NCBI GenBank assembly: GCA_944390125.1 | Contig: CALXOX010000001.1 | Coordinates: 1-64,000 of the forward strand | Length of the DNA stretch: 64,000 nucleotides | Source of the DNA: an uncultured Alphaproteobacteria bacterium | Lineage (GTDB): Bacteria > Pseudomonadota > Alphaproteobacteria > Rs-D84 | Direction: 5' to 3' | Shown here: positions 1-64,000 of the stretch, in pieces | Layout of the letters: each line of letters begins with the position of its first letter | How positions within the stretch are numbered: position 1 is the stretch's first letter | Notes under the pieces: model-generated | Seen by the model: only the letters and a program-made list of their open reading frames with translations | Databases searched by the model: none | What the model was told of the DNA's origin: nothing | Program-made: the position numbers and the translations under genes

Positions 1-76
1 GGTGGATGTGATTGGACTCGAACCAACGACCTCTTCGATGTGAACGAAGCGCTCTAACCAACTGAGCTACACATCC
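1..76 (-). tRNA. tRNA-Val (anticodon CAC)
   Basis: The minus strand folds as a cloverleaf with a 7-bp acceptor (GGATGTG/CACATCC), a D-arm, an anticodon stem CTTCG/CGAAG and a 7-nt loop TTCACAT, which gives anticodon CAC. The T-arm carries GGTTCGAGTCC. The encoded CCA is cut by the window edge, so only CC is visible. It heads a cluster of four minus-strand tRNAs. Confidence 0.93.
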
Positions 77-115
77 ATTTTGAATAAAAACCGCGAATAT
101 CGCGGTTAAAACTTC

Positions 116-202
116 TGGTGGGGATAGTGGGACTCGAACCCACACGGTTGCAATAACCAAAGGATTTTAAGTCCTCAGCGTCTACCATTCCGCCATATCC
201 CC
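116..202 (-). tRNA. tRNA-Leu (anticodon TAA)
   Basis: This is a class II tRNA of 87 nt with a long variable arm. The acceptor is GGGGATA/TATCCCC and the anticodon loop CTTAAAA reads TAA. The T-arm has GGTTCGAGTCC and the 3' CCA is encoded. Confidence 0.95.
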
Positions 203-220
203 GTGCAACCTAATAAAAAT

Positions 221-296
221 TGGTGGAGCTGATGGGACTCAAACCCACGACCTCTACGATGCGAACGTAGCGCTCTATCAACTGAGCTACAACCCC
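221..296 (-). tRNA. tRNA-Ala (anticodon CGC)
   Basis: The cloverleaf has acceptor GGGGTTG/CAGCTCC, in which position 3 pairs with position 70 as G:U, the classic alanine identity element. The anticodon stem CTACG/CGTAG encloses TTCGCAT, giving CGC. CCA is encoded. Confidence 0.95.
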
Positions 297-302
297 ACTA
301 AC

Positions 303-389
303 TGGTGCGGATAAGAGGATTTGAACCTCCAAGGCATTGCTGCCACTAGTACCTGAAACTAGCGCGTCTACCAATTCCGCCATATCCGC
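303..389 (-). tRNA. tRNA-Leu (anticodon CAG)
   Basis: Class II tRNA of 87 nt. The acceptor is GCGGATA/TATCCGC, the anticodon stem CTAGT/ACTAG encloses TTCAGGT (CAG), a long variable arm is present and CCA is encoded. It is the first tRNA of the minus-strand cluster. Confidence 0.95.
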
Positions 390-444
390 AGACGTCTGGT
401 AATATTATATTATCTTTATAGGTTTTGCAACAGAAAAATCCGAT

Positions 445-1041
445 TTACTTTATTTTGCAAATGTCTTTTCTAGATAATGCTCGTTCTAATCCTGGCTCTG
501 GCCAAAACCATATTGCCGCAATAAAAATATACATCAACATAGATACAAATGGCTGATAAAACGCAATTGGTATAGCCAATAGAAATAACACCATAGATAT
601 TTTCTCACGATGCCCAGGACGTAAAATTCTTACTATTAAAGCGTCCGCATCATGTAAACGAAATAGTACCAACTCTAAAATCCTATACGAAAAAACTACC
701 ATAAATAGTGCTGCCCCATATGCCGCAACAGGCATAGATGCCCAATGGTTTTCATCAACCCAACTAGTAAAGAAAGGTACCAACGAAAGCCAAAACAGAA
801 AATTTAAATTAGCCCATAAAACTGCACTATTTACCCGTCTAGTCGCCGCCAACAAATGGTGATGATTTATCCAAAAAATTGCCCCATATACAAAACTAAG
901 GACATAACTAAGGAACACTGGTATCAATGGCGCAAGAGATGTTATTGTAACATCAAACGGTGCATTTAATTCCAAAACCATAATGGTGATAACAACAGCA
1001 AACAGCCCGTCACTAAAGGCTTCTAATCTCGACTTATTCAT
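445..1041 (-). CDS. TMEM175/DUF1211-family K+ channel-like membrane protein
   Basis: 198 aa. The N-terminus carries the family signature RLEAFSDGLFAVVIT, the FSD motif that opens TM1 in TMEM175-type potassium channels, followed by about five further hydrophobic segments separated by short loops. Bacterial members are around 200 aa with six TM helices and assemble into K+-conducting channels in the inner membrane, and the size fits. The start is preceded by a GGGAG Shine-Dalgarno. It stands alone between the tRNA cluster and a divergent secreted-protein gene. Family assignment is firm. Ion selectivity is inferred from the family only. Confidence 0.85.
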   Translation of the reverse strand: MNKSRLEAFSDGLFAVVITIMVLELNAPFDVTITSLAPLIPVFLSYVLSFVYGAIFWINHHHLLAATRRVNSAVLWANLNFLFWLSLVPFFTSWVDENHWASMPVAAYGAALFMVVFSYRILELVLFRLHDADALIVRILRPGHREKISMVLFLLAIPIAFYQPFVSMLMYIFIAAIWFWPEPGLERALSRKDICKIK

Positions 1042-1133
1042 TTTTACACTCCCGCATAAAAGGATAAATAAAAAGGCATTTAAAATCCGCGAGAAAGAAA
1101 TCTTATATCGGTAAGATATTTTATAAAAACGCT

Positions 1134-1162
1134 TGCTCTAAATTTTGCAAATTTGCTAATAT
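1134..1162 (+). promoter_or_regulatory. Sigma70-type promoter of the 943-aa secreted protein
   Basis: TTGCTC (1134-1139), a 17-bp spacer and TAATAT (1157-1162). The -10 ends only 10 nt before the ATG at 1173, so the mRNA leader would be about 3-4 nt. Confidence 0.7.
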
Positions 1163-1172
1163 TCAATAAGAG

Positions 1173-4004
1173 ATGAAGAAAATTCTGTCTTTTATAAGTG
1201 CTTTTGCGATATGCATCGGCATTGCCGACGCTGCTGTTCGTGATGAAAACGCCACGAATCGACAGACTAATTCTACGACCCCATCAGCAACGACCATTGC
1301 ACGCACTGCTTCTACCAAAGCAGTTGCCGGACGTTCTGTAACTTCACGTAGTTCTTCTGTTCAAACGGGGCAGGGCTTAGTTTCACGCACTGCGGCGACA
1401 ACGTCCAGCCCATCCGGTCGCTCTGATTCAACAACGACGACACGCAGCAACAGTGCAACGACAGTTTCAAGAGCATCACAAACGCAACAATCAAGCACAG
1501 CACCATCTTCATCGCGAAGCGCGATTTCTGTATCAAGGACAAGCACAACTCCGCGCATCGCAACAACGACCTCCGTATCAAAAAACCAAACCACTTCGCC
1601 AAGAAGCGCAACGTCTATCGTTAGGGCTGCAATAGACGGCGTATCGGATGTTGTTTCACAAACAGTAACCGGTGCAGAATACGAACAGTGCAAAAGTGCG
1701 TATTTCACTTGTATGGATCAATTCTGCCAATTGAAAAACGACGATTATCGCCGTTGTTCCTGCAGTAATAGGGTTTTTGATTTGGAAGAAATACGTGACG
1801 TTATGCAAGATGCAAACGACCAACTTACTGTATTTACTGAAAACCTTGACGTTGTTGGAATGACCGCGGAACAAGCTACGGCGATGAAGACAGCTAGTGA
1901 AGGTGAAAATGCATTGACTGCGGACACATCAGCGTCAAAACAACTATTACAGGCAATTATGAACTCTATACGTGGTGAGGATGCCTCTGTTGGCGGTAAA
2001 TATTCAGATTTAAACAGCATAACATTATCTTTTGACACAGTGAATGCGTTTGGTACTGCAGACGCTGGGCAAATTATCGCCACATACAATGGCCAGAATT
2101 TATATAATGCAGTTTATCCTCAATGTAGAGAAGCTGTACGAGCTGACTGTACAGACGCCCAATTACAACGCGCAATAACTGCGTATTTGATGGCTGTAGA
2201 ACAAGACTGCAACACAGTAGAAGCTGCGATAGAAAACCAGCAAAAAGAAATGAAATCTGCCGTTCGTGAAAGCAGTGCTTTATTAGATTTAGCGCGTGTA
2301 GAAAATCGCCAAAACCATAACTCCAGTGATATGGCGACATGTTTAACTAACGTTGAAAATGCAATTTTAAGCGAAGAAGTCTGTGGTTCCGGGTATCATA
2401 AATGTTTAGACAACGGCGAATTTATTGATGTATCGACGGGTGCACCAATTGCTGGTGTTGAAAACTTTTACGAACTGGGCAATTTGTTAAAATTTGCAGA
2501 TGGCGTTGACGCTGCCGATCAAAAGTTATCCAAGGTAACATACAACCGTACTTTTGTTAAAAACTTTGAAAACAAGGTAAAAAAATTTGCCGAACCTGCG
2601 CTGGACAAGTGTACAGAAATCGCCGACACAGTATGGGAAGAATATTTAGATAAAGCAATGCTGGATATATACTATGCGCAGCAATCAAAGGTAAGCGAAA
2701 TAAAACAGGGCTGTTTTGACTTTGTATCTGCGTGCTATATGAATGGCGATGCCGCATTGACCGCAGCAATGGCTGAACTGACAGGTGACAACAGCGTTGT
2801 ACTGCAGCCAGACAAGGTAACTCTTTCAACAGAAATGTGCCGTGATTATATCAATTCTTGCAATATGATGTTTTACGATGAAACAGGCGGCCAAAATATA
2901 ATTACCGACTACATAAACAATCGCCAAGAAACGGATACTTTGACGGCATGTCGTGCCGTTGTAAAACAGTGTTTTGATAAGTTTGGTGGCACAAACTATG
3001 AAAATTTCTATTACCCGTACAGCGGCCTGTTTAAAACTGGTGAAGCTCTAAAATGGTTTACACTGTATGAATACGATGAAAATGGTCTACCTATCAAAGA
3101 CGAACCTATCTCTGAGTGTGCCCAACAATTAAAAGATATTGATTCTTGCAGTTCAGAAGAAATGATGGAAGAAGCTTTTGGCGGCTTTGATGTGATAAGA
3201 GCCTCAAAAGGGGTATATAATAATGAAACTGTGTACTACTTTGACCCAGAGGGCGACTACAAAGAAAACGGCGAAGAGGGCAAACACAGAAAATATGGTT
3301 TACTTGCTTCTGACACAACAACAGATATAACCACAAATAAAGATGGAGCGGACGTCACCGTATCTGGGCGCGTACTTTCACATCACACACCGCGTCCAAC
3401 TGGCGTCGCTACGGAAGTTTATAACCAAATTGTCGACAGTCTGTCAACACAGTGTATGAACGTTCAAGGTCGTTTCATAGAATTGCAATTTATTAAAAGT
3501 GGTTTATATAAAGAAAGTTCTTTGTGTGAATCAAACTTTACAGGTTCTATCGAGTACGGTGGTGGTAATACAAACCCAGCTTCAACAGTCTCGTTGTCAC
3601 CAAATCTGGTGGCTCTGTATGGAATTGGCGAAGGCGAAAACATGTGCCCGCGCGATTACGATTTAAACGTTGACACACAGTCTTGGGGTGCCTGCCTATG
3701 TTGGGAAAACGGTGGCCGCCGCAGTAAGTGGGGAAAAAGTCCGAAATGTATCTCGGGGCTGCCAGTTACAGAAACCGATCCTGCATCTGGTTCAACAGGT
3801 GCTAACGATGCGACATGCAGCACATCCAAACATGAATTGTTTGTTCCAAGCAGCGACAAGAAACCTTCGATAACTGATTGGTGCACAAAATCGCCAAGCA
3901 CAACAAATCAAGTATGTCCATTGGGTGGCAAAGAAGCATCTGGATATTGCCAAAGTTCAGACGGGAAAGTATTGAGCAATCTTCCAGAGGGACTAGGTGT
4001 ATAA
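1173..4004 (+). CDS. Large secreted protein: Ser/Thr/Arg low-complexity N-terminus plus Cys-motif region
   Basis: 943 aa, function not recognised. Residues 1-20 form a signal peptide. Residues about 25-150 are low-complexity, rich in Ser, Thr, Ala and Arg with repeated short TTxSxSR-like blocks. Around residue 170 lies the cysteine pattern C-x6-C-x4-C-x9-C-x-C, which is shared exactly with the 367-aa protein at 35623-36726, so the two are paralogues at least in that module. The remaining 700 residues contain many spaced Cys pairs and are probably a folded, disulphide-bonded exported domain. The start ATG is supported by the signal peptide and by a near-leaderless promoter. An intrinsic terminator follows. 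A surface or periplasmic role is an inference. Confidence 0.8.
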   Translation: MKKILSFISAFAICIGIADAAVRDENATNRQTNSTTPSATTIARTASTKAVAGRSVTSRSSSVQTGQGLVSRTAATTSSPSGRSDSTTTTRSNSATTVSRASQTQQSSTAPSSSRSAISVSRTSTTPRIATTTSVSKNQTTSPRSATSIVRAAIDGVSDVVSQTVTGAEYEQCKSAYFTCMDQFCQLKNDDYRRCSCSNRVFDLEEIRDVMQDANDQLTVFTENLDVVGMTAEQATAMKTASEGENALTADTSASKQLLQAIMNSIRGEDASVGGKYSDLNSITLSFDTVNAFGTADAGQIIATYNGQNLYNAVYPQCREAVRADCTDAQLQRAITAYLMAVEQDCNTVEAAIENQQKEMKSAVRESSALLDLARVENRQNHNSSDMATCLTNVENAILSEEVCGSGYHKCLDNGEFIDVSTGAPIAGVENFYELGNLLKFADGVDAADQKLSKVTYNRTFVKNFENKVKKFAEPALDKCTEIADTVWEEYLDKAMLDIYYAQQSKVSEIKQGCFDFVSACYMNGDAALTAAMAELTGDNSVVLQPDKVTLSTEMCRDYINSCNMMFYDETGGQNIITDYINNRQETDTLTACRAVVKQCFDKFGGTNYENFYYPYSGLFKTGEALKWFTLYEYDENGLPIKDEPISECAQQLKDIDSCSSEEMMEEAFGGFDVIRASKGVYNNETVYYFDPEGDYKENGEEGKHRKYGLLASDTTTDITTNKDGADVTVSGRVLSHHTPRPTGVATEVYNQIVDSLSTQCMNVQGRFIELQFIKSGLYKESSLCESNFTGSIEYGGGNTNPASTVSLSPNLVALYGIGEGENMCPRDYDLNVDTQSWGACLCWENGGRRSKWGKSPKCISGLPVTETDPASGSTGANDATCSTSKHELFVPSSDKKPSITDWCTKSPSTTNQVCPLGGKEASGYCQSSDGKVLSNLPEGLGV

Positions 4005-4041
4005 TTCATCAAGACAAAGAGCAGGGGATTTTACAAACAAA

Positions 4042-4073
4042 AAGGCGTTACATTTTAATAGTAACGTCTTTTT
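4042..4073 (+). terminator. Intrinsic terminator
   Basis: Stem GGCGTTAC/GTAACGTC (one G:U) extended by A:T pairs, then T5. It lies between the convergent 943-aa gene and lpxB and may serve both. Confidence 0.8.
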
Positions 4074-4101
4074 GTATATAAATAAGTTTCCTGTAATTTT
4101 T

Positions 4102-5244
4102 TTATACAGCAGAACGCAGAGATTGTGCAATCAATGCCGCTGGCGTGCCCTCGTCACGACGCCACATATTATCTGCGCTTTTAAGTTGTTTTACCATTTT
4201 TTCTCGTACAGACGGTATAGTCAATTGTTGAATTTCATTCAGGACATTTTCTGTTGTGGCGTCTTTACCCAGATACTCTGGATAAACACCCTGATTCAAC
4301 AAAATATTCACCAAAGAAACCCAGTTTACGCGTATAACCTGTTTAATCAACCACGATGTAATTGGATTCATCTTATACACAACAATTGTCGGTATGTGCA
4401 ACATAGCCAACTCTGCAGACACCGTACCGCTTGCAACAATTGCAATATAAGTTTTAGAATAAACATCGTATCTTTTGTCAGAAGTAACCAGTTCCGGTTT
4501 TACTTTCCACTTCGACACACAAGATTTCACATAATCAACTGTTGTCTCTACTGTTGGAATAACAAACTTATAGCCCGAATAACCATTCGCCACTAATTGA
4601 TGAACCACGTCGTGAAATATCGGCATTAAACGTTTTACTTCGGACATTCTACTACCTGGGACAATCGTTATAATTTTTTCTGTTTTTTTTGATTTAGACG
4701 CCTTATTTTTTCCCAACAAACTATCTGAAATAGGGTGACCAACAGCAACCGTATCTAAACCATATTTGGTAAAATACGGCACCTCAAAATCAAAGAAAGC
4801 ATATAACTTATCGAATGTGCGCGCATATTTCTTTGCACGTCCCGCACGCCAAGCCCAAACTTGTGGAGCAACTACATGGTGGAATTTCAAGCCAGCTTCA
4901 ATAAGTTTCTGCCCCTCTACAGATTTGCGAACTTGCTTTATAACATTTTTTGCAAAACCTGGCGCATCTATTGTCAAAACAATATCTGGTCTATTGTCAA
5001 TTATTGCTTGCACTGTTTGACGAATACGACGAGTCAAAGTCTTAGCATGTGCAGCGACCTCAACGACCCCCATAACAGCCAAATCAGCCATAGGAAACAG
5101 CGGCTTTAAACCAGCAGCAATCATATTTTCGCCCCCAACACCAATAAATTCGGCATCGGGCATTTCACACATAATTCTTGCACCAAGCACGTCGCCAGAA
5201 ACTTCGCCAGCAATTATAAATATACGAATTTTTTTATTCTGCAT
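4102..5244 (-). CDS. lpxB: Lipid-A-disaccharide synthase
   Basis: 380 aa from the ATG chosen here, the usual family length. LpxB (GT19) condenses UDP-diacylglucosamine with lipid X at the inner membrane to form the lipid A disaccharide. The N-terminal IIAGEVSGDVLGARIM is the family signature, followed by the typical GGENM segment and the C-terminal glycosyltransferase half. The ATG at 5244 overlaps the lpxA stop by 11 nt, indicating translational coupling. A GTG at 5265 is in frame but would add seven residues with no homology. It sits downstream of lpxA, a standard lipid A gene order. Confidence 0.96.
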   Translation of the reverse strand: MQNKKIRIFIIAGEVSGDVLGARIMCEMPDAEFIGVGGENMIAAGLKPLFPMADLAVMGVVEVAAHAKTLTRRIRQTVQAIIDNRPDIVLTIDAPGFAKNVIKQVRKSVEGQKLIEAGLKFHHVVAPQVWAWRAGRAKKYARTFDKLYAFFDFEVPYFTKYGLDTVAVGHPISDSLLGKNKASKSKKTEKIITIVPGSRMSEVKRLMPIFHDVVHQLVANGYSGYKFVIPTVETTVDYVKSCVSKWKVKPELVTSDKRYDVYSKTYIAIVASGTVSAELAMLHIPTIVVYKMNPITSWLIKQVIRVNWVSLVNILLNQGVYPEYLGKDATTENVLNEIQQLTIPSVREKMVKQLKSADNMWRRDEGTPAALIAQSLRSAV

Positions 5245-6034
5245 TTTTAGAAGTACCAATTCCACGCTTTGAACGATTTTCTATAAAGTCAATTGCGTCC
5301 ATCGCGTATTTATTGTTTTTAACTTCCTTACGAACACGCGCCAAACGTTCTGTAACGGTGCCCTCGCTTTCACGGAATACAGCTGAATAAACATTGTGAA
5401 TTGCATGCATATCTTCATTTGTAAAACCATGACGCATCAAGCCGACACGATTTATGGTTCGATAAACAGCGCGTGGAGAACCATCATAAATAGCATATGG
5501 CAACACATCATTACCAACACCTGACATTCCACCAATAAATGCGTTACGGCCAATACGTGCAAACTGCAGCACCATAACGCCACCCGACAAAATAGCAAAG
5601 TCTTCTACTTCAACATGTCCGGCAACCTGTACCAGGTTTGACATAACAACACTGTTACCAATTTTGCAATCATGCCCAACGTGCGCATTTACCATAATCT
5701 GACAATCGTCACCAATAACTGTTCCATCAGAAGCAGGCGTTCCAGAATGAATTGTAACATATTCACGAATTTTGCAACGCTTACCTATGCGCAAACCGGT
5801 CATTGTAGCTTCATCTTGCCACTTTAAATCCTGACTCATAACGCCAAGAACCGCAAAAGGGTAAACAATGGAATCGTCACCAATAGAGGTTTTTCCATCA
5901 ATTACTACGTTTGAAACCAGTTCTACACGGTCGCCCAAAACCACATTTGGACCGACAATACAGAAAGGTCCTATCTTACAATCAGCGCCCAAAACGGCGC
6001 CTTCATGTATAATTGCTGTTGGATGTATCATCAT
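5234..6034 (-). CDS. lpxA: UDP-N-acetylglucosamine acyltransferase
   Basis: 266 aa (E. coli 262). It transfers a 3-hydroxyacyl chain from ACP to UDP-GlcNAc, the first step of lipid A synthesis. The sequence is a left-handed beta-helix of hexapeptide repeats (IHPTAII, IGPFCIV and so on). The catalytic His lies in AHVGHDCKIG, and the C-terminal segment contains GLMRHGF as in the family. Two adjacent ATGs exist, and the second gives the canonical MIHPTA start. It is first in an lpxA-lpxB operon. No lpxD or fabZ lies in front of it here. Confidence 0.96.
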   Translation of the reverse strand: MMIHPTAIIHEGAVLGADCKIGPFCIVGPNVVLGDRVELVSNVVIDGKTSIGDDSIVYPFAVLGVMSQDLKWQDEATMTGLRIGKRCKIREYVTIHSGTPASDGTVIGDDCQIMVNAHVGHDCKIGNSVVMSNLVQVAGHVEVEDFAILSGGVMVLQFARIGRNAFIGGMSGVGNDVLPYAIYDGSPRAVYRTINRVGLMRHGFTNEDMHAIHNVYSAVFRESEGTVTERLARVRKEVKNNKYAMDAIDFIENRSKRGIGTSKNAE

Positions 6035-6117
6035 ATTCTAAGGCCTATATTTTCTTTCTTATCGCCAGGAATGATACATTATACGCGCAAAAATTGGTAT
6101 TCAATAAATATAACGAA

Positions 6118-7125
6118 TTATAACAGGAATTTTGTCTGCTGCCATACATTGGCTTGCGGTAAACTTATCCAGTATAATATACCCATAGAAGTAATAACAG
6201 GCATTACAGTTATAATACCAAATAGTCCCAGTGCAATAGCAAACATTTTCTCGTCAATATGTTCAGATATCTTTTCTTGATGAGCAACGGACATCGCAAA
6301 AGACAAGAAAAATATAAATGCCATACCCAAAAAGACAGGGACGGATTCCGTCAGCACAAATAACGCCATGCACAAAACAGACAAGAAACGTGCCAACCAC
6401 TTCAATTTAACATATGCACTATGATGTATGAAAGATTTCGGCTTTATATTACGCAATGCGACAATTCCAGCAACAACCAGCGCAATTAAAATCATAAACA
6501 ACAAATGCACCGGTGTCAGCGCACCCAACTGGCCAAATCTAAAGAATTCTGGCTGCATCAATATTACAACTGTTGTGGCCAAAATTATCAAACTTGTGCC
6601 AGCAATGGGTCTCATTTCATTATGCGCCAAGCGACCAATCAACAAACCGGCACCAAACGCACCTATTTGCAAAACAGGTCCCCACCAAGCATGTAAATCA
6701 GACAAGCCAATTCCCAATGAAATCAAAAGCCAAACACCGGCAATCATCCACTTTTTCTTACGTGATTGCCCTTTGAATGCCGGAATTTTTAAATTCTTAA
6801 AATTAGATCCTACATATATAGACGCAACAAAGACTATCGCAGCAACCATAAAAGGTAATACTGTGGCATTATCACGCAATACCCCATAATTACCACCAAA
6901 TACGACAATCCACACCAGTGTAAATATAACAGCTGTTAAAGATACTCGCGATGCTATATTTCTACTATTCCAACCTATACGTTCCATAAAGGTCTTACCA
7001 CATACATAAACCATAAAAAACAAAGGAATACTCAATACCGCCCACCAGAAAAAAGCGGGTGCAACCAGAGCAGCATTATTAAATGCACTTACAGCACTTT
7101 GAACAATCATTGTATTATCAAACAT
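6118..7125 (-). CDS. Polytopic membrane protein, unknown function
   Basis: 335 aa, not recognised. About nine to ten hydrophobic stretches span the whole length, with a basic loop near residue 120 (QSRKKKW). There is no recognisable transporter or enzyme signature. It is transcribed divergently from the trmN6-like operon, and TATAAT on the minus strand (7153-7158) overlaps the -10 of the opposite promoter. It ends 83 nt before lpxA, so it could be co-transcribed with lpxA-lpxB and act in the envelope, which is guilt by association only. Confidence 0.8.
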   Translation of the reverse strand: MFDNTMIVQSAVSAFNNAALVAPAFFWWAVLSIPLFFMVYVCGKTFMERIGWNSRNIASRVSLTAVIFTLVWIVVFGGNYGVLRDNATVLPFMVAAIVFVASIYVGSNFKNLKIPAFKGQSRKKKWMIAGVWLLISLGIGLSDLHAWWGPVLQIGAFGAGLLIGRLAHNEMRPIAGTSLIILATTVVILMQPEFFRFGQLGALTPVHLLFMILIALVVAGIVALRNIKPKSFIHHSAYVKLKWLARFLSVLCMALFVLTESVPVFLGMAFIFFLSFAMSVAHQEKISEHIDEKMFAIALGLFGIITVMPVITSMGILYWISLPQANVWQQTKFLL

Positions 7126-7129
7126 AAAC

Positions 7130-7157
7130 TTGCCTTTTTGTTTTGATGAATTATTAT
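7130..7157 (+). promoter_or_regulatory. Promoter of the trmN6-like operon, overlapping a divergent -10
   Basis: TTGCCT (7130-7135), a 16-bp spacer and TATTAT (7152-7157). The expected start point falls on the ATG at 7164. The minus-strand TATAAT for the divergent membrane gene shares the same bases. Confidence 0.6.
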
Positions 7158-7163
7158 ATAGCT

Positions 7164-7847
7164 ATGGCGCAAAAACAAGAAATTTTTACCCTTATGGGCG
7201 GCAGAGTGAAGATATTCCGCGGTCGATACAATCCCACATCAGATGCGGTATGGCTAGCGGCGTTTACTCCGCCCAAGAAAAAAACTGTCTTAGACGTCGG
7301 CATTGGGACAGGGGGTGCAGGGCTGTGCGTGATTGCTAACGCGCCAACGATACAGCTAACTGGCATAGATTCATCACCAGAAATGCTAGAAGAATGTGCT
7401 AAAAATGCGGCAATAAACAACCGTGATGTAGAGTTATTAAACGCCGACATAATGACATGGCGTACTTCACGCACATTTGATTGCGTAATTACAAACCCTC
7501 CATACTTTCACGGAACACCAGCGAAGCATAACGCCCATCACAATGCTAATTTACAGCTTTGGGTTCGTAAGTGTGTTGCCCGCGTTCGCCCAAACGGTTA
7601 TTTCTGCATAATCGTGTCCGCCGACCGTATGGCAGAAGTAATATCAGAGATGACGAATCACTGTGGCGACATAACGGTATTACCGCTGTTCGGAGCAAAA
7701 AAAACAGCCGAAAGAGTACTTTTAAGGGGGCGAGTCGGTAGCCACGGTGGCTCGACACTATATTCGGGGTTGCCGATGAATTACGAACCGATTTTACGTG
7801 ATGGCTTGACTATTTCTGATACTTTGGCTACCCTAGGGTGGATATGA
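7164..7847 (+). CDS. TrmN6-like tRNA1(Val) adenine-N6 methyltransferase
   Basis: 227 aa from the ATG chosen here. SAM-dependent class I methyltransferase: motif I is LDVGIGTGGAGLC and motif IV is NPPYF, which marks adenine or Gln amino methyltransferases. The N-terminal LMGGRVKIFRGRYNPTSDA matches the YfiC/TrmN6 family, which methylates A37 of tRNA-Val1. The ATG at 7164 begins where family homology begins and lies exactly 7 nt after the -10. TTG/ATG codons at 7143/7146 are the alternative starts and would fall inside the promoter. It overlaps the next gene by 10 nt. Confidence 0.82.
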   Translation: MAQKQEIFTLMGGRVKIFRGRYNPTSDAVWLAAFTPPKKKTVLDVGIGTGGAGLCVIANAPTIQLTGIDSSPEMLEECAKNAAINNRDVELLNADIMTWRTSRTFDCVITNPPYFHGTPAKHNAHHNANLQLWVRKCVARVRPNGYFCIIVSADRMAEVISEMTNHCGDITVLPLFGAKKTAERVLLRGRVGSHGGSTLYSGLPMNYEPILRDGLTISDTLATLGWI

Positions 7848-9121
7848 TAAACTTTATAACAAGATATTTTACATCATTATGGGCGTTTATAACGTCTCCA
7901 TTTCGTGCATTATGGCGCCTGATATGCCGTATATTTCCGCCACGCGAATTTACAGTAATGGACACCCCACGAGGTAATGTTTATACTTTCCGCCAAAGCA
8001 GCTTTTGGCGTTTTACGAAGTTCTGCGGTAAAGTCGGCTTAATTGTCTGGGCCGCTTGGTCAACATATGTATTTGTATACCACAGACCTTTACTGCAAAA
8101 AAGAACACAGGAGCTATCCGAAGCTAAAGCGCTACACACGCGTCAAATGACGGACTTACAAACATATTTGGAAAAATACAATGAATTGACGCGCGATTTA
8201 AATGTAATAGATGATAAAATATTAAATTCAAAAAAACTTTCTGATGAAAAGAAAGAAGAATTGATGAACAGCCGCTTAAAAACGTGGGGCGAATTAGATT
8301 TCTTGCGTACCAGACTTACCGAAATGTTCACGAACGATGAATACACAGCTGAATATATCAAACTGTCTGAATTATCTGCAGAATTTGAGCTTACACGTGC
8401 AGAAAATGAATCGTTAAAAAAGCAAAACGCTCAACTGATAGAATCAATGGGACAAATAGCCATTGCGGACAATCAAATTGTTGAATCTGTATCAAAACTG
8501 GCCACAGACAATATAGATACGTTGAAAGACAATATCAAAAACATAAATACTACACTTGCATCTTTGGGCCTAACACAAAAGAAATTGATACAAAACGCAA
8601 ATAAATATTCTAACCCATTGGTTGGAGCAGCTTTCAGTCCAATTGAATTCGATAAAGAGATTGCACCTAAATACAAGGAACTTGCAGACGATTTAGAACT
8701 ATGGAACGGCCTGGCAAAATTAAACACATTACTACCACTAGGCGCCCCTGTAGAAAAAGCACGAGTAACTTCTAACTTTGGAATGCGCGAAGATCCATTT
8801 ACCGGCGAACAGAAACGTCATCGCGGCATAGATTTTGCTGGTAAAATAGGCACAGAATTGATGGCGGTTGCGCCTGGTCGCGTAGTATCTGCTGGCGAAC
8901 GCGTAGGATACGGCACGACGGTTGAAATAGACCACGGTCTTGGTTTTACAACGCTTTACGCCCATCTGTCGCAAGTAATGGTTGCACGCGGTGATTGGGT
9001 ACGTCCTGGAACAGTAATTGGACTAGCCGGTTCAACGGGACGATCTACTGGGCCACATTTACACTATGAAATTCGGTATAAAGGTGCTCCATTTGACCCA
9101 TCTAAATTTGTAAAGGAATAA
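7838..9121 (+). CDS. M23-family murein endopeptidase with TM anchor and coiled coil
   Basis: 427 aa. A basic N-terminus, one TM segment (about residues 65-85), a long coiled coil (about 85-270) and a C-terminal LytM/M23 domain. The zinc ligands are visible: H and D in HRGIDFAG and the HLH of GPHLHYEIR, so the active site is intact, unlike the EnvC-like protein at 62 kb. Such MepM-type proteins cleave peptidoglycan cross-links in the periplasm. It overlaps the methyltransferase by 10 nt and precedes a bactofilin gene by 3 nt. M23-bactofilin pairs are common in morphogenesis loci, so a cell-shape role is likely. Confidence 0.92.
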   Translation: MDMINFITRYFTSLWAFITSPFRALWRLICRIFPPREFTVMDTPRGNVYTFRQSSFWRFTKFCGKVGLIVWAAWSTYVFVYHRPLLQKRTQELSEAKALHTRQMTDLQTYLEKYNELTRDLNVIDDKILNSKKLSDEKKEELMNSRLKTWGELDFLRTRLTEMFTNDEYTAEYIKLSELSAEFELTRAENESLKKQNAQLIESMGQIAIADNQIVESVSKLATDNIDTLKDNIKNINTTLASLGLTQKKLIQNANKYSNPLVGAAFSPIEFDKEIAPKYKELADDLELWNGLAKLNTLLPLGAPVEKARVTSNFGMREDPFTGEQKRHRGIDFAGKIGTELMAVAPGRVVSAGERVGYGTTVEIDHGLGFTTLYAHLSQVMVARGDWVRPGTVIGLAGSTGRSTGPHLHYEIRYKGAPFDPSKFVKE

Positions 9122-9124
9122 AAA

Positions 9125-9478
9125 ATGTTGGCATTTACAAACGCAAAAGAAAAAACTTCACCAACAATTATCGGTGCGGGCTGTAAATTGACTGGTGATA
9201 TAAAGACGGATCACACCGTACAAGTTCATGGTCACATTGTCGGTAATATAACTGCCGACACAGTTGTTATAGGGCGTGGCGGCAAAGTTATAGGGAAGGT
9301 AAATGCCAAGACATTATTCTTGCATGGAACGCTTGAAGGGCCAGCAACAGTCAATACAGCAAACGTGTTCAGCAATGCTCAAATGACAGGCACATTATCT
9401 TACTTTACTCTAAATATTACTGGCAATACTGGTCTAGAATGCAAACTGGCCAAAAGAAAGGACAAAAGAAATGAATAA
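9125..9478 (+). CDS. Bactofilin
   Basis: 117 aa, the typical size. The central region is the bactofilin beta-helix, with repeated Gly/Val-rich rungs such as GCKLTGDIKTDHTVQVHG, VGNITADTVVIG and GKVNAKTLFLHGT. Bactofilins polymerise into cytoskeletal filaments that recruit peptidoglycan enzymes. The M23 peptidase directly upstream (3-nt gap) is a probable partner. It overlaps rpiB by 8 nt. Confidence 0.92.
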   Translation: MLAFTNAKEKTSPTIIGAGCKLTGDIKTDHTVQVHGHIVGNITADTVVIGRGGKVIGKVNAKTLFLHGTLEGPATVNTANVFSNAQMTGTLSYFTLNITGNTGLECKLAKRKDKRNE

Positions 9479-9917
9479 AACTATCTCAAAAGTATATATT
9501 GCTGCCGATCATCGCGGAGTAGGGGTAAAATTATATTTAATTGAAATGCTTAGTGCGGTTGGTTATACGGTTGTAAATTTGGGTACAGATGACATAAATA
9601 CACCTGTTGATTTTCCAGACGTTGCCAAAACACTGGCAGATGCGATGAAAAGCGATGAAAAATCACGTGGTGTCTTGATTTGTGGCACAGGTGCAGGCAT
9701 GCAGATAGCCGCAAACCGCTATCGTCATATACGCGCTTCACGTTGTGACAGGCCAGACCAGGCACGCGACGACCGTTTTCACGATGACATAAATGTACTA
9801 GCTCTTGCAGCAGACGATATAGACATAGAAGTATCATTTTTGGTTACACGAGCATTTTTGGAAAGTCCATTTGATGCGGTCGAGCGTCGAATTCGCAGAC
9901 TTGAAAAAATATCATAA
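9471..9917 (+). CDS. rpiB: Ribose-5-phosphate isomerase B
   Basis: 148 aa. It interconverts ribose 5-phosphate and ribulose 5-phosphate in the cytoplasmic pentose phosphate pathway. The RpiB/LacAB signatures are present: YIAADHRGVGVK at the N-terminus, GVLICGTGAGMQIAANR around residue 65 with the catalytic Cys, and HDDINVLALAADDI. It closes the operon and is followed at once by an intrinsic terminator. The transketolase at 21-23 kb works in the same pathway. Confidence 0.95.
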   Translation: MNKTISKVYIAADHRGVGVKLYLIEMLSAVGYTVVNLGTDDINTPVDFPDVAKTLADAMKSDEKSRGVLICGTGAGMQIAANRYRHIRASRCDRPDQARDDRFHDDINVLALAADDIDIEVSFLVTRAFLESPFDAVERRIRRLEKIS

Positions 9918-9923
9918 ATTGTA

Positions 9924-9949
9924 AAAACGCCCCAAAAAGGGTGTTTTTT
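9924..9949 (+). terminator. Intrinsic terminator of the rpiB operon
   Basis: Stem AACGCCC/GGGTGTT with an A-rich loop, followed by T6. Confidence 0.8.
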
Positions 9950-9951
9950 AT

Positions 9952-9980
9952 TTGTATTTGCTCTTTTACTAGTATATAAT
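9952..9980 (+). promoter_or_regulatory. Promoter of leader RNA copy A
   Basis: TTGTAT (9952-9957), exactly 17 bp, then a perfect TATAAT (9975-9980). Start expected near 9987, just before the first hairpin. Confidence 0.75.
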
Positions 9981-9986
9981 AATAAG

Positions 9987-10231
9987 GTCAGCAGGTGTTC
10001 TGCTGATGGGGTGTGAGAACCCGTTCACAAGCGTCGGAATAGATACTTATGGCGCGCATATTTGCGCCGTTTTTAAATATTACGACGAAAAACAAACTCC
10101 TGATTTGTGTCAGGAGGGCATGCGAATATATTGAATAAGCAGCACAATTCTTGTGATTGTTCTCAACCTCCTGACCACCAATTAAAAACTGGTGGTTTTT
10201 GTTTAAAACATAAATGTCAGGAGATTGAATT
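9987..10231 (+). ncRNA. Structured leader RNA, copy A
   Basis: Unrecognised structured 5' leader shared with three other loci in this window. In order: hairpin P1 CAGCAG/CTGCTG (9989-10005); P2 GGGG-loop-CCC with loop TGTGAGAA; P3 GCGTC/GGCGC with loop GGAATAGATACTTAT, identical to copy B; P4 CTCCTGA/TCAGGAG (10097-10116); a hairpin with loop GAATATATTGAATAA (10124-10138); hairpin ACAAT/ATTGT; then CCTCCTGA (10167-10174), which can pair with 10110-10117; then an intrinsic terminator. The ribosome-binding site TCAGGAG (10217-10223) repeats the P4 3' strand, so it can also pair with either CTCCTGA. This looks like an attenuator or riboswitch. The ligand is unknown. Confidence 0.8.
10174..10200 (+). 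terminator. Terminator inside leader copy A
   Basis: ACCACCA/TGGTGGT (7 bp) followed by T5, 32 nt before the start codon. Its first base overlaps the CCTCCTGA stem. Confidence 0.8.
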
Positions 10232-10666
10232 ATGAAAAAACTAATAATAATATTTTTGATCACCGTTGCGACAGTTACAGAATCACATGCTGTAACAAAA
10301 TGTTTAGCCCTAAATTCATCAACTCGTTGTTCTGGTGGCACAGCCTCTGTCGGCACTATTGAATGGTCTGCCAATTGCTCTACAGGGAACACCGCGTTCA
10401 CGATCTCTGGGATTGCCGCTTGTTCTTCACTAAACGCAAACAGTGGGGCCGCCGCAAATAGTTTGCCAACTGTAACGCAATCTGAAACAGACCCAGAAGG
10501 GGTAAAATTTTGTTGGTGCAAAACCACAAGCCCGGTTGTATCCAGGTGGATTAAAGCCAACGTACCATCTGAGTATACTAACTTACGAAATTGCCTCGCC
10601 ACATGCTCAACGTTTTGTCATGACTACATTCTATCAATGGCAAGTTACTTATATACAATTTTCTAA
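10232..10666 (+). CDS. Secreted Cys-rich 'VTKC' protein, copy A
   Basis: 144 aa, not recognised. The signal peptide (about 1-21) ends before AVTKC. The mature part has a conserved framework seen also at 47907-48317 and 52989-53399: VTKC near the mature N-terminus, a second Cys about 12 residues on, an IxGxAxC-type segment, then CWCK...SPxVSxW and a C-terminal C-x3-C-x3-C cluster. Eight or more Cys suggest a disulphide-bonded periplasmic or extracellular protein. It is first in a two-gene unit behind leader copy A, with RBS TCAGGAG 8 nt upstream. Confidence 0.8.
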   Translation: MKKLIIIFLITVATVTESHAVTKCLALNSSTRCSGGTASVGTIEWSANCSTGNTAFTISGIAACSSLNANSGAAANSLPTVTQSETDPEGVKFCWCKTTSPVVSRWIKANVPSEYTNLRNCLATCSTFCHDYILSMASYLYTIF

Positions 10667-10689
10667 ATTTATAGCGAGGAGAAAAAAAT

Positions 10690-10971
10690 ATGAGATTTTT
10701 AATTATCATCGGTCTTTTATTCGTAACCTGTACCGTTAATGCAAGCGAGCCTTCAACATCATGTCCCTCTGGTTATATTACGATTGAAGAAAATTATTTA
10801 ACTCTTGCCGATACTTCGTGCCCTTCGGGGTATAAAGTCGTAGAACAAAATGTAACCAGTTGCCTAGAAACATTACCAGAAGGGATATGTACAATGTATA
10901 TACCTGTCGGCACAGCATACAGCGATACAAGCGGCATATACGAATTTACATCAATCTGCCCACTAGAGTAA
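10690..10971 (+). CDS. Secreted 'CPSGY' protein, copy A
   Basis: 93 aa, not recognised. A signal peptide of about 19 residues, then two CPSGY motifs (about residues 26 and 45), a Cys near 58, ICTMY, and the C-terminal motif DTSGIYEFTSICPLE. The same framework and terminal C-x-LE occur at 47595-47888 and 52698-52976. It follows the VTKC gene by 23 nt with SD GAGGAG and ends in an intrinsic terminator. The constant pairing with a VTKC protein suggests the two products act together outside the cytoplasm. Confidence 0.8.
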   Translation: MRFLIIIGLLFVTCTVNASEPSTSCPSGYITIEENYLTLADTSCPSGYKVVEQNVTSCLETLPEGICTMYIPVGTAYSDTSGIYEFTSICPLE

Positions 10972-10972
10972 T

Positions 10973-10998
10973 AAAAAACGCCCGATTGGGCGTTTTTT
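10973..10998. terminator. Bidirectional terminator
   Basis: AAAAAACGCCC/GGGCGTTTTTT with a GATT loop, between the convergent CPSGY gene and leuS. Confidence 0.85.
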
Positions 10999-13393
10999 AT
11001 TTCTTTATAACAAAGTTCACTAACTTATTTGGAACTATAATCGTCTTTACGATTTCAGCACCTTCCAACTTACGTGCTGCCGCTGCTTTCGCTGCCCCAG
11101 TAAGTTCTTCGTTAGTCGCATCAACGCCAATCTGAAAATCTGCTGCGCGCTTTCCATTTACAGAAACAACTATTGTCATGTCCGTCTTTACCAACTTTGC
11201 GGAATCATATGTTGGCCACGGTTGAAATACCAACATTTCTTTATGACCTAAACGTTCCCAAATTTCTTCTGTCATATGAGGAGCAAATGGATTCAGCATC
11301 TGAACCAATACCTCGTATGCAGGGCGAGGCATTTTACCACTAAAGGCATTTATAAACTCCATCATCGCAGAAATAGCCGTATTAAAGCGCATATTTTCCA
11401 AACGCTCCGTCATATCAGCAATCAACTGATGAACCAAGCGTTCTTGTTCTGCGTTCATCGGCTCATCTGTCAAATTATCTGCCATATTTTCAACGCGCTT
11501 CAAAAAGCGTTGAACACCAGCCAGCGCACCTTCAGACCAGTTTACATTTGTGTCCCACGGCCCCAAAGACAAAACAGTTGTACGCGCCGCATCTGCACCG
11601 ATTTCGGCAACTTTTTCATCCACTTGAAATCCATTACCAGCAGACTTAGACATCTTTTTACCGTCCGAACCCATCAACAAACCGTTGGTCGTTCTTTTCT
11701 TATATGGTTCAGCTGTGTTTACGAAACCCAAATCATACAGCGCCTTATGCCAGAAACGAGAATAAATCAAGTGACGAGTATTATGCTCATTACCGCCGTT
11801 ATAATGGTCAACTGGCATCCACTTTTCCATCTGTTCACTAGAACAGAACTCTTTGTCATTATGTGGGTCCAGATAGCGCATATAATACCAAGATGAACCA
11901 GCCCACTGTGGCATAGTATCAGTTTCACGACGCGCCGCACCACCACAACAAGGGCAGGTAGTATTTACCCAATCTGTTGCACGAGCCAATGGACTTTCTC
12001 CATCTTCCGTAGGCTGATATTCTTCCATATATGGCTGCATCAATGGCAGCTCAGATTCTGGAACAGGTACCCAACCACATTTTTCACAATATACTAATGG
12101 AATAGGTTCACCCCAGTACATTTGACGAGAAAAGCCCCAATCACTCATCCTGAAACGAGTTTTAGGACGAGCAAAGCCATGTTCTTCACCGTATTTTATT
12201 GCGGCAGCAATTGCATCAGCTTTATTCATACCATCCATAAAGCCAGAATTTATGTGTTCGCCGTCACCTTCCCAAACTTTACCTGGTTCACCACCAGCTA
12301 TTACAGGGATAATTTTAATGCCAAATTTCTTTGCAAAATCCCAGTCGCGTTCATCATGTGCCGGTACCGCCATAATCGTACCATGTGCGTAATTTACCAA
12401 TACATAGTCCGCAACAAAGACTGGTATTTCATCACCGGTATAAGGATTCTTTGCCATTATACCACCCAGTTTAACACCTGTCTTTTCTTTTGTTACGTCT
12501 GTACGATCAAACTCAGACTTTGCAGAAGACTCTTTTATGTACGCACGAACTTCGTCTGCATTTGTAATCTTACCTTCGTCCAACCACTTTGCTAATAATT
12601 TGTGTTCGGGTGCAATCGCACAGAAAGTAACTCCGAAAATGGTGTCGGGGCGGGTAGTATAAACCGTCATCTTGTCATCACCCACCATAAAGTCCACATC
12701 AGCACCAGTTGACTTACCAATCCAGTTTATCTGGTCGCGCTTCACACGTTCTGGATAATCAACCAACTTCAAATCATCCAGCAAACGTTCTGCATATTTT
12801 GTAATTGCCAGATTCCACTGCATTTTTTCACGAATTTCAACCGGTCCATGGCAACGATTGCACTTACCATCTTCCAATTCTTCGTTTGTTAAAGTCGTAC
12901 GGCAATGCGGGCACCAATTCATTGGCAGCATGGACTTATAAGCCAACCCAGCTTTAAAGAACTGAATAAACATCCATTGAGTCCACTTTATATATTCTGG
13001 GTCAGACGTCGCAATTTGGGATTTCAAATCGATAGACCAACCCATTTCTATCATGTTTTTAGTGAATTTTTTTATTAAATCTTTCACGACGACTGATGGG
13101 TGCTGACCGATTTTTGTCGCATAGTTTTCGGCAGAAATTCCCAAAGAATCAAATCCCAAAGGATACAAAACATCATAACCCTGCATACGACGAAAGCGCG
13201 CCATAACGTCACAACCAGAATAGTTCAACATGTGCCCGCCATGCAAACCCGTTCCGGACGGGAAAGGAAATTCCGCCAACATATAAAAAGGCTTTTTACT
13301 GCCATCATTTTTTGGTGTAAAAACACCTGTTTCCATCCAACGCTGTTGCCATTTGGCTTCACGGTCATGAATTTTCTTTATATCATCTGCCAT
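10997..13393 (-). CDS. leuS: Leucyl-tRNA synthetase (divergent)
   Basis: 798 aa, class Ia synthetase charging tRNA-Leu. The HIGH motif appears as GLHGGHMLNY near residue 50 and KMSKSAGN near residue 600. A Zn-ribbon-like C-x2-C...C-x2-C lies around residue 160-180, and the CP1 editing domain (TRPDTIFG, DERDWDFAKKFG) is complete. The segment normally read as GWDAFGLPAEN is GFDSLGISAEN here, and the protein is shorter than most proteobacterial LeuRS (about 860). Two tRNA-Leu genes lie at the window start. Identity is certain; the lineage of this version deserves a tree. Confidence 0.95.
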   Translation of the reverse strand: MADDIKKIHDREAKWQQRWMETGVFTPKNDGSKKPFYMLAEFPFPSGTGLHGGHMLNYSGCDVMARFRRMQGYDVLYPLGFDSLGISAENYATKIGQHPSVVVKDLIKKFTKNMIEMGWSIDLKSQIATSDPEYIKWTQWMFIQFFKAGLAYKSMLPMNWCPHCRTTLTNEELEDGKCNRCHGPVEIREKMQWNLAITKYAERLLDDLKLVDYPERVKRDQINWIGKSTGADVDFMVGDDKMTVYTTRPDTIFGVTFCAIAPEHKLLAKWLDEGKITNADEVRAYIKESSAKSEFDRTDVTKEKTGVKLGGIMAKNPYTGDEIPVFVADYVLVNYAHGTIMAVPAHDERDWDFAKKFGIKIIPVIAGGEPGKVWEGDGEHINSGFMDGMNKADAIAAAIKYGEEHGFARPKTRFRMSDWGFSRQMYWGEPIPLVYCEKCGWVPVPESELPLMQPYMEEYQPTEDGESPLARATDWVNTTCPCCGGAARRETDTMPQWAGSSWYYMRYLDPHNDKEFCSSEQMEKWMPVDHYNGGNEHNTRHLIYSRFWHKALYDLGFVNTAEPYKKRTTNGLLMGSDGKKMSKSAGNGFQVDEKVAEIGADAARTTVLSLGPWDTNVNWSEGALAGVQRFLKRVENMADNLTDEPMNAEQERLVHQLIADMTERLENMRFNTAISAMMEFINAFSGKMPRPAYEVLVQMLNPFAPHMTEEIWERLGHKEMLVFQPWPTYDSAKLVKTDMTIVVSVNGKRAADFQIGVDATNEELTGAAKAAAARKLEGAEIVKTIIVPNKLVNFVIKK

Positions 13394-13473
13394 TTTTAAT
13401 ACCTATTTTAAAAATTTATAAACTGAGAAAATTTTATACATAAACCTTGATAAATTCAAGTCATTTCAGAATT

Positions 13474-14190
13474 CTATTGCGCCGCACGGCGCAAGTATGC
13501 CAAGTATTCAATATTACCACTGCCACCTTTGATAGGCGACTCGATTATACCCGACTGATTATAGCCATTTTTTTCAAAGTTTTGAATTACGTTTTTTATT
13601 GCATTTTCACGTTCAATTTCACTTTTTATTACACCACCTGAACGCGCGGCGACAGAACGCGATACCTCAAATTGTGGTTTAATTAACGCAATTATCTGTG
13701 GCGCATTCCATTTTGCCAATGCATCGATAATATTAGTCAGCGAAATAAACGAAACATCAATAACAATTAAATCCACTGGCTCAATCGGTTCTAAGTCACG
13801 AATATCAGTCTTTTCCAAAGACAAAACGCGTGGATCATTTTTTAAATCATCTATTAACTGATTGGTACCAACATCAACTGCAATTACCCGCTTTACACCA
13901 TGCGATAATAAAATCTCGGTAAAACCACCAGTACTCGCACCAACATCTAAACAAACATAACCAGACGGATTTACGTCAAACGCTTCCAATGCACGCCGCA
14001 ACTTCAAGCTTCCACGACCAGAAGAATAGGGCAAACGTCCCCCTGTTATATCATCTGTATCAACCACCTGCTGACTTGGCTTTTGCGCAGCGACGCCATT
14101 GACCATAACCAGACCAGATTTAATCGCCGCCACCGCTTTAGCACGGGTCGGATAAATTCCACGACAAACTAGCACCTGATCTAATCTCAT
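13474..14190 (-). CDS. tlyA: TlyA-family rRNA methyltransferase
   Basis: 238 aa from ATG 14190. An N-terminal S4 RNA-binding domain (MRLDQVLVCRGIYPTRAKA) is followed by an FtsJ-like SAM domain with CLDVGASTGGFTE and DLIVIDVSFISL. TlyA methylates 2'-O-cytidines in rRNA, so the old 'hemolysin' name is misleading. The start is fixed by homology and by the promoter, whose -10 ends 7 nt upstream. An extension to 14208 would run into that -10. Confidence 0.93.
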   Translation of the reverse strand: MRLDQVLVCRGIYPTRAKAVAAIKSGLVMVNGVAAQKPSQQVVDTDDITGGRLPYSSGRGSLKLRRALEAFDVNPSGYVCLDVGASTGGFTEILLSHGVKRVIAVDVGTNQLIDDLKNDPRVLSLEKTDIRDLEPIEPVDLIVIDVSFISLTNIIDALAKWNAPQIIALIKPQFEVSRSVAARSGGVIKSEIERENAIKNVIQNFEKNGYNQSGIIESPIKGGSGNIEYLAYLRRAAQ

Positions 14191-14197
14191 GCAGAAG

Positions 14198-14226
14198 ATT
14201 CTAAACACAAAAACCTATAAAATCAA
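14198..14226 (-). promoter_or_regulatory. Promoter of tlyA
   Basis: On the minus strand TTGATT, a 17-bp spacer and TAGAAT, then 7 nt to the ATG at 14190. This predicts a leaderless mRNA. Confidence 0.7.
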
Positions 14227-15348
14227 CCCATGATTTTCATACTACCCCCGCCGCCTCCAGTAATTATAACAAACTACTTTATATTATAAAATTAGTATTT
14301 TGATTTTATTTTTGTATTTTATTATCTTATAATAATAAAACAGCATACTTTTTCAGCACAAAACACCCAAAAAAACAAACACCCATACACAACAGATAAA
14401 TCATTCACAACAAAAAAGCAGCAACATAAAGTATATTTTTAGATAAAAAAACATTTAAAAGCAACAAGATATTGATTGTTTTTAATAAAAACCTTCAAAA
14501 TATAGTCAAAATACACAAAAAAGCCCAGAAATCCGGCATTTTTTATATAGCTTCACATAAAAACCGCAAGAATAGGGCTAAAAACTACAAAAATGCCTTA
14601 ATATTATAAAAAAGCACACCAACCATACAACATACCGATTAAATAAAAGACTAGAATAAACAAAAAGTTAGAACAAATACTTAAAATAAAAAATAAACTA
14701 TATTCGCTCAACCCGTAATTACAGTAAGCAAAACCAGAACCGCCAAACAAAAAAATTCACACGACAAAAAAAATAAATAACCAAAATAAAAAACTTCACA
14801 CACCGAAACAGAAATCAAATACAAACACCCACACCAAGTTTCATATAAAACGCCCCACAGAATACATAACTATACATAATATACATTATGCGCCTTTGGA
14901 ATATCTGTGCCCTAAGGGGAATAAAAAGGCACACAAACCATTCTGAAAAACCACTGTCTTTACGCGTTACAATAAGTCAAACGTATTCATTATAACACAA
15001 ATTTCATAATATAATAATACTAAATACATTTCGCTCACACATCCACAGCATTGTAAAAAATGTTTCTACTCTGAATTTTTATAGACACAACAAAAATAAT
15101 CGTATTCCACACCACACAAGCAGCACAAATTTCACCCGGACGCAACAAAATTCCTTGCCCTTACCTTAAAAAAATCGCCATATGACACACCATTTAAAAC
15201 TCCCCATTATACCATTCACATACAAACATTAAATCAGCTCTTTACAGCACAAAAAGATTCTAATAATTCACACAAATACCAACCTAACGAAGCAACAGCC
15301 TAAACCAAGTAACATCTAATCAGGACAAATAAAAACTATACATAAAAC
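14227..15348. other. Gene-free, G-poor (A+C-rich) intergenic region
   Basis: About 1.1 kb between two minus-strand genes. The plus strand is very rich in A and C and almost lacks G over long stretches. I see no credible CDS on either strand and no tRNA. Local structures are a hairpin TGTGCC/GGCACA enclosing CCCTAAGGGG near 14907-14933 and an interleaved pair of complementary blocks at 14522-14597. It may be decayed DNA or an untranslated G+T-rich RNA on the minus strand. Confidence 0.6.
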
Positions 15349-15379
15349 AAAAAAAGAGGAAAGTTTCCTCTTTTTTTTT
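15349..15379 (-). terminator. Terminator after mscL
   Basis: AAAAAGAGGA/TCCTCTTTTT with flanking A and T runs; works on the minus strand after mscL. Confidence 0.8.
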
Positions 15380-15410
15380 AGAAATTAAAATCAAACTTTA
15401 TAAAAATCGA

Positions 15411-15968
15411 TTATCTTTTTGTTATTTTTGTAATTTTTTTAACTTTCTTTTTTGCAATTTTTGTTATTTTTTTCAAACTTTGCTCCAAATCACTTGGCTG
15501 GGCTGGAACAATTTTTTCAGGTACAACGGTCGAACAACAATTCGGGCACTTTGATGCTTCTGAATTTATAGTACTTTTACAATACGGACACACCCTGGTA
15601 TCAATGGCTTTTTTAGCCCGCACCTTGTTCATCGTCCTGACAATGATAAACACAACAAACATTGTGATTAAAAAACTTACTACAGTGTTTAAAAACACAC
15701 CTATATTCATAGTTGCCGCACCAGCCGCCTGCGCTTCTTCGATTGTGTTATAATGCGCGCCTGGGACACCGCCGGATAAAACGATAAAAAATTGAGAAAA
15801 ATCAATATTTCCTAATATCATGCCTATAGGCGGCATAATAACGTCTTTTACCAAAGAATTTACCATTCCTGTCATAACACTGCCGACAATTATGCCGACC
15901 GCCATATCTATTGCACTACCCCTTTCTACGAATTCTCTAAATTCTTTCAGTAATTTGTTTTTAGCCAT
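15411..15968 (-). CDS. mscL: Large-conductance mechanosensitive channel with C-terminal zinc ribbon
   Basis: 185 aa against the usual 130-140. Residues 1-120 are a complete MscL: FREFVERGSAIDMAVGIIVG (TM1), the periplasmic loop, and TM2 ending in a basic patch. A C-terminal extension follows with a CPYC...CPNC zinc ribbon (about residues 130-147) and a Lys-rich tail (KKITKIAKKKVKKITK). The channel releases solutes on hypo-osmotic shock. The cytoplasmic ribbon and basic tail may bind nucleic acid, lipid or a partner, which is inference. It overlaps aroK by 8 nt. Confidence 0.93.
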   Translation of the reverse strand: MAKNKLLKEFREFVERGSAIDMAVGIIVGSVMTGMVNSLVKDVIMPPIGMILGNIDFSQFFIVLSGGVPGAHYNTIEEAQAAGAATMNIGVFLNTVVSFLITMFVVFIIVRTMNKVRAKKAIDTRVCPYCKSTINSEASKCPNCCSTVVPEKIVPAQPSDLEQSLKKITKIAKKKVKKITKITKR

Positions 15969-16515
15969 TTTTTTGCCTTTTTTGATAATTTTTTATTGCA
16001 TCAACAACTTTATCTAAAGTCTTTTTTAGGCTTTCGTCTTTAGTTTCAACTGTTATATCTGCCTCAGCATAAATATCATATCGTTCATCTATCAATTGTC
16101 CCAAAATTTTACGACTATCAGCATGCAACAACTGTGGTCTTGTGTGTCTAAAATTAGTTCTTTTAACCAGCAAATCCAAATCTGCCTTTAACCAAATAGA
16201 TAATGCATTTTTTAGAACCATTTCACGAACTGCCGGTGTAATAAAAGCCCCCTCTCCCGTTGAAATAACTTTTAACACCGGCGGGGTATCAAATATTCTA
16301 GCAATAACACGTTCTTCGGCACGTCGAAACTCTGTCTCACCATATAAAGAAAATATATCAACAACACTGCAACCAGCAGCAGCCTCAATTTCTTTATCTG
16401 AATCAACGAACGGAATTCCCAGCCTGCGCGCCAAAGCACGTCCAACACTGGTTTTCCCTGCACCCATAAGCCCAACCATAACTATTGGTTTTTCTAATAA
16501 TAAATTCTCTTTCAT
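15961..16515 (-). CDS. aroK: Shikimate kinase
   Basis: 184 aa. It phosphorylates shikimate at O3 in the chorismate pathway. The P-loop is GLMGAGKTSVGRALA, followed by the shikimate-binding DSDKEIE and FRRAEE segments and the TRPQLL lid region (HTRPQLL). It overlaps mscL by 8 nt, forming a two-gene operon. No aroB lies beside it, unlike in many proteobacteria. Confidence 0.95.
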   Translation of the reverse strand: MKENLLLEKPIVMVGLMGAGKTSVGRALARRLGIPFVDSDKEIEAAAGCSVVDIFSLYGETEFRRAEERVIARIFDTPPVLKVISTGEGAFITPAVREMVLKNALSIWLKADLDLLVKRTNFRHTRPQLLHADSRKILGQLIDERYDIYAEADITVETKDESLKKTLDKVVDAIKNYQKRQKNG

Positions 16516-16607
16516 AACGAGATAATTTTAATAGAAAATGAACAATCTCTCAATAAAAAATCTAACGAACCCCTATTCTCCACATATGAATATATTGCTT
16601 TTTATTT

Positions 16608-16634
16608 TTGAAACTATAAAAAATGTGCTATAAT
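16608..16634 (+). promoter_or_regulatory. Promoter of the outer membrane protein gene
   Basis: A perfect TATAAT (16629-16634) preceded by TTGAAA (16608-16613) at a short 15-bp spacing. The 5' UTR is about 28 nt with a GAGAGAGAG Shine-Dalgarno. Confidence 0.6.
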
Positions 16635-16668
16635 GAGTGAGAAAAGAATACTACTAAAAGAGAGAGAG

Positions 16669-17787
16669 ATGAAAAAAGTTTCTTTGATTGCATTATCTAT
16701 ATTTATATTGTCTGCGAATGCAACGTTTGCCGCTGGCTCTCATATTTATGCGAACACTTTTACAGCAAACAACATCACAGCAATTCAGCATTCTATAATG
16801 ACGAATGCAATTCAAACGTTTGAAGGCACCGCCGCAGCAGCACTTGGTGGACGTGCAAGACTGATAAAAAACGATAAAGAATCAAAATCGTTATATGGCA
16901 CAACCCCTATGTACGGGTGGCCCAGATTATATGGCGAATACGGTGATGATGGTTCTGTTCAACAAACAGGTCGTAGCGGTGGTGATGAACTATCAGAAGG
17001 ATTAGAGACAAAAGACCCTCGCCCTGTCATAAATAGTGCTTGGCTGACTTGGCAACATTTTGATGATGGCGTGAAGTTCAAAGGCTATGACGAACTAAAC
17101 ACAGATACTGATTTAATAATGTTCGGTCTGGCTGGTGGTGAAGCACAACGTGGCATAGGCATATCAGAATGGGGAATTTTTGGCGGTTACGTCGGCGGCG
17201 TACAAGAAAACGAATTCATCAACATAGATGAGCGTGGTGGGTATGTTGGATTATACACAGGTTATAACATCCAGAAATTCAATTTATCTTTCGCAGCAAA
17301 TGCCGGCGCCTTATATAATAATGCAGAGCATAAATATGGCAACGACGAATTTGCGAATTTATGGGCAGGTGCGGCATTAAACGCGACATACAATATCGCA
17401 TTAGACGACACATTCACTTTACAACCTGGAGTTTACGCTGGCTACACATGGGTTGGATCCGCGAACTATATGTCAATGTCAGGCGACACAGTTGCAAATC
17501 AAAACTTTAACGTGTTCGAAGTTGCGCCAGAAATTCGTGCCATTAAACACATAGGCAAAGGATGGTTTGGTTCATTAAACTTCAAATATGCATTTATGAT
17601 GGGCAACAGCGGTGACGTAGTTCTAAATGGCAATATTATGGAAGAATTAGATTCCAGAGATTACGCAGAATATGGCATAGGGATTGAAAAATCCATTGAT
17701 CGCTTTAACGTTGCGCTAAACCTGAACAGACGTGACGGTGGTCGTGCCGGCTGGAGCGGTGGATTTAATTTGAAATATATATTCTAA
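16669..17787 (+). CDS. Outer membrane beta-barrel protein (autotransporter-barrel-like)
   Basis: 372 aa. Signal peptide MKKVSLIALSIFILSANATFA, a short N-terminal region, then alternating amphipathic strands typical of a beta barrel (about residues 120-372) ending in NLKYIF with a terminal Phe, the usual C-terminal barrel signal. The barrel resembles autotransporter translocators but there is almost no passenger. The ATG at 16669 is preferred over 16633 because it gives a clean signal peptide and a strong purine-rich SD. It is monocistronic with its own promoter and terminator. A porin or adhesin role is inferred. Confidence 0.82.
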   Translation: MKKVSLIALSIFILSANATFAAGSHIYANTFTANNITAIQHSIMTNAIQTFEGTAAAALGGRARLIKNDKESKSLYGTTPMYGWPRLYGEYGDDGSVQQTGRSGGDELSEGLETKDPRPVINSAWLTWQHFDDGVKFKGYDELNTDTDLIMFGLAGGEAQRGIGISEWGIFGGYVGGVQENEFINIDERGGYVGLYTGYNIQKFNLSFAANAGALYNNAEHKYGNDEFANLWAGAALNATYNIALDDTFTLQPGVYAGYTWVGSANYMSMSGDTVANQNFNVFEVAPEIRAIKHIGKGWFGSLNFKYAFMMGNSGDVVLNGNIMEELDSRDYAEYGIGIEKSIDRFNVALNLNRRDGGRAGWSGGFNLKYIF

Positions 17788-17812
17788 AAAAAGCGCCAAA
17801 CAGGCGCTTTTT
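17788..17812 (+). terminator. Intrinsic terminator
   Basis: AAGCGCC/GGCGCTT with an AAACA loop and T5, between the convergent OMP and prfA genes. Confidence 0.85.
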
Positions 17813-17837
17813 CATTTTTATTGGAAACCAAAAATTT

Positions 17838-18902
17838 TTAGTCCATATTCGCCAGACGTTCCAACTGATCAGCCGCAATTAAAGCATCTATCATTTCATC
17901 CAATGCAGGCCCTCCGGCTAAAATATCGTCCAATTTATATAGAGTCAATTTTATACGATGATCCGTAACACGCTGTTCTGGAAAATTATAAGTTCTTATT
18001 TTCTCACTTCTATCACCGGAACCAACCATCGTCTTTCGAGATGCATTACTTGCATTTACCTGCTCTTCACGTTGCTTTTCATATAATTTTGAACGCAAAA
18101 CGTCCATAGCCGCCGCTTTATTTTGAAACTGACTTCGCTCATTTTGACAAGTAACAACTATACCTGTTGGAAAGTGAGTAATACGAACGGCGCTATCTGT
18201 CTTATTTACGTGCTGTCCGCCTGCCCCAGACGCACGAAACACGTCTATTCTAATATCTTTATCATCGATTACAATGTCAATATCTTTCGCTTCCGGCATA
18301 ACCGCAACAGAGGCTGCGCTGGTATGAATACGTCCACCAGCTTCGGTTTCTGGAACGCGCTGAACACGATGAATTCCAGACTCAAATTTCATTCTGCCAT
18401 ATGCACCTGCCCCATCTATTTTAAAGATTATTTCTTTATAACCGCGTAAAGACGTTGCATTTTCTTCAATAACCTCTACTTTCCATCCGTTTCTAAGCGC
18501 ATATGATTTATATTGGTTGTACAAATCACCAGCAAACAAAGCAGATTCTTCACCACCAACACCGGCACGAATTTCCATAATCGCACCATTATCATCGGCC
18601 TCATCGCGCGGCAACAAAGCAATCTGCAAATCTTTTTCTATTTCAGGAAGTTTATGATTTAGTTCAATCAATTGCTCTGATGCGATAGATTTTAATTCTT
18701 CATCGTGCAGCATTTCATTAGCATCGGCTATGCCCTGCTTTATCTGAAAATATTCATTTATCAGCGGTAAAATCTCTGATAAACGAGAATATTCCTTGGA
18801 TAACTTAGTAAGTTCGGCACCATCAACGGTTCCCGAATTCATGTGTTTTTCTATCTCTGCTGCACGAGTTTGAATATCTTTTAATTTATCGTCTATAACC
18901 AT
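17838..18902 (-). CDS. prfA: Peptide chain release factor 1
   Basis: 354 aa, the normal length. It recognises UAA and UAG and triggers peptide release. The catalytic GGQ lies in ASGAGGQHVNKTDSAVRITH, and the stop-codon reading P-x-T motif appears as VPETE, the RF1 rather than RF2 signature. It starts 4 nt after hisS ends, so the two form an operon. No prmC follows. Confidence 0.96.
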   Translation of the reverse strand: MVIDDKLKDIQTRAAEIEKHMNSGTVDGAELTKLSKEYSRLSEILPLINEYFQIKQGIADANEMLHDEELKSIASEQLIELNHKLPEIEKDLQIALLPRDEADDNGAIMEIRAGVGGEESALFAGDLYNQYKSYALRNGWKVEVIEENATSLRGYKEIIFKIDGAGAYGRMKFESGIHRVQRVPETEAGGRIHTSAASVAVMPEAKDIDIVIDDKDIRIDVFRASGAGGQHVNKTDSAVRITHFPTGIVVTCQNERSQFQNKAAAMDVLRSKLYEKQREEQVNASNASRKTMVGSGDRSEKIRTYNFPEQRVTDHRIKLTLYKLDDILAGGPALDEMIDALIAADQLERLANMD

Positions 18903-18906
18903 TTTA

Positions 18907-20199
18907 TTATCTCAACTTTAATGTACTAATTGCATCAGCTAAATTCAAATTTTGCTGTTCGCCCGTTTTCATATTCTTCACAGATAACATTTCTGATTCA
19001 CGTTCTGAATCACCGATAATTACGCTATAATCGGCTTTTATCTTATCTGAAAATTCTATCTGATTTTTGAACTTTTTATTTGCGTCCAGATATGGAACAG
19101 CAACGATACCGTCGTTTCGCAATGCAGCCAATACCCGCATAGCATAAGGCACTTGCGCCTGCCCCATTACTAAAACTGCGGCACGAACAGGATTTTCAAA
19201 TTTAGATAAGTCTATTTTATTTTCGTCCAACAAGGCAACCATTAAACGGGAAAAACCTACAGCTGCACCAACACCAATGATTTTGGTCTTTGAAAACTTA
19301 GAGGCTAAATCTTCATATCTACCACCGCCGCCAACCGCGCCCAACTCTGGGAAATTATCCAAGAAGAATTCAAAAACAATTCCCGTATAATACGCATGTC
19401 CACGCATAACGCCCAAATCGATCTGTGCATTCTGAATTCCCATAGAATTCAATAAAGCCATAAAGGAATCCATCTCTGCAATTGCATTATCAAGCGCTTC
19501 AGACTGCCCTGCAAAAGATTTGTAACCCTTTGAAAATACATTGTTTATTTCGTCTGCTGCTTCTTTGCCAACCGTTTCAACAAGTCCTTCATAAAAATCT
19601 GAAATTTTATCTTTTTTATCAATCAGAATAAACGCTGCGCGACTTTGTTCTGCAGTCAGGTTAAACTTTGCAAATACAGCATTCCAAAAACGACGATTAC
19701 CAACACGAACGTTTACGGGGCCGATAAATTCTGCGACAGACTCATAAGCCTTTGCCAAAGTCGCAACAATTTCTGCGTCATAGTTTTCAGATAGATTGTC
19801 AATTCCCATAATATCCAAATCCATCTGATAAAATTCACGATAACGGCCACGCTGTGGGCGTTCGCCACGATAATTACGTGCGAATTGATACGCACGAAAA
19901 GGAAACGCTAAATCATTCATATGACCAGCAACATAGCGTGACAAGCCAACTGTTCCATCATAACGCAGCCCCATCTTGGTGTCGCCTTTTTGGAACAAGA
20001 ACATTTGAGTTTCAATTTCATCCCAGTTATCTTTATCCGTCAAAACTTCTGCACGTTCAATAGCAGGCAAATCTAAGTGTGTAAAGCCGGCTGTTTTCAA
20101 AACATTTTGCATACGATACGCGCATTCATCGAAACAGCGTTGTTGCAAAGGCAGCAATTCTATAAATCCTGATAAAGTTTTTGTTGGTTTAAGTTCCAT
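18907..20199 (-). CDS. hisS: Histidyl-tRNA synthetase
   Basis: 430 aa, class II synthetase. Motif 1 region LDLPAIERAEVL, motif 2 FRAYQFARNYRGERPQRGR-like with FYQMDLDIMG, the histidine loop GLDxGG-equivalent region and the C-terminal anticodon-binding domain with AVLVMGQAQVPYAMRVLAALR are visible. It leads an operon with prfA. A 5' UTR of about 55 nt separates it from an extended -10 promoter. Confidence 0.94.
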   Translation of the reverse strand: MELKPTKTLSGFIELLPLQQRCFDECAYRMQNVLKTAGFTHLDLPAIERAEVLTDKDNWDEIETQMFLFQKGDTKMGLRYDGTVGLSRYVAGHMNDLAFPFRAYQFARNYRGERPQRGRYREFYQMDLDIMGIDNLSENYDAEIVATLAKAYESVAEFIGPVNVRVGNRRFWNAVFAKFNLTAEQSRAAFILIDKKDKISDFYEGLVETVGKEAADEINNVFSKGYKSFAGQSEALDNAIAEMDSFMALLNSMGIQNAQIDLGVMRGHAYYTGIVFEFFLDNFPELGAVGGGGRYEDLASKFSKTKIIGVGAAVGFSRLMVALLDENKIDLSKFENPVRAAVLVMGQAQVPYAMRVLAALRNDGIVAVPYLDANKKFKNQIEFSDKIKADYSVIIGDSERESEMLSVKNMKTGEQQNLNLADAISTLKLR

Positions 20200-20259
20200 T
20201 TTTAAATCCTATTTCTTTTGCCATACAAACTACCCATGGCATTTATTTTAATCCCAAAC

Positions 20260-20268
20260 ATTATATCA
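20260..20268 (-). promoter_or_regulatory. Extended -10 promoter of hisS
   Basis: Minus strand TGATATAAT: a perfect TATAAT with an upstream TG. No good -35 is seen. Confidence 0.5.
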
Positions 20269-20390
20269 TAAGAAAGTATAAAACGCTATAAACAGTCGCC
20301 CCGGCGGGCGTGATGGAAAACAATAAATAAGAACTTTTCAACTATCATGTTTCTCATATTACCGGAAAATTGGCGATTTTCAAGCATTTA

Positions 20391-21098
20391 TTAGAAATAT
20401 TTATGCAATTCAGCCCCATGAACATTCAACCAACGCTTTGCCCGTTCAACACCAAAACCGTATAATTCAGATACTTGTTGCCAAAAAGCGGGGGAATGAT
20501 CCATATGTTTTTTATGCGCCAGTTCATGCATAACAACATATCGCATAACATCCAATGGTGCAAAAGCCAAACGCCAAGAAAAAGACATCGTTCCACTGGT
20601 GGAACAGCTACCCCAACGAGACGTTGTATCGCGCACCGCAATTCTTTTTGGCCAGAATTCACGTGGTGCGGAATGAATCATTTGTTTTACAACGATTAAA
20701 AATTGGCTTTTTATAAAATCTCTGACCCGTCTTTCAAACATATCTACACCGCCACCAACTACCAAGACAGCCTTACCATCAGCATTTACATTAAAAGTAT
20801 TTGTGCGTCGCGTAGAATCATGCAGTAACCGCACATCATAGCCCAAAAATTCTATTTCATCGCCCGGCCGAAGTTGCTCTTTTTGCGGAGCGTTAGCAAA
20901 TATACGTTCGCACCAATTTTTCTTTTGTTCCAAGAATTTTAACGCCGCAGATGTTGGTGTCAGCCACGGTTTAGATATGTGAATCTCGCGTATCGGACGC
21001 GTTTTAGGCCGCAAAGTAATATTCCGCACCCCGCGGCGTGTAGTAATTACAACTGGTATTTTTTCACCAGACGTTAAAACAAATTCGTATTCAGCCAT
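20391..21098 (-). CDS. YgjP-like (SprT/M48-type) metallopeptidase domain protein
   Basis: 235 aa. The zinc site HELAHKKHMDHSPAFW (His-Glu-x2-His plus a downstream His) and the preceding RWGSCS motif define the YgjP/DUF45 family of minigluzincin-like proteins. The N-terminal half has the typical ITLRPKTRP beta segment. Family members are soluble and of poorly known function. It starts 17 nt after tkt ends, so it is probably co-transcribed with it. About 190 bp without genes follow before hisS, holding the hisS promoter. Confidence 0.88.
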   Translation of the reverse strand: MAEYEFVLTSGEKIPVVITTRRGVRNITLRPKTRPIREIHISKPWLTPTSAALKFLEQKKNWCERIFANAPQKEQLRPGDEIEFLGYDVRLLHDSTRRTNTFNVNADGKAVLVVGGGVDMFERRVRDFIKSQFLIVVKQMIHSAPREFWPKRIAVRDTTSRWGSCSTSGTMSFSWRLAFAPLDVMRYVVMHELAHKKHMDHSPAFWQQVSELYGFGVERAKRWLNVHGAELHKYF

Positions 21099-21115
21099 AA
21101 TATCAAAATGTAAAA

Positions 21116-22900
21116 TTATTTTATTTTCTTTAGAATATCGCGCACGATTGCATCTGTGTCAAATCCAAAATGATTATAAACATCACTACCGGAACCAGAT
21201 ACCCCGAAAGAATCAATTCCGACAACAGCATCTGCAAATTCAAACCATGGCGCAGTCGCCGCCGCTTCTATAGCAACGACAAAACCCGCCAATATTTTAT
21301 TCTTATACTTTTCATCCTGATGGCGAAAATCCGCAACAGACGGCATACTAACGACCTGAACTGCGTTTCCTAATTTTTGTGCGACAGCCACTGCTAGTGG
21401 GACTTCTGAACCCGTGGCGACTATTGTAACGCGCACCCGACGTGCAGTTGCCGGATAAATTATATATCCTCCACGAGAAATATTCTCGTTCTTAGGAGTT
21501 TCAATCTGTTCAAATTTCTGACGAGATAAAATTATTGCCGACGGATGCACAGTATCTGCAATTGCTGATCGCCAAGCATATGCAACCTCGTCCCCGTTAC
21601 ATGGACGATAAACATTTAGGTTGGGCATCAATCGCAAAGAAGGTAATTGTTCAACTGGTTGATGCGTTGGTCCATCTGCCCCAACTGCAATACTGTCATG
21701 CGTAAACACATAAATTACCGGTAATCTGGACATAGCTGCCAAACGAATCGATGGACGCATATAATCGCTAAATACCAAGAACGTAGAACCATACGGCCGC
21801 AAACCAGACGCTGCCAAACCATTCATAATTGCCCCCATAGCATGTTCGCGCACACCATAGTTTATATAATTACCTTTGAACTTAGTCGGCAAAATATCAA
21901 TACTTCCCTTTACTTTTACATTTGTGCTGCCACCTAAATCGGCACTGCCGCCTATCAAACACGCACCACTAGAAATCAGAGATTGCAAATACATGCCAGA
22001 CAATTCACGAGTAGAAATTTCTTTATCAGAATCTGGTACAGGCACAGTATCCGTAACAATTTCAGGTACATTCAAAACATATTTCGCCACCGCATCATGC
22101 GCAACTAATGCCCATAAATTATCACCTTCTGGAGAAATATTTTTCTCAATCAGGCGCATCATTTCCGAATCGCTTAAAGCCAGTCCATGAGCCGCAGATG
22201 TCCCCGCCAGACTAGATTCTGCCCCAATTACCGTCTTTGCAGCGATAAAAGTTGGTTCTGATTTATTTGATACTTTTTGTAAAACGCGATTTACCTTATT
22301 AAAATCATTACCTGGAACAGAAGCCACATTCCAACCAGCAGCTTTCATACGGTCCGGGACATTCATATCCGTCAAAGCATTTCCATCTATACTAATGCCA
22401 TTGTTATCCCAAATTAAAATCAAATTATCCAATTGATAACGACCGGCAAAAGCAACCGCTTCAGAAGCGACACCTTCCATCAAATCACCATCACTACACA
22501 AACAATATACTATACCGTCTGTACCGCGAATTTTTTCTGCCAGCGCCATACCAACAGCATTTCCAATTCCCTGCCCCAAAGGTCCAGTAGTTGCCATAAC
22601 CCCATCAATTCCAAACTCTGGATGTCCCGGCAAGCCGCCAAGTTTTCTAAAAGAATTCAAATCGCCAACATTATAGCCTGCTAATTTTAGTACAGAATAC
22701 AACAACGCGCTACCGTGCCCGGCAGACAAAACAAATTTATCACGACCACGACGTAAAAAGTTAGCATAAACGACAGTAATAATATCAGCCGCCCCAAGAA
22801 TAATTCCAACATGACCAGAACCCGCACTACGCACAGCATTTAACGCATGCGCACGCACGGATTTAGACATTTCTTTCAATTGTTTGGCATCAAATCTCAT
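21116..22900 (-). CDS. tkt: Transketolase
   Basis: 594 aa, shorter than the usual 650-670. TPP enzyme of the pentose phosphate pathway moving two-carbon units. Visible: AGSGHVGIILG, LSAGHGSALLYS, the TPP motif SDGDLMEGVASEA...WDNNGISIDG, the second half with YGVREHAMGAIMNG, FSDYMRPSIRLAA and HDSIAVGADGPTHQPVEQ. Minus strand TGATATAAT ends 8 nt before the ATG, suggesting a leaderless or nearly leaderless mRNA. It works in the same pathway as rpiB at 9.5 kb. Confidence 0.95.
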   Translation of the reverse strand: MRFDAKQLKEMSKSVRAHALNAVRSAGSGHVGIILGAADIITVVYANFLRRGRDKFVLSAGHGSALLYSVLKLAGYNVGDLNSFRKLGGLPGHPEFGIDGVMATTGPLGQGIGNAVGMALAEKIRGTDGIVYCLCSDGDLMEGVASEAVAFAGRYQLDNLILIWDNNGISIDGNALTDMNVPDRMKAAGWNVASVPGNDFNKVNRVLQKVSNKSEPTFIAAKTVIGAESSLAGTSAAHGLALSDSEMMRLIEKNISPEGDNLWALVAHDAVAKYVLNVPEIVTDTVPVPDSDKEISTRELSGMYLQSLISSGACLIGGSADLGGSTNVKVKGSIDILPTKFKGNYINYGVREHAMGAIMNGLAASGLRPYGSTFLVFSDYMRPSIRLAAMSRLPVIYVFTHDSIAVGADGPTHQPVEQLPSLRLMPNLNVYRPCNGDEVAYAWRSAIADTVHPSAIILSRQKFEQIETPKNENISRGGYIIYPATARRVRVTIVATGSEVPLAVAVAQKLGNAVQVVSMPSVADFRHQDEKYKNKILAGFVVAIEAAATAPWFEFADAVVGIDSFGVSGSGSDVYNHFGFDTDAIVRDILKKIK

Positions 22901-22908
22901 TTTATGAT

Positions 22909-22917
22909 ATTATATCA
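22909..22917 (-). promoter_or_regulatory. Extended -10 promoter of tkt
   Basis: TGATATAAT on the minus strand, 8 nt from the ATG at 22900. The -35 is weak. Confidence 0.55.
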
Positions 22918-22935
22918 CAAAACAGGTTTAAAAAA

Positions 22936-23364
22936 ATGTTAAAAATTTGGACAGATGGCAGTTGTTTAGGAAACCCAGGACCAGGCGGATGGGCCTTCAT
23001 TGCAACGAATGGGAAAGATATCGCAGAACGCAACGGTGGTGAAAAAGAAACCACCAATAATCGTATGGAATTGACCGCAGTAATCAAAGCCTTATCTGCG
23101 GCCAAAAAGCACGACGAATTAGAAATTCACACCGACAGTCAATATGTGAAAAACGGTATGGAAAAATGGGTTCGTCAGTGGAAAAACAATAATTGGAAAA
23201 ACGCTGAAAAGAAACCTGTAAAAAACAAAGAACTTTGGCAACAGCTAGACGAACTTGCACAGACTAAAAAGATAACATGGGTATGGGTAAAGGGGCACGC
23301 TGGTCAAGAGATGAACGAGCGTTGCGATGAATTGGCGAGAACCGCTGCCGAAAAGATGAAATAA
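22936..23364 (+). CDS. rnhA: Ribonuclease HI
   Basis: 142 aa. It cleaves the RNA strand of RNA:DNA hybrids. The four acidic catalytic residues are in place: TDGSCLGNPGPGGW, NNRMELTAV, TDSQYVKNGM and ERCDELA, with the basic protrusion between (KNNNWKNAEKKPVKNK). It is divergent from tkt with a 35-bp gap. A hairpin with a T run follows. Confidence 0.96.
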   Translation: MLKIWTDGSCLGNPGPGGWAFIATNGKDIAERNGGEKETTNNRMELTAVIKALSAAKKHDELEIHTDSQYVKNGMEKWVRQWKNNNWKNAEKKPVKNKELWQQLDELAQTKKITWVWVKGHAGQEMNERCDELARTAAEKMK

Positions 23365-23398
23365 AAAATCGCCGAAAAAAAATCGACGATTTATTTTT
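23364..23398. terminator. Probable terminator
   Basis: AAATCG...CGATTT stem followed by TATTTTTT. It overlaps the 3' end of the convergent 73-aa gene. Confidence 0.6.
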
Positions 23399-23612
23399 TA
23401 CGATTTGAACGCAACTTGTCTGTATAAACCATGCCCATACCAATCAGCATCCAATATACAACAATACCAAATTGCCCCCAGCTGTTATCAAACAAATAAC
23501 CGCCGTCTATTAAATACGATGTTACATCCATTCCAACGCTCAAAAGCGCAATTAACACACCCCACAATATCCAAAATAAAACTTTCTTTTGCTTATTATT
23601 TAATTTTTTCAT
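23391..23612 (-). CDS. Small two-TM membrane protein
   Basis: 73 aa, unrecognised. Basic N-terminus, TM about 11-33, a short polar loop, TM about 45-63, basic C-terminus. It overlaps the rlmE stop by 4 nt (ATGA), which supports real, coupled translation. Confidence 0.7.
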   Translation of the reverse strand: MKKLNNKQKKVLFWILWGVLIALLSVGMDVTSYLIDGGYLFDNSWGQFGIVVYWMLIGMGMVYTDKLRSNRKK

Positions 23613-24283
23613 CCGTTTCCTCCTTTGAATCCCAGCGCGACAATGAACATTTCAACACTGTCCTTGCGCGACGCAGGCGGTTTAATATGATGCACCGATT
23701 CGAATTTTTCTTTAATTTGCTTTAATAAATCCCCTGTTGTGCCACCTGTAAAAGACTTTGCCACAAACGTTCCACCCGGTTTTAACGCACGCTTTGCAAA
23801 ATCAAACGCATATTCCAACAAAACCATTTGACGAAGATGATCTGTTTTTTTATGTCCGACAGTATTGGGCGCCATATCAGATAAAACAACATCTACTGTA
23901 CCATTAGTTGCTTCATCTTCAGGCAAACCCAGTTTTTCAACCAACCAATCTAAAGCTTCGTCGGTTGTAAAATCGCCTTGATAAAATTCTACCCCCGGTA
24001 TTGGTTTTATTTCCAATAAATCCATCGCAAAAACTTTGGATTTTGGAAAATCTCGCATAACGTATTGCGTCCAAGAACCAGGCGCTGCACCTAAATCAAC
24101 AACAACTTGACCATTTTTCAGAAACTTAAAACGTTCGTTGATTTCTATCAATTTATATGCGGCACGTGCGCGATAACCATCCTTATGGGCACGCGCAACA
24201 TATGGATCCGCCGCCTGGCGTTGAATCCAAGCAGCAGAAGATTTTTTTGCAGCAATTTTTTTATTCAGTATTTTCATTATCAA
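23609..24283 (-). CDS. rlmE: 23S rRNA 2'-O-ribose U2552 methyltransferase
   Basis: 224 aa, RlmE/FtsJ. Visible: DGYRARAAYKLIEI (catalytic Lys region), SAM motif VVDLGAAPGSWTQYV, DVVLSDMAPNTVGH with the catalytic Asp, and the C-terminal KPPASRKDSVEMF. It methylates U2552 in the A-loop late in 50S assembly. It lies in a minus-strand series uvrA, SRP54-M-like, small genes, rlmE, a small TM gene, with spacings of a few bases. Confidence 0.95.
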   Translation of the reverse strand: MIMKILNKKIAAKKSSAAWIQRQAADPYVARAHKDGYRARAAYKLIEINERFKFLKNGQVVVDLGAAPGSWTQYVMRDFPKSKVFAMDLLEIKPIPGVEFYQGDFTTDEALDWLVEKLGLPEDEATNGTVDVVLSDMAPNTVGHKKTDHLRQMVLLEYAFDFAKRALKPGGTFVAKSFTGGTTGDLLKQIKEKFESVHHIKPPASRKDSVEMFIVALGFKGGNG

Positions 24284-24289
24284 AAATTA

Positions 24290-24577
24290 TTATCGCTGAT
24301 TAAATATACCAGTACGGCGGCGTTTTATCTGCCTAATCTGCTTTGCTACCATATCACGATAGCAAATTTGAGCCTCTTCCTTTGGTCCGCCAAACACTAT
24401 CCACGAGCGTTCAGAGTCAACATCAAAGAAAAAGTGACGTCTACCATGATACTTGTAATCAACAACTACATTATAACCCGCCAATTTTTTTTGATTATCA
24501 ACGACTGAAAACACAGGAATGGGACCGTCTACAGAAACTATATCCCAATTAAAAATTTTCTTAACGTTTATTTTCAT
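24290..24577 (-). CDS. Conserved-looking small protein, unknown
   Basis: 95 aa from ATG 24577, chosen because the upstream 21 codons are Lys/Thr/Gln-rich spacer and a GGGCG SD precedes it. N-terminal IFNWDIVSVDGPIPVFSVV suggests a small beta domain; the C-terminal third is basic (KQIRQIKRRRTG) and could bind RNA. It starts 6 nt before rlmE. No family recognised. Confidence 0.6.
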   Translation of the reverse strand: MKINVKKIFNWDIVSVDGPIPVFSVVDNQKKLAGYNVVVDYKYHGRRHFFFDVDSERSWIVFGGPKEEAQICYRDMVAKQIRQIKRRRTGIFNQR

Positions 24578-24743
24578 TGTTTTTCGCCCTTTTGTGATTG
24601 TTGATTTTATTTCTTGTTTCTGAATAAAACGACAGCGCATGCATTAAAGCCCGCTTCCGCGAAACTAAACCCAATATATTTTCATCAGTCGCAAACAATT
24701 TTATTTCTGTTCCATGATGTAAAAACGAAATATATCTTTCCAA
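24561..24743 (-). CDS. Possible 60-aa protein or in-frame extension of the SRP54-M-like gene
   Basis: An open frame directly after the TAA of the SRP54-M-like gene and in the same frame. The only nearby start is TTG at 24743, with a poor Shine-Dalgarno. The product is basic and helical-looking with no family. It overlaps the next gene by 17 nt. It may be a real short gene, a readthrough extension or chance. Confidence 0.25.
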   Translation of the reverse strand: MERYISFLHHGTEIKLFATDENILGLVSRKRALMHALSFYSETRNKINNHKRAKNNENKR

Positions 24744-24749
24744 TTCATT

Positions 24750-25271
24750 TTAATTACCGGCCTTTTTCATTTTTTCCATTACAGCTTCCATTCCACCCAT
24801 TCTTTGTATCATAGCCATTTGCTGACGCATTTTTGTGTACTGCTTGATTATGTGTTCTACATCACGAACTGTACAACCAGCCTGTTCTGCTATACGCGCT
24901 TTTGCATTTGCAAATATCTTTTCTGGTTCCGCACGTTCTTCTGCGGTCATAGCCTCTAAAATCTTTATTTGTGCATCAACACTACCATCTTTTATTTTTT
25001 CTTTCATTGCAGACACAGCACCTGACATACCTGGAACCATTTTCAGCAATCCACTGAAATTACTCATTTTTTTAATTTGTTTTAATTGTGCCAACATATC
25101 ATTCATATCAAACTGCCCACTCATCATACGTTCAGCAGTCTCTTTCATACCGCTTGGCAGCTTTTCTTCCATCTTTTTTAGCTCTTTTTCGTCAATTTGT
25201 GGCGCTTCTGCCCCATTCACCGCAGACGTTTCTATTACTTTATCTGATTTCTTTTTACCAAATCCAAACAT
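24750..25271 (-). CDS. Free-standing SRP54 (Ffh) M-domain-like protein
   Basis: 173 aa. Residues about 53-155 follow the M domain of Ffh closely: SGQFDMNDMLAQLKQIKKM, LLKMVPGMSG, MTAEERAEPE, AKARIAEQAG and VRDVEHIIKQYTKMRQQM. In Ffh these form the signal-sequence groove and the 4.5S-RNA-binding helix-turn-helix. The NG GTPase domain that makes up the first 300 residues of Ffh is absent; instead there is a short Lys-rich N-terminus. The RNA-binding GSG is changed to QAG. SD AGGAG precedes the ATG. It could be an SRP accessory, a competitor or half of a split Ffh. Confidence 0.82.
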   Translation of the reverse strand: MFGFGKKKSDKVIETSAVNGAEAPQIDEKELKKMEEKLPSGMKETAERMMSGQFDMNDMLAQLKQIKKMSNFSGLLKMVPGMSGAVSAMKEKIKDGSVDAQIKILEAMTAEERAEPEKIFANAKARIAEQAGCTVRDVEHIIKQYTKMRQQMAMIQRMGGMEAVMEKMKKAGN

Positions 25272-25304
25272 ACTTTTCTCCTTATGATGTTTATACTAAT
25301 AACT

Positions 25305-28163
25305 CTATTTGTTCTTTTTACCGTTGTCCAGATACTTTTTCAAATACTTACCTGTCAATGAATTAGGGTTATCTGCCACCTGTTCTGGGGTTCCTGTGGC
25401 AACAACACGACCACCACCTGCACCACCACTTGGCCCCAAATCAATAATCCAATCTGCGGTCTTTATAACTTCCAAGTTATGCTCAATGACAATAACCGTA
25501 TTACCTTGATCAACCAACTCATGCAAAACAGACAACAATAATTTTATATCCGCAAAATGCAATCCTGTAGTTGGTTCATCCAATATATATATCGTCTGCC
25601 CTGTGCTGCGCGCCGCCAATTCTTTAGACAGTTTTATACGCTGCGCCTCACCACCTGACAAATCCAAAGAACTTTGTCCCAACTTTATATAATCCAAGCC
25701 AACACGCTTCAACAACTCTAACTTACGCGCAATTTGTGGGACATTGCTAAAGAACCTGTATGCTTCTTCAACCGTCATATTCAACACATCTGCAATAGAT
25801 TTGCCCTTGTACTTTACGGCCAAAGTTTCTTCGTTATAACGCGCACCGTGGCATTTATCACACTCAACATACACATCGGCCAAGAAATTCATTTCAATTT
25901 TTATCTGGCCATCACCCTGACACGCTTCGCAACGCCCGCCCTTTACGTTAAACGAGAAACGCCCCGGTCCATAACCACGTGCCTTTGCCTCTGGCAAACT
26001 TGCAAAGAAATCACGAATGTTAGAAAAAACACCTGTATAAGTTGCCGGATTACTGCGTGGTGTCCGTCCAATTGGTGATTGGTCTATATCAACAACCTTA
26101 TCAACATTTTCCATACCGCGAATAACGTCATGCGCGCCCATTTCTATTTTAGAATTATAAAGCGCACGCATTAAAGCAGGATATAACGTGTCTAATAGCA
26201 AAGTTGATTTACCAGACCCTGAAACACCTGTCAAAGCAACGAATTTGCCCAGCGGGAAATCAACATTTATATTCTTTAAATTGTTCTCACGCGCCCCCTG
26301 AACAGAAATAACCTGCCCGTTTCCTTCACGACGCTTTTTAGGGACCTCTATTTTTCTCTTTCCGGACAAATATTGCCCAGTTAAAGAATCTTTATTTTTT
26401 ATAACCTGCTCTGGTGTACCAGCCGCAACAACATGTCCACCATTTATACCGGCACCTGGTCCAATATCTACCAAAAAGTCTGCTGCCCGCATAGCATCTT
26501 CATCGTGTTCCACAACAATTACAGTATTATCTTTATCTCGCAGCATTTTCAAAGTATCCAGCAGTTTATCATTATCACTTTGATGTAAACCAATTGAAGG
26601 CTCGTCCAACACATATAACACGCCAGACAAACCACTGCCAATTTGAGACGCTAATCTAATACGCTGTGCTTCGCCACCAGACAAAGTTCCCGACATACGA
26701 GATAAAGTCAAATAACCTAAGCCAACATTTTTTAAGAACTGTAGGCGACTTGTGATTTCACGCAAAATCACACGAGCGATATCATTTTCTTTTTGTGTTA
26801 AATGATTTGGCAAATCTGTAAACCATTCTAATGATTGGTCAACAGCCATATCACAGGCATCCATAATATCCAGCCCATAAATTTTTACACACAAGGCTTG
26901 AATATTTAAACGTTTCCCATGACAAATTGGGCATGGTTTTTCAGACTGATATTTTGCCAATTCGGAACGAACTGCTTCTGAATCAGACTCACGCCAGCGA
27001 CGTTCTATATTTGGTATTACGCCTTCATAAGGTTTTTCGTAAACAAAACCATTCCAATTTATTTTTATAGGCTCGTCGCCACTGCCATAAAGAATAATAT
27101 CTTTCTGCTGCTGCGTCAGCGTGTGCCACGGTTTGGATAGCGGAATTTTATATTTTTTATGCAACGCATCCAACAAATGATCAAATTGACTAAGCATACC
27201 ACCACGTGACCACGGCGCAATTGCCCCGTCTAAAATAGACTTTGACGGATCTGGAATAACTAAGTCTGGCGACATATTTAATTGCACACCCAAGCCATCA
27301 CAAGACGGGCAAGCCCCCATAGGAGCATTAAATGAAAACAACCTTGGTTCTATCTTAGGTACGGTAAAGCCACTAACTGGGCAAGCATAATTTTGTGAAT
27401 ATAAAATATCTTCATTTGTATCTAAACGCCGAACCAATACAGAACCCGGTACCAAGCGTAAAGAACCTTCAAACGAAGCATACATACGCGAACGAAATTC
27501 TTCTAAATCACTTTCTGTTGCGTCTGTCGCTGGAATTTGCAAACGGTCAACAATGACAAATATTGAATGCTTTTTATTCTTATCCAACGGCGGCACAGCA
27601 GACAAATCGTATAATTCGTTATCAATTATTGCGCGTTGATAACCCTGCTTCACTAAGAAAGCCAATTCTTTACGATATTCACCCTTACGCTCACGAACGA
27701 GTGGTGCCATTATAAATACTTTTGTACCAGCTGGGATTTTCATGGTCCAATCGACCATTTCGGCAATGGTCTGCGATTTAATTGGTAAACCAGTAACAGG
27801 AGAATGGGGTACACCTATACGAGCCCACAGCAAACGTAAATAATCATATATTTCCGTCACAGTTCCAACCGTAGAACGCGGATTTTTTGAAGTCGTTTTT
27901 TGTTCTATTGAAATTGCCGGTGCTAATCCTTCTATCAAATCGACATCAGGCTTTTTCTGCATATCCAAAAATTGGCGCGCATAAGAAGACAAAGATTCCA
28001 CATACCTGCGCTGACCTTCAGCATAAATGGTATTAAAAGCCAAAGAAGACTTTCCTGAACCAGATACGCCAGTAAAGACCACCAACTTATTTTTTGGTAA
28101 GTCCAAGTCAATATTTTTAAGATTATTTTCGCGGGCACCGCGAATTTTTATCAAACCAGCCAT
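25305..28163 (-). CDS. uvrA: Excinuclease ABC subunit A
   Basis: 952 aa, full length. It scans DNA for bulky lesions with UvrB. Two ABC modules: Walker [15 protein letters not shown] near residue 31 and [14 protein letters not shown] near 640, each with its [24 protein letters not shown] signature. The C-terminal zinc finger CEAC...CDKC is intact. The N-terminal one reads ACPVSGF where CxxC is usual, so one Cys ligand appears to be Ser. A promoter ends 9 nt before the ATG. Confidence 0.96.
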
Positions 28164-28172
28164 AGCTATTTA

Positions 28173-28200
28173 AATATAGATAATTTATTAAAAATTGCAA
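28173..28200 (-). promoter_or_regulatory. Promoter of uvrA
   Basis: Minus strand TTGCAA, 16 bp, TATATT, then 9 nt to the ATG. The predicted leader is 2-3 nt. No LexA-like box was recognised. Confidence 0.65.
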
Positions 28201-28209
28201 TAGTCGCGA

Positions 28210-28241
28210 TAAAAAAATCCCGCCAGCGCGAGATTTTTTTT
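28210..28241 (-). terminator. Terminator after the rodZ-like gene
   Basis: ATCTCGC/GCGGGAT stem (one mismatch) with flanking A and T runs on the minus strand. Confidence 0.75.
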
Positions 28242-28243
28242 AT

Positions 28244-29095
28244 TTATTCGACAACCGTACTAGGCAATAACTTTTCTGGGTTCATCGATATATCAGCAAC
28301 GCGTACATGATCTGCCCCTTGTTTTGGTGCCAATGTACCATTTACCCAAACATCAACACCGCCGGCATTACCAAATACAGCCTTATATCCATTACCTTCT
28401 GGGACATAATAAACATCACCTGGAACCAAAACTCGACTAAACACAGTATTTCCGCGTGCGTCTTCAACCTTTACCCAAGATTCCTGGCTGGCCTGCAATA
28501 TAACAGATGCAGTCTCTGCATTTTCTGTACCGAAACGTTCGCGCACTTCAACTTTATATTCTGGTTCGGTCACAACAGCTACTGGCGCAATATTGTTTTC
28601 GTTACCAACTGTACTTGCGTCATCAGAACCACCCATTAAAAAGAACAATAAAATTCCCACAATGGCGACAACCGCAACAAAACCTATCAAGAACCATTTC
28701 CAATTACGACGAACAAACTTCACTACGCGTCCAAAATAATAAGAAATACCACGTTCTTCTTTCATTTCATCGCTTCCGGTTGACTTTTCTTCAGCACCGT
28801 CATCTTCTTGCTTCTCATCAATCAAGCCCATTTCGCGCTTCAATTTATTCACAATTTCATCAGGATCCAAGCCCAATTCCATCGCATAATTACGTGCAAA
28901 GCCCAAAATATAAACATTCTCTGGAATTACGGTATAATTACCGTCTTCCAAAGCCTGTAAAAATTCCTCACGTATACATAACTGCTTGGAAACTGTCTGA
29001 ATTTCGCGTTTACGACGTCCTGTTGTGCGCGCATTGCGTAAAATTTCACCAACAGTCATTTCGTTGTGATTTTCAATAGTTGTATTTTCATTCAT
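28244..29095 (-). CDS. RodZ-like HTH / TM / C-terminal beta-domain protein
   Basis: 283 aa from ATG 29095. Residues about 12-80 are a RodZ-type HTH_25 domain (TVGEILRNARTTGRR, LCIREEFLQALEDGNY, VYILGFARNYA), then an acidic linker, a single TM (about 145-165) and a periplasmic DUF4115-like domain (QESWVKVEDARGNTVFSRVL). RodZ links MreB filaments to the membrane and sets rod shape. The domain order matches RodZ well. The ATG gives a short N-terminus before the HTH; an earlier codon at 29122 is possible. Confidence 0.85.
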   Translation of the reverse strand: MNENTTIENHNEMTVGEILRNARTTGRRKREIQTVSKQLCIREEFLQALEDGNYTVIPENVYILGFARNYAMELGLDPDEIVNKLKREMGLIDEKQEDDGAEEKSTGSDEMKEERGISYYFGRVVKFVRRNWKWFLIGFVAVVAIVGILLFFLMGGSDDASTVGNENNIAPVAVVTEPEYKVEVRERFGTENAETASVILQASQESWVKVEDARGNTVFSRVLVPGDVYYVPEGNGYKAVFGNAGGVDVWVNGTLAPKQGADHVRVADISMNPEKLLPSTVVE

Positions 29096-29131
29096 ATCTT
29101 TCAATCCCTTAGCTTTTATCAATCATAGAAT

Positions 29132-30058
29132 CTATAAAACGGCTTCGCAACCCCAAAATTTACAAATTTCTGCTTTCATTTCCCTTGAATCAGATATTTG
29201 GTTTACTTTTATTCTGAATTCTGCAGAATTGGGTATTCCAGCAGAATACCACGCTGCGTGCTTACGAAACATCTGCGTAGCATTTTTTTCCCCGTAATAT
29301 TCAAGCATATATTCAAAATGTCTTAAAACAACGTCCCCAATATTTTTTGGCGTTTGACATTGTCCTGCTAAAACACCTAAAATCCATGGTTTTCCTAACA
29401 TTGCGCGGCCAATCATTGCCCCAGCATACCCCAAACCAAACACTCTTTTTACATCTGCAACAGTCTTTATATCACCATTGCCAATCATTGGAATCTTTAT
29501 AAATTCATCAATTTCCGGTAATTTTGAATCACCAGTATATAATTGTGCCCTAGTACGTCCATGCAAAGCGGCAAAAGACACCCCACAATCTTCAGCAATT
29601 TTAATTAGTTCTTGCCAATCACGATTAGCATCGTCCCAACCAAGTCTTGTTTTTATTGATACTGGAATACTTACAGCTTTAACGACAGAACGCATTATTT
29701 TTTCAGCCAGTTTATGATCACGCATCAAATTTGCGCCCGCCCCACTACGTGTAGCAACTTTTGGAACTGGGCACCCCATATTTATATCAATCCATGTTGC
29801 GCCAGCATCTTGCAATATTTTTGCAGCTTCTCCCATCAAACTAGCTTCTGCCCCAAAAATCTGAGTTCCTATATTTTCTTCCTGATCGTAACGATCAAAA
29901 TTCCGTAAACAATTTTTATGCGCTTCGACCAAAGAATGGCACGAAATCATTTCTGTGTACAAAGGGGCAGATGGAGAAAACTCACGAACGACACGCCGGA
30001 ATGGCTTATCTGTAATTCCAGCTAAAGGTGCACCAAAAATTTGATTATGTACCTGCAT
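29132..30058 (-). CDS. dus: tRNA-dihydrouridine synthase (DusB/NifR3-like)
   Basis: 308 aa from ATG 30058, where homology starts (IFGAPLAGITDKPFRR). FMN TIM-barrel reducing uridines in the tRNA D-loop. Visible: DINMGCPVPKV with the catalytic Cys region, KTRLGWDDANRDW, HGRTRAQLYTGDS, IGNGDI and GAMIGRAMLGKPW. Codons back to 30235 are open but not supported. It is transcribed divergently from the ftsB-like gene, whose -35 lies inside this coding start. Confidence 0.94.
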   Translation of the reverse strand: MQVHNQIFGAPLAGITDKPFRRVVREFSPSAPLYTEMISCHSLVEAHKNCLRNFDRYDQEENIGTQIFGAEASLMGEAAKILQDAGATWIDINMGCPVPKVATRSGAGANLMRDHKLAEKIMRSVVKAVSIPVSIKTRLGWDDANRDWQELIKIAEDCGVSFAALHGRTRAQLYTGDSKLPEIDEFIKIPMIGNGDIKTVADVKRVFGLGYAGAMIGRAMLGKPWILGVLAGQCQTPKNIGDVVLRHFEYMLEYYGEKNATQMFRKHAAWYSAGIPNSAEFRIKVNQISDSREMKAEICKFWGCEAVL

Positions 30059-30070
30059 TTGTGATATAAT
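30041..30070 (+). promoter_or_regulatory. Promoter of the ftsB-like gene
   Basis: TTGATT (30041-30046), 18 bp, perfect TATAAT (30065-30070), then 7 nt to the ATG at 30078. It predicts a leaderless mRNA and overlaps the first codons of dus. Confidence 0.7.
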
Positions 30071-30077
30071 GCCACCG

Positions 30078-30404
30078 ATGAAAGAAAAAATCAAAAATTT
30101 CTTTATTTTTATTGGCCGCGCATGGTCTGATGGCATATACGGTAAAATTGGCATTTTTTTAATGATATTTGCCGTATTTATGTTTATTCGCATGTTTTGG
30201 GGCGAAGTAAACATACAACGACTGATAATAAACATTTGGCGTCTGAATGGAGAACAAGAACAATTAGTAGCGGAACAAAAAGAATTAGAGGCAATAAAGC
30301 GTCACATTGAATTATTACAAGGATATAGTGCTGATTATGTTGAAGAATTGGGGCTAAAATATTTAAATATAGGTGACCCCAAAGTAAAAATATTAAAGAT
30401 TTAA
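30078..30404 (+). CDS. FtsB/DivIC-like septum formation initiator
   Basis: 108 aa. One N-terminal TM (about 22-42), then a coiled coil (NGEQEQLVAEQKELEAIKRH) and the typical FtsB-end segment DYVEELGLKYLNIGDPKVKI. FtsB bridges FtsL and FtsQ at the divisome. The start at 30078 is chosen over 30069 because the latter lies inside the -10. It is monocistronic with a terminator shared with tspO. Confidence 0.82.
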   Translation: MKEKIKNFFIFIGRAWSDGIYGKIGIFLMIFAVFMFIRMFWGEVNIQRLIINIWRLNGEQEQLVAEQKELEAIKRHIELLQGYSADYVEELGLKYLNIGDPKVKILKI

Positions 30405-30427
30405 AAAACCGCCATATTGGCGGTTTT
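30403..30427. terminator. Bidirectional terminator
   Basis: AAAACCGCC/GGCGGTTTT with an ATATT loop, between the convergent ftsB-like and tspO genes. Confidence 0.85.
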
Positions 30428-30435
30428 ATCTATAT

Positions 30436-30906
30436 TTAATTCAAGAACAGTATTGAACCATTCAAATATAACGCGAATAACATCCATACCAGATACGGCC
30501 ACACCAACCAATAGGCAGCTCGACTAATTGGACGAAATACGCGCATCATCCATATTGTGAACGCAATCAAAGCAACCAATATGATTAGAGCCACACCAAC
30601 CATATTTAATCCAAAGAACAAATATGACCACAAAGCATTTAACACCATATGAACCGCAAACAGCGTATATGATTTTGCTTTGCTGAACTTAGTTTTATCA
30701 ACAATGATAAGATATAAAGCAATACCAAGTAAAAAGTACAAAATTGGCCAAACAACCGCGAACACCCACCCAGCTGGTGTCAAAGCCGGTTTAATCAGTG
30801 CATTGTACCAAAGGTCAGATGCACCGCTTGGCGAGAAAAGCATACCTATAATGCCCGGCAAGAACGATATGACTATTGCCAAAACGAATAGTAAAAATTT
30901 TTTCAT
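30436..30906 (-). CDS. tspO: TspO/MBR family tryptophan-rich sensory protein
   Basis: 156 aa, five TM helices as in the family. Motifs: WYNALIKPALTPAGWVFAVVWPILY in pieces (KPALTPAGWVF, VWPILYFLLGIALY), ALWSYLFFGL and the C-terminal WLVWPYLVWMLFALYLN. TspO binds porphyrins and cholesterol-like ligands in membranes. Stand-alone gene with SD GGGAG. Confidence 0.93.
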   Translation of the reverse strand: MKKFLLFVLAIVISFLPGIIGMLFSPSGASDLWYNALIKPALTPAGWVFAVVWPILYFLLGIALYLIIVDKTKFSKAKSYTLFAVHMVLNALWSYLFFGLNMVGVALIILVALIAFTIWMMRVFRPISRAAYWLVWPYLVWMLFALYLNGSILFLN

Positions 30907-31006
30907 ACAAAGCTCCCTTTATTATTGTTCTGTTATGGAGTATACCACCTGCACTATTTAAACCCCACAAGAACGATTTCCCAACAATAAAATCTTTAAT
31001 GTGGTC

Positions 31007-31033
31007 TTGAAATTTGAATATAAATGTTATAAA
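31007..31033 (+). promoter_or_regulatory. Probable promoter of tRNA-Arg
   Basis: TTGAAA and TATAAA with a 15-bp spacer, 11 nt before the mature tRNA. Confidence 0.45.
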
Positions 31034-31044
31034 ATTGCGCTAAC

Positions 31045-31121
31045 GCGCCCTTAGCCCAGCTGGATAGAGCATCGGATTTCTAATCCGCAGGTCGCAGGTT
31101 CGAATCCTGCAGGGCGCGCCA
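31045..31121 (+). tRNA. tRNA-Arg (anticodon TCT)
   Basis: 77 nt with encoded CCA. Acceptor GCGCCCT/AGGGCGC, anticodon loop TTTCTAA, T-arm GCAGGTTCGAATCCTGC. It closely resembles E. coli argU. Its last 19 nt are repeated twice downstream in tandem 172-bp units. Confidence 0.96.
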
Positions 31122-31504
31122 GTTTTAGGAATACCCCGTCATTTTGACGGGGTATTTTTAAAACTCTGCAAGCGTCAGGATTTGAACCTGCGAGTAAAGC
31201 AGTTCGAACCGCAGTAAAAAGGCGGACGGCAGTACGCCGGTCTGCTTGAGCAGAATTTTACAAGGTGACGAAGTAATCCTGCAGGGCGCGCCAGTTTTAG
31301 GAATACCCCGTCATTTTGACGGGGTATTTTTAAAACTCTGCAAGCGTCAGGATTTGAACCTGCGAGTAAAGCAGTTCGAACCGCAGTAAAAAGGCGGACG
31401 GCAGTACGCCGGTCTGCTTGAGCAGAATTTTACAAGGTGACGAAGTAATCCTGCAGGGCGCGCCAGTTTTAGGAATACCCCGTCATTTTGACGGGGTATT
31501 TTTA
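31103..31504 (+). repeat. 172-bp tandem repeats carrying the tRNA-Arg 3' end
   Basis: Two full units and a partial third, in register at 31103, 31275 and 31447. Each starts with AATCCTGCAGGGCGCGCCA, the 19-nt 3' end of tRNA-Arg including CCA, followed by an identical intrinsic terminator and a spacer of about 115 nt with T-arm-like palindromic pieces (GATTTGAACCTGC, GTTCGAAC) and a GGCGGACGGCAGTACGCC hairpin. Copies look near-identical over the compared parts. The partial third stops just after its terminator. Confidence 0.95.
31131..31159 (+). terminator. tRNA-Arg terminator, repeated at 31303-31331 and 31475-31503
   Basis: ATACCCCGTC/GACGGGGTAT (10 bp) with an ATTTT loop and T5. The same hairpin appears in every repeat unit. 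Confidence 0.9.
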
Positions 31505-31505
31505 T

Positions 31506-31534
31506 TCAAAAAGCACGGCCCAAACGGGCCGTAA
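31506..31534 (-). terminator. Terminator after the DUF308 gene
   Basis: ACGGCCC/GGGCCGT with a 4-nt loop and a T5 run on the minus strand. Confidence 0.8.
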
Positions 31535-31535
31535 T

Positions 31536-32150
31536 TTAATCTTCTGTCGCTTTCTTAAGTTTCAACACTTCTATATACATGTAAACGTCTGCTGCAGCAT
31601 ATAACAATAAAGTTATTGCTAAATAATATATCATAACCACCGCACCAGCCATCGGATACGCCATCAAGAATACAGCCAGCGCAATCAATATTATAGACAT
31701 TACCAAATCAAACCAATAATGACCAAACTTTGCACGTATCATATTGATTGAAAAAACAAGCGCTCGTAAAGCCTTGAACAAGAACAACACAACAAAAATA
31801 TATACCAGACTAATTATTGAAGCAACCGGATAAATGCAGAATAAAACACCCAAAACTACATTTACCAATCCAAACAATACGTCAAACCAACCGCCTCCCA
31901 TATCACGAGAAACAACAAAGCCAGATATGGTTCGATACAAGCCAAACAAAACCAAGGCAACACCAATTACAAAAGTCAACGCTGTTAAAATAGCAACAGG
32001 CTTAAACACCATCAATATTGCCGCAATACCAAACAATAATGCCTCACAAATTAGCAAAGGAGCACTCTTGTTATACAAACGTTTAACAGATACTGCGACA
32101 GGATTTAACCTGGATTGACTTGTTGTTTTCACTTTTTTAGCTCTTGGCAT
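31536..32150 (-). CDS. DUF308/HdeD-family membrane protein
   Basis: 204 aa from ATG 32150 (SD GGGAG). A basic cytoplasmic N-terminus, then about six TM helices in the two- or three-repeat pattern of HdeD: LFGLYRTISGFVV, GWFDVLFGLVNVVLGVLF, PVASIISLVYIFV. HdeD-type proteins are linked to acid resistance in enterics, but the molecular role is unknown. The upstream codons to 32180 lack an SD. Confidence 0.85.
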   Translation of the reverse strand: MPRAKKVKTTSQSRLNPVAVSVKRLYNKSAPLLICEALLFGIAAILMVFKPVAILTALTFVIGVALVLFGLYRTISGFVVSRDMGGGWFDVLFGLVNVVLGVLFCIYPVASIISLVYIFVVLFLFKALRALVFSINMIRAKFGHYWFDLVMSIILIALAVFLMAYPMAGAVVMIYYLAITLLLYAAADVYMYIEVLKLKKATED

Positions 32151-32248
32151 TTTTATCTCCCTTCGATAGATGAATAACACTTACATTATAGTAGCCAACA
32201 GTATTTTTTTCAACCCTTCCTTTACATATTAGTGCTAGGAAAGTATTT

Positions 32249-32773
32249 TTAATATTCATTTGTTCTTGCAATCCAGCCATTTTTTGCGGTTTTCCAATTA
32301 GGCGTTTTTTTCAAATATTCCAACCTAATTTTTTTCAGTATAACCATAAAGTCATCCACATATGAATCTTGTATTTCGTTTAACGCGGCAACGGTTTTAG
32401 TCCCTATTATTCCGTCAACAGTCAGTATATGAGTACCAACGAATTCATTAAACGACAATTGTACAACGATACCGGCCCCACCCATAACGTTCATATCAAA
32501 AACCGCATCACGAATACGGGCGTTTTTTATATCTGGAATTTTTGTATTATCCCAATAAAGCCTTTTATATATTTCTCGCACTTGTTGCAAGTTTAATAAT
32601 TTGACATTTTGTGGATAGTTCTTTTCCGGATAAATTTTATTGTAAAAATTTAATGTTGCTTGCTGTATTCCCATATTAGTCGGCATATCTTTTACCTGAT
32701 TGCTACCATCAGTATATCCTCCTTCATTTTTTAAAATATTCAATATTGCTGAGTCAAAATCTTTATCCGACAT
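32249..32773 (-). CDS. GH108-family lysozyme (phage endolysin type)
   Basis: 174 aa. The N-terminal NILKNEGGYTDG with its catalytic Glu and PTNMGIQQATLNFY match the N-acetylmuramidase family GH108, and LYWDNTKIPDI plus the C-terminal VDGIIGTKTVAALNE match its peptidoglycan-binding part. It cleaves MurNAc-GlcNAc bonds. No signal peptide, so export would need a holin or a secretion system. SD GGAG. A hairpin terminator separates it from the gene upstream. Probably from a prophage or phage-like device. Confidence 0.85.
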   Translation of the reverse strand: MSDKDFDSAILNILKNEGGYTDGSNQVKDMPTNMGIQQATLNFYNKIYPEKNYPQNVKLLNLQQVREIYKRLYWDNTKIPDIKNARIRDAVFDMNVMGGAGIVVQLSFNEFVGTHILTVDGIIGTKTVAALNEIQDSYVDDFMVILKKIRLEYLKKTPNWKTAKNGWIARTNEY

Positions 32774-32785
32774 ATAATTTTCTCC

Positions 32786-32816
32786 AAAAAAAAACGGGCC
32801 GTAAAAATTGACCCGT
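32786..32816 (-). terminator. Terminator or attenuator before the lysozyme gene
   Basis: Minus strand ACGGGTC/GGCCCGT followed by T9, ending a few bases before the lysozyme SD. Confidence 0.75.
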
Positions 32817-32867
32817 AGACATATTTTCTTCTTTTCAATTATATCAAAAAATCAAAGAAAAATCAAT

Positions 32868-33410
32868 CTATAAAGTTTTTCCCTTTTTTCTGCCCATATG
32901 AATTGACATATATTGTTTAAATAAATCAAAAGTCTTTTTAGCAACTTGCATATTCTGTTCAATTGTTTGTTTATCTTGCAATTTTTCTGACAATTGTTTT
33001 GCCAATTCCAAACTTTTTTCAGTATCTGTTTCAGACATCAATTTTTGCTTTAGTTCAAAAATATCCCTATTCATTAAACTAAACACGTCTTCAAAAGAAT
33101 AACTCATTTGATACAAAATATCTTCTTTCGTGTAGATTTCCAGGCTTTTTTCTGGTTCTGGTAACACATCAGTATTTCCCTTTATAATTCTACGAATTCT
33201 TGGACGTTTTGGTTTTACAGTCTCTTTAACCTCTGGCAGCACAGGCACCGGCTCTGAAACACTAACGACTTCCTCTTTTTTCGCTTCCGATTGTGGTACG
33301 ACAGACTCTTTAACCTCATTTAGGCTATCAGCCGAAATATTTTCGGGTTCAGAAACAACTTGTGGTTCTACAACATTTTTTTCTTCAACTTCTACTACTG
33401 GGGTTGGCAC
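32868..33410 (-). CDS. Acidic Pro/Val/Glu-rich protein with C-terminal coiled coil
   Basis: 180 aa, no family recognised. Residues 1-75 are a low-complexity acidic region rich in Val, Pro and Glu; 75-85 are basic (KPKRPRIRRIIK); residues 90-175 are helical and coiled-coil-like (DIFELKQKLMSETDTEKS). The start overlaps the upstream gene's end by 16 nt, so the two are translated together. A tail-assembly or scaffold role next to a lysozyme is possible but unproved. Confidence 0.7.
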   Translation of the reverse strand: MPTPVVEVEEKNVVEPQVVSEPENISADSLNEVKESVVPQSEAKKEEVVSVSEPVPVLPEVKETVKPKRPRIRRIIKGNTDVLPEPEKSLEIYTKEDILYQMSYSFEDVFSLMNRDIFELKQKLMSETDTEKSLELAKQLSEKLQDKQTIEQNMQVAKKTFDLFKQYMSIHMGRKKGKTL

Positions 33411-34804
33411 GATGTTTTTTTACCGTCTTTTGTATCAACTAAATCTTTTTCGTTTTCATTCATAAAGTCAGATAATAAAGTTTCTACATCAATATAATTC
33501 TGGCGATTATCAGCAAAATTTGCAGCAGTTTTATCACGCAATGCATTTGATAAAATTGCAGAATTATAAGCACACTTATTTTTCCCATCGCCATGATTTG
33601 GATAAAAAGCAGATGCAACCCATTCACCGTTCTGCAAAACACACCATATTACACGAGGATGATTATTATCTCGACCAAAGCCTTGAGCAATATAACAAGA
33701 ATTTTTTAATTCCAAATTCGGGACAAGTTTAAGTTCACCTTTTTTTACACACGCCACCCTACCCGCACCAACGCGTACATCTTTTTGAACAGGGTTTAAA
33801 TTTACATCGTTGATATTATGTAAAAACTTCAGCAATAAAGCCTTATTGCTTTTAACAGTTTTACAAACCAAAGCCCAGATTCTTTTATCAAAGAACTTTT
33901 TTATAACAACGGGCTTTAAATCCTCTGATTCTGTTTTTTCTAATTTTTTTACTTCTTCTACTTCTTGCTTTATTTCAACTTTCTTTTCTACTGTTTCAAC
34001 CTGCGCGACATTATTTTCGCCTACGACGCCCCCAGCATTGTCCGCAGACTTTAACAATTCAATAACTAATTCTGGAATTGTACTTTCAAGAACGTAATTC
34101 TGTACATTTCCCCAGCGTACGTCATCATCGTGTTCATACATAAAAGTCTTCAGCTGCTTTTTAATATCTCTTATGCTGATTTTTTGAAACTCTGGAAATT
34201 CTTTTACTCGAAGCGCCGCATCAGCAATGCTAAGGAAACCAATTCTGCTGTTTGTGTTTTCTTTAACAGATTTTACAACAGCCCTTGCTGTAGATTTTGA
34301 CGAAACAATTTTTTTCTCTTTAGATTGCTTGTTTTGAATTACCTCACGCAAACGCAAAGTCTCTGTTTTACCAATAACTTCAAGTTCTGGAAAAACAGAC
34401 AAAAATTCTTGCGCAATTTGTAAAGTTTCTTCATCTTTCTGTACAGCATTGATTATTGCGTTACGCACATACAACGTTTTAACAGTACTTGGTAAAATTT
34501 CTTTTAAGACGGCCAAACTATTAAAAGAATATAAGCATCTTAAAGCCGTAATTCCTGCTGGCATAACAGAATCTGGAAGTATGGCAAAACTTGAACAATC
34601 AAATTCACCATTTATTTCCACTTTCGAGAAATTTGGCAAAGGCTTTCCTTTTCCATTTCCTAAAGCAACATCACCATTTATTACTATTTTATCAAAATCT
34701 AAAAGGTCCAAATTGAACAAATCTACTTGTCCAAAAGAATACGTCACTTGTCCGTCAATACTTTTATAAATTGTCGCATCATAAAAACAAGAACTACCTG
34801 CCAT
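33395..34804 (-). CDS. Unknown 469-aa protein with N-terminal LRR-like ladder
   Basis: Not recognised. Residues about 25-130 form short repeating hydrophobic rungs (DFDKIVINGDVAL, NFSKVEINGEFDC, TVKTLYVRNAII) like a leucine-rich or beta-helical ladder. The middle is Lys/Glu-rich and charged (VEKKVEIKQEVEEVKK), and the C-terminal part (about 300-440) has VGAGRVACVKKGELKLVPN and an RVIWCVLQNGEWVASAFYPN beta-rich segment. It leads the three-gene unit ending in the lysozyme. AT-rich; likely accessory. Confidence 0.7.
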   Translation of the reverse strand: MAGSSCFYDATIYKSIDGQVTYSFGQVDLFNLDLLDFDKIVINGDVALGNGKGKPLPNFSKVEINGEFDCSSFAILPDSVMPAGITALRCLYSFNSLAVLKEILPSTVKTLYVRNAIINAVQKDEETLQIAQEFLSVFPELEVIGKTETLRLREVIQNKQSKEKKIVSSKSTARAVVKSVKENTNSRIGFLSIADAALRVKEFPEFQKISIRDIKKQLKTFMYEHDDDVRWGNVQNYVLESTIPELVIELLKSADNAGGVVGENNVAQVETVEKKVEIKQEVEEVKKLEKTESEDLKPVVIKKFFDKRIWALVCKTVKSNKALLLKFLHNINDVNLNPVQKDVRVGAGRVACVKKGELKLVPNLELKNSCYIAQGFGRDNNHPRVIWCVLQNGEWVASAFYPNHGDGKNKCAYNSAILSNALRDKTAANFADNRQNYIDVETLLSDFMNENEKDLVDTKDGKKTSCQPQ

Positions 34805-34939
34805 ATTGATTTTCCTCTTTAGTCGGGAATTGATTATAGTACAAATAAAAAAACTGTCAAGTCATATAAAGCCACCTAAAACCTTATTCAACATATTGAC
34901 TTATTCACATTTTTACCTTTGTGCAGTTTTGTTTATTGA

Positions 34940-35056
34940 ACTCTCATACTATCTGAAAAAAATCTTCCAACTTTAATTAAAGTTTATCACGGCAACGAAG
35001 GTCCACTTCACCTTGGACGTGCTGATTTGACTTTGCCCGAAAAAACCAAAGGATAA
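34940..35056 (+). pseudogene. Possible C-terminal gene fragment
   Basis: An open stretch with protein-like composition (KVYHGNEGPLHLGRADL) that ends in TAA and has no start codon of its own; an in-frame stop lies just upstream. It looks like the tail of a gene truncated by deletion, but could be chance. Confidence 0.25.
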
Positions 35057-35059
35057 AAC

Positions 35060-35194
35060 ATGAAAAAAATTACACTGACTTTAGGCTTGTCCCCATACGA
35101 CGCGCTAGAAGTCGTATCTATGTTAAATAATCTTCCATTATTACCCCTTTTGTTAAAAAAAATTATACCAAAAAACTATAATATCAATCAGTAA
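35060..35194 (+). CDS. Possible 44-aa peptide
   Basis: ATG 4 nt after the preceding fragment's stop, with an AAAGGA SD 6 nt upstream. The product starts MKKITLTLGLSPYDALEVV and becomes hydrophobic/basic. The rest of 34805-35450 shows no other gene. It may be another truncated gene. Confidence 0.3.
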   Translation: MKKITLTLGLSPYDALEVVSMLNNLPLLPLLLKKIIPKNYNINQ

Positions 35195-35449
35195 TAACTT
35201 GACCTTCTGGGCTTTGTAAGCAGTAATTGCGACAAAAAGTCTTTTTAGATACCAACAATAAATTTTGAGTATATAAGAACAAGCCCTAATGCAATTCGCA
35301 TAAATACGAGAATGCACGCAGATTTATCTCATATTTTTGATAAATCGAGTAAAATATTCGAGCTTCAGCAAACGAACGTTTGGTCATTGAATTCCACACG
35401 CTCCAAACAGAAAATTTAAACCGCCGCAAATGCGACGGTTTGAATTTTC

Positions 35450-35526
35450 TGGTCGGGGCGAAAGGATTCGAACCTTCGACATCTTGCTCCCAAAGCAAGC
35501 ACTCTACCAGACTGAGCTACACCCCG
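35450..35526 (-). tRNA. tRNA-Pro (anticodon TGG)
   Basis: 77 nt with encoded CCA. Acceptor CGGGGTG/CGCCCCG, anticodon stem CTTGC/GCAAG with loop TTTGGGA. It bounds the accessory stretch that starts at tRNA-Arg. Confidence 0.95.
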
Positions 35527-35586
35527 AAACGAACCCTATTATAACAGCATTTTTTTAAAATGCAAATTTTTATGTAAATTTTGTGC

Positions 35587-35615
35587 TTGTCTGTTTTCAT
35601 TAAAATTCTTACAAT
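35587..35615 (+). promoter_or_regulatory. Promoter of the Cys-motif protein / arginase operon
   Basis: TTGTCT, 17 bp, TACAAT, then 7 nt to the ATG at 35623. It predicts a leaderless mRNA. Confidence 0.7.
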
Positions 35616-35622
35616 ATAGATG

Positions 35623-36726
35623 ATGCTTAAAAAGTTTACGTTTTTTACCGCTTTTACCTTTTTACTGTCGGGAACGGCGTTGGCTTTGACTGCTCGTTCT
35701 GCCGTATCAGACTATGTCAGCGAAAATACTTATAACAACTTATACCCTTATATGAATAATTCTATGCGGACTAATCTGAACCCGGGTACAACGCCCTCAC
35801 AATCAAACGCACCAATAAATGTCCTGACAAGAACCAAAAATACTAGCAACAGCACTTCAACCAGAAATGTAGTATCCCGCAACGCAACCCCAGCTAGTAC
35901 ATCTGCGTCATCAAGCAACAATGCTCGAAGTGCAACCTCTGCATCAGCAGCCACGGCACGCGCCGCAACCGGAAACAGTACAAGCACACGCCGCGTTACC
36001 GCCCGTTCTGCATCTCCATCCAATTTAACGACAGCTCGCAGCAGCACAACGACAAATACAGCACGTGCTGCTAGTCCAGTTTCTTCTACACGCCGCGTTG
36101 TCGCCAGATCCGGCACGTCTACAGCCAGTATAGGCACCATGCAATCTGCAAACACCAGAACATCTCGTCAAGACGGCAATGTATCAACAGCACGAGAAAC
36201 CTCTCAGGTTGCGACATACACTTCTACTGGCACTCCTATTTCATCAGCGCGCTGTATGGCAGATTATACAGAATGTATGAATGGATACTGTGAACGTGAA
36301 AACACAGAATACAATCGGTGCTATTGCAGTTCTAAGTTGGCTCAAATAGATGCACAATACAAGCCGGCAATAGATAGTTTAATCAAAGAAATTTTGACTG
36401 TCAAAAATGGGAACAATTGGACCGATGAAGAAATGAACGAATACTGGATGGATGTAATTGGTAAATACACTGGTGAAAATTCTTGGACGAATCTGGAAGA
36501 TGCGCTTGATATAGATTGGGCCAGCACAGAAAGCAGAGTTCGCGGTCAGCAGGCTTTTGCCATGGGTCATGAATACTGTGTCCAATATCTAAAAGGTTGC
36601 GCATATATGCAAACGAACCTACGCGATGCATATAGTTCAGAAATTGCGCGAGACTGTGCAACTTACGAATCGTCTCTACAGAAATTGAAAAATGCGGCTG
36701 AAAGTATAGTGGAGGCTTATAAATGA
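35623..36726 (+). CDS. Secreted Ser/Thr/Arg-rich protein with Cys-motif domain
   Basis: 367 aa. Signal peptide (about 1-22), then about 150 residues of low complexity rich in Ser, Thr, Ala and Arg (ARSATSAS, RRVTARSAS, RRVVARSG), then a folded C-terminal part with the pattern C-x6-C-x4-C-x9-C-x-C, the same as in the 943-aa protein at 1173. Two more Cys lie further on. No family recognised. ATG 35623 is preferred to 35620 because it sits at the predicted +1. Its stop overlaps the arginase start by 4 nt. Confidence 0.8.
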   Translation: MLKKFTFFTAFTFLLSGTALALTARSAVSDYVSENTYNNLYPYMNNSMRTNLNPGTTPSQSNAPINVLTRTKNTSNSTSTRNVVSRNATPASTSASSSNNARSATSASAATARAATGNSTSTRRVTARSASPSNLTTARSSTTTNTARAASPVSSTRRVVARSGTSTASIGTMQSANTRTSRQDGNVSTARETSQVATYTSTGTPISSARCMADYTECMNGYCERENTEYNRCYCSSKLAQIDAQYKPAIDSLIKEILTVKNGNNWTDEEMNEYWMDVIGKYTGENSWTNLEDALDIDWASTESRVRGQQAFAMGHEYCVQYLKGCAYMQTNLRDAYSSEIARDCATYESSLQKLKNAAESIVEAYK

Positions 36727-37568
36727 AACATTTAATGGGTATTGAGTACGGTCGTGGTGCCACGGCCGTTATTGTTGAAGAGGGCCCAGCATTGGCACCT
36801 TCTGCGGTAAAAAATATGTATCCTAATTTTAACTGGACAATAGTCAGCGCGGATTCACATGACGCCGAATTATGCAAAACGGATAGATTCGGCGAAAATT
36901 ATCAAATTCAAAAAAAGATTTTTACCTCAACTCCATATGAGCGTCACGTAATGATTGGGGGCGACCATTCCGTAAATTTTGGCCACTTTGCGGCATTAGC
37001 CGACAGACTTCCTGATGAAGAAGATTTGTGTTTAATTTACATAGACGCTCATCTAGACATACATACCCCAGAGTCATCGAAAGCGGAAGCATCTGGTGCG
37101 CCACACGGGACAAACGTCCGGGCGTTACTTGGAGACGGTGACGAACGCTGGTTATCATTACAAACAAAACGCCCTGCACTTCATCCAGAAAATATGTTTT
37201 ACCTTGGTACGCGCTCATATGAACCATCAGAGATAAACTTTGTCAACAACAAAGGAATATATGTCCGTCGCGCCAACGAATTACAAACATTAGAAGACTT
37301 GTCTTCATACGTTGATGAAATAAAAAGAAAAATAGGTACACGAAAATACGTTGTGTCCTTTGACTTTGATGCAATTGATCCAACAATTTTTAAAGATGTT
37401 CTTGTACCAGAACCACATGGTATAAGTCTTGAAGCAGCCGAATATTTAACACGTGCATTTGCGCCAAAAGCCCACAGCTTTGAATTTGTTGAATACGCCC
37501 CAAATGGTGATAACAAAAGCGCTGAAATAGTAAAGCACTTGGTTGGCATTGCACTGGACGAAGAATAA
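36723..37568 (+). CDS. Arginase-family ureohydrolase
   Basis: 281 aa. The binuclear Mn site is complete: IGGDHSVNFG (H82), IYIDAHLDIHTP (D108, H110, D112) and SFDFDAIDP (D214, D216), with SGAPHG as substrate loop. Arginases hydrolyse arginine to ornithine and urea; agmatinase or formimidoylglutamase activity cannot be excluded. The ATG overlaps the stop of the secreted Cys-motif gene, an odd partner for a cytoplasmic enzyme. Confidence 0.88.
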   Translation: MKHLMGIEYGRGATAVIVEEGPALAPSAVKNMYPNFNWTIVSADSHDAELCKTDRFGENYQIQKKIFTSTPYERHVMIGGDHSVNFGHFAALADRLPDEEDLCLIYIDAHLDIHTPESSKAEASGAPHGTNVRALLGDGDERWLSLQTKRPALHPENMFYLGTRSYEPSEINFVNNKGIYVRRANELQTLEDLSSYVDEIKRKIGTRKYVVSFDFDAIDPTIFKDVLVPEPHGISLEAAEYLTRAFAPKAHSFEFVEYAPNGDNKSAEIVKHLVGIALDEE

Positions 37569-37571
37569 TAA

Positions 37572-37763
37572 TCAATTATTAAATTCGGCACATAATAAAT
37601 TATGCCTATAAATATTTCGTGCCAAATCGTCGCTTATGACAATCCAGTCATCTGCATGCCCGTATATTGGAATACAAGGTGAACATTTGTTATTCAGCGA
37701 TTGTGTATTGTTCGTGCAAGATGCGACGAATATCGCGCACACCAGTATTAAAAGTTTTTTCAT
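37572..37763 (-). CDS. Rz1-like outer-membrane spanin lipoprotein
   Basis: 63 aa. Signal peptide with lipobox FVASC (Cys about 16), so the mature form is a small lipoprotein of about 48 residues. Its first 74 nt overlap the 3' end of the Rz-like gene in another frame, the classic Rz/Rz1 arrangement. Rz1 binds the outer membrane and with Rz fuses the membranes at the end of phage lysis. The sequence itself is not diagnostic; overlap, size and lipobox are. Confidence 0.7.
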   Translation of the reverse strand: MKKLLILVCAIFVASCTNNTQSLNNKCSPCIPIYGHADDWIVISDDLARNIYRHNLLCAEFNN

Positions 37764-37914
37764 TTACCACCTCTAGTGTTTTTACAATATTTGATTGATT
37801 TTGCGCGTTTAATTCTGCAATTTTTGTTTCGCATTTTTGTTCTGATACGCGTTCACCCGCCAAATAAGCCAATAAGACGACAAAAAAAAATCCAATAAGC
37901 AAATATAGTTTCAT
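37690..37914 (-). CDS. Rz-like inner-membrane spanin
   Basis: 74 aa from ATG 37914 (SD GAGG). An N-terminal TM (LYLLIGFFFVVLLAYLAG), then a periplasmic helix (CETKIAELNAQNQSNIVKT). The topology and out-of-frame overlap with a lipoprotein gene match phage i-spanins. It lies just after the rho terminator, about 5 kb from the lysozyme gene. Confidence 0.7.
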   Translation of the reverse strand: MKLYLLIGFFFVVLLAYLAGERVSEQKCETKIAELNAQNQSNIVKTLEVVNEKTFNTGVRDIRRILHEQYTIAE

Positions 37915-37929
37915 AATAACCTCATACAA

Positions 37930-37953
37930 AAAGCCCGCATTTAAATATGCGGG
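37930..37953 (-). terminator. Terminator of rho
   Basis: AAGCCCGCAT/ATGCGGGCTT with T5 on the minus strand. Confidence 0.85.
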
Positions 37954-37977
37954 CTTATTTTTCTTTAAATCAGAATA

Positions 37978-39246
37978 TTACTGATTCATGGACGAAAAGA
38001 AATCATCGTTGGTCTTTGTCAGACGCAATTTATCCAACAAGAATTCCATTGCTTCCAACGTCCCCATAGGATTTATAATGCGGCGCAAAACATACATCTT
38101 TGCCAATGTATCTTTGCCAACCAACAAATCTTCTTTACGTGTACCAGACTTAGTAATATCAATTGCAGGATAGACACGTTTATCAGACAGCTTTCTATCC
38201 AAAATTATTTCGCTGTTACCGGTTCCTTTAAATTCTTCAAAAATAACTTCGTCCATCTTAGAACCCGTATCAACCAACGCTGTTGCGATAATGGTTAAAG
38301 AACCGCCGCCTTCAATATTACGTGCCGCACCAAAGAAACGCTTTGGACGCTGCAACGCATATGCGTCAACACCACCAGTTAAAACCTTACCACTGCTTGG
38401 GACAACCGTATTGTATGCACGCCCCAAACGAGTAATAGAATCCAGCAAGATTACAACATCCTGCCCTGCTTCCACCAAACGTTTTGCTTTTTCAATAACC
38501 ATTTCTGCGACCTGAATATGACGAGCAGCAGGTTCATCGAAAGTAGATGAAATAACTTCACCCTTGACGCTACGCTGCATATCTGTAACTTCTTCTGGTC
38601 GTTCATCAATCAACAAAACTATCAACTTTACGTCTGGATAATTTGTTGCGATAGAATGAGCAATATTCTGCAACATAACTGTCTTACCAGTACGTGGTGG
38701 TGCAACAATCAAACTACGCTGTCCCTTACCAGTCGGCGCAATCAAATCAATTACGCGTGCCGATAAACTGCGCCCTTTATCTTTATCATCAACAACTTCC
38801 ATTTTTAACATCTCGTCTGGATACAAAGGAGTCATATCATCAAAAGACACACGGTGACGCAATTTATCTGGATCACCACCATTTACACGTTCAATTGTTT
38901 CCAACGCAAAATAGCGCTCTGATTCATTTTGTGGAGCCTGAATTTGGCCTTCAATATAATCACCTGTCTTCAAACCATACTTTTTGATTAAAGCCGGAGA
39001 AACATATAAGTCATCAGGTCCGGCCAAATAATTACTTTCTGGGGCGCGCAAGAAGCCGAAACCATCCTGCATACGTTCCAAGACGCCGTCACCGATCAAA
39101 GTAATTTTATTGTCTGCTGCAAACACACGCATAACAGCAAAACGTAATTGTTGAACATTCAGCTGAGACGGATTTTCAATTCCCATATCTTCAGCCATTT
39201 TTAATAACTGCTGTGGCGATTTTGCCTTCAATTCATTTATGTGCAT
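37978..39246 (-). CDS. rho: Transcription termination factor Rho
   Basis: 422 aa from ATG 39246 (SD AAGAGG). Hexameric RNA helicase. N-terminal helical domain ([18 protein letters not shown]), OSB fold with DGFGFLR, Walker [14 protein letters not shown], Walker [17 protein letters not shown], and Q/R-loop residues in [13 protein letters not shown]. The leader of about 58 nt holds the CCCTCCCC-type complement GGGGAGGGCG and could be used for autoregulation. Codons up to 39345 are open but lie inside the promoter. Confidence 0.96.
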
Positions 39247-39310
39247 TAAAACCTCTTTTGGAAATGGGAAAATATGCGAGAACTCGCCCTCCCCTATGTA
39301 AGACCATGCC

Positions 39311-39339
39311 ATTATATATTTTTTTTGACAAAAAGTCAA
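39311..39339 (-). promoter_or_regulatory. Promoter of rho
   Basis: Minus strand TTGACT, exactly 17 bp, TATAAT. Confidence 0.75.
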
Positions 39340-39441
39340 GCACACTTGATTTTAGACAACCTGACTAATAAAGTATTTTTTCTTGCTTTTTGCAGTTTTT
39401 CCTGGTCAAATTACCTATATGAGACAATAAAAGGAAAAGAA

Positions 39442-39903
39442 ATGGCAGGCAGCATAAATAAAGTTATCTTGGTTGGTAATGTCGGTCAAGAACCTCAGGT
39501 TCGCACGATGCAGAACGGTCAAAAGGTTGTAAGTTTTTCACTAGCAACATCAGATCGCTGGCGTGACAGACAAACAGGTGAACAGAAAGAACAAACAGAA
39601 TGGCATCGTGTGGTTATTTTCAACCCAAATTTAGTTGAAGTTGCTGAACGCATGTTGCAGAAAGGAACGAAATTATATCTTGAAGGTTCTTTGCGCACAC
39701 GTAAGTGGCAAAATCAGCAAGGTGTTGACGTTTTCACAACAGAAGTTGTTTTAAACCAGTTTGCCGGCCAAATGGTAATATTATCAGGTTCTAAGAATTT
39801 GGATGGCGGTGTATCTGGTGGTGATTATTCAGCCCCTGCGACACCATCACAACCACGTGAAGAAATGTCAATTTCTGACATAGGTGATGATATTCCATTC
39901 TAA
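39442..39903 (+). CDS. ssb: Single-stranded DNA-binding protein
   Basis: 153 aa from ATG 39442 (SD AAGGAAA). OB fold beginning SINKVILVGNVGQEP, with WRDRQTGEQKEQTEWHRV and the acidic C-terminal tip ISDIGDDIPF that recruits partner proteins. Divergent from rho. The open frame back to 39274 is not supported. Confidence 0.96.
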   Translation: MAGSINKVILVGNVGQEPQVRTMQNGQKVVSFSLATSDRWRDRQTGEQKEQTEWHRVVIFNPNLVEVAERMLQKGTKLYLEGSLRTRKWQNQQGVDVFTTEVVLNQFAGQMVILSGSKNLDGGVSGGDYSAPATPSQPREEMSISDIGDDIPF

Positions 39904-39905
39904 AG

Positions 39906-39930
39906 AGAAAGCCCGCGATTGCGGGTTTTT
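39906..39930 (+). terminator. Terminator of ssb
   Basis: CCCGC/GCGGG with GATT loop, preceded by A's and followed by T5. Confidence 0.8.
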
Positions 39931-39953
39931 ATTTTGCCTTGCATTACAATCAA

Positions 39954-39959
39954 TATAGT
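39954..39959 (+). promoter_or_regulatory. -10 of leader copy B
   Basis: TATAGT about 7 nt before the expected start. The -35 is unclear (ATTTTG at 17 bp). Confidence 0.45.
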
Positions 39960-39965
39960 AATAAA

Positions 39966-40220
39966 ATTACTGTGTCAACGAGAGTTTCGTTGATGAGGTG
40001 TGGAAACCTCATACTGGCGTCGGAATAGATACTTATGACGCGCAACTAGCGCGTGTTTTAGTATCAGAATTATTACGACGGAAAATAAAACTCCTGATTT
40101 TGGTCAGGAGGGCTGCTGAATATCAAATAAGCGGCACAATTCCAGTAATTGTTTCCAACCTCCTGACCACCAAAAAAATTGGTGGTTTTTTGTTTAAACA
40201 AAAAATCAGGAGATTGAAAT
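39966..40220 (+). ncRNA. Structured leader RNA, copy B
   Basis: Same architecture as copy A. P1 CAACGA/TCGTTG; P2 GAGG/CCTC with loop TGTGGAAA; P3 GCGTC/GACGC with the same 15-nt loop GGAATAGATACTTAT as copy A; an extra GCGC/GCGC hairpin; P4 CTCCTGA/TCAGGAG (40091-40110); hairpin GCTGC/GCGGC with loop TGAATATCAAATAA; hairpin ACAAT/ATTGT; CCTCCTGA (40159-40166), able to pair with 40104-40111; terminator; RBS TCAGGAG (40206-40212). Stem bases differ from A but pairing is kept. Confidence 0.8.
40166..40191 (+). terminator. Terminator inside leader copy B
   Basis: ACCACCAA/TTGGTGGT (8 bp), loop of five A, then T6. Confidence 0.85.
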
Positions 40221-40961
40221 ATGAAAATAAATTGTGCAATAGGACTATACCTTATAATTTTCTGTGGTGCTAATGCAGCATGCCCAGAAAATTCGACGTG
40301 TCCAGGAATAAACGATAGTTTTTTTTCTTGCAACAGCGGCTTTTACAAAAGCGGGACTGCAACATGTCTTCCTTGCCCATCTTCAGGTCAATCAGATTTG
40401 GGTGCGATATCACGAACCGAATGTTATAGTTATAAGGCTGGCCAAACATTTTCAGACGAAAGCGGTGCTGGTATTTTCACAGGAACTTGCTATTTTGTAA
40501 ACGACTGGTCCGCAGGAAATTATGTGGTTTTAATTACAAACATAGGCTCTGATAAACTAAATGTTATTAAAGAAATTCGAGACATTAGCGGAATTGGTCT
40601 GCAAGAATCCCGAAATTTGGTGGATTCTGTTTCAGATACCTTGTCGCAAACTGTAATAGATAAAATATCTTACACAGCTGCGACAGAAATAAAAACTCGT
40701 CTTGAATCGCTGGGTGCTAGCATAACAATATACGCAACCGGCAATTATAAAGTATGCATAACTAGTGCCGGCACATCTTCTGTCAACATCATAAAAAAAA
40801 TTAGTGAACTTTACGGCACATCACTTTCTAGCGCGAAAAACCTTGTTGACAACGCATCAAGCAGTACACCACAAACCCTAGTATCTGGCCTGTCCTATGA
40901 GTACGCCACAGAACTAAAAAATTATTGGGAAAACCTCGGTGCTTCCTGTGTCATAAAATAA
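40221..40961 (+). CDS. Secreted CPSGY-like protein with two L7/L12 C-terminal-like domains
   Basis: 246 aa. Signal peptide (about 1-20). Residues 21-93 are Cys-rich and end in CYSYKAGQTFSDESG and FTGTCYF, like the end of CPSGY proteins. Residues about 101-170 and 176-246 each match the ribosomal L7/L12 C-terminal fold: NVIKEIRDISGIGLQESRNL and NIIKKISELYGTSLSSAKNL, each followed by AATEIKTRLESLGA- or YATELKNYWENLGA-type helices. In the ribosome this domain binds GTPase factors; here it is exported, so it must do something else. Controlled by leader copy B. Confidence 0.82.
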   Translation: MKINCAIGLYLIIFCGANAACPENSTCPGINDSFFSCNSGFYKSGTATCLPCPSSGQSDLGAISRTECYSYKAGQTFSDESGAGIFTGTCYFVNDWSAGNYVVLITNIGSDKLNVIKEIRDISGIGLQESRNLVDSVSDTLSQTVIDKISYTAATEIKTRLESLGASITIYATGNYKVCITSAGTSSVNIIKKISELYGTSLSSAKNLVDNASSSTPQTLVSGLSYEYATELKNYWENLGASCVIK

Positions 40962-40985
40962 AAAATCCGCCGTCTGGCGGATTTT
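40961..40985. terminator. Bidirectional terminator
   Basis: AAAAATCCGCC/GGCGGATTTTT with GTCT loop between convergent genes. Confidence 0.85.
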
Positions 40986-40988
40986 TAA

Positions 40989-43900
40989 TCAGAATCTGTA
41001 AGAACCTGATACCTTGATGTTATGTAATTGTATCGCATCGTTATATTGATAGCGGTAATCGATACCCAATTGAATTCCTGATGCAGACAAGAATTCTATA
41101 CCACCACCAATATTTGCCCATAACGGATCAATATCGACATCATACTTTGTATATGTATGTGCCAATGCAAATTTATATTTTACATAATCCGGAGCACCTA
41201 ATACATCGTATTCAACACCAATTGATGCATAAGGACGAATCTGGAACCAAGCAGATGGATAAATACGTTTCTGCGCTGTCAACGAATAACCAGGCGTCAA
41301 AATCAAATAACCATCTGATTGCATATTCATATAATCCTGACCAGCAGCATGTTCTGTAATGTCAAAGCCAAAATTATAACCTACTCGTGCATACGCGTTA
41401 CCAACGATGTACTGATTCAACCAATCATGCAACAAGCCCCATTCTGTAATCAAGCTAAACGCACTGCCGCTGCCATCAATATGGTCCATAAATGTTTGGT
41501 CACGAGATACATCAAACAAGTGGATGTCCAAGAAACCATTTCCATACAAACGGGTCTTTTCACCCAAAGTCTTCATCATATAACCGCCCAAACCAATATT
41601 TAAATCGTCGACGGTCAAATCAACGAAACCTGCGACAGGAGTATCCGGCAGATAACCTAATTCCATTGCATCAGAGTTATCGCTAGAAGAATTAGATATA
41701 CGTGCAGTCAAACCTAAGATTGTTGTTTCTGAATTTTGCCAATCGAACCCACCCGCAATGCTGAAACGATTACCATCTGCATGTTTTCCATCAGATACAT
41801 TCTGGAAGAACATACCATAGTCAACATCCAACCATGCTTTCTTCAAATTACGATTACGGTTCCATATAAATTCATCAAACATACGATCTTCGAAATCACG
41901 GAAGCTCGTGTGCTCATTCAGCGCAACTGCACCTGCAATTTGCTCAAGTTCACGCGCCTGGAACAAACGGCTGAAACGCGCCAAAGGATCACGTTCACCT
42001 GTCATGTTGTAATATTCCATACGGTCATACAACTCGTCTGCCATCTGCGCCAAATTTGTACCCTTGAATATCTGAGGTATCAATTCAATAGGCGTGCTGT
42101 TATAGAACTTTGTATTCTGCAGCTGTCCTACAATCAAATTGTCCAACGCACCAGCAGAGACATATTCTCCCTCTGTATGGGGCTCCGTTGCTGCAACAAT
42201 AGGCTGAATTCTAAACACTTCAACAGGACCACCAAAGTTAGGATCAAACACAACATATAAACTGTCAGCAACACCATCACCATCTGTATCGCGTTCAGAT
42301 ATATAAATCGGTGAATCCCCTTCATCACTGTAAGTTCCATCATTCGCAGGATGCAAAGTATCCGCATAATCTATGCAAACCGTGCCATCAGCATTACAGA
42401 ATTTAACGTCCAAATTACGTAATTTTTCGAACGCATCTGTAACAACAATACCTTTTTCTGCATGCAGCAACCAAATTGCAGTGCCTTGGTCAACCGTATC
42501 AAACAAAGTTATACCAACCTGAGGTGCGTTATCTGCTGTATTATTCACAATACCCGAAATATTGGAAATAAACTGTTCTCCAATAGTTATCAAGGCCGCA
42601 CCGTTTTCAGCGTTGGTAATTTCACCAACTTTGTTATCAGCGGTTGCTTCTATTGTAGACCAATAATTCTGGTTTGTTGTATCCCCAGATAGTGATTCAG
42701 AGTCCTGGTAAGGTAAAATAGCTGCCCACAAATCACTATCGTTATTAAACGTATAGTTTCCAGCAATATTTAGACGTTTTATTCCCCAAAAATCAACGCC
42801 ACCAGAAACGTTTCCACCGATAGTTGCGTCAATCCAAGTATCTGCAGGATTCTTAGCAAAACGTAAATCGCCTGCGATAACATTACCAGATATATCAACA
42901 TCGCTAGAATTTATCTGCATATAACCAGATTTCTGCTCTATACCAGCAACACCGAACTGGCTAGCCGTGATAGAATAATCATCTGACGCAACATTCACCA
43001 TACCATCGGTCATATTTCCGGAATAGTTTTGATATAAAATTGTATCAGAAGTTGTAAAGACGCCAGCAGTTGTCAAACCTGCACCTTCCAAGGTTATATT
43101 ACCCAAGGAACCAACCGCGAATGTATCAACCGTTGTAAAACCTTTACCAGAATTCAAAGTCAAACTTCCTGTATTAGAAATCTGATTTAAATTGATACCA
43201 TTATCACTATTGATAGCTAACAAGCCGCTATTATCTATATCAGACGCAGCAAAAGTAGCAGCATCAAACACGACTTCTGTTCCTTCTGCAACGTTTACAT
43301 TCTCTGTGATAGAAACAGCATTTGCAAATTCTAATAACGCAGTTCCAGAATTCGCTTCATAACTACCAATCAATTGCAAACCAGCGTTGCCATTGACATT
43401 GATGGAATCCGCCAAAAAGTTCAATGCACCGCTTTGATTTCCCTGAGAAATATTACCACTAACAACAATATCACCGCTTGACTTTACATTCAGTATTTCA
43501 TCGGAGCCAATGTTTACTACTGCGCCACTAGCAACAGTCATACCACCCAAAACAACGTTAGGATTGGTTGTTCCATTTGCAGTAATATTCAACTTTCCTG
43601 AATTAGCCGCAACATTTCCTAAATTGACTGTATCTGTTGCCACTAAAGTCGTTGTGCCGGTATTTGTAATATTACCCATATTGATATTCTGTGCATTAGC
43701 ATTCAAAATACCACCAGCAGTTATATTACCATTGGCAATCACGGAAGAATTTGCGGCATCCAAAGTCAAAGTGTTACCTACCCCCAAATCCAACGCGCCA
43801 CCAATCTCCACCTGTGCATTATCAGACTTCAAAGTCAAATTATTTGTATTTTCGACAATCAAGCCATTTTCTGGTTTTGGATTGATTCCACCAAACCACA

Positions 43901-45968
43901 AACCACCCGCAACATCAATTGCACCATTCGTGGCCGTAATTTGTGTACCACTTGCAATCAAAGAACTATTAGCATCAACATTTATTGAGCCAACATTCGC
44001 ATCATCAGAAACAATAGCGATACTTGCGCCACCATCTACAGCAACAGCACCGTCAACAGTCAGTTGTTGGGACGAATCGGCACCAAAAACAAGTTTCTTA
44101 CCAGCCCCTGATGCTGTTACATTACCACCAATAGTTATAGTGTCTGCTGCAAATGTTGCACTATATGTTCCACTCTGTATTGCTTCAACAGCGCCATCTA
44201 TATTCAAAGCGCCATTTGTTGAAGTCATAACAAAGCCCTGAGGGCCTGTTGCTGAAACATACACGTCACCATTACCATCGGCTTCTGTATTTTCACCCAA
44301 TATAAAATCACCATTGATTTGAATTGTATTAGCAGCAGTCAAAGAATGCGTAGAACTATCAATATTTAACGCACCACCTGTTACATTCACAGCACCTGCG
44401 ACATTCACACCGCCAATCAAAGCATTCAAATCTAAGACACCACCTGCTACTTCTATTGCGCCAATCTGCAAATCACTGCCAGCCGTATCAGACCCCTGTA
44501 CAGTTAAAATTCCAGACTGGTTAGTCAACGTACCAGAAATAACAATATCTTTAGCATTTATGTCTGTGTTTCCAGACTTATTAGTCACATCACCAGAAAT
44601 AGTGATTTGTCCAATTTCATTTGTCAAAGAAGTAATGCTTAAATCACCACCGTCATTTACAACGCTTGCTAACTCTACTTGAGTACCATTTAAAGTCATA
44701 TTTCCACTATTAGAAACATCACCTTTAATATTCAATACCGCAGCAGACGCAATTTTCGTTGTAGAGCCTGCGAATCCTTCAACACCACCATTGATAACGA
44801 TACCGGCACCGTCAAGTTCCGTCGCCTGCATCGTCAAATTATTTCCATGGTTAGTAACAGAATCTGCCGTTATGGCCTGAGCGGTCAAAGACATATTCGC
44901 ATCTTCATTATAAGAAGGATTGCTAATATCATCATTTATCAAGCCATTTATAACATCACTAGCAATATCCAAACTATCATTCGTAATATTCAAAGTAAAC
45001 TGGCTCAATTTATTCGAAAAAACATTCAGCCAATTGTCCGTATTTGTTCCAGAACCAAAGACCAAAGAACCAGTTGTCAAAGAAAACGTATTATCCGTTT
45101 GCATTGCACTAAGGTCAAAACCATACTCCAGATTTGTTGTTTCGGTTACATCAATTACTAAATCACCCTTATTTACAAAAGATGCATTACTGTTATCCCC
45201 GCCAGACACAGTCAAATTTTCAGCATTTACCACAATTTTACTATCGTTCGAATCGTTTTTAACTGTACCTGCAATTGTAATATCACCACCAGCAGTAATG
45301 TTCATTGTAGAACTTGAATTGTAAACACTACCTGCAACGTCAATATTGCCAGCAGCGCTTACGGTCATATCTCCAGCAGAACCACTATTTTCTATATCAC
45401 CCGTATTCACATCAATAGAATCTGCCGCGATAATTGTGCTGCCTGTGCCAGAATTAGAAAAACTTCCAATTTCTAAAGTTCCAGTCACATCTAAATTAGT
45501 ATTACCACCCGTTACAGCGATACTTCCTGTCTGAGCAGTATTAGCCTGTAAAGAAAAACCATCTGCAATACTTACCACGCCATCGACGGTAAAAGCGTTT
45601 GCCTTTTCAACCGCAAAACTTCCATTGGCTGTTATAGATCCAAAGCTCATATTCACTGGTGTTCCAGGTACATCTGTGACCCCCAAGCCCAAGTGATAGC
45701 CCTCAGCAATAGTAACATTATTCGAAACAGTTATATCAGCCCCCGACCTAAGAGTAAAACCATCGGACGCATCTGTACCACGCCACAACGTAGTTGAATA
45801 ATTAGGCGCAGAAGAAGGCACATCTTGACCAACAACAATGTCAGTTACACTGATACCATCTTGGAACGATCCACCTGTTGTCAAAGGCGCCTCACCGCCT
45901 GCAAAAGGTTCGGCCTGTACACCTAACGGCGCCAAGCACAACATAAAAAATATTGTCTTTTTCATCAT
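40989..45968 (-). CDS. Autotransporter (type Va) with long beta-helical passenger
   Basis: 1659 aa from ATG 45968 (another ATG follows at once). Signal peptide MKKTIFFMLCLAPLGVQA. Residues about 40-1120 are a repetitive passenger with NxGxxT, VxGxVxxxxG and ISGTLTNQSG-like rungs, typical of right-handed beta-helix adhesins. About 1120-1330 is a spacer with a DTDGDGVADSLY calcium-type Asp motif. The last 300 residues are a 12-strand barrel ending in SGSYRF. The passenger would be carried to the cell surface. Two divergent promoters with TATAAT lie between it and eno. Confidence 0.9.
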   Translation of the reverse strand: MMKKTIFFMLCLAPLGVQAEPFAGGEAPLTTGGSFQDGISVTDIVVGQDVPSSAPNYSTTLWRGTDASDGFTLRSGADITVSNNVTIAEGYHLGLGVTDVPGTPVNMSFGSITANGSFAVEKANAFTVDGVVSIADGFSLQANTAQTGSIAVTGGNTNLDVTGTLEIGSFSNSGTGSTIIAADSIDVNTGDIENSGSAGDMTVSAAGNIDVAGSVYNSSSTMNITAGGDITIAGTVKNDSNDSKIVVNAENLTVSGGDNSNASFVNKGDLVIDVTETTNLEYGFDLSAMQTDNTFSLTTGSLVFGSGTNTDNWLNVFSNKLSQFTLNITNDSLDIASDVINGLINDDISNPSYNEDANMSLTAQAITADSVTNHGNNLTMQATELDGAGIVINGGVEGFAGSTTKIASAAVLNIKGDVSNSGNMTLNGTQVELASVVNDGGDLSITSLTNEIGQITISGDVTNKSGNTDINAKDIVISGTLTNQSGILTVQGSDTAGSDLQIGAIEVAGGVLDLNALIGGVNVAGAVNVTGGALNIDSSTHSLTAANTIQINGDFILGENTEADGNGDVYVSATGPQGFVMTSTNGALNIDGAVEAIQSGTYSATFAADTITIGGNVTASGAGKKLVFGADSSQQLTVDGAVAVDGGASIAIVSDDANVGSINVDANSSLIASGTQITATNGAIDVAGGLWFGGINPKPENGLIVENTNNLTLKSDNAQVEIGGALDLGVGNTLTLDAANSSVIANGNITAGGILNANAQNINMGNITNTGTTTLVATDTVNLGNVAANSGKLNITANGTTNPNVVLGGMTVASGAVVNIGSDEILNVKSSGDIVVSGNISQGNQSGALNFLADSINVNGNAGLQLIGSYEANSGTALLEFANAVSITENVNVAEGTEVVFDAATFAASDIDNSGLLAINSDNGINLNQISNTGSLTLNSGKGFTTVDTFAVGSLGNITLEGAGLTTAGVFTTSDTILYQNYSGNMTDGMVNVASDDYSITASQFGVAGIEQKSGYMQINSSDVDISGNVIAGDLRFAKNPADTWIDATIGGNVSGGVDFWGIKRLNIAGNYTFNNDSDLWAAILPYQDSESLSGDTTNQNYWSTIEATADNKVGEITNAENGAALITIGEQFISNISGIVNNTADNAPQVGITLFDTVDQGTAIWLLHAEKGIVVTDAFEKLRNLDVKFCNADGTVCIDYADTLHPANDGTYSDEGDSPIYISERDTDGDGVADSLYVVFDPNFGGPVEVFRIQPIVAATEPHTEGEYVSAGALDNLIVGQLQNTKFYNSTPIELIPQIFKGTNLAQMADELYDRMEYYNMTGERDPLARFSRLFQARELEQIAGAVALNEHTSFRDFEDRMFDEFIWNRNRNLKKAWLDVDYGMFFQNVSDGKHADGNRFSIAGGFDWQNSETTILGLTARISNSSSDNSDAMELGYLPDTPVAGFVDLTVDDLNIGLGGYMMKTLGEKTRLYGNGFLDIHLFDVSRDQTFMDHIDGSGSAFSLITEWGLLHDWLNQYIVGNAYARVGYNFGFDITEHAAGQDYMNMQSDGYLILTPGYSLTAQKRIYPSAWFQIRPYASIGVEYDVLGAPDYVKYKFALAHTYTKYDVDIDPLWANIGGGIEFLSASGIQLGIDYRYQYNDAIQLHNIKVSGSYRF

Positions 45969-46026
45969 ATTTCTGTTTCTTTCCAACCAATTTTATGATT
46001 ATATTATTGCACAATTCGTCGAATAA

Positions 46027-47343
<1,317 letters not shown>

Positions 47344-47359
47344 AAAGACTTAAAATATA

Positions 47360-47566
47360 ATGAACGTACCATTTGATATTTTGTTGGCTCTTAAATATTT
47401 GGCTGCAATAACCATATTGGCGGTTGTTATACTGACACCGGCGTGGCTTGCACGTCAAACAGGTAAAAGTAAACAAGATATGATACTGGTACGTTTAGCC
47501 AGCTGGATTTTTGGTTGGACTGGAATTGGTTGGCTTTGGTCATTATTCTGGTCTGCGAAGAAATAA
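47360..47566 (+). CDS. Small membrane protein, superinfection-immunity (Imm) type
   Basis: 68 aa. TM about 9-28, a short basic loop (ARQTGKSKQD), then IFGWTGIGWLWSLFW. The last motif is the hallmark of the superinfection immunity family, named after phage T4 Imm, which blocks DNA entry of related phages. Such genes are also widespread as chromosomal genes of unknown role. It may be co-transcribed with eno and ends in a terminator. Confidence 0.7.
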   Translation: MNVPFDILLALKYLAAITILAVVILTPAWLARQTGKSKQDMILVRLASWIFGWTGIGWLWSLFWSAKK

Positions 47567-47567
47567 T

Positions 47568-47593
47568 AAAAATCCCGCCGTCGCGGGATTTTT
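47568..47593. terminator. Bidirectional terminator
   Basis: AAAATCCCGC/GCGGGATTTTT with CGTC loop. Confidence 0.85.
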
Positions 47594-47594
47594 A

Positions 47595-47888
47595 TTATTC
47601 CAACATGCAAGGTTCTGTATATTCGAACCACCCTGTGTCATCTGGATAAGAAGTATTACTGGGCACGTACATCAAACAAATTCCCATACTGTCACTAACA
47701 CAGGGCACCAAAAAGTTACTATTTTGATTGTTAAGTTCTGTATACCCCGATGGGCAAGAAGTATCAGATACAATTATGCCCTGTTCTTCTATTGTAATAA
47801 ACCCATATGCCGAACACGTTGTTGGGAATTCATAAGCATACGCTTTAAAAGACGAAATCATACAAACAATAAAAAATAATTTTTTCAT
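47595..47888 (-). CDS. Secreted 'CPSGY' protein, copy C
   Basis: 97 aa. Signal peptide (about 1-18), a degenerate first motif (TTCSAYGF) and an intact SCPSGY, then a Cys, ICLMYVP and the end DTGWFEYTEPCMLE. Second gene of the leader-C unit, 18 nt after the VTKC gene. Confidence 0.78.
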   Translation of the reverse strand: MKKLFFIVCMISSFKAYAYEFPTTCSAYGFITIEEQGIIVSDTSCPSGYTELNNQNSNFLVPCVSDSMGICLMYVPSNTSYPDDTGWFEYTEPCMLE

Positions 47889-47906
47889 TTTATAAATCCT
47901 ATTTTA

Positions 47907-48317
47907 TCAAGAAAGATTTTGTAACATATACGTGCGTAATGAATTACTATTATTTTGAAAATACTGTGCACATCTTGACGCACAAGAACTTAAACAGCTG
48001 GCTTCATTAGCATATCCTACAGCATAAACCCAAAGTGAAACAGCTGGATCAATCATCCTGCACCAACAATTGGTATTATCTCCACTTGAACTTGAGGTTT
48101 GAACTTCGCCTACCGAATTACCGCCATTTCCCGTTCCACAAAAAGCAACGCCTCTTACAGAAATTGAACCGCAAGTTGAATAGAAATTTGAACCAGAACC
48201 ATTTGAAAAAATACAACTAGAAAAAACTGACGTATCTATGCATTTTGTAATCGCAAACGCTGAAAAATTAAAACACGAAACCAAAAGAAATAATACGAAA
48301 ATAAAAAATTTACCCAT
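47907..48317 (-). CDS. Secreted Cys-rich 'VTKC' protein, copy C
   Basis: 136 aa. Signal peptide (about 1-22) ending before AITKC, SSCIF, a Ser/Gly stretch, CGSISVRGVAFCG, then CWCRMIDPAVSLWVYAVG and the C-x3-C-x3-C end (CLSSCASRC). Same framework as copies A and D. Translated from AGGAGG RBS after leader copy C. Confidence 0.8.
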   Translation of the reverse strand: MGKFFIFVLFLLVSCFNFSAFAITKCIDTSVFSSCIFSNGSGSNFYSTCGSISVRGVAFCGTGNGGNSVGEVQTSSSSGDNTNCWCRMIDPAVSLWVYAVGYANEASCLSSCASRCAQYFQNNSNSLRTYMLQNLS

Positions 48318-48522
48318 TTAAAGCCTCCTTTTTTTGCTTTTTAAACAACGAAAAAACCACCTAAAACTGGGTGGTTGGAGGTTCTAAACTATACATTATG
48401 GAATAGCACGGTTTATTCAATATATTAACCGTCCTCCAACCGACTACGATTGGAGAGTTTTAACGTCTTAAAGACGCATAATGTAGAGGTTTAGATGCCT
48501 CAATGCGACAACCCGTCGCATC
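48318..48522 (-). ncRNA. Structured leader RNA, copy C
   Basis: On the minus strand: P1 GATGCGAC/GTCGCATT; P2 GAGG/CCTC with loop CATCTAAA; P3 GCGTC/GACGT with a short TTTAA loop; P4 CTCCAAT/GTTGGAG; hairpin ACGGTT/AACCGT with loop AATATATTGAAT; hairpin CTAT/ATAG; then CCTCCAACC, which pairs with GGTTGGAGG and overlaps the terminator stem. Stems differ from A and B while keeping pairing, and CCTCCTGA has become CCTCCAAC together with its partner. Confidence 0.78.
48348..48376 (-). terminator. Terminator inside leader copy C
   Basis: AACCACC/GGTGGTT followed by T6 on the minus strand. Confidence 0.82.
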
Positions 48523-48528
48523 GACAAA

Positions 48529-48556
48529 ATGATAACACAAAGATGGTATAAATCAA
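48529..48556 (-). promoter_or_regulatory. Promoter of leader copy C
   Basis: Minus strand TTGATT, 16 bp, TATCAT. The -35 and spacing are the same as for copy D. Confidence 0.65.
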
Positions 48557-48560
48557 CAAT

Positions 48561-48593
48561 AAAAAATCACGGGAACTTTCATATTCCCGTGAC
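48561..48593 (-). terminator. Terminator of the 51-aa gene
   Basis: TCACGGGAA/TTCCCGTGA followed by T6 on the minus strand, just upstream of the leader-C promoter. Confidence 0.85.
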
Positions 48594-48612
48594 TTTCACA
48601 AATAACATTCAA

Positions 48613-48768
48613 CTATTTTTCATTCTGTGGTATATGAACATTTATATCGCGCAGCTTGAACTCAGCCGCTAAATTTACCTTTGCGAGCCCCTTTTTATAC
48701 GCGCCCCCCTGCACTTTTCCTTGTAATGCAGCCGACGCCTTTTCAAATTTATTCATATTTTCTGTCAT
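48613..48768 (-). CDS. Small 51-aa protein, unknown
   Basis: Starts MTENMNKFEKASAALQGK and ends VHIPQNEK; soluble, slightly basic, no family recognised. Support for a real gene: a near-consensus promoter, SD GAGG 8 nt before ATG and a strong terminator right after the stop. It stands alone between ompA-like and leader C. Confidence 0.65.
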   Translation of the reverse strand: MTENMNKFEKASAALQGKVQGGAYKKGLAKVNLAAEFKLRDINVHIPQNEK

Positions 48769-48806
48769 CTTCAATGCCTCTTTACCAACATCTCTCAGAC
48801 AAACGG

Positions 48807-48835
48807 AATATATACTAATAAACGTTTTTTGTCAA
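48807..48835 (-). promoter_or_regulatory. Promoter of the 51-aa gene
   Basis: Minus strand perfect TTGACA, 17 bp, TATATT: one of the strongest promoters in the window, 39 nt before the ATG. Confidence 0.75.
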
Positions 48836-48863
48836 GTATTTTGTACTCCACATGTCTAAAGCG

Positions 48864-50420
48864 CTACTGTGTACATCCATACATACCGCAGACTTCCGCA
48901 TCCTCTGGCGCAACATATTCCTCAACCACGGTCACAGGAACCGGTTTTTCTTCGGTATAATGAACTTCTTTAACAACTTTCACACGACGATTTGCAGCTT
49001 TCGCAACGCCGTCTGGTGTCTGCACAGCCAAATCTTCTTCACCAGCAGAAACTGCAACAATCTGACTTGCAGGTATGCCGTATTTTATCAACATATTCTG
49101 AACAGCCTCTGCACGACGTCCGCCCAACGCATAATTATAATCTTTGCTGCCCATAGTATCCGTGTGACCAACAACAGAAACCTTTATATTCTTGCTACCC
49201 TGTGTTGCTGCAGCCAATTCTTTTATAACTTTTTCATATTCAGGTTTTATTGTCGCTTTATCAAAGTCAAACATAATTTCAAATACTTCTTCCATAACAT
49301 GCTGTTTTGGCTCCAATGGAATCTGCTGAACTTTAATAAAGGTCTTTTCATATGCTTTATTGTTATTCGCACTTTCTTGCAACTGATCCAAACGTGCATT
49401 GATTGCAGCCAACTCTTCACGCATAGCCATCATCATATTGATAAACTCTTCGCGCGTTACCAATTCATCACTTATCTGTGGAATATCCTCTTGCACAGAT
49501 TCTTTAACAGCTGGAACGCAATCCGTATCGTTAGAATCAACACATTCACGAACACTACTGTCGTTTATGTTATTACTATCACTAATAGTCTTATCGCCAC
49601 CATAAATATTCTGATTAAACACTAATGGTTGAACAGGAACAGGATTTATCAAATGTTCTGGAACATTTACATTATTTACAATAATGACGCCTTCACGCGC
49701 TTTACCAGCACCATTCATAGCTGTCATATTTCTTGTATCCGGATAATACGTCTGCGCTGCTGGTTGACTTGTACGCTCTACTGCCACAAAAGTTTCACCA
49801 TTTGCAGAAATTGTTGCTTGTGTTGTTTCTGTTGTTGTTTCAGTTGTTGACTTCACAATTTTTCCACCAGAGCAATCACGTAAAGCTGTCATTGTTTTAT
49901 AATATCTATCACGACATTCACTGGCGGTACCAGCCTGACCACTCGCCGATGCAGACAACCAGCAGTCGTACTTTGCCTGAGCTTCTGCCGCCAATTCAGG
50001 ATTCGTCATACTGGCATCATTTTTCAGTTGATTCAACAAATCATTATAAGCTGTATATAATTCAAAAGATTCTTGTTCATCAGCAACAGGCCAGTTATCT
50101 AACATTTCTGGGAATGGCAGTTCACCGCTAAATGCTGCAACCGCTTTCTGCGCAAAATATTCACCCATATCAGGATAACCACTGGTCCGTGCATTATAAA
50201 TTGCATAAGAGCGATAATTCATCGCCAATTGATTCAAGAAGGAATCTTTATGTGGTGCTGAATAAACATCCAAGTTTTCAACATAATCAACAGTTGGTGT
50301 TGCAACCGCCATATACTCATCATTACTGTTGCTACCTGCACACGCAGCCAAGGCAACAACTGAAACCGCCGCCACCGCACGCATAATAACAAACATAGAT
50401 GTTAAAGATTTATTTTTCAT
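48864..50420 (-). CDS. OmpA-domain lipoprotein
   Basis: 518 aa. Signal peptide with lipobox ALAAC (Cys about 27), a long variable region with Thr/Asn-rich linkers and a coiled-coil part (MMAMREELAAINARLDQLQE), then a C-terminal OmpA domain (about 375-485): IMFDFDKATIKPEY, VVGHTDTMGSKDYNYALGGRRAEAV, NRRVKVV. The OmpA domain holds peptidoglycan, tethering the outer membrane to the wall. It is longer than a typical Pal. Own terminator region not seen; SD GGAAG. Confidence 0.88.
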   Translation of the reverse strand: MKNKSLTSMFVIMRAVAAVSVVALAACAGSNSNDEYMAVATPTVDYVENLDVYSAPHKDSFLNQLAMNYRSYAIYNARTSGYPDMGEYFAQKAVAAFSGELPFPEMLDNWPVADEQESFELYTAYNDLLNQLKNDASMTNPELAAEAQAKYDCWLSASASGQAGTASECRDRYYKTMTALRDCSGGKIVKSTTETTTETTQATISANGETFVAVERTSQPAAQTYYPDTRNMTAMNGAGKAREGVIIVNNVNVPEHLINPVPVQPLVFNQNIYGGDKTISDSNNINDSSVRECVDSNDTDCVPAVKESVQEDIPQISDELVTREEFINMMMAMREELAAINARLDQLQESANNNKAYEKTFIKVQQIPLEPKQHVMEEVFEIMFDFDKATIKPEYEKVIKELAAATQGSKNIKVSVVGHTDTMGSKDYNYALGGRRAEAVQNMLIKYGIPASQIVAVSAGEEDLAVQTPDGVAKAANRRVKVVKEVHYTEEKPVPVTVVEEYVAPEDAEVCGMYGCTQ

Positions 50421-50490
50421 AAAAGCTTCCTTTCTATAATCCCTTACATTATACGATTTTTTGCCATATGAGTAAAGTGAAAATTACCAT

Positions 50491-50515
50491 AAAAAAACCG
50501 TCATTTACGACGGTT
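50491..50515 (-). terminator. Terminator of the 272-aa gene
   Basis: AACCGTC/GACGGTT followed by T7 on the minus strand. Confidence 0.8.
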
Positions 50516-50518
50516 ATA

Positions 50519-51337
50519 CTAATTACCAAACAAAGACGTTGCCAGCGACCCAATAGATCCAACAGAAGCCCCCAATCCGCCACCACCTGTAATACTACTT
50601 ACAGACTGCATGATACTGCCAGTATTTGTCGGTTCGCCCAGCGAGTTTATCGTACCAGTCAAAAATTCCCCCCACATTTCACGTTTTTTTGCACTCAATC
50701 TAGAATAAGAACACTGTTCAATTTTTGCCATCAGTTTTCCAGCCATTGTCAATTCAGATGCAGAATAATCCGCCTCAGTAAAATCGACCAAATTGAAAAT
50801 ATCATAAATATCAGAAACTGTTACTTTATTCTTATCTGAACACATTCCCGCAGGCGAACCATCTGAGCAATACGTCGCTTTGCCCACCCTTGGAAAATTC
50901 TCCCACACCATACCAGCATTTCCATCACCTGCAAAATAATCGTAACAAATCAATTCATCCATATCGGTACCAGCCGCAATTTCAACTGCAGACGCATACC
51001 CACCAACTGCGACACGACAACGCTGACGTCCAAGACGTTTCTGAACTTCATCGGCTGTCATGGCCCCTGTTTTCGCCCATTCTTTAACAACGTTGTCAAC
51101 AAATGTTATTTCTTGCGAACTGGGGATACATTCATCGGTCAATGCCTTCTGTTTTGCACTAAGTTGTTGAACACTACTAATTAGATTTAAAACAGTTGGA
51201 ACTAAACTAGCTGCCGTCGTAGAAGAAGATGATTCTTGTGCTGCGACAGGTGCAGCCTTATTGATAGTAACAGCCGCAGCCGGTGTACCGGTTGCACAAA
51301 CTAACGCCCCAACAAAGAATAGTAAAAACTTTTTCAT
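50519..51337 (-). CDS. Exported protein, unknown function
   Basis: 272 aa, not recognised. Signal peptide (about 1-22), Ser/Thr stretch, a helical Cys-containing core (QRCRVAVGGYASAVEIAAG, MVWENFPRVGKATYCSDG) and a Gly/Ser-rich tail (SSITGGGGLGASVGSIG). At least six Cys suggest a periplasmic or surface location. Divergent from lptC. Confidence 0.75.
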   Translation of the reverse strand: MKKFLLFFVGALVCATGTPAAAVTINKAAPVAAQESSSSTTAASLVPTVLNLISSVQQLSAKQKALTDECIPSSQEITFVDNVVKEWAKTGAMTADEVQKRLGRQRCRVAVGGYASAVEIAAGTDMDELICYDYFAGDGNAGMVWENFPRVGKATYCSDGSPAGMCSDKNKVTVSDIYDIFNLVDFTEADYSASELTMAGKLMAKIEQCSYSRLSAKKREMWGEFLTGTINSLGEPTNTGSIMQSVSSITGGGGLGASVGSIGSLATSLFGN

Positions 51338-51388
51338 CTCTCTTATCGCGAATTATAACATAAAAAAAACGCTGAATAAATATAAAAA

Positions 51389-51417
51389 TTGCTTTTTTGT
51401 TATCATCGCGCTAAACT
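51389..51417 (+). promoter_or_regulatory. Promoter of lptC-lptB
   Basis: TTGCTT, 17 bp, TAAACT, then 6 nt to GTG 51424. It predicts a leaderless mRNA starting with GTG. Confidence 0.6.
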
Positions 51418-51423
51418 GTGCGT

Positions 51424-51903
51424 GTGCAAGGCGATAAACGCAATTTTATAATATTCTCTAAACACAGAAGGTTAAAACGTCTGTGGCAGTTTTTCTTTAC
51501 TGGATGGGGCTTAGTAATGGTGGCTGCACTAATTGCGGGTTCTTTATTTACTCGTCAACTTTTATGGACCCCCATATCTGCGATAAATATGACAGATATC
51601 GTCAGCAACCAGTTTAAAATGTCAAACGCATCCTTTTCTGGTACAGATAAAAACGGCGAACCTTTTGAAATTTACGCCGTCAGCGGCCGCCAAGAATACG
51701 ACAAACCAAACGTAATTTTGCTAGACAAGGTATCCGGAACGACAACCAGAGTTACAGATGGAAAAAAGATAACAGATCATATAACGGCCAATAAAGGTAC
51801 ATATGACCGGATAAAAAAATCTATAACTCTAACAGATAATGTACGCGTTGATTCCAGCAACGGTGACAAAATTAGAACAGACGAATTGGTGATAAAGCTA
51901 TGA
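51424..51903 (+). CDS. lptC: LPS export periplasmic protein LptC-like
   Basis: 159 aa from GTG 51424 (GTG 51418 is the other choice). A basic N-terminus (KHRRLKRLW), one TM (about 20-40), then an LptC/OstA jellyroll: ASFSGTDKNGEPFEIYAVSG and ITLTDNVRVDSSNGDKIRTDEL. LptC bridges the LptB2FG transporter to LptA for LPS transport. It overlaps lptB by 4 nt; the usual lptA between them is missing here. Confidence 0.85.
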   Translation: MQGDKRNFIIFSKHRRLKRLWQFFFTGWGLVMVAALIAGSLFTRQLLWTPISAINMTDIVSNQFKMSNASFSGTDKNGEPFEIYAVSGRQEYDKPNVILLDKVSGTTTRVTDGKKITDHITANKGTYDRIKKSITLTDNVRVDSSNGDKIRTDELVIKL

Positions 51904-52628
51904 AACGATCCGTATTAAGAGTAGAACATTTATCTAAATCATACGGCAAACGTATGGTGATCAAAGACATTTCATTAGAAGCCCATCAGGGCGAATCGGT
52001 TGGTTTACTGGGTCCAAATGGAGCCGGAAAAACCACAGCTTTCTATTGTATTACGGGTCAATTGAACGCGACTGGCGGTCAAATATTTTTAAATTCTCAA
52101 GACATTACTCACCTGCCGTTTTATCAGCGAGCCCGTCTGCACATTGGCTATCTACCACAGGAAAACAGCGTATTTCGTGGTTTGACTGTTGAACAAAATA
52201 TAATGGCAATATTGGAAGTCGTCGAACCAAGCAAGAAAAAGCGCCAACAAAAACTAGACGCCTTATTAGATGAGTTTTCTATCACCGCACTTCGTCGCAG
52301 TCCTGCAACCGCTCTATCTGGCGGTGAACGCCGTCGTGTAGAAATTGCTCGCGCATTAGCAAATGACCCAAAATTTATTTTGCTAGACGAGCCGTTTGCT
52401 GGAATTGACCCAATTGCGGTAAACGAGATTAGAGACTTAGTTTCACAATTAAAAAATCGTGGTTTAGGCGTTATCATTACCGACCATAACGTTCGCGAAA
52501 CGCTTGGAATTACTGATCGCAGTTATGTTTTGCATGATGGAAAAATACTAAAGCATGGGACCACACAAGAAATTGTAAAAGACGAAATGGTGAAAAAGGT
52601 CTATCTGGGCGAAGATTTCGTTATGTAA
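51900..52628 (+). CDS. lptB: LPS export ABC transporter ATP-binding protein
   Basis: 242 aa. Walker A GLLGPNGAGKTTAFYC, Q-loop YLPQENSVFRGLTVEQNI, signature ALSGGERRRVEIARAL, Walker B FILLDEPFAGIDPIAV, H-loop ITDHNVRETL. The wording around NSVFR and GIDPIAV is LptB-specific. It powers LPS extraction from the inner membrane together with LptFG, not in this window. Confidence 0.95.
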   Translation: MKRSVLRVEHLSKSYGKRMVIKDISLEAHQGESVGLLGPNGAGKTTAFYCITGQLNATGGQIFLNSQDITHLPFYQRARLHIGYLPQENSVFRGLTVEQNIMAILEVVEPSKKKRQQKLDALLDEFSITALRRSPATALSGGERRRVEIARALANDPKFILLDEPFAGIDPIAVNEIRDLVSQLKNRGLGVIITDHNVRETLGITDRSYVLHDGKILKHGTTQEIVKDEMVKKVYLGEDFVM

Positions 52629-52660
52629 CCACGGCAACTCACAACTGAAATGTTTATCTT

Positions 52661-52688
52661 GCGGGGTTTGGTCCCGCTTCAATGCGGG
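52661..52688. terminator. GC-rich hairpins between lptB and CPSGY copy D
   Basis: Three alternating arms GCGGG, CCCGC and GCGGG allow two exclusive hairpins (52661-52677 or 52673-52688). No T run; a terminator is possible but unsure. Confidence 0.4.
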
Positions 52689-52697
52689 ACAGCCCAT

Positions 52698-52976
52698 TTA
52701 TTCCAACGGACAGACGGACGTAAATTCATATGAACCGCTGTCGTCGGTATAAGTTACCCCGACTGGCGCGTACATAATACACGAACCAGCGGGTGATGAC
52801 ACCAGACAACTGTACGCCGTACCGGCGGATGTATATCCAGCGGGACACGTGCTGTTCGCGATTTCCATATACGATTCCACAACCGCAACATAACCCGCCG
52901 GACACGAAGTAGACGGCGCGGCGGCAAATGCGCCAATAGGCGCAATCGCTAGTACAAAAATAAATATACGTTTCAT
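52698..52976 (-). CDS. Secreted 'CPSGY' protein, copy D
   Basis: 92 aa. Signal peptide (about 1-19), two CPAGY motifs, SCIMYAPVG and the end DSGSYEFTSVCPLE, closest to copy A. The coding sequence is clearly more GC-rich than copies A and C and most of the window. Second gene of the leader-D unit, 12 nt after VTKC copy D. Confidence 0.8.
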   Translation of the reverse strand: MKRIFIFVLAIAPIGAFAAAPSTSCPAGYVAVVESYMEIANSTCPAGYTSAGTAYSCLVSSPAGSCIMYAPVGVTYTDDSGSYEFTSVCPLE

Positions 52977-52988
52977 ATTCGCCCCCGT

Positions 52989-53399
52989 TTAGTCAGATAG
53001 TCCACTAAACAGCCCCGGCCGGAAAGCGGCGTAGGACCGAGCGTAGTACGCACAGTTGTACGCGCAATTCTTCGTGCAATTGCCGGCGGACGTGGACGAG
53101 TGGGAGAACACCCAAGACGATACCGCTGGTGAAACCATTTTGCACCAACAACATTTGTTATCGTCAGTGCTGGTCGTGACATTTTCGGATATTGCGCCCA
53201 TTGTACCACCATCTTGAGAGCCACAAAATGCAACGCCCTGAATTTCTATACCGCCACAGGTTACTGACCAATTTGACCCATTACCTGAAGGACTTGTACA
53301 CGTTGTTGATGATGTTAGTTTTACGCATTTTGTTACTGCATACGCTGGTGGGATTGATGCCGCACAAATTATGCCGGCGATGATTAAATGTTTTTTCAT
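52989..53399 (-). CDS. Secreted Cys-rich 'VTKC' protein, copy D
   Basis: 136 aa. Signal peptide ending before AVTKC, TTCTSPSGNG, CGGIEIQGVAFCG, CCWCKMVSPAVSSWVF and the end CTKNCAYNCAYY. The 3' half is GC-rich like its partner. RBS is a G run (GGGGG) 5 nt before the ATG, unlike the TCAGGAG of copies A and B. Confidence 0.8.
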   Translation of the reverse strand: MKKHLIIAGIICAASIPPAYAVTKCVKLTSSTTCTSPSGNGSNWSVTCGGIEIQGVAFCGSQDGGTMGAISENVTTSTDDNKCCWCKMVSPAVSSWVFSHSSTSAGNCTKNCAYNCAYYARSYAAFRPGLFSGLSD

Positions 53400-53593
53400 T
53401 CTACCCCCTTTTTTTCATTGCGAATGAAAAAACCACCAAAATATTTCAGGTGGTTGGAGGTTCGAAACTATGCAAGATAGTGTTGCTTATTCAATATATT
53501 CGCAACCCTCCAACCAAAAGTGGAGGCGATATTTTATGTCATCTCTGACACTTGCACGGGTTTCGACACCCCATTGATGAAATACTCATCAAC
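53400..53593 (-). ncRNA. Structured leader RNA, copy D
   Basis: On the minus strand: P1 TTGATGA/TCATCAA; P2 GGG/CCC with loop TGTCGAAA; a short P3 TGTCA/TGACA; P4 CCTCCA/TGGAGG; hairpin GTTGC/GCAAC with loop GAATATATTGAATAA identical to copy A; hairpin CTAT/ATAG; CCTCCAACC pairing with GGTTGGAGG and overlapping the terminator. It is the most compact copy (about 166 nt to the terminator). Confidence 0.78.
53428..53455 (-). terminator. Terminator inside leader copy D
   Basis: AACCACC/GGTGGTT with an AT-rich loop, then T6 on the minus strand. Confidence 0.82.
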
Positions 53594-53599
53594 GTTTTT

Positions 53600-53627
53600 A
53601 TGTTACCACAGGCGTCAATTAAATCAA
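53600..53627 (-). promoter_or_regulatory. Promoter of leader copy D
   Basis: Minus strand TTGATT, 16 bp, TAACAT; start near 53593. Confidence 0.6.
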
Positions 53628-53659
53628 CAGCAAAGTTTTACACTTTGGGCTTTCTAAAT

Positions 53660-53685
53660 AAAAAACCGGGATTTACCCGGTTTTT
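53660..53685 (-). terminator. Terminator of carD
   Basis: AAAAACCGGG/CCCGGTTTTT with ATTTA loop; overlaps the last codon of carD. Confidence 0.85.
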
Positions 53686-54274
53686 ATTCTTCTTCGTCTT
53701 CATCATCGTCGTCGTCGTCAATGTCAACGGCGTTCAAGTCAATTTCTTTTGGAATACCCAAAATATCTTCTATCTTTTCAGAAGCAGCATCAATATCAAT
53801 TTTGTGCAAAACTGCAAACTCTTGAGCCATACGTTCTAACGCACGCAAATATAATTGACGCGCCGAGAACGTCATAGTATCAGTCGCATTACGACGCTGC
53901 AAATCACGAACAACTTCGGCCAATTTCATTGGGTCGCCAGAATTTATATTTTCTTCATATTGTGCCGCACGACGTGCCCAAATCATACGCTTAGCACCAG
54001 CCTTTCCTTTTGCAGAAGAAATCGCCTCATCCATTTTCTTTATGGAAGTCAATGGACGCAAGCCCGAAATTTCTGCACGTTCAACTGGGACACGCAACGT
54101 CATATGATTACGTTCAAAATCAATGACCAGCATCTTTATCTTTTGGCCACCAATAGTTTGTTCTTCTACACGAACAAGCTTTCCAACACCTTGTGTTGGA
54201 TACACCACATACTGACCAGCTTTAAAATCTAATTTCTTACTTGGCATAATCTGGATACCTTTTACAGTTGCCAT
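53684..54274 (-). CDS. CarD/CdnL-family RNA polymerase-binding regulator
   Basis: 196 aa from ATG 54274 (ATG 54247 is the alternative). N-terminal Tudor-like RNAP-interaction domain FKAGQYVVYPTQGVGKLVRVEEQ, then the helical DNA-minor-groove domain (GAKRMIWARRAAQYEENINSGD, MTFSARQLYLRALERMAQE). The C-terminus is a run of Asp/Glu. CarD stabilises open promoter complexes, notably at rRNA promoters. Own promoter with a 10-nt leader. Confidence 0.92.
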   Translation of the reverse strand: MATVKGIQIMPSKKLDFKAGQYVVYPTQGVGKLVRVEEQTIGGQKIKMLVIDFERNHMTLRVPVERAEISGLRPLTSIKKMDEAISSAKGKAGAKRMIWARRAAQYEENINSGDPMKLAEVVRDLQRRNATDTMTFSARQLYLRALERMAQEFAVLHKIDIDAASEKIEDILGIPKEIDLNAVDIDDDDDDEDEEE

Positions 54275-54290
54275 TCTCTCTGTCCCACGT

Positions 54291-54318
54291 ATTATAGCAC
54301 AAAAAACAAGAAAAACAA
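54291..54318 (-). promoter_or_regulatory. Promoter of carD
   Basis: Minus strand TTGTTT, 16 bp, TATAAT. Confidence 0.6.
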
Positions 54319-54337
54319 ACCTCTGAGGCCAAAAAAA

Positions 54338-54364
54338 TAAAAGCGCCATTTTTATGGCGCTTTT
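54338..54364 (-). terminator. Terminator of the 182-aa gene
   Basis: AAAAGCGCCAT/ATGGCGCTTTT with a TTTT loop. Confidence 0.85.
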
Positions 54365-54371
54365 GTTTATT

Positions 54372-54920
54372 TTAGAATGGCCTACGCAAAGAACCTGACG
54401 TTCTACGAATACTGGACTCTCGCCCACCGGTTGTTGTACCAGAAGACACAGCACAAACCCATTCACCATCCTGAACGATCGCCGTCTGACCATCTGGGCA
54501 ATCTGGCTTTCCTAAATTCCACGCAAAGCAACTGCCACGCAAGTACGAAGAATATGTAGCATTATCTGCCCCCCCATATGTATACGCACCATATTCAGGA
54601 TTCCAATAACCTTCTGGTTGCCCGCTACACCATTTACGATCGCCAAAACATTCTATACAATTACCATCTGCATCACACAACTCAACCGGGTACGCAGTGG
54701 TTTTATAACCTGAATTTGCACGATCCCCACTGCCCATAGCATTTCCCGTTTCCAAATCACGACACCACAACTTCTGACATTCAGCAGCATCTATATCGTC
54801 TATATCACTATGAGAAACCAAAATATAACCCGGCCCACAACTGAAATCTGTTGCGAAAGACGGCACGCCTATAAAGGCCAAACAACCAGCAAAAAATGAA
54901 GTAAGCAATATGTGTTTCAT
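54372..54920 (-). CDS. Secreted Cys-rich protein
   Basis: 182 aa, unrecognised. Signal peptide (about 1-23), then FSCGPGYILVSHSDIDDID, which recalls the start of CPSGY proteins, followed by paired Cys (CQKLWC, CIECFGDRKWC) and Tyr/Gly-rich YWNPEYGAYTYGGAD. The Ser/Arg tail is basic (RRTSGSLRRPF). It has no leader RNA of the A-D type, so any link to that family is only at the motif level. Confidence 0.72.
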   Translation of the reverse strand: MKHILLTSFFAGCLAFIGVPSFATDFSCGPGYILVSHSDIDDIDAAECQKLWCRDLETGNAMGSGDRANSGYKTTAYPVELCDADGNCIECFGDRKWCSGQPEGYWNPEYGAYTYGGADNATYSSYLRGSCFAWNLGKPDCPDGQTAIVQDGEWVCAVSSGTTTGGRESSIRRTSGSLRRPF

Positions 54921-54982
54921 TCCTAATTCTCTTTTATATTCATTCTACACGTTTTTAACTATTATTGCAAACGTCTTTTTAT

Positions 54983-55411
54983 TTACTGCCCCAAACCTGC
55001 TGGTGAAAATCTTCCAACATTATTAAATAACTCTTGCAGAGCATTTAATTCAATTGCCGCAGGTATAGAAGTCTCGTCTTCAGAAATTATAACATGTGGT
55101 AAATCCGAATCGCGTAAAATCTTTATATCCTTGACATTTTTGCCATCTACCCACGCCAACAAAACAGTCTTATTATCATATTCCAAAGGCAATGGTCCAC
55201 GATAATTTTCATCGGCACCGTAATAAATCCAAACTTCATCGCCATACATAGTCTTTACCTGTGGCGAACCAATTTCTTTTGTCAACTGAGAAGTGTTTTT
55301 TATTCCTTCAACGACACTATCAACATCAGCAGGAAACACATAACCACGGCGTTTTGTCTGAAAAGTACACGCCGCCAAAGCGACCGATAAAATCAAAATA
55401 ATTTTTTTCAT
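54983..55411 (-). CDS. bamE: BamE/SmpA-like outer membrane lipoprotein
   Basis: 142 aa. Lipobox ALAAC (Cys about 15), then KRRGYVFPADVDSVVEGI, KEIGSPQ and EVWIYYGADE, matching the SmpA/OmlA fold of BamE. BamE is an accessory of the BAM complex that inserts beta barrels such as the autotransporter and OMP in this window. The C-terminal 45 residues are a lineage extension. Confidence 0.82.
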   Translation of the reverse strand: MKKIILILSVALAACTFQTKRRGYVFPADVDSVVEGIKNTSQLTKEIGSPQVKTMYGDEVWIYYGADENYRGPLPLEYDNKTVLLAWVDGKNVKDIKILRDSDLPHVIISEDETSIPAAIELNALQELFNNVGRFSPAGLGQ

Positions 55412-55450
55412 ACCACAAATTTACACCAAAGCCATTGCCTATTGCAACAG

Positions 55451-55477
55451 AAAAAACCGCCTGAATTGGCGGTTTTA
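55451..55477 (-). terminator. Terminator of nifJ
   Basis: AAAACCGCC/GGCGGTTTT with a TGAATT loop. Confidence 0.85.
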
Positions 55478-55480
55478 TTC

Positions 55481-58400
55481 TTAGCCCTCTCCGTTTTCTT
55501 TAACCTCCGGAGCATTCATCATCGCGAAATGAGCGATGTATTTTTTCAACTCACTGCGATAATGATTGTTTTCTTTTGCCTCTTCCACCAACCGATCAAA
55601 GTTTGGATTCGCTGCACGCGCCGCACCAAAACGACTTTCTGTCTTTAAAAAGTCTTCCAACGGCGTCGGATTATCCACACTAGAATCCATAGTCAACGGA
55701 CTTTTTCCTTCTAGTGCCAACGATGGGTCAAATCTATATAACGGCCAAGCACCCGTACTTACCATTTGCATCTGGTGTTCTGCGCCGTTCTGTAGCGCAA
55801 AACCGTGTGCAATACATGGTGCATAAGCCAATATGATTGACGGTCCTGGGAAGGCTTCCGCTTCACGGAAAGCACGAATCGCCTGGGCCTGATTTGCCCC
55901 CAAAGCAATCTGAGCAACATACGCACCAGACATCATTGCAATCATACCCAAGTCTTTCTTAGCGTGCTCTTTACCGCCAATAGCAAACTTCATACTTGCA
56001 CCAAACGGGGTAGCTTTTGATTGTTGACCTCCAGTATTTGAATAACCTTCAGTATCCAAAACCAAAATATTTACATTTTCACCGCTATGTAAAACATGGT
56101 CCAAACCGCCATAGCCAATGTCGTAAGCCCAACCATCGCCACCGATAATCCAAACGGATTTATCAACAATTTCACCGATTAAACTACGCGCTAATTCCGC
56201 ACGATGCGAATCGATTTTTGATAGTTGATTACGTAATTGCTCTTCCAATTTGCGCTGGTTATCTGGATTGCGTTCAGCAAACATTTCTTCAACATTTGGA
56301 ATGTTCAACTCAAACAACAACCCTTTCAACGTTTCGCGTTTCTGGTTCAAGGCAATACGCATACCTAACCCATATTCTGCGTTATCTTCGAACAAAGAAT
56401 TTGACCACGCCGGCCCGCGCCCATTTGCATCACTTGTCCAAGGAGTCGTCGGTAAATTAGCGCCATAAATAGAAGAACACCCCGTTGCATTTGCCACGAC
56501 CATTCTATCTCCAAACAAATGAGAAATCATTTTGATATATGGAGTTTCGCCACATCCAGCACAAGCCCCCGGAAATTCGAAATAGTGAGGCAATAATTCT
56601 ACATGCTTTGGAATATTCAAATTCAATTTTTCACGCGGAATATCTGGTATCTTTTGCGCAGCATCAAAAGCCTTCTGTTGTTCACCAGAATCTTTTAACG
56701 CCATCATAGATAACGCCTGAACAGGGCAATTCTTTACACAAACATTACAGCCTGTACAATCCGCAGCTGAAATATTTAATGTATAATACATATTTGGCCC
56801 TAATTCTGGTGTCTTCATAGGTACAACCATAACACCATCAGCACGCGCCTGTTCTGCTTGTTCTTCCGTCATAACCTTGATACGAATAGCAGCATGTGGG
56901 CAAAGCGTAGAACATTTTCCACACTGAATACACTTTGATAAATCTACGGTTGCAACGCGTTCTGAAATAGCACGTTTTTCATACTTAGACGTGCCAACAG
57001 GGTATTGCCCTGCCCCGAATTCGCCATCCACCTTGAAACGCGAAACAGGCAACGCATCACCACGCTGTGCGGCCATTTCACCCAAAGTACCAGCAATCTC
57101 TGCAGGCGTATCCAATGTCATTGCAGGAACAAAATCTGGAGCAAAATTTGAAACTGATGACGGCAACTTGTACTCGTGTAAATACTCGGCAGCCTTATCA
57201 ACTGCGGCCCAGTTTGCTTCAACTACATCCATACCCTTCTTTTTATATGTTTTTTCAATTGCCACCTTTGCGCTTTTCGCAGCAACCGCTGGATCAATTA
57301 CCTGTGTCAGGTTAAAGAAATTCAACATAATAAATGTGTTGATTCTGTTACCCAAGCCAAGTTCTGCCGCTGCTGCATTTGCGTTCAAGAAATAAACTTT
57401 TGCGCGCAAACGCATCAAGTGCTCTTGGCTTTCACGTGGCAAATTCGCGAATGCCACATCTGGTGCCATAGATGTATTTATCATAACGGTACCACCAGCA
57501 CGCAACCCTTTAAATACATCAAATCTTTGCGCAATCATAAAGTTAGACACACTAATAAAATCCGCAACCTCTATCAAATACTGACTTTGGATTGGTTTAT
57601 CAGAAAAACGAATATGAGACGCAGTCAACCCACCAGATTTTTTAGAATCGTAAACTGCGTATGACTGCGGATATAAATCGGAATTTTCACCAACTATTTT
57701 AACAATATTTTTTACAGCACCAACAGTACCATCAGAACCAATACCATACAAAATAGCAGTCTTAAAATTAGGATCTTGTACCGCAAACGCAGGATCAGTC
57801 TTCAAAGATAAGCCAGATAAATCATCTTCTATTCCGACTGTAAAGTTATGATGCAATTCGCCGCGCATTAGGTTTTCATAAACGGCTTTTACATCACGCG
57901 GCTTAAATTCCTTAGACCCCAAACCATAGCGTCCACCAAAAATTTCTGCATTGTCACCAACGACTGTTTTTACATCTTGATATAATGGTTCACCCAAAGA
58001 ACCAGGTTCTTTGCATCTGTCCAAAACAGCAATACGTTTGGCAGTTTTCGGCAAAGCGGCTAAAAACGCTTCACGCGGGAAAGGACGGAATAAGTGTACT
58101 TTTACTAAGCCCAGACCTTTTGGTAAATGTGGTAAAGTTTCTTCTATCGTTTCACAAGCGCTACCCATAGCAACAATAACATTTTCTGCATTTGGATCAC
58201 CGACATAATCAACCAGGTGATATTGACGACCTGTCAATTTAGCAAATTTATCCATGCACTCCTGAACAATTTCTGGAGTCTTCGCGTACAGTGGGTTAGC
58301 GGCTTCGCGCCCCTGGAAGAAGACATCCGGATTTTGTGCGGTGCCGCGAATAGTAGGCTTATCTGGTGTCATACCACGCGCCCTATTCTGTAAAACCAAA

Positions 58401-58987
58401 TCATCTGGAATCATTTCATGCAAAACTTCGTCGCTAATTCTATCCAAGCGAGATTCTTCATGACTGGTGCGGAACCCATCAAAGAAATGTAAGAAAGGCA
58501 CGCGCGCACGCAATGTTGCAGCATGTGCAATTGCCGCCATATCCTGCGCCTGCTGAACGCTGTGGCTTGACAACAAGGCAAACCCAGTCGAGCGCACAGA
58601 CATAACATCACTATGATCTCCAAAAATAGACAATGCATGAGTTGCCAGCGCACGAGCTGCGACGTGCATAACGAAAGGCGTCTGTTCACCAGCAATTTTG
58701 TACATATTAGGAATCATCAACAACAATCCCTGTGACGCAGTAAACGTTGTCGCCAAAGAGCCCATCTGCAAAGCACCGTGCATAGCACCAGCTGCCCCAC
58801 CTTCTGATTGCATTTCAATAATTTGCGGAATTGCCCCCCAAATATTCTTTTTATGCTGAAAGGCCCATTCATCTGCCAATTCACCCATAGTACTACTTGG
58901 TGTAATTGGATAAATCGCCGCAAAATCAACACATCTGTACGCGACATCAGCCGCTGCCCAGTTACCATCTACAATTAAATTTGCCAT
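55481..58987 (-). CDS. nifJ: Pyruvate:ferredoxin (flavodoxin) oxidoreductase
   Basis: 1168 aa, single-chain PFOR. It oxidises pyruvate to acetyl-CoA and CO2, passing electrons to ferredoxin or flavodoxin. Order: pyruvate domain (YPITPSSTMGELADEW), gamma domain, two 4Fe-4S motifs CIQCGKCSTLCP and CTGCNVCVKNCP near residue 690-750, then the TPP domain (FPGACAGCGETPY with the proximal cluster Cys, GGDGWAYDIGYGG, TEGYSNTGGQQSKATPFGA). Oxygen-sensitive, so it points to an anaerobe. Its promoter carries a perfect 8-bp palindrome. Confidence 0.97.
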   Translation of the reverse strand: MANLIVDGNWAAADVAYRCVDFAAIYPITPSSTMGELADEWAFQHKKNIWGAIPQIIEMQSEGGAAGAMHGALQMGSLATTFTASQGLLLMIPNMYKIAGEQTPFVMHVAARALATHALSIFGDHSDVMSVRSTGFALLSSHSVQQAQDMAAIAHAATLRARVPFLHFFDGFRTSHEESRLDRISDEVLHEMIPDDLVLQNRARGMTPDKPTIRGTAQNPDVFFQGREAANPLYAKTPEIVQECMDKFAKLTGRQYHLVDYVGDPNAENVIVAMGSACETIEETLPHLPKGLGLVKVHLFRPFPREAFLAALPKTAKRIAVLDRCKEPGSLGEPLYQDVKTVVGDNAEIFGGRYGLGSKEFKPRDVKAVYENLMRGELHHNFTVGIEDDLSGLSLKTDPAFAVQDPNFKTAILYGIGSDGTVGAVKNIVKIVGENSDLYPQSYAVYDSKKSGGLTASHIRFSDKPIQSQYLIEVADFISVSNFMIAQRFDVFKGLRAGGTVMINTSMAPDVAFANLPRESQEHLMRLRAKVYFLNANAAAAELGLGNRINTFIMLNFFNLTQVIDPAVAAKSAKVAIEKTYKKKGMDVVEANWAAVDKAAEYLHEYKLPSSVSNFAPDFVPAMTLDTPAEIAGTLGEMAAQRGDALPVSRFKVDGEFGAGQYPVGTSKYEKRAISERVATVDLSKCIQCGKCSTLCPHAAIRIKVMTEEQAEQARADGVMVVPMKTPELGPNMYYTLNISAADCTGCNVCVKNCPVQALSMMALKDSGEQQKAFDAAQKIPDIPREKLNLNIPKHVELLPHYFEFPGACAGCGETPYIKMISHLFGDRMVVANATGCSSIYGANLPTTPWTSDANGRGPAWSNSLFEDNAEYGLGMRIALNQKRETLKGLLFELNIPNVEEMFAERNPDNQRKLEEQLRNQLSKIDSHRAELARSLIGEIVDKSVWIIGGDGWAYDIGYGGLDHVLHSGENVNILVLDTEGYSNTGGQQSKATPFGASMKFAIGGKEHAKKDLGMIAMMSGAYVAQIALGANQAQAIRAFREAEAFPGPSIILAYAPCIAHGFALQNGAEHQMQMVSTGAWPLYRFDPSLALEGKSPLTMDSSVDNPTPLEDFLKTESRFGAARAANPNFDRLVEEAKENNHYRSELKKYIAHFAMMNAPEVKENGEG

Positions 58988-59012
58988 TTTATCTTTCCTT
59001 AAAAAATTCGTA

Positions 59013-59049
59013 CGGGGTATATAATACCCCGATTTTCACAACAAGGCAA
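59013..59049 (-). promoter_or_regulatory. nifJ promoter with operator-like palindrome
   Basis: Minus strand TTGCCT (59044-59049), 17 bp, TATTAT (59021-59026). The -10 is enclosed in CGGGGTAT-ATA-ATACCCCG (59013-59031), a perfect inverted repeat. The placement suits repressor binding; a hairpin at the mRNA 5' end is the alternative. Confidence 0.6.
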
Positions 59050-59070
59050 GATTTATAAGTTATTGACAAA

Positions 59071-59095
59071 TAAAAAACGGGGGCAACGCCCCCAT
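59071..59095 (-). terminator. Terminator of ctpA
   Basis: GGGGGC/GCCCCC with a 3-nt loop and T6 on the minus strand. Confidence 0.85.
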
Positions 59096-59097
59096 TA

Positions 59098-60555
59098 TTA
59101 TTTTTTCTTTTCAGACTTCTTTTCGGACTTATTTTCTTTTTTATCGGTCTTACCATCACTATCAGTTGCTGCTTTGTCTGCTGTATCTTCCGACACAGCA
59201 ACTTCATCTTCTGGTGTAGCAGGAACAAAGCTTGCTCTTTGCTGCAACTTAGACATTGCACGAACCATATCCATTGCACGTTGCAATTGATAATCCATCG
59301 CATCTTTCTCTTCATCTGTCAATTCTTTATCATCATCCGACTTCTTTTTATCATCTTTGTCAGAATCTTCATTCTTCAAAGAATTCTTGAAAGACGCCTC
59401 TGAATACAAGCTTTCTTTGCGCTCTAAAACCTCTATCTTGCTTTGTAAAACCTCTATATCTGGTGTAATGCCCTCATTTTGGATAGAGCGTCCAGACGGC
59501 GTATAATAGCGCGCGATAGTTATATGTATTGCAGTACCATCACCCAATGGTTTTTGCTGCTGTACACTGCCCTTACCAAAAGATTGAGACCCCATAACCA
59601 GCGCACGCCCATTATCTTGCAATGCACCTGCAACAATTTCAGACGCTGACGCAGAACCATGATTGATTAAAACAACCACAGGTTTACCGTTTGCCAAATC
59701 ACCAGCCTTTGCAAAATTACGTTCTATGTCAGTTTTGCGTTTTCCTCGTGTAGAAACAATTTCACCAGCATCCAAGAAAGCATCTGCAACATCAATAGCT
59801 GCTGTCAAATAACCACCAGGGTTATTACGAACATCCAAGACATAGCCAATTACGTCTTTCTTTTCTAATTTTTCTAACGCTTTATTCAATTCCTTGGCAG
59901 TTGTCGCCCCAAAATCAGAAATACGAATATAGCCGATTTTTTCATCAGTGTCTTCGTCCGCACCCGCGATAGATTTTTCTTCATACTTTACAGATTCTAC
60001 TTTAATAATTGCACGTTTCAGAGTTATTGTACGAGGTTCTTCGCCATCAGAGATAATTGTCAACTTTACCTTGGTACCTGGGCGTCCCTTCATCTTTTTA
60101 ACAGCCTGATTTAAAGTCATATCAAAGACTTGTTCGTCATCAATATGTGTTATATAATCACCAGCCTTGATACCAGCCTTTGCGGCAGGCGTATCATCAA
60201 TCGGTGAAATAACGCGCACAGCACCACGGTCACTAGTAATTTGAATTCCCAATCCACCAAATTCACCCAACGATTTATCATTAAACTCTTTAAAGTCATC
60301 TGCCGACAAATATGAAGAGTGCGGATCTAATGCCTGCAACATACCATTCATTGCGGCCTCTAACATTTTCTTTTCATCTGCTTCTTCAACAAAATTATCG
60401 CGCGCGGTTTCAAACACCAAAGCCAGCTTTTTCAGTTGTTCATAAATTTGTTCATCCGTTAAATGTTCAACTGGTTCTTCTTTTTTTGATTTATCCGCAC
60501 CAAATGCAACAACTGGCGTAATCAAAGCCATTAAAATCACTAATTTTTTCAGCAT
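59098..60555 (-). CDS. ctpA: S41 C-terminal processing peptidase
   Basis: 485 aa from ATG 60555 (SD AAAGGA). Signal peptide MLKKLVILMALITPVVAFGA, N-terminal helical part, PDZ domain (GGLGIQITSDRGAVRVISP, DDTPAAKAGIKAGDYI) and S41 core with DVRNNPGG, the catalytic Ser in HGSASASEIVAGAL and Lys in SFGKGSVQ. The last 110 residues are highly charged Lys/Asp/Glu. Trims periplasmic proteins and often controls peptidoglycan hydrolases. Upstream codons to 60648 are not supported. Confidence 0.93.
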   Translation of the reverse strand: MLKKLVILMALITPVVAFGADKSKKEEPVEHLTDEQIYEQLKKLALVFETARDNFVEEADEKKMLEAAMNGMLQALDPHSSYLSADDFKEFNDKSLGEFGGLGIQITSDRGAVRVISPIDDTPAAKAGIKAGDYITHIDDEQVFDMTLNQAVKKMKGRPGTKVKLTIISDGEEPRTITLKRAIIKVESVKYEEKSIAGADEDTDEKIGYIRISDFGATTAKELNKALEKLEKKDVIGYVLDVRNNPGGYLTAAIDVADAFLDAGEIVSTRGKRKTDIERNFAKAGDLANGKPVVVLINHGSASASEIVAGALQDNGRALVMGSQSFGKGSVQQQKPLGDGTAIHITIARYYTPSGRSIQNEGITPDIEVLQSKIEVLERKESLYSEASFKNSLKNEDSDKDDKKKSDDDKELTDEEKDAMDYQLQRAMDMVRAMSKLQQRASFVPATPEDEVAVSEDTADKAATDSDGKTDKKENKSEKKSEKKK

Positions 60556-60661
60556 ACCCATTCCTTTCATATAAATACAAAAACTGCTACAGCTAAGCAT
60601 AAAACAAAAAGATACATGCCGCAAGCCCGTTTTTACACAAAAAAACAAATACCGAAAAGTA

Positions 60662-60689
60662 TTGACAAATTTATTTTAAGGGTTATATA
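60662..60689 (+). promoter_or_regulatory. Promoter of the Fic-like / kinase-like pair
   Basis: Perfect TTGACA (60662-60667), 16 bp, TATATA (60684-60689). The 5' UTR is about 17 nt without a clear SD. Confidence 0.65.
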
Positions 60690-60713
60690 TGTATATAAAG
60701 CAGAGCAAAAAAA

Positions 60714-61439
60714 ATGACAAAAACACCTAAATATTCAAAACAGATAGAAGAAAATCGCGAAAAGATATCTAAGATGTTATCTGGTGTCGATACTGTCAAA
60801 CGCTTAAACAATTTTAATTGGTTACGCCACGAAATATCGTATACAGAACCAAGAATTCTGTTTTATGTACCAACAAAAGAACAAATACCTTACCTGGATT
60901 ACAATTCTATGAAAAATCTTGGAGAGGCTTATGACTATATATTACAGAACACAAACAAGAATATAGACATTTCCGAGATTTGCAAAATCCACAGCACATT
61001 ATGTACTGGCACACATATTCAGGGCGGTTTATTCAGAACAACAAACAAAGTACTAGAATTAAAAGTCAATGGTAGACGTTTTCACGCACCAGCTCCTGGG
61101 GAAATTTTATCAAAAATGAATGAGATAATTTTTAGATTAAATTCTCCTGATACTACTGCATTAAATCGTGCTTACCGTATTCATTATGATTTAATAATGC
61201 TGCAGCCATTTGATGACTTTAATAAGCGTACGGCTCGCCTTATTATGAATTGGGTTTTGATACAAAACGGATATAGGCCTATTGTATTTAATCAGTCCAC
61301 AGACAAGCAAAAATACAAAGAAGCAATCACAGCATGTGCGAATGGTTATCAGAAAGAATATATTTCTTATATGTCATACTGCATGGCCAGAACCCAAAAA
61401 CAAATTATATCATTATTAAACAATTCTAAAATGTTATAA
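60714..61439 (+). CDS. Fic/Doc-fold protein with substituted catalytic His
   Basis: 241 aa. The Fic fold is clear: ISEICKIHSTLCTGT, GGLFRTTNKVLELKVNGRRFHAP (target-positioning flap, about 104-125) and the core motif. The core reads QPFDDFNKRTAR at 164-175, where Fic has HPFxDGNGRxxR and Doc has HxFxDANKRTA. So the anion-hole part is Doc-like (NKRTA) and the catalytic His is Gln. AMPylation or phosphorylation by the usual mechanism would be lost. It sits 8 nt before a kinase-fold gene under one strong promoter. Confidence 0.82.
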   Translation: MTKTPKYSKQIEENREKISKMLSGVDTVKRLNNFNWLRHEISYTEPRILFYVPTKEQIPYLDYNSMKNLGEAYDYILQNTNKNIDISEICKIHSTLCTGTHIQGGLFRTTNKVLELKVNGRRFHAPAPGEILSKMNEIIFRLNSPDTTALNRAYRIHYDLIMLQPFDDFNKRTARLIMNWVLIQNGYRPIVFNQSTDKQKYKEAITACANGYQKEYISYMSYCMARTQKQIISLLNNSKML

Positions 61440-61447
61440 GAGGCGAT

Positions 61448-62374
61448 ATGGTAGATAAAAATATCAATCTTCCGCATCATGGTCGCGAAACATATGCTGT
61501 TTACTACGGTGACCGTTTCGTACTGAAGCGCCCCTTGCCAACATTTAATGATACCGCAAAAAATGCTTGGTTAAAGAAACAACATGAGACCAAACAGAAG
61601 ATTGACGACATTCGCAAAGTCGGGAATCCTGTCTACAATATTCCTGAAATGGTCTTTATAAACGACGAAGAATATCAAATTCTAGAAGAACGTGCATTAG
61701 GCCAGCCACTTACCAGACAACTATACGACAATTTATCAAAGCGTCAGCAATTTGAAATTATAAACAGTTTGGGTAGTTTTCTGGTTGATATGAATGAACT
61801 AAAACCGATTGGCAAACTTGAACCATACAAAATTTCAAACGACATCAAATTCTCTCGTTTAGATAGTTTTGTAGAAACAAAAATGTCAAAATGGTTCACC
61901 AAAAGTGAAGTATTACAGCTTGCAAAAGTCCGCGATGAAATAGGTTCTTTTGAATACGAAACCAGACTAGCGTGGTCACATGGCGATATAAACTCAGGTA
62001 ATGTACTATACGACGCAAATACAAATAAATTATCCTTTATTGATTTTGCAGAAACAGGATATCGCTACATTTATCGTGATATTTTTGCACCATTACAGGT
62101 AGAACTAGACATTTACAAACGCGTTTATGAAACTTATTATCAGCTGCATAATAAAGAGCTTTACATTATGCCACATATGAAAAATGAAAGCCTACGTGAA
62201 ATAATGAAATATAGAATTACTGCAGTTGTATTACGCCGAATAATAAAAGCAGCTGACGATTTAAGAATCAACCCCGCTTCACCCAAAAGTGAAACAAACA
62301 ACATAGAAAAAATATTTTTTATCCGTCGTCAGATACAAAAATTTGAACTTATAGAAAAAATGTTTTCTAAATAA
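61448..62374 (+). CDS. APH/choline-kinase-fold phosphotransferase
   Basis: 308 aa. N-lobe with RFVLKRPL (Lys about 27) and an EE hinge (QILEERALGQPL); C-lobe catalytic loop WSHGDINSGNVLY (HGD 178-180, N185) and FIDFAETGY (D199) as in aminoglycoside phosphotransferases. No signal peptide. The substrate is unknown; a small molecule, protein, or the neighbouring Fic-like protein are all possible. SD AGAGG 6 nt before ATG. No terminator hairpin is seen before the convergent envC-like gene. Confidence 0.8.
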   Translation: MVDKNINLPHHGRETYAVYYGDRFVLKRPLPTFNDTAKNAWLKKQHETKQKIDDIRKVGNPVYNIPEMVFINDEEYQILEERALGQPLTRQLYDNLSKRQQFEIINSLGSFLVDMNELKPIGKLEPYKISNDIKFSRLDSFVETKMSKWFTKSEVLQLAKVRDEIGSFEYETRLAWSHGDINSGNVLYDANTNKLSFIDFAETGYRYIYRDIFAPLQVELDIYKRVYETYYQLHNKELYIMPHMKNESLREIMKYRITAVVLRRIIKAADDLRINPASPKSETNNIEKIFFIRRQIQKFELIEKMFSK

Positions 62375-62377
62375 ATA

Positions 62378-63481
62378 TTAGTCGTCTTCTTTAAATAACC
62401 TTGCTGGATCAACGGCTTTATCACCGCGACGAACTTCCAAGTACATCTCTGGCTTATCTGAATTCATACGTCCAATTGGTTCACCGGCCAAAACTTCTTG
62501 CCCCAACATTACATTTATCTCGCCCAAATTCGTCATAACTGTATTATAACCATTCTTATGCGACATAATTATTACTTTGCCAAATCCCTTAAAGCTGTCA
62601 GCAAATTTAACCTCGCCATCAGCAGGCGCCATAACCAAAGCATCTCCACGAACACGAATATGCCATCCATCTGACTTTAAACCCAAAGCCGTCTTTTCAG
62701 CAAAGCGTACAACGACCTTGCCACGAACTGGCTTATTTAATTTACGAATAGAAAACCTTGAATCTGATGACATTTTTGAACTCCCAACACCGGCTGATAA
62801 TTCAGAAATTGTTTTTGCGCGAGCCGACAATTCTCTTAACTTCTTTTGCAAAGCTGATTGCTGGGTACGCAATTTCTGATTCTGTGCTGAACGCGTACGT
62901 AATAATTTGTCTAATTCATCTTTTTCGTCCGCGTACCTTTTTGCTGTTCTGTCTAGCTTTTCCTTTTCAACAGCACGTTCTTCACGAATTTCTGATAACT
63001 TTTTTATCTGCTCTGTTGCCGTTTGAATTTCAGTATCAAAAGCATCCGCCGCCCCAGATAAGACCGCAGACATCAAAACATACTCTCGCATATTTTCAGA
63101 ATCAAAACTCGGATGCGATGCAACAAATAAAATACTTGCTGCAGCATCGGCAATTCGTTCCTGGTTTTTCTGTAATTCTCTTTCTAATTTATCACGTTCT
63201 GCATCTAACTCTTTAATTTTTTTTGCAACTGCACCGCGCTGTTCTTCTAAAGTACTAACACGATCTGCCGCCTTTACTAACTTCTTTTTTGTAGATTCAA
63301 CTTCCTTATTTGAAGTCTGAACCTGCTGTTCCAATTTTTTATTTTGCTGTTCTGTCTTTTTTATCTGTGCCTGAATATTTGCCAATTCACTGGCGCCGTA
63401 AACAGCCACTGGCTGCAAAAAGCACAAAGAAAAAGACAAAGCACAAACAACGCGCCCAAAATTCAAACACAATTTTTTCAT
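62378..63481 (-). CDS. EnvC-like murein hydrolase activator (degenerate LytM)
   Basis: 367 aa. Signal peptide (about 1-29), a long two-part coiled coil (30-235), then a C-terminal LytM domain (PVRGKVVVRFAEKT to MYLEVRRGDKAVDP). Zinc ligands are lost: the first-His segment reads SDGWHIRV and the HxH segment MYLEVR. This is the EnvC pattern, in which a catalytically dead LytM activates amidases at the septum. It partners functionally with cell-division amidases not seen here. Confidence 0.88.
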   Translation of the reverse strand: MKKLCLNFGRVVCALSFSLCFLQPVAVYGASELANIQAQIKKTEQQNKKLEQQVQTSNKEVESTKKKLVKAADRVSTLEEQRGAVAKKIKELDAERDKLERELQKNQERIADAAASILFVASHPSFDSENMREYVLMSAVLSGAADAFDTEIQTATEQIKKLSEIREERAVEKEKLDRTAKRYADEKDELDKLLRTRSAQNQKLRTQQSALQKKLRELSARAKTISELSAGVGSSKMSSDSRFSIRKLNKPVRGKVVVRFAEKTALGLKSDGWHIRVRGDALVMAPADGEVKFADSFKGFGKVIIMSHKNGYNTVMTNLGEINVMLGQEVLAGEPIGRMNSDKPEMYLEVRRGDKAVDPARLFKEDD

Positions 63482-63535
63482 ATCCCTTATATTCTATCAA
63501 AAAGGCATAAAATTGCAAATAAGACATAAAAAATA

Positions 63536-63560
63536 AAACGGGCTTCTTGCCCGTTTTTTC
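63536..63560 (-). terminator. Terminator of tyrS
   Basis: AAAACGGGC/GCCCGTTTT with a TTCTT loop and flanking T run on the minus strand. Confidence 0.85.
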
Positions 63561-64000
63561 TATTTTTTTATAACTCGTAAAAAAGTCTTTTTACCTTTTT
63601 GAATCATTATTTCATCCGCTGGCTGAACCTCAGATTTCCAGTCTGTAATTTTATTGCCATCAATCTGAATTCCCCCCTGCTCTATCATACGTCTTGCTTC
63701 AGATTTAGACGTGAACAAATTTACAGCAACCAAGAAATCAATAACACCCATTGGGCCAGACATTTCTAATTCAGTACTTGGAACATTTTCTGTATTTGCG
63801 CCACCACCGAATAAAGCCGCAGATGCAGATTCTGCAGCAACCGCCGCATCGCGACCATGAGCAATTTCTGTTGCAGCAAAAGCTAAAATTTTCTTTGCCT
63901 CATTTAATTCTGCACCCTCTAATTTAGACAAGCGTGCAATCTCATCTAATGGTATTTCTGTAAATATTTTTAAGAACTTTTCTACTAAATCATCTGGAGT
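63560..64000 (-). CDS. tyrS: Tyrosyl-tRNA synthetase, C-terminal part (cut by window edge)
   Basis: 147 codons visible, open to the window end. Segments PDDLVEKFLKIFTEIP, LEGAELNEAKKILAFAATEIAHG and the C-terminal S4 domain (LFTSKSEARRMIEQGGIQID, DEIMIQKGKKTFLRVI) match the bacterial TyrRS tail. The catalytic domain lies beyond 64000. Confidence 0.93.
   Translation of the reverse strand, partial: TPDDLVEKFLKIFTEIPLDEIARLSKLEGAELNEAKKILAFAATEIAHGRDAAVAAESASAALFGGGANTENVPSTELEMSGPMGVIDFLVAVNLFTSKSEARRMIEQGGIQIDGNKITDWKSEVQPADEIMIQKGKKTFLRVIKK

Follow-up and report, generated by a model that had tools for sequence, protein, structure and literature searches.

A large family of leader RNAs of C4-type design, related to sRNA-Xcc1, in one order of Alphaproteobacteria

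The window, by which we mean the whole 64,000-nt stretch of DNA that was analysed, carries four structured leader RNAs (copies A to D), and these belong to a large, real family that is a domesticated variant of C4/sRNA-Xcc1 and not a new, unrelated riboswitch. The core that the family has inherited is sRNA-Xcc1-like, and its design is C4-type; judged by homology and architecture, the relation to C4/sRNA-Xcc1 is highly probable. The output of the leaders is probably attenuation, and we consider it fairly likely that each of them, domesticated from the C4 type, attenuates its own gene specifically, the genes being those of secreted Cys-rich proteins and of small HTH regulators.

Size, anatomy and downstream genes of the family

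A covariance model built from the four window copies scores A to D at 238–259 bits and detects 15 copies in the 0.9-Mb genome at E ≤ 0.001, that is, 11 beyond A to D (the E-values of this model and of the next are rough). Given these scores and the 11 further genomic copies, A to D are not chance occurrences. The same model found copies in 33 of 40 relatives. With a second model, built from only the 3' (C4) half of 40 homologues that all come from this order, matches were obtained in 102 of the order's 114 genomes; a genome of about 1 Mb often has 20 to 40 or more, and several have at least 42. Outside the order, nine of the class genomes searched match, with one to seven matches each. At least 117 stretches, all in named genome contigs, contain an exact core pattern; among the matches listed, the contigs come from uncultured alphaproteobacterial or proteobacterial MAGs, many of them from animal guts, and include Candidatus Enterousia and termite 'Rickettsiales' MAGs.

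A preliminary description of this DNA had located four leaders, and all four were found where it placed them (Table 1); as a count of the family four is too low, since the genome holds at least 15 copies by the covariance model. The order of elements given there (P1, P2, P3, P4, a loop-bearing hairpin, an AT hairpin, a CCTCC strand and a terminator) is seen in A to D, as are the shared loop motif and the compensatory stem changes. From 5' to 3', members of the family consist of a −10-like box, P1, P2 with segment b1 in its loop, a1, P3 and S1, followed by S2, P5, P6 with a' in its loop, b', S3, the terminator T2, the SD sequence and the gene. The −10-like box (TATAAT or close to it) lies upstream of P1 at fixed spacing in each copy, about −39 from b1, and is a perfect TATAAT in 84 of 151 copies. 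P2, a GGGG/CCC hairpin, exists as described, but the long-range partner of its loop (b1 with b') had been overlooked; the small AT hairpin likewise exists, with a', the partner of a1, unnoticed in its loop. The pairing named P4 is real and corresponds to S1:S2, an alternative to S2:S3. The P5 loop, GAATATATTGAATAA, is 15 nt long and conserved. Two forms of the P3 region occur, a long one that usually contains a terminator-like hairpin, T1 (52 of 67 copies), and a short one without it (0 of 84); A and B have this extra hairpin between a1 and S1, and C and D lack it.

All four downstream genes in the window are of the secreted type. Among 102 downstream ORFs of at least 100 aa, a signal-like N-terminus was assigned by a crude rule to 86%, as compared to 30% of 368 background ORFs, and 67% contain at least 4% Cys, as compared to 12% of the background. 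Small HTH proteins are also encoded downstream of short-form leaders. Two leaders stand in tandem at one site (L010 and L011, G000:C1:384332-384846); their recognition segments, the codes described below, differ, and the second precedes a 65-aa HTH-like protein. The ribosomal L7/L12-like domains of the protein under copy B are odd for an exported protein.

Table 1. Coordinates of the leader copies, their parts and neighbouring reading frames in the window
Copy	Feature	Position	Strand	Remarks
A	Leader, extent in preliminary description	9987-10231	+	
A	−10 box TATAAT	9975-9980	+	Just upstream of P1
A	P1, 5' hairpin TCAGCAG/CTGCTGA	9988-10006	+	98.1% of cells paired; 7/7 pairs double-changed
A	b1 TGAGAAC	10014-10020	+	P2 loop; partner b' 10159-10165
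A	a1 TCACAAG	10025-10031	+	Partner a' 10150-10156
A	T1	10050-10075	+	Early terminator-like hairpin, long-form leaders only
A	S1 CTCCTGA	10097-10103	+	Partner S2 in closed fold
A	S2 GTCAGGAGG	10109-10117	+	5' strand of acceptor-like C4 stem; 5' end a putative RNase P cut site by analogy with C4/sRNA-Xcc1
A	P5 hairpin, loop GAATATATTGAATAA	10118-10143	+	99.2% of cells paired; 5/5 pairs double-changed
A	P6 hairpin ACAAT/ATTGT	10144-10160	+	Displays a' (10150-10156); 99% of cells paired
A	b' GTTCTCA	10159-10165	+	
A	S3 CCTCCTGAC	10167-10175	+	C4 stem 3' strand, overlaps T2 base
A	T2, intrinsic terminator	10174-10203	+	
A	Downstream gene	10232-10666	+	144-aa Cys-rich protein, signal-like N-terminus, no Pfam match
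B	Leader, extent in preliminary description	39966-40220	+	
B	Leader, long form	39974-40192	+	
B	b1	40001-40007	+	
B	a1	40012-40017	+	
B	S1	40091-40097	+	
B	S2	40101-40111	+	
B	a'	40142-40147	+	
B	b'	40151-40157	+	
B	S3	40159-40169	+	
B	T2	40166-40192	+	
B	Downstream gene	40221-40961	+	246-aa signal-like protein, two L7/L12 C-terminal-like domains
B	Adjacent reading frame	40989-45986		1665 aa, no Pfam match
C	Leader, extent in preliminary description	48318-48522	-	
C	Leader, short form	48352-48526	-	
C	b1	48489-48495	-	
C	a1	48477-48485	-	
C	S2	48433-48441	-	
C	a'	48392-48400	-	
C	b'	48383-48389	-	
C	S3	48373-48381	-	Followed by T2
C	Downstream gene	47907-48317	-	136-aa Cys-rich protein, signal-like N-terminus, no Pfam match
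D	Leader, extent in preliminary description	53400-53593	-	
D	Leader, short form	53428-53596	-	
D	b1	53560-53566	-	
D	a1	53551-53557	-	
D	S2	53507-53516	-	
D	a'	53470-53476	-	
D	b'	53462-53468	-	
D	S3	53451-53460	-	Followed by T2
D	Downstream gene	52989-53399	-	136-aa Cys-rich protein, signal-like N-terminus, no Pfam match

Matched recognition segments and alternative folds

The two segments at the 5' end are matched by two in the 3' half, and this pairing at a distance is the family's strongest feature. Among 151 parsed copies, a1:a' reaches at least 6 bp in 139 and b1:b' at least 7 bp in 147, a length that 71 of 151 shuffled regions also attain because the search space is wide. Since this null is weak for b1:b', partner swapping and aligned columns were used. 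The covariation that the preliminary description had proposed to look for is strong in 84 distinct homologues: 37 of 42 named pairs are changed on both sides, double-change cells number 780 as compared to 233 ± 20 after shuffling, and the covariation score is 0.577 (0.200 shuffled), all on an alignment fitted to a model that lacks the b1:b' and a1:a' helices. Changes on both sides occur in P1, P2, b1:b', a1:a', P5 and most of T2, and the signal is lost when partners are slid by one column. As related copies inflate the cell counts, the partner-swap and sliding controls carry the weight.

The b and a segments together give each copy a code. There are 146 distinct (b,a) code pairs among the 151 copies, and no code is repeated within a genome in 21 genomes. 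Within one genome, nearly identical paralogues always differ in at least one of the two codes; in the seven pairs found, the backbone is 94% identical, a 65% and b 78%. Codes are exactly kept in several syntenic orthologues of diverged species (D and L031, L008 and L188, L069 and L115, L185 and L194), while in other orthologues they are replaced on both sides together within a backbone that is 98–99% identical. For example, the HTH-gene leader orthologues L177/L225 and L152/L211 have both codes replaced in this way. The pattern among paralogues and orthologues, read from sequence, suggests that the codes are specificity determinants; their divergence could be compensatory drift if the pairing were purely structural in cis.

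Two folds compete for the same strands, a closed fold (b1a1:b'a' together with S1:S2) and a C4 fold (S2:S3). In the C4 half (S2:S3, P5 and P6), 97.1% of cells are paired, with 99.0% for P6. S1:S2 was tested by direct search, because this region misaligns on the model-fitted alignment, and spans at least 7 bp in 123 of 151 copies as compared to 29 when shuffled. T2 is present in 143 of 151 copies and, as expected of an attenuator, is an intrinsic terminator between leader and gene that is exclusive with conserved upstream pairing. S3 overlaps T2 by at least 3 nt in 135 of 151 copies, so that the C4 fold takes 3–6 nt of the T2 base; the closed fold predicted for A to D leaves T2 intact. Both the overlap of the CCTCC-stem 3' strand with the terminator and the built-in switching had been proposed beforehand, and they are borne out by this overlap and by the conservation of S1:S2 and S2:S3 as alternatives. 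The b1:b' and a1:a' pairings might coexist with S2:S3.

Energy minimisation gives the closed fold in 135 of 151 copies, at a median of 11.1 kcal/mol below the enforced C4 fold in a model without pseudoknots and without co-transcriptional kinetics. This dominance of one fold, together with those orthologues that have changed codes in an otherwise 98–99% identical backbone, would fit a purely structural element in cis, either an mRNA stabiliser or a constitutive attenuator. The sole role of b1:b' and a1:a' would then be to hold the fold, and their codes would be free to drift neutrally as long as changes are compensated. We regard such an element as unlikely, as the S2:S3/P6 alternative is independently conserved though it would serve no use there, as near-identical paralogues have different codes whereas syntenic orthologues of diverged species can retain theirs, and as the homologues of the leaders are antisense RNAs.

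Relation to sRNA-Xcc1 and C4 RNAs, and alternative readings

At the Rfam gathering threshold, the window yielded tRNAs only and no family for the leaders. The preliminary description had not recognised them as a known family; this holds as regards gathering scores, but the leaders have a 3' half with homology to sRNA-Xcc1 and are built like C4. The sole recurring Rfam signal was sRNA-Xcc1 (RF02221), with every copy tested below the 53-bit cut-off: the best copy in the same genome scored 50.7 bits (E = 1.5e-8), five more loci 34–40 bits, and A and D 30.5 and 29.7 bits (E about 0.0016). Rfam matches to Trp/Phe/Leu leaders, rli26 and STnc230 were low and inconsistent between copies, and were set aside as chance or generic attenuator resemblance. 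Searching in reverse, the model of the C4 half found 8 of 30 sRNA-Xcc1 loci at a rough E ≤ 0.01 (best 2.6e-8), exactly on the Xcc1 coordinates; sequence–structure homology is detectable both ways.

The window family shares with sRNA-Xcc1 the S2:S3 stem, P5 with AATA..GAATAAG, the P6 loop, a TT..AA segment and a stem end followed by RCC. It has lost the inner GC hairpin of P5 and adds the 5' hairpin P1, S1 and a strong U-tract terminator, T2, to the common core. The mature sRNA-Xcc1 starts at the 5' strand of the closing stem, as mapped by 5' RACE in Xcc (PMC2996969). Sequences upstream of the 30 sRNA-Xcc1 loci generally have the same b1/a1 layout, with an upstream match to b' of 20.9 in the loci tested as compared to 14.5 for swapped partners, and the minimum-energy fold of the precursors is closed in 17 of 19. 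The genes under these loci include Bro-N, P22_AR_N and KilA-N antirepressor-type genes, Rha and SymE, whereas those of the window family are secreted or HTH proteins and not phage antirepressors, Rha, KilA-N or SymE. Our comparison suggests that sRNA-Xcc1 serves phage antirepressor and symE genes as an antisense RNA of the C4 type; in the literature searched, no paper was found that connects sRNA-Xcc1 with C4, though one may still exist.

Across L080-L109, the sRNA-Xcc1 loci from many proteobacterial families, b1/a1 upstream and b2-SD-a2 downstream match the loops of the same locus. Many of these loci and of L270-L289 have a terminator-like hairpin and a T run just after a1, with an alternative GCGG..CCGC pairing. 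In such phage-type loci, binding of the C4 RNA to a1b1 could trigger early termination.

Phages silence their antirepressor genes with C4 antisense RNAs. C4 consists of three stems with a' and b' segments, and RNase P cleaves it at the base of the first of these stems (PMC5320573); the c4-a1b1 motif has been listed separately from it (PMC2864571). Taken together, the C4 of P1/P7 and c4-a1b1 have their functional segments in the order seen in the window leaders: b1 in a hairpin loop, a1 and a T1-like hairpin, then an acceptor stem enclosing two hairpins, with a' in the second loop and b' just before the 3' strand. In the window family, too, the last hairpin displays a' in its loop, b' lies between this hairpin and the closing 3' strand, and the upstream a1/b1 are complementary to a'/b'. 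The 20 RF01695 (C4) loci generally have the same upstream b1/a1 layout and order of parts; no RF01695 match was found in the genome, and the model of the C4 half matched none of the RF01695 loci. The strict G1:C72 plus RCC signature expected of an RNase P substrate is present in only 84 of 151 copies. The window family differs from C4 in that the tetraloop on the first inner hairpin is replaced by the conserved P5 loop, a2/b2 at the ribosome-binding site (RBS) are absent, and the downstream genes do not include the phage antirepressor (ant) and have no phage setting.

The Group 1 C4-like sRNAs of A. baumannii, phage-derived small transcripts with a conserved C4 match, are also multi-copy and chromosomal, with a variable a' and apparent RNase P processing (PMC5320573). 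In the window family, unlike these, the RNA is the leader of particular cellular genes, and within each leader the two recognition segments change in concert. In attenuators of the pT181/pIP501 type, the fold choice of the nascent leader decides whether the terminator forms, and the antisense RNA comes from the opposite strand. The leaders share the fold choice at the terminator, possibly set by a small RNA, which here would be cut from its own target transcript.

The only sequence-specific partner found for each a'b' is the 5' end of its own leader. Across the whole genome, no further site was found for the exact b1..a1 combination of A, of B or of D, and that of A recurs only as its own complement at a'/b'; predicted binding of the C4 half of A to D to their own b1a1 is −17 to −21 kcal/mol. 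No Hfq (PF17209) or ProQ (PF04352) homologue was found by profile search in this genome (G000), so recognition may rely on exposed loops alone.

A stricter C4 scheme, in which the processed 3' half pairs at the RBS of its own gene and blocks translation, draws on the homology to sRNA-Xcc1, whose loci have b2-SD-a2 sites (for example CCGAAAA-ggag-CAACAAG before the ATG at L109). S3 is an anti-SD, with TCAACCTCCTGAC of copy A pairing with GTCAGGAGATTGA, and predicted RBS duplexes reach −11 to −18 kcal/mol. Partner swapping recovered RBS targeting in the sRNA-Xcc1 loci, which served as positive control (a 18.3 vs 14.1; b 15.0 vs 13.4). In the window family the same own-RBS (a2/b2) match is missing, complementarity being no better with the own RBS than with those of other copies (14.50 vs 14.36, within class). 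Any RBS pairing would therefore be generic via CCTCC/GGAGG, unlike the private codes, and translational block at the own RBS is doubtful as the mode of action.

The preliminary description had offered a riboswitch as one candidate. Here the conserved P5 loop and P1/P2 would form an aptamer, and one metabolite would co-regulate the secretome; the conserved sequence of that loop, the alternative terminator, the sharing of leaders by functionally related genes and the tandem pair L010/L011 are what one would expect. We nevertheless judge a ligand riboswitch quite improbable. In sRNA-Xcc1, which sits on phage genes and has RBS-matching antisense segments, homologous flanks (AATA..GAATAAG) correspond to the P5 loop; the most informative covariation lies in copy-specific codes, for which a common aptamer has no need; and the genes, secreted proteins of unknown function and HTH proteins, have no metabolic theme. 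The copies differ from one another in a matched pair of recognition segments, which points to RNA–RNA self-recognition and away from one small ligand common to all.

A mobile element or recombination site of cassette or integron type, suggested by the dispersed, multicopy distribution and by sRNA-Xcc1 in integron cassettes (PMC12444791), is very improbable, as the copies are single and adjoin ordinary chromosomal genes (rpiB, ssb and carD among them), some are syntenic between species, each is accompanied by a promoter-like box and a terminator with constant spacing, and covariation keeps pairing and not sequence. A phage origin of the window copies was also rejected, as their neighbours are housekeeping genes and the core pattern matched only three viral contigs, in which the downstream genes resemble cellular ones.

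Proposed mechanism and significance

In the self-specific attenuator that we favour, each element would be an autonomous 5' transcript of about 200–250 nt, with an sRNA-Xcc1/C4-like 3' half and a 5' half that carries the matching b1/a1. In the closed fold, T2 would form and transcription would stop before the gene; in the C4 fold, the base of T2 would be taken and read-through would follow. The C4 fold may also allow RNase P to cut out the domain as a small RNA, which would then pair only with the b1a1 of its own leader, on later transcripts of the same gene. Each gene would thereby be set by its own product RNA without cross-talk, and the feedback may run up or down.

A more speculative extension, to which we give little credence at present, is an orthogonal, self-recognising and possibly bistable switch: the C4 fold would weaken T2 and release more C4-like RNA, and the released RNA would bind only the b1a1 of the gene's next transcript and hold it in the C4 fold, storing the on state. 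If this were true, tens of private memories would govern the secreted proteins of a genome smaller than 1 Mb. They would go back to a phage lysogeny switch and operate in a cell without detected Hfq or ProQ.

In the literature searched, C4 RNAs belong to phage immunity and phage-derived sRNAs, and sRNA-Xcc1 has been treated as an sRNA of Xanthomonas and Xylella that acts in trans and is linked to virulence. Here the C4 architecture appears to serve an entire bacterial order as a dominant system of leader RNAs: 102 of 114 genomes have it, with tens of copies before secreted and regulatory genes. The matched RNA codes, well over 100 of them, make up a natural library from which orthogonal RNA regulators could readily be drawn. 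An RNA that controls antirepressors in phages seems to have been adopted by this lineage and spread to many of the lineage's own genes for surface and secreted proteins.
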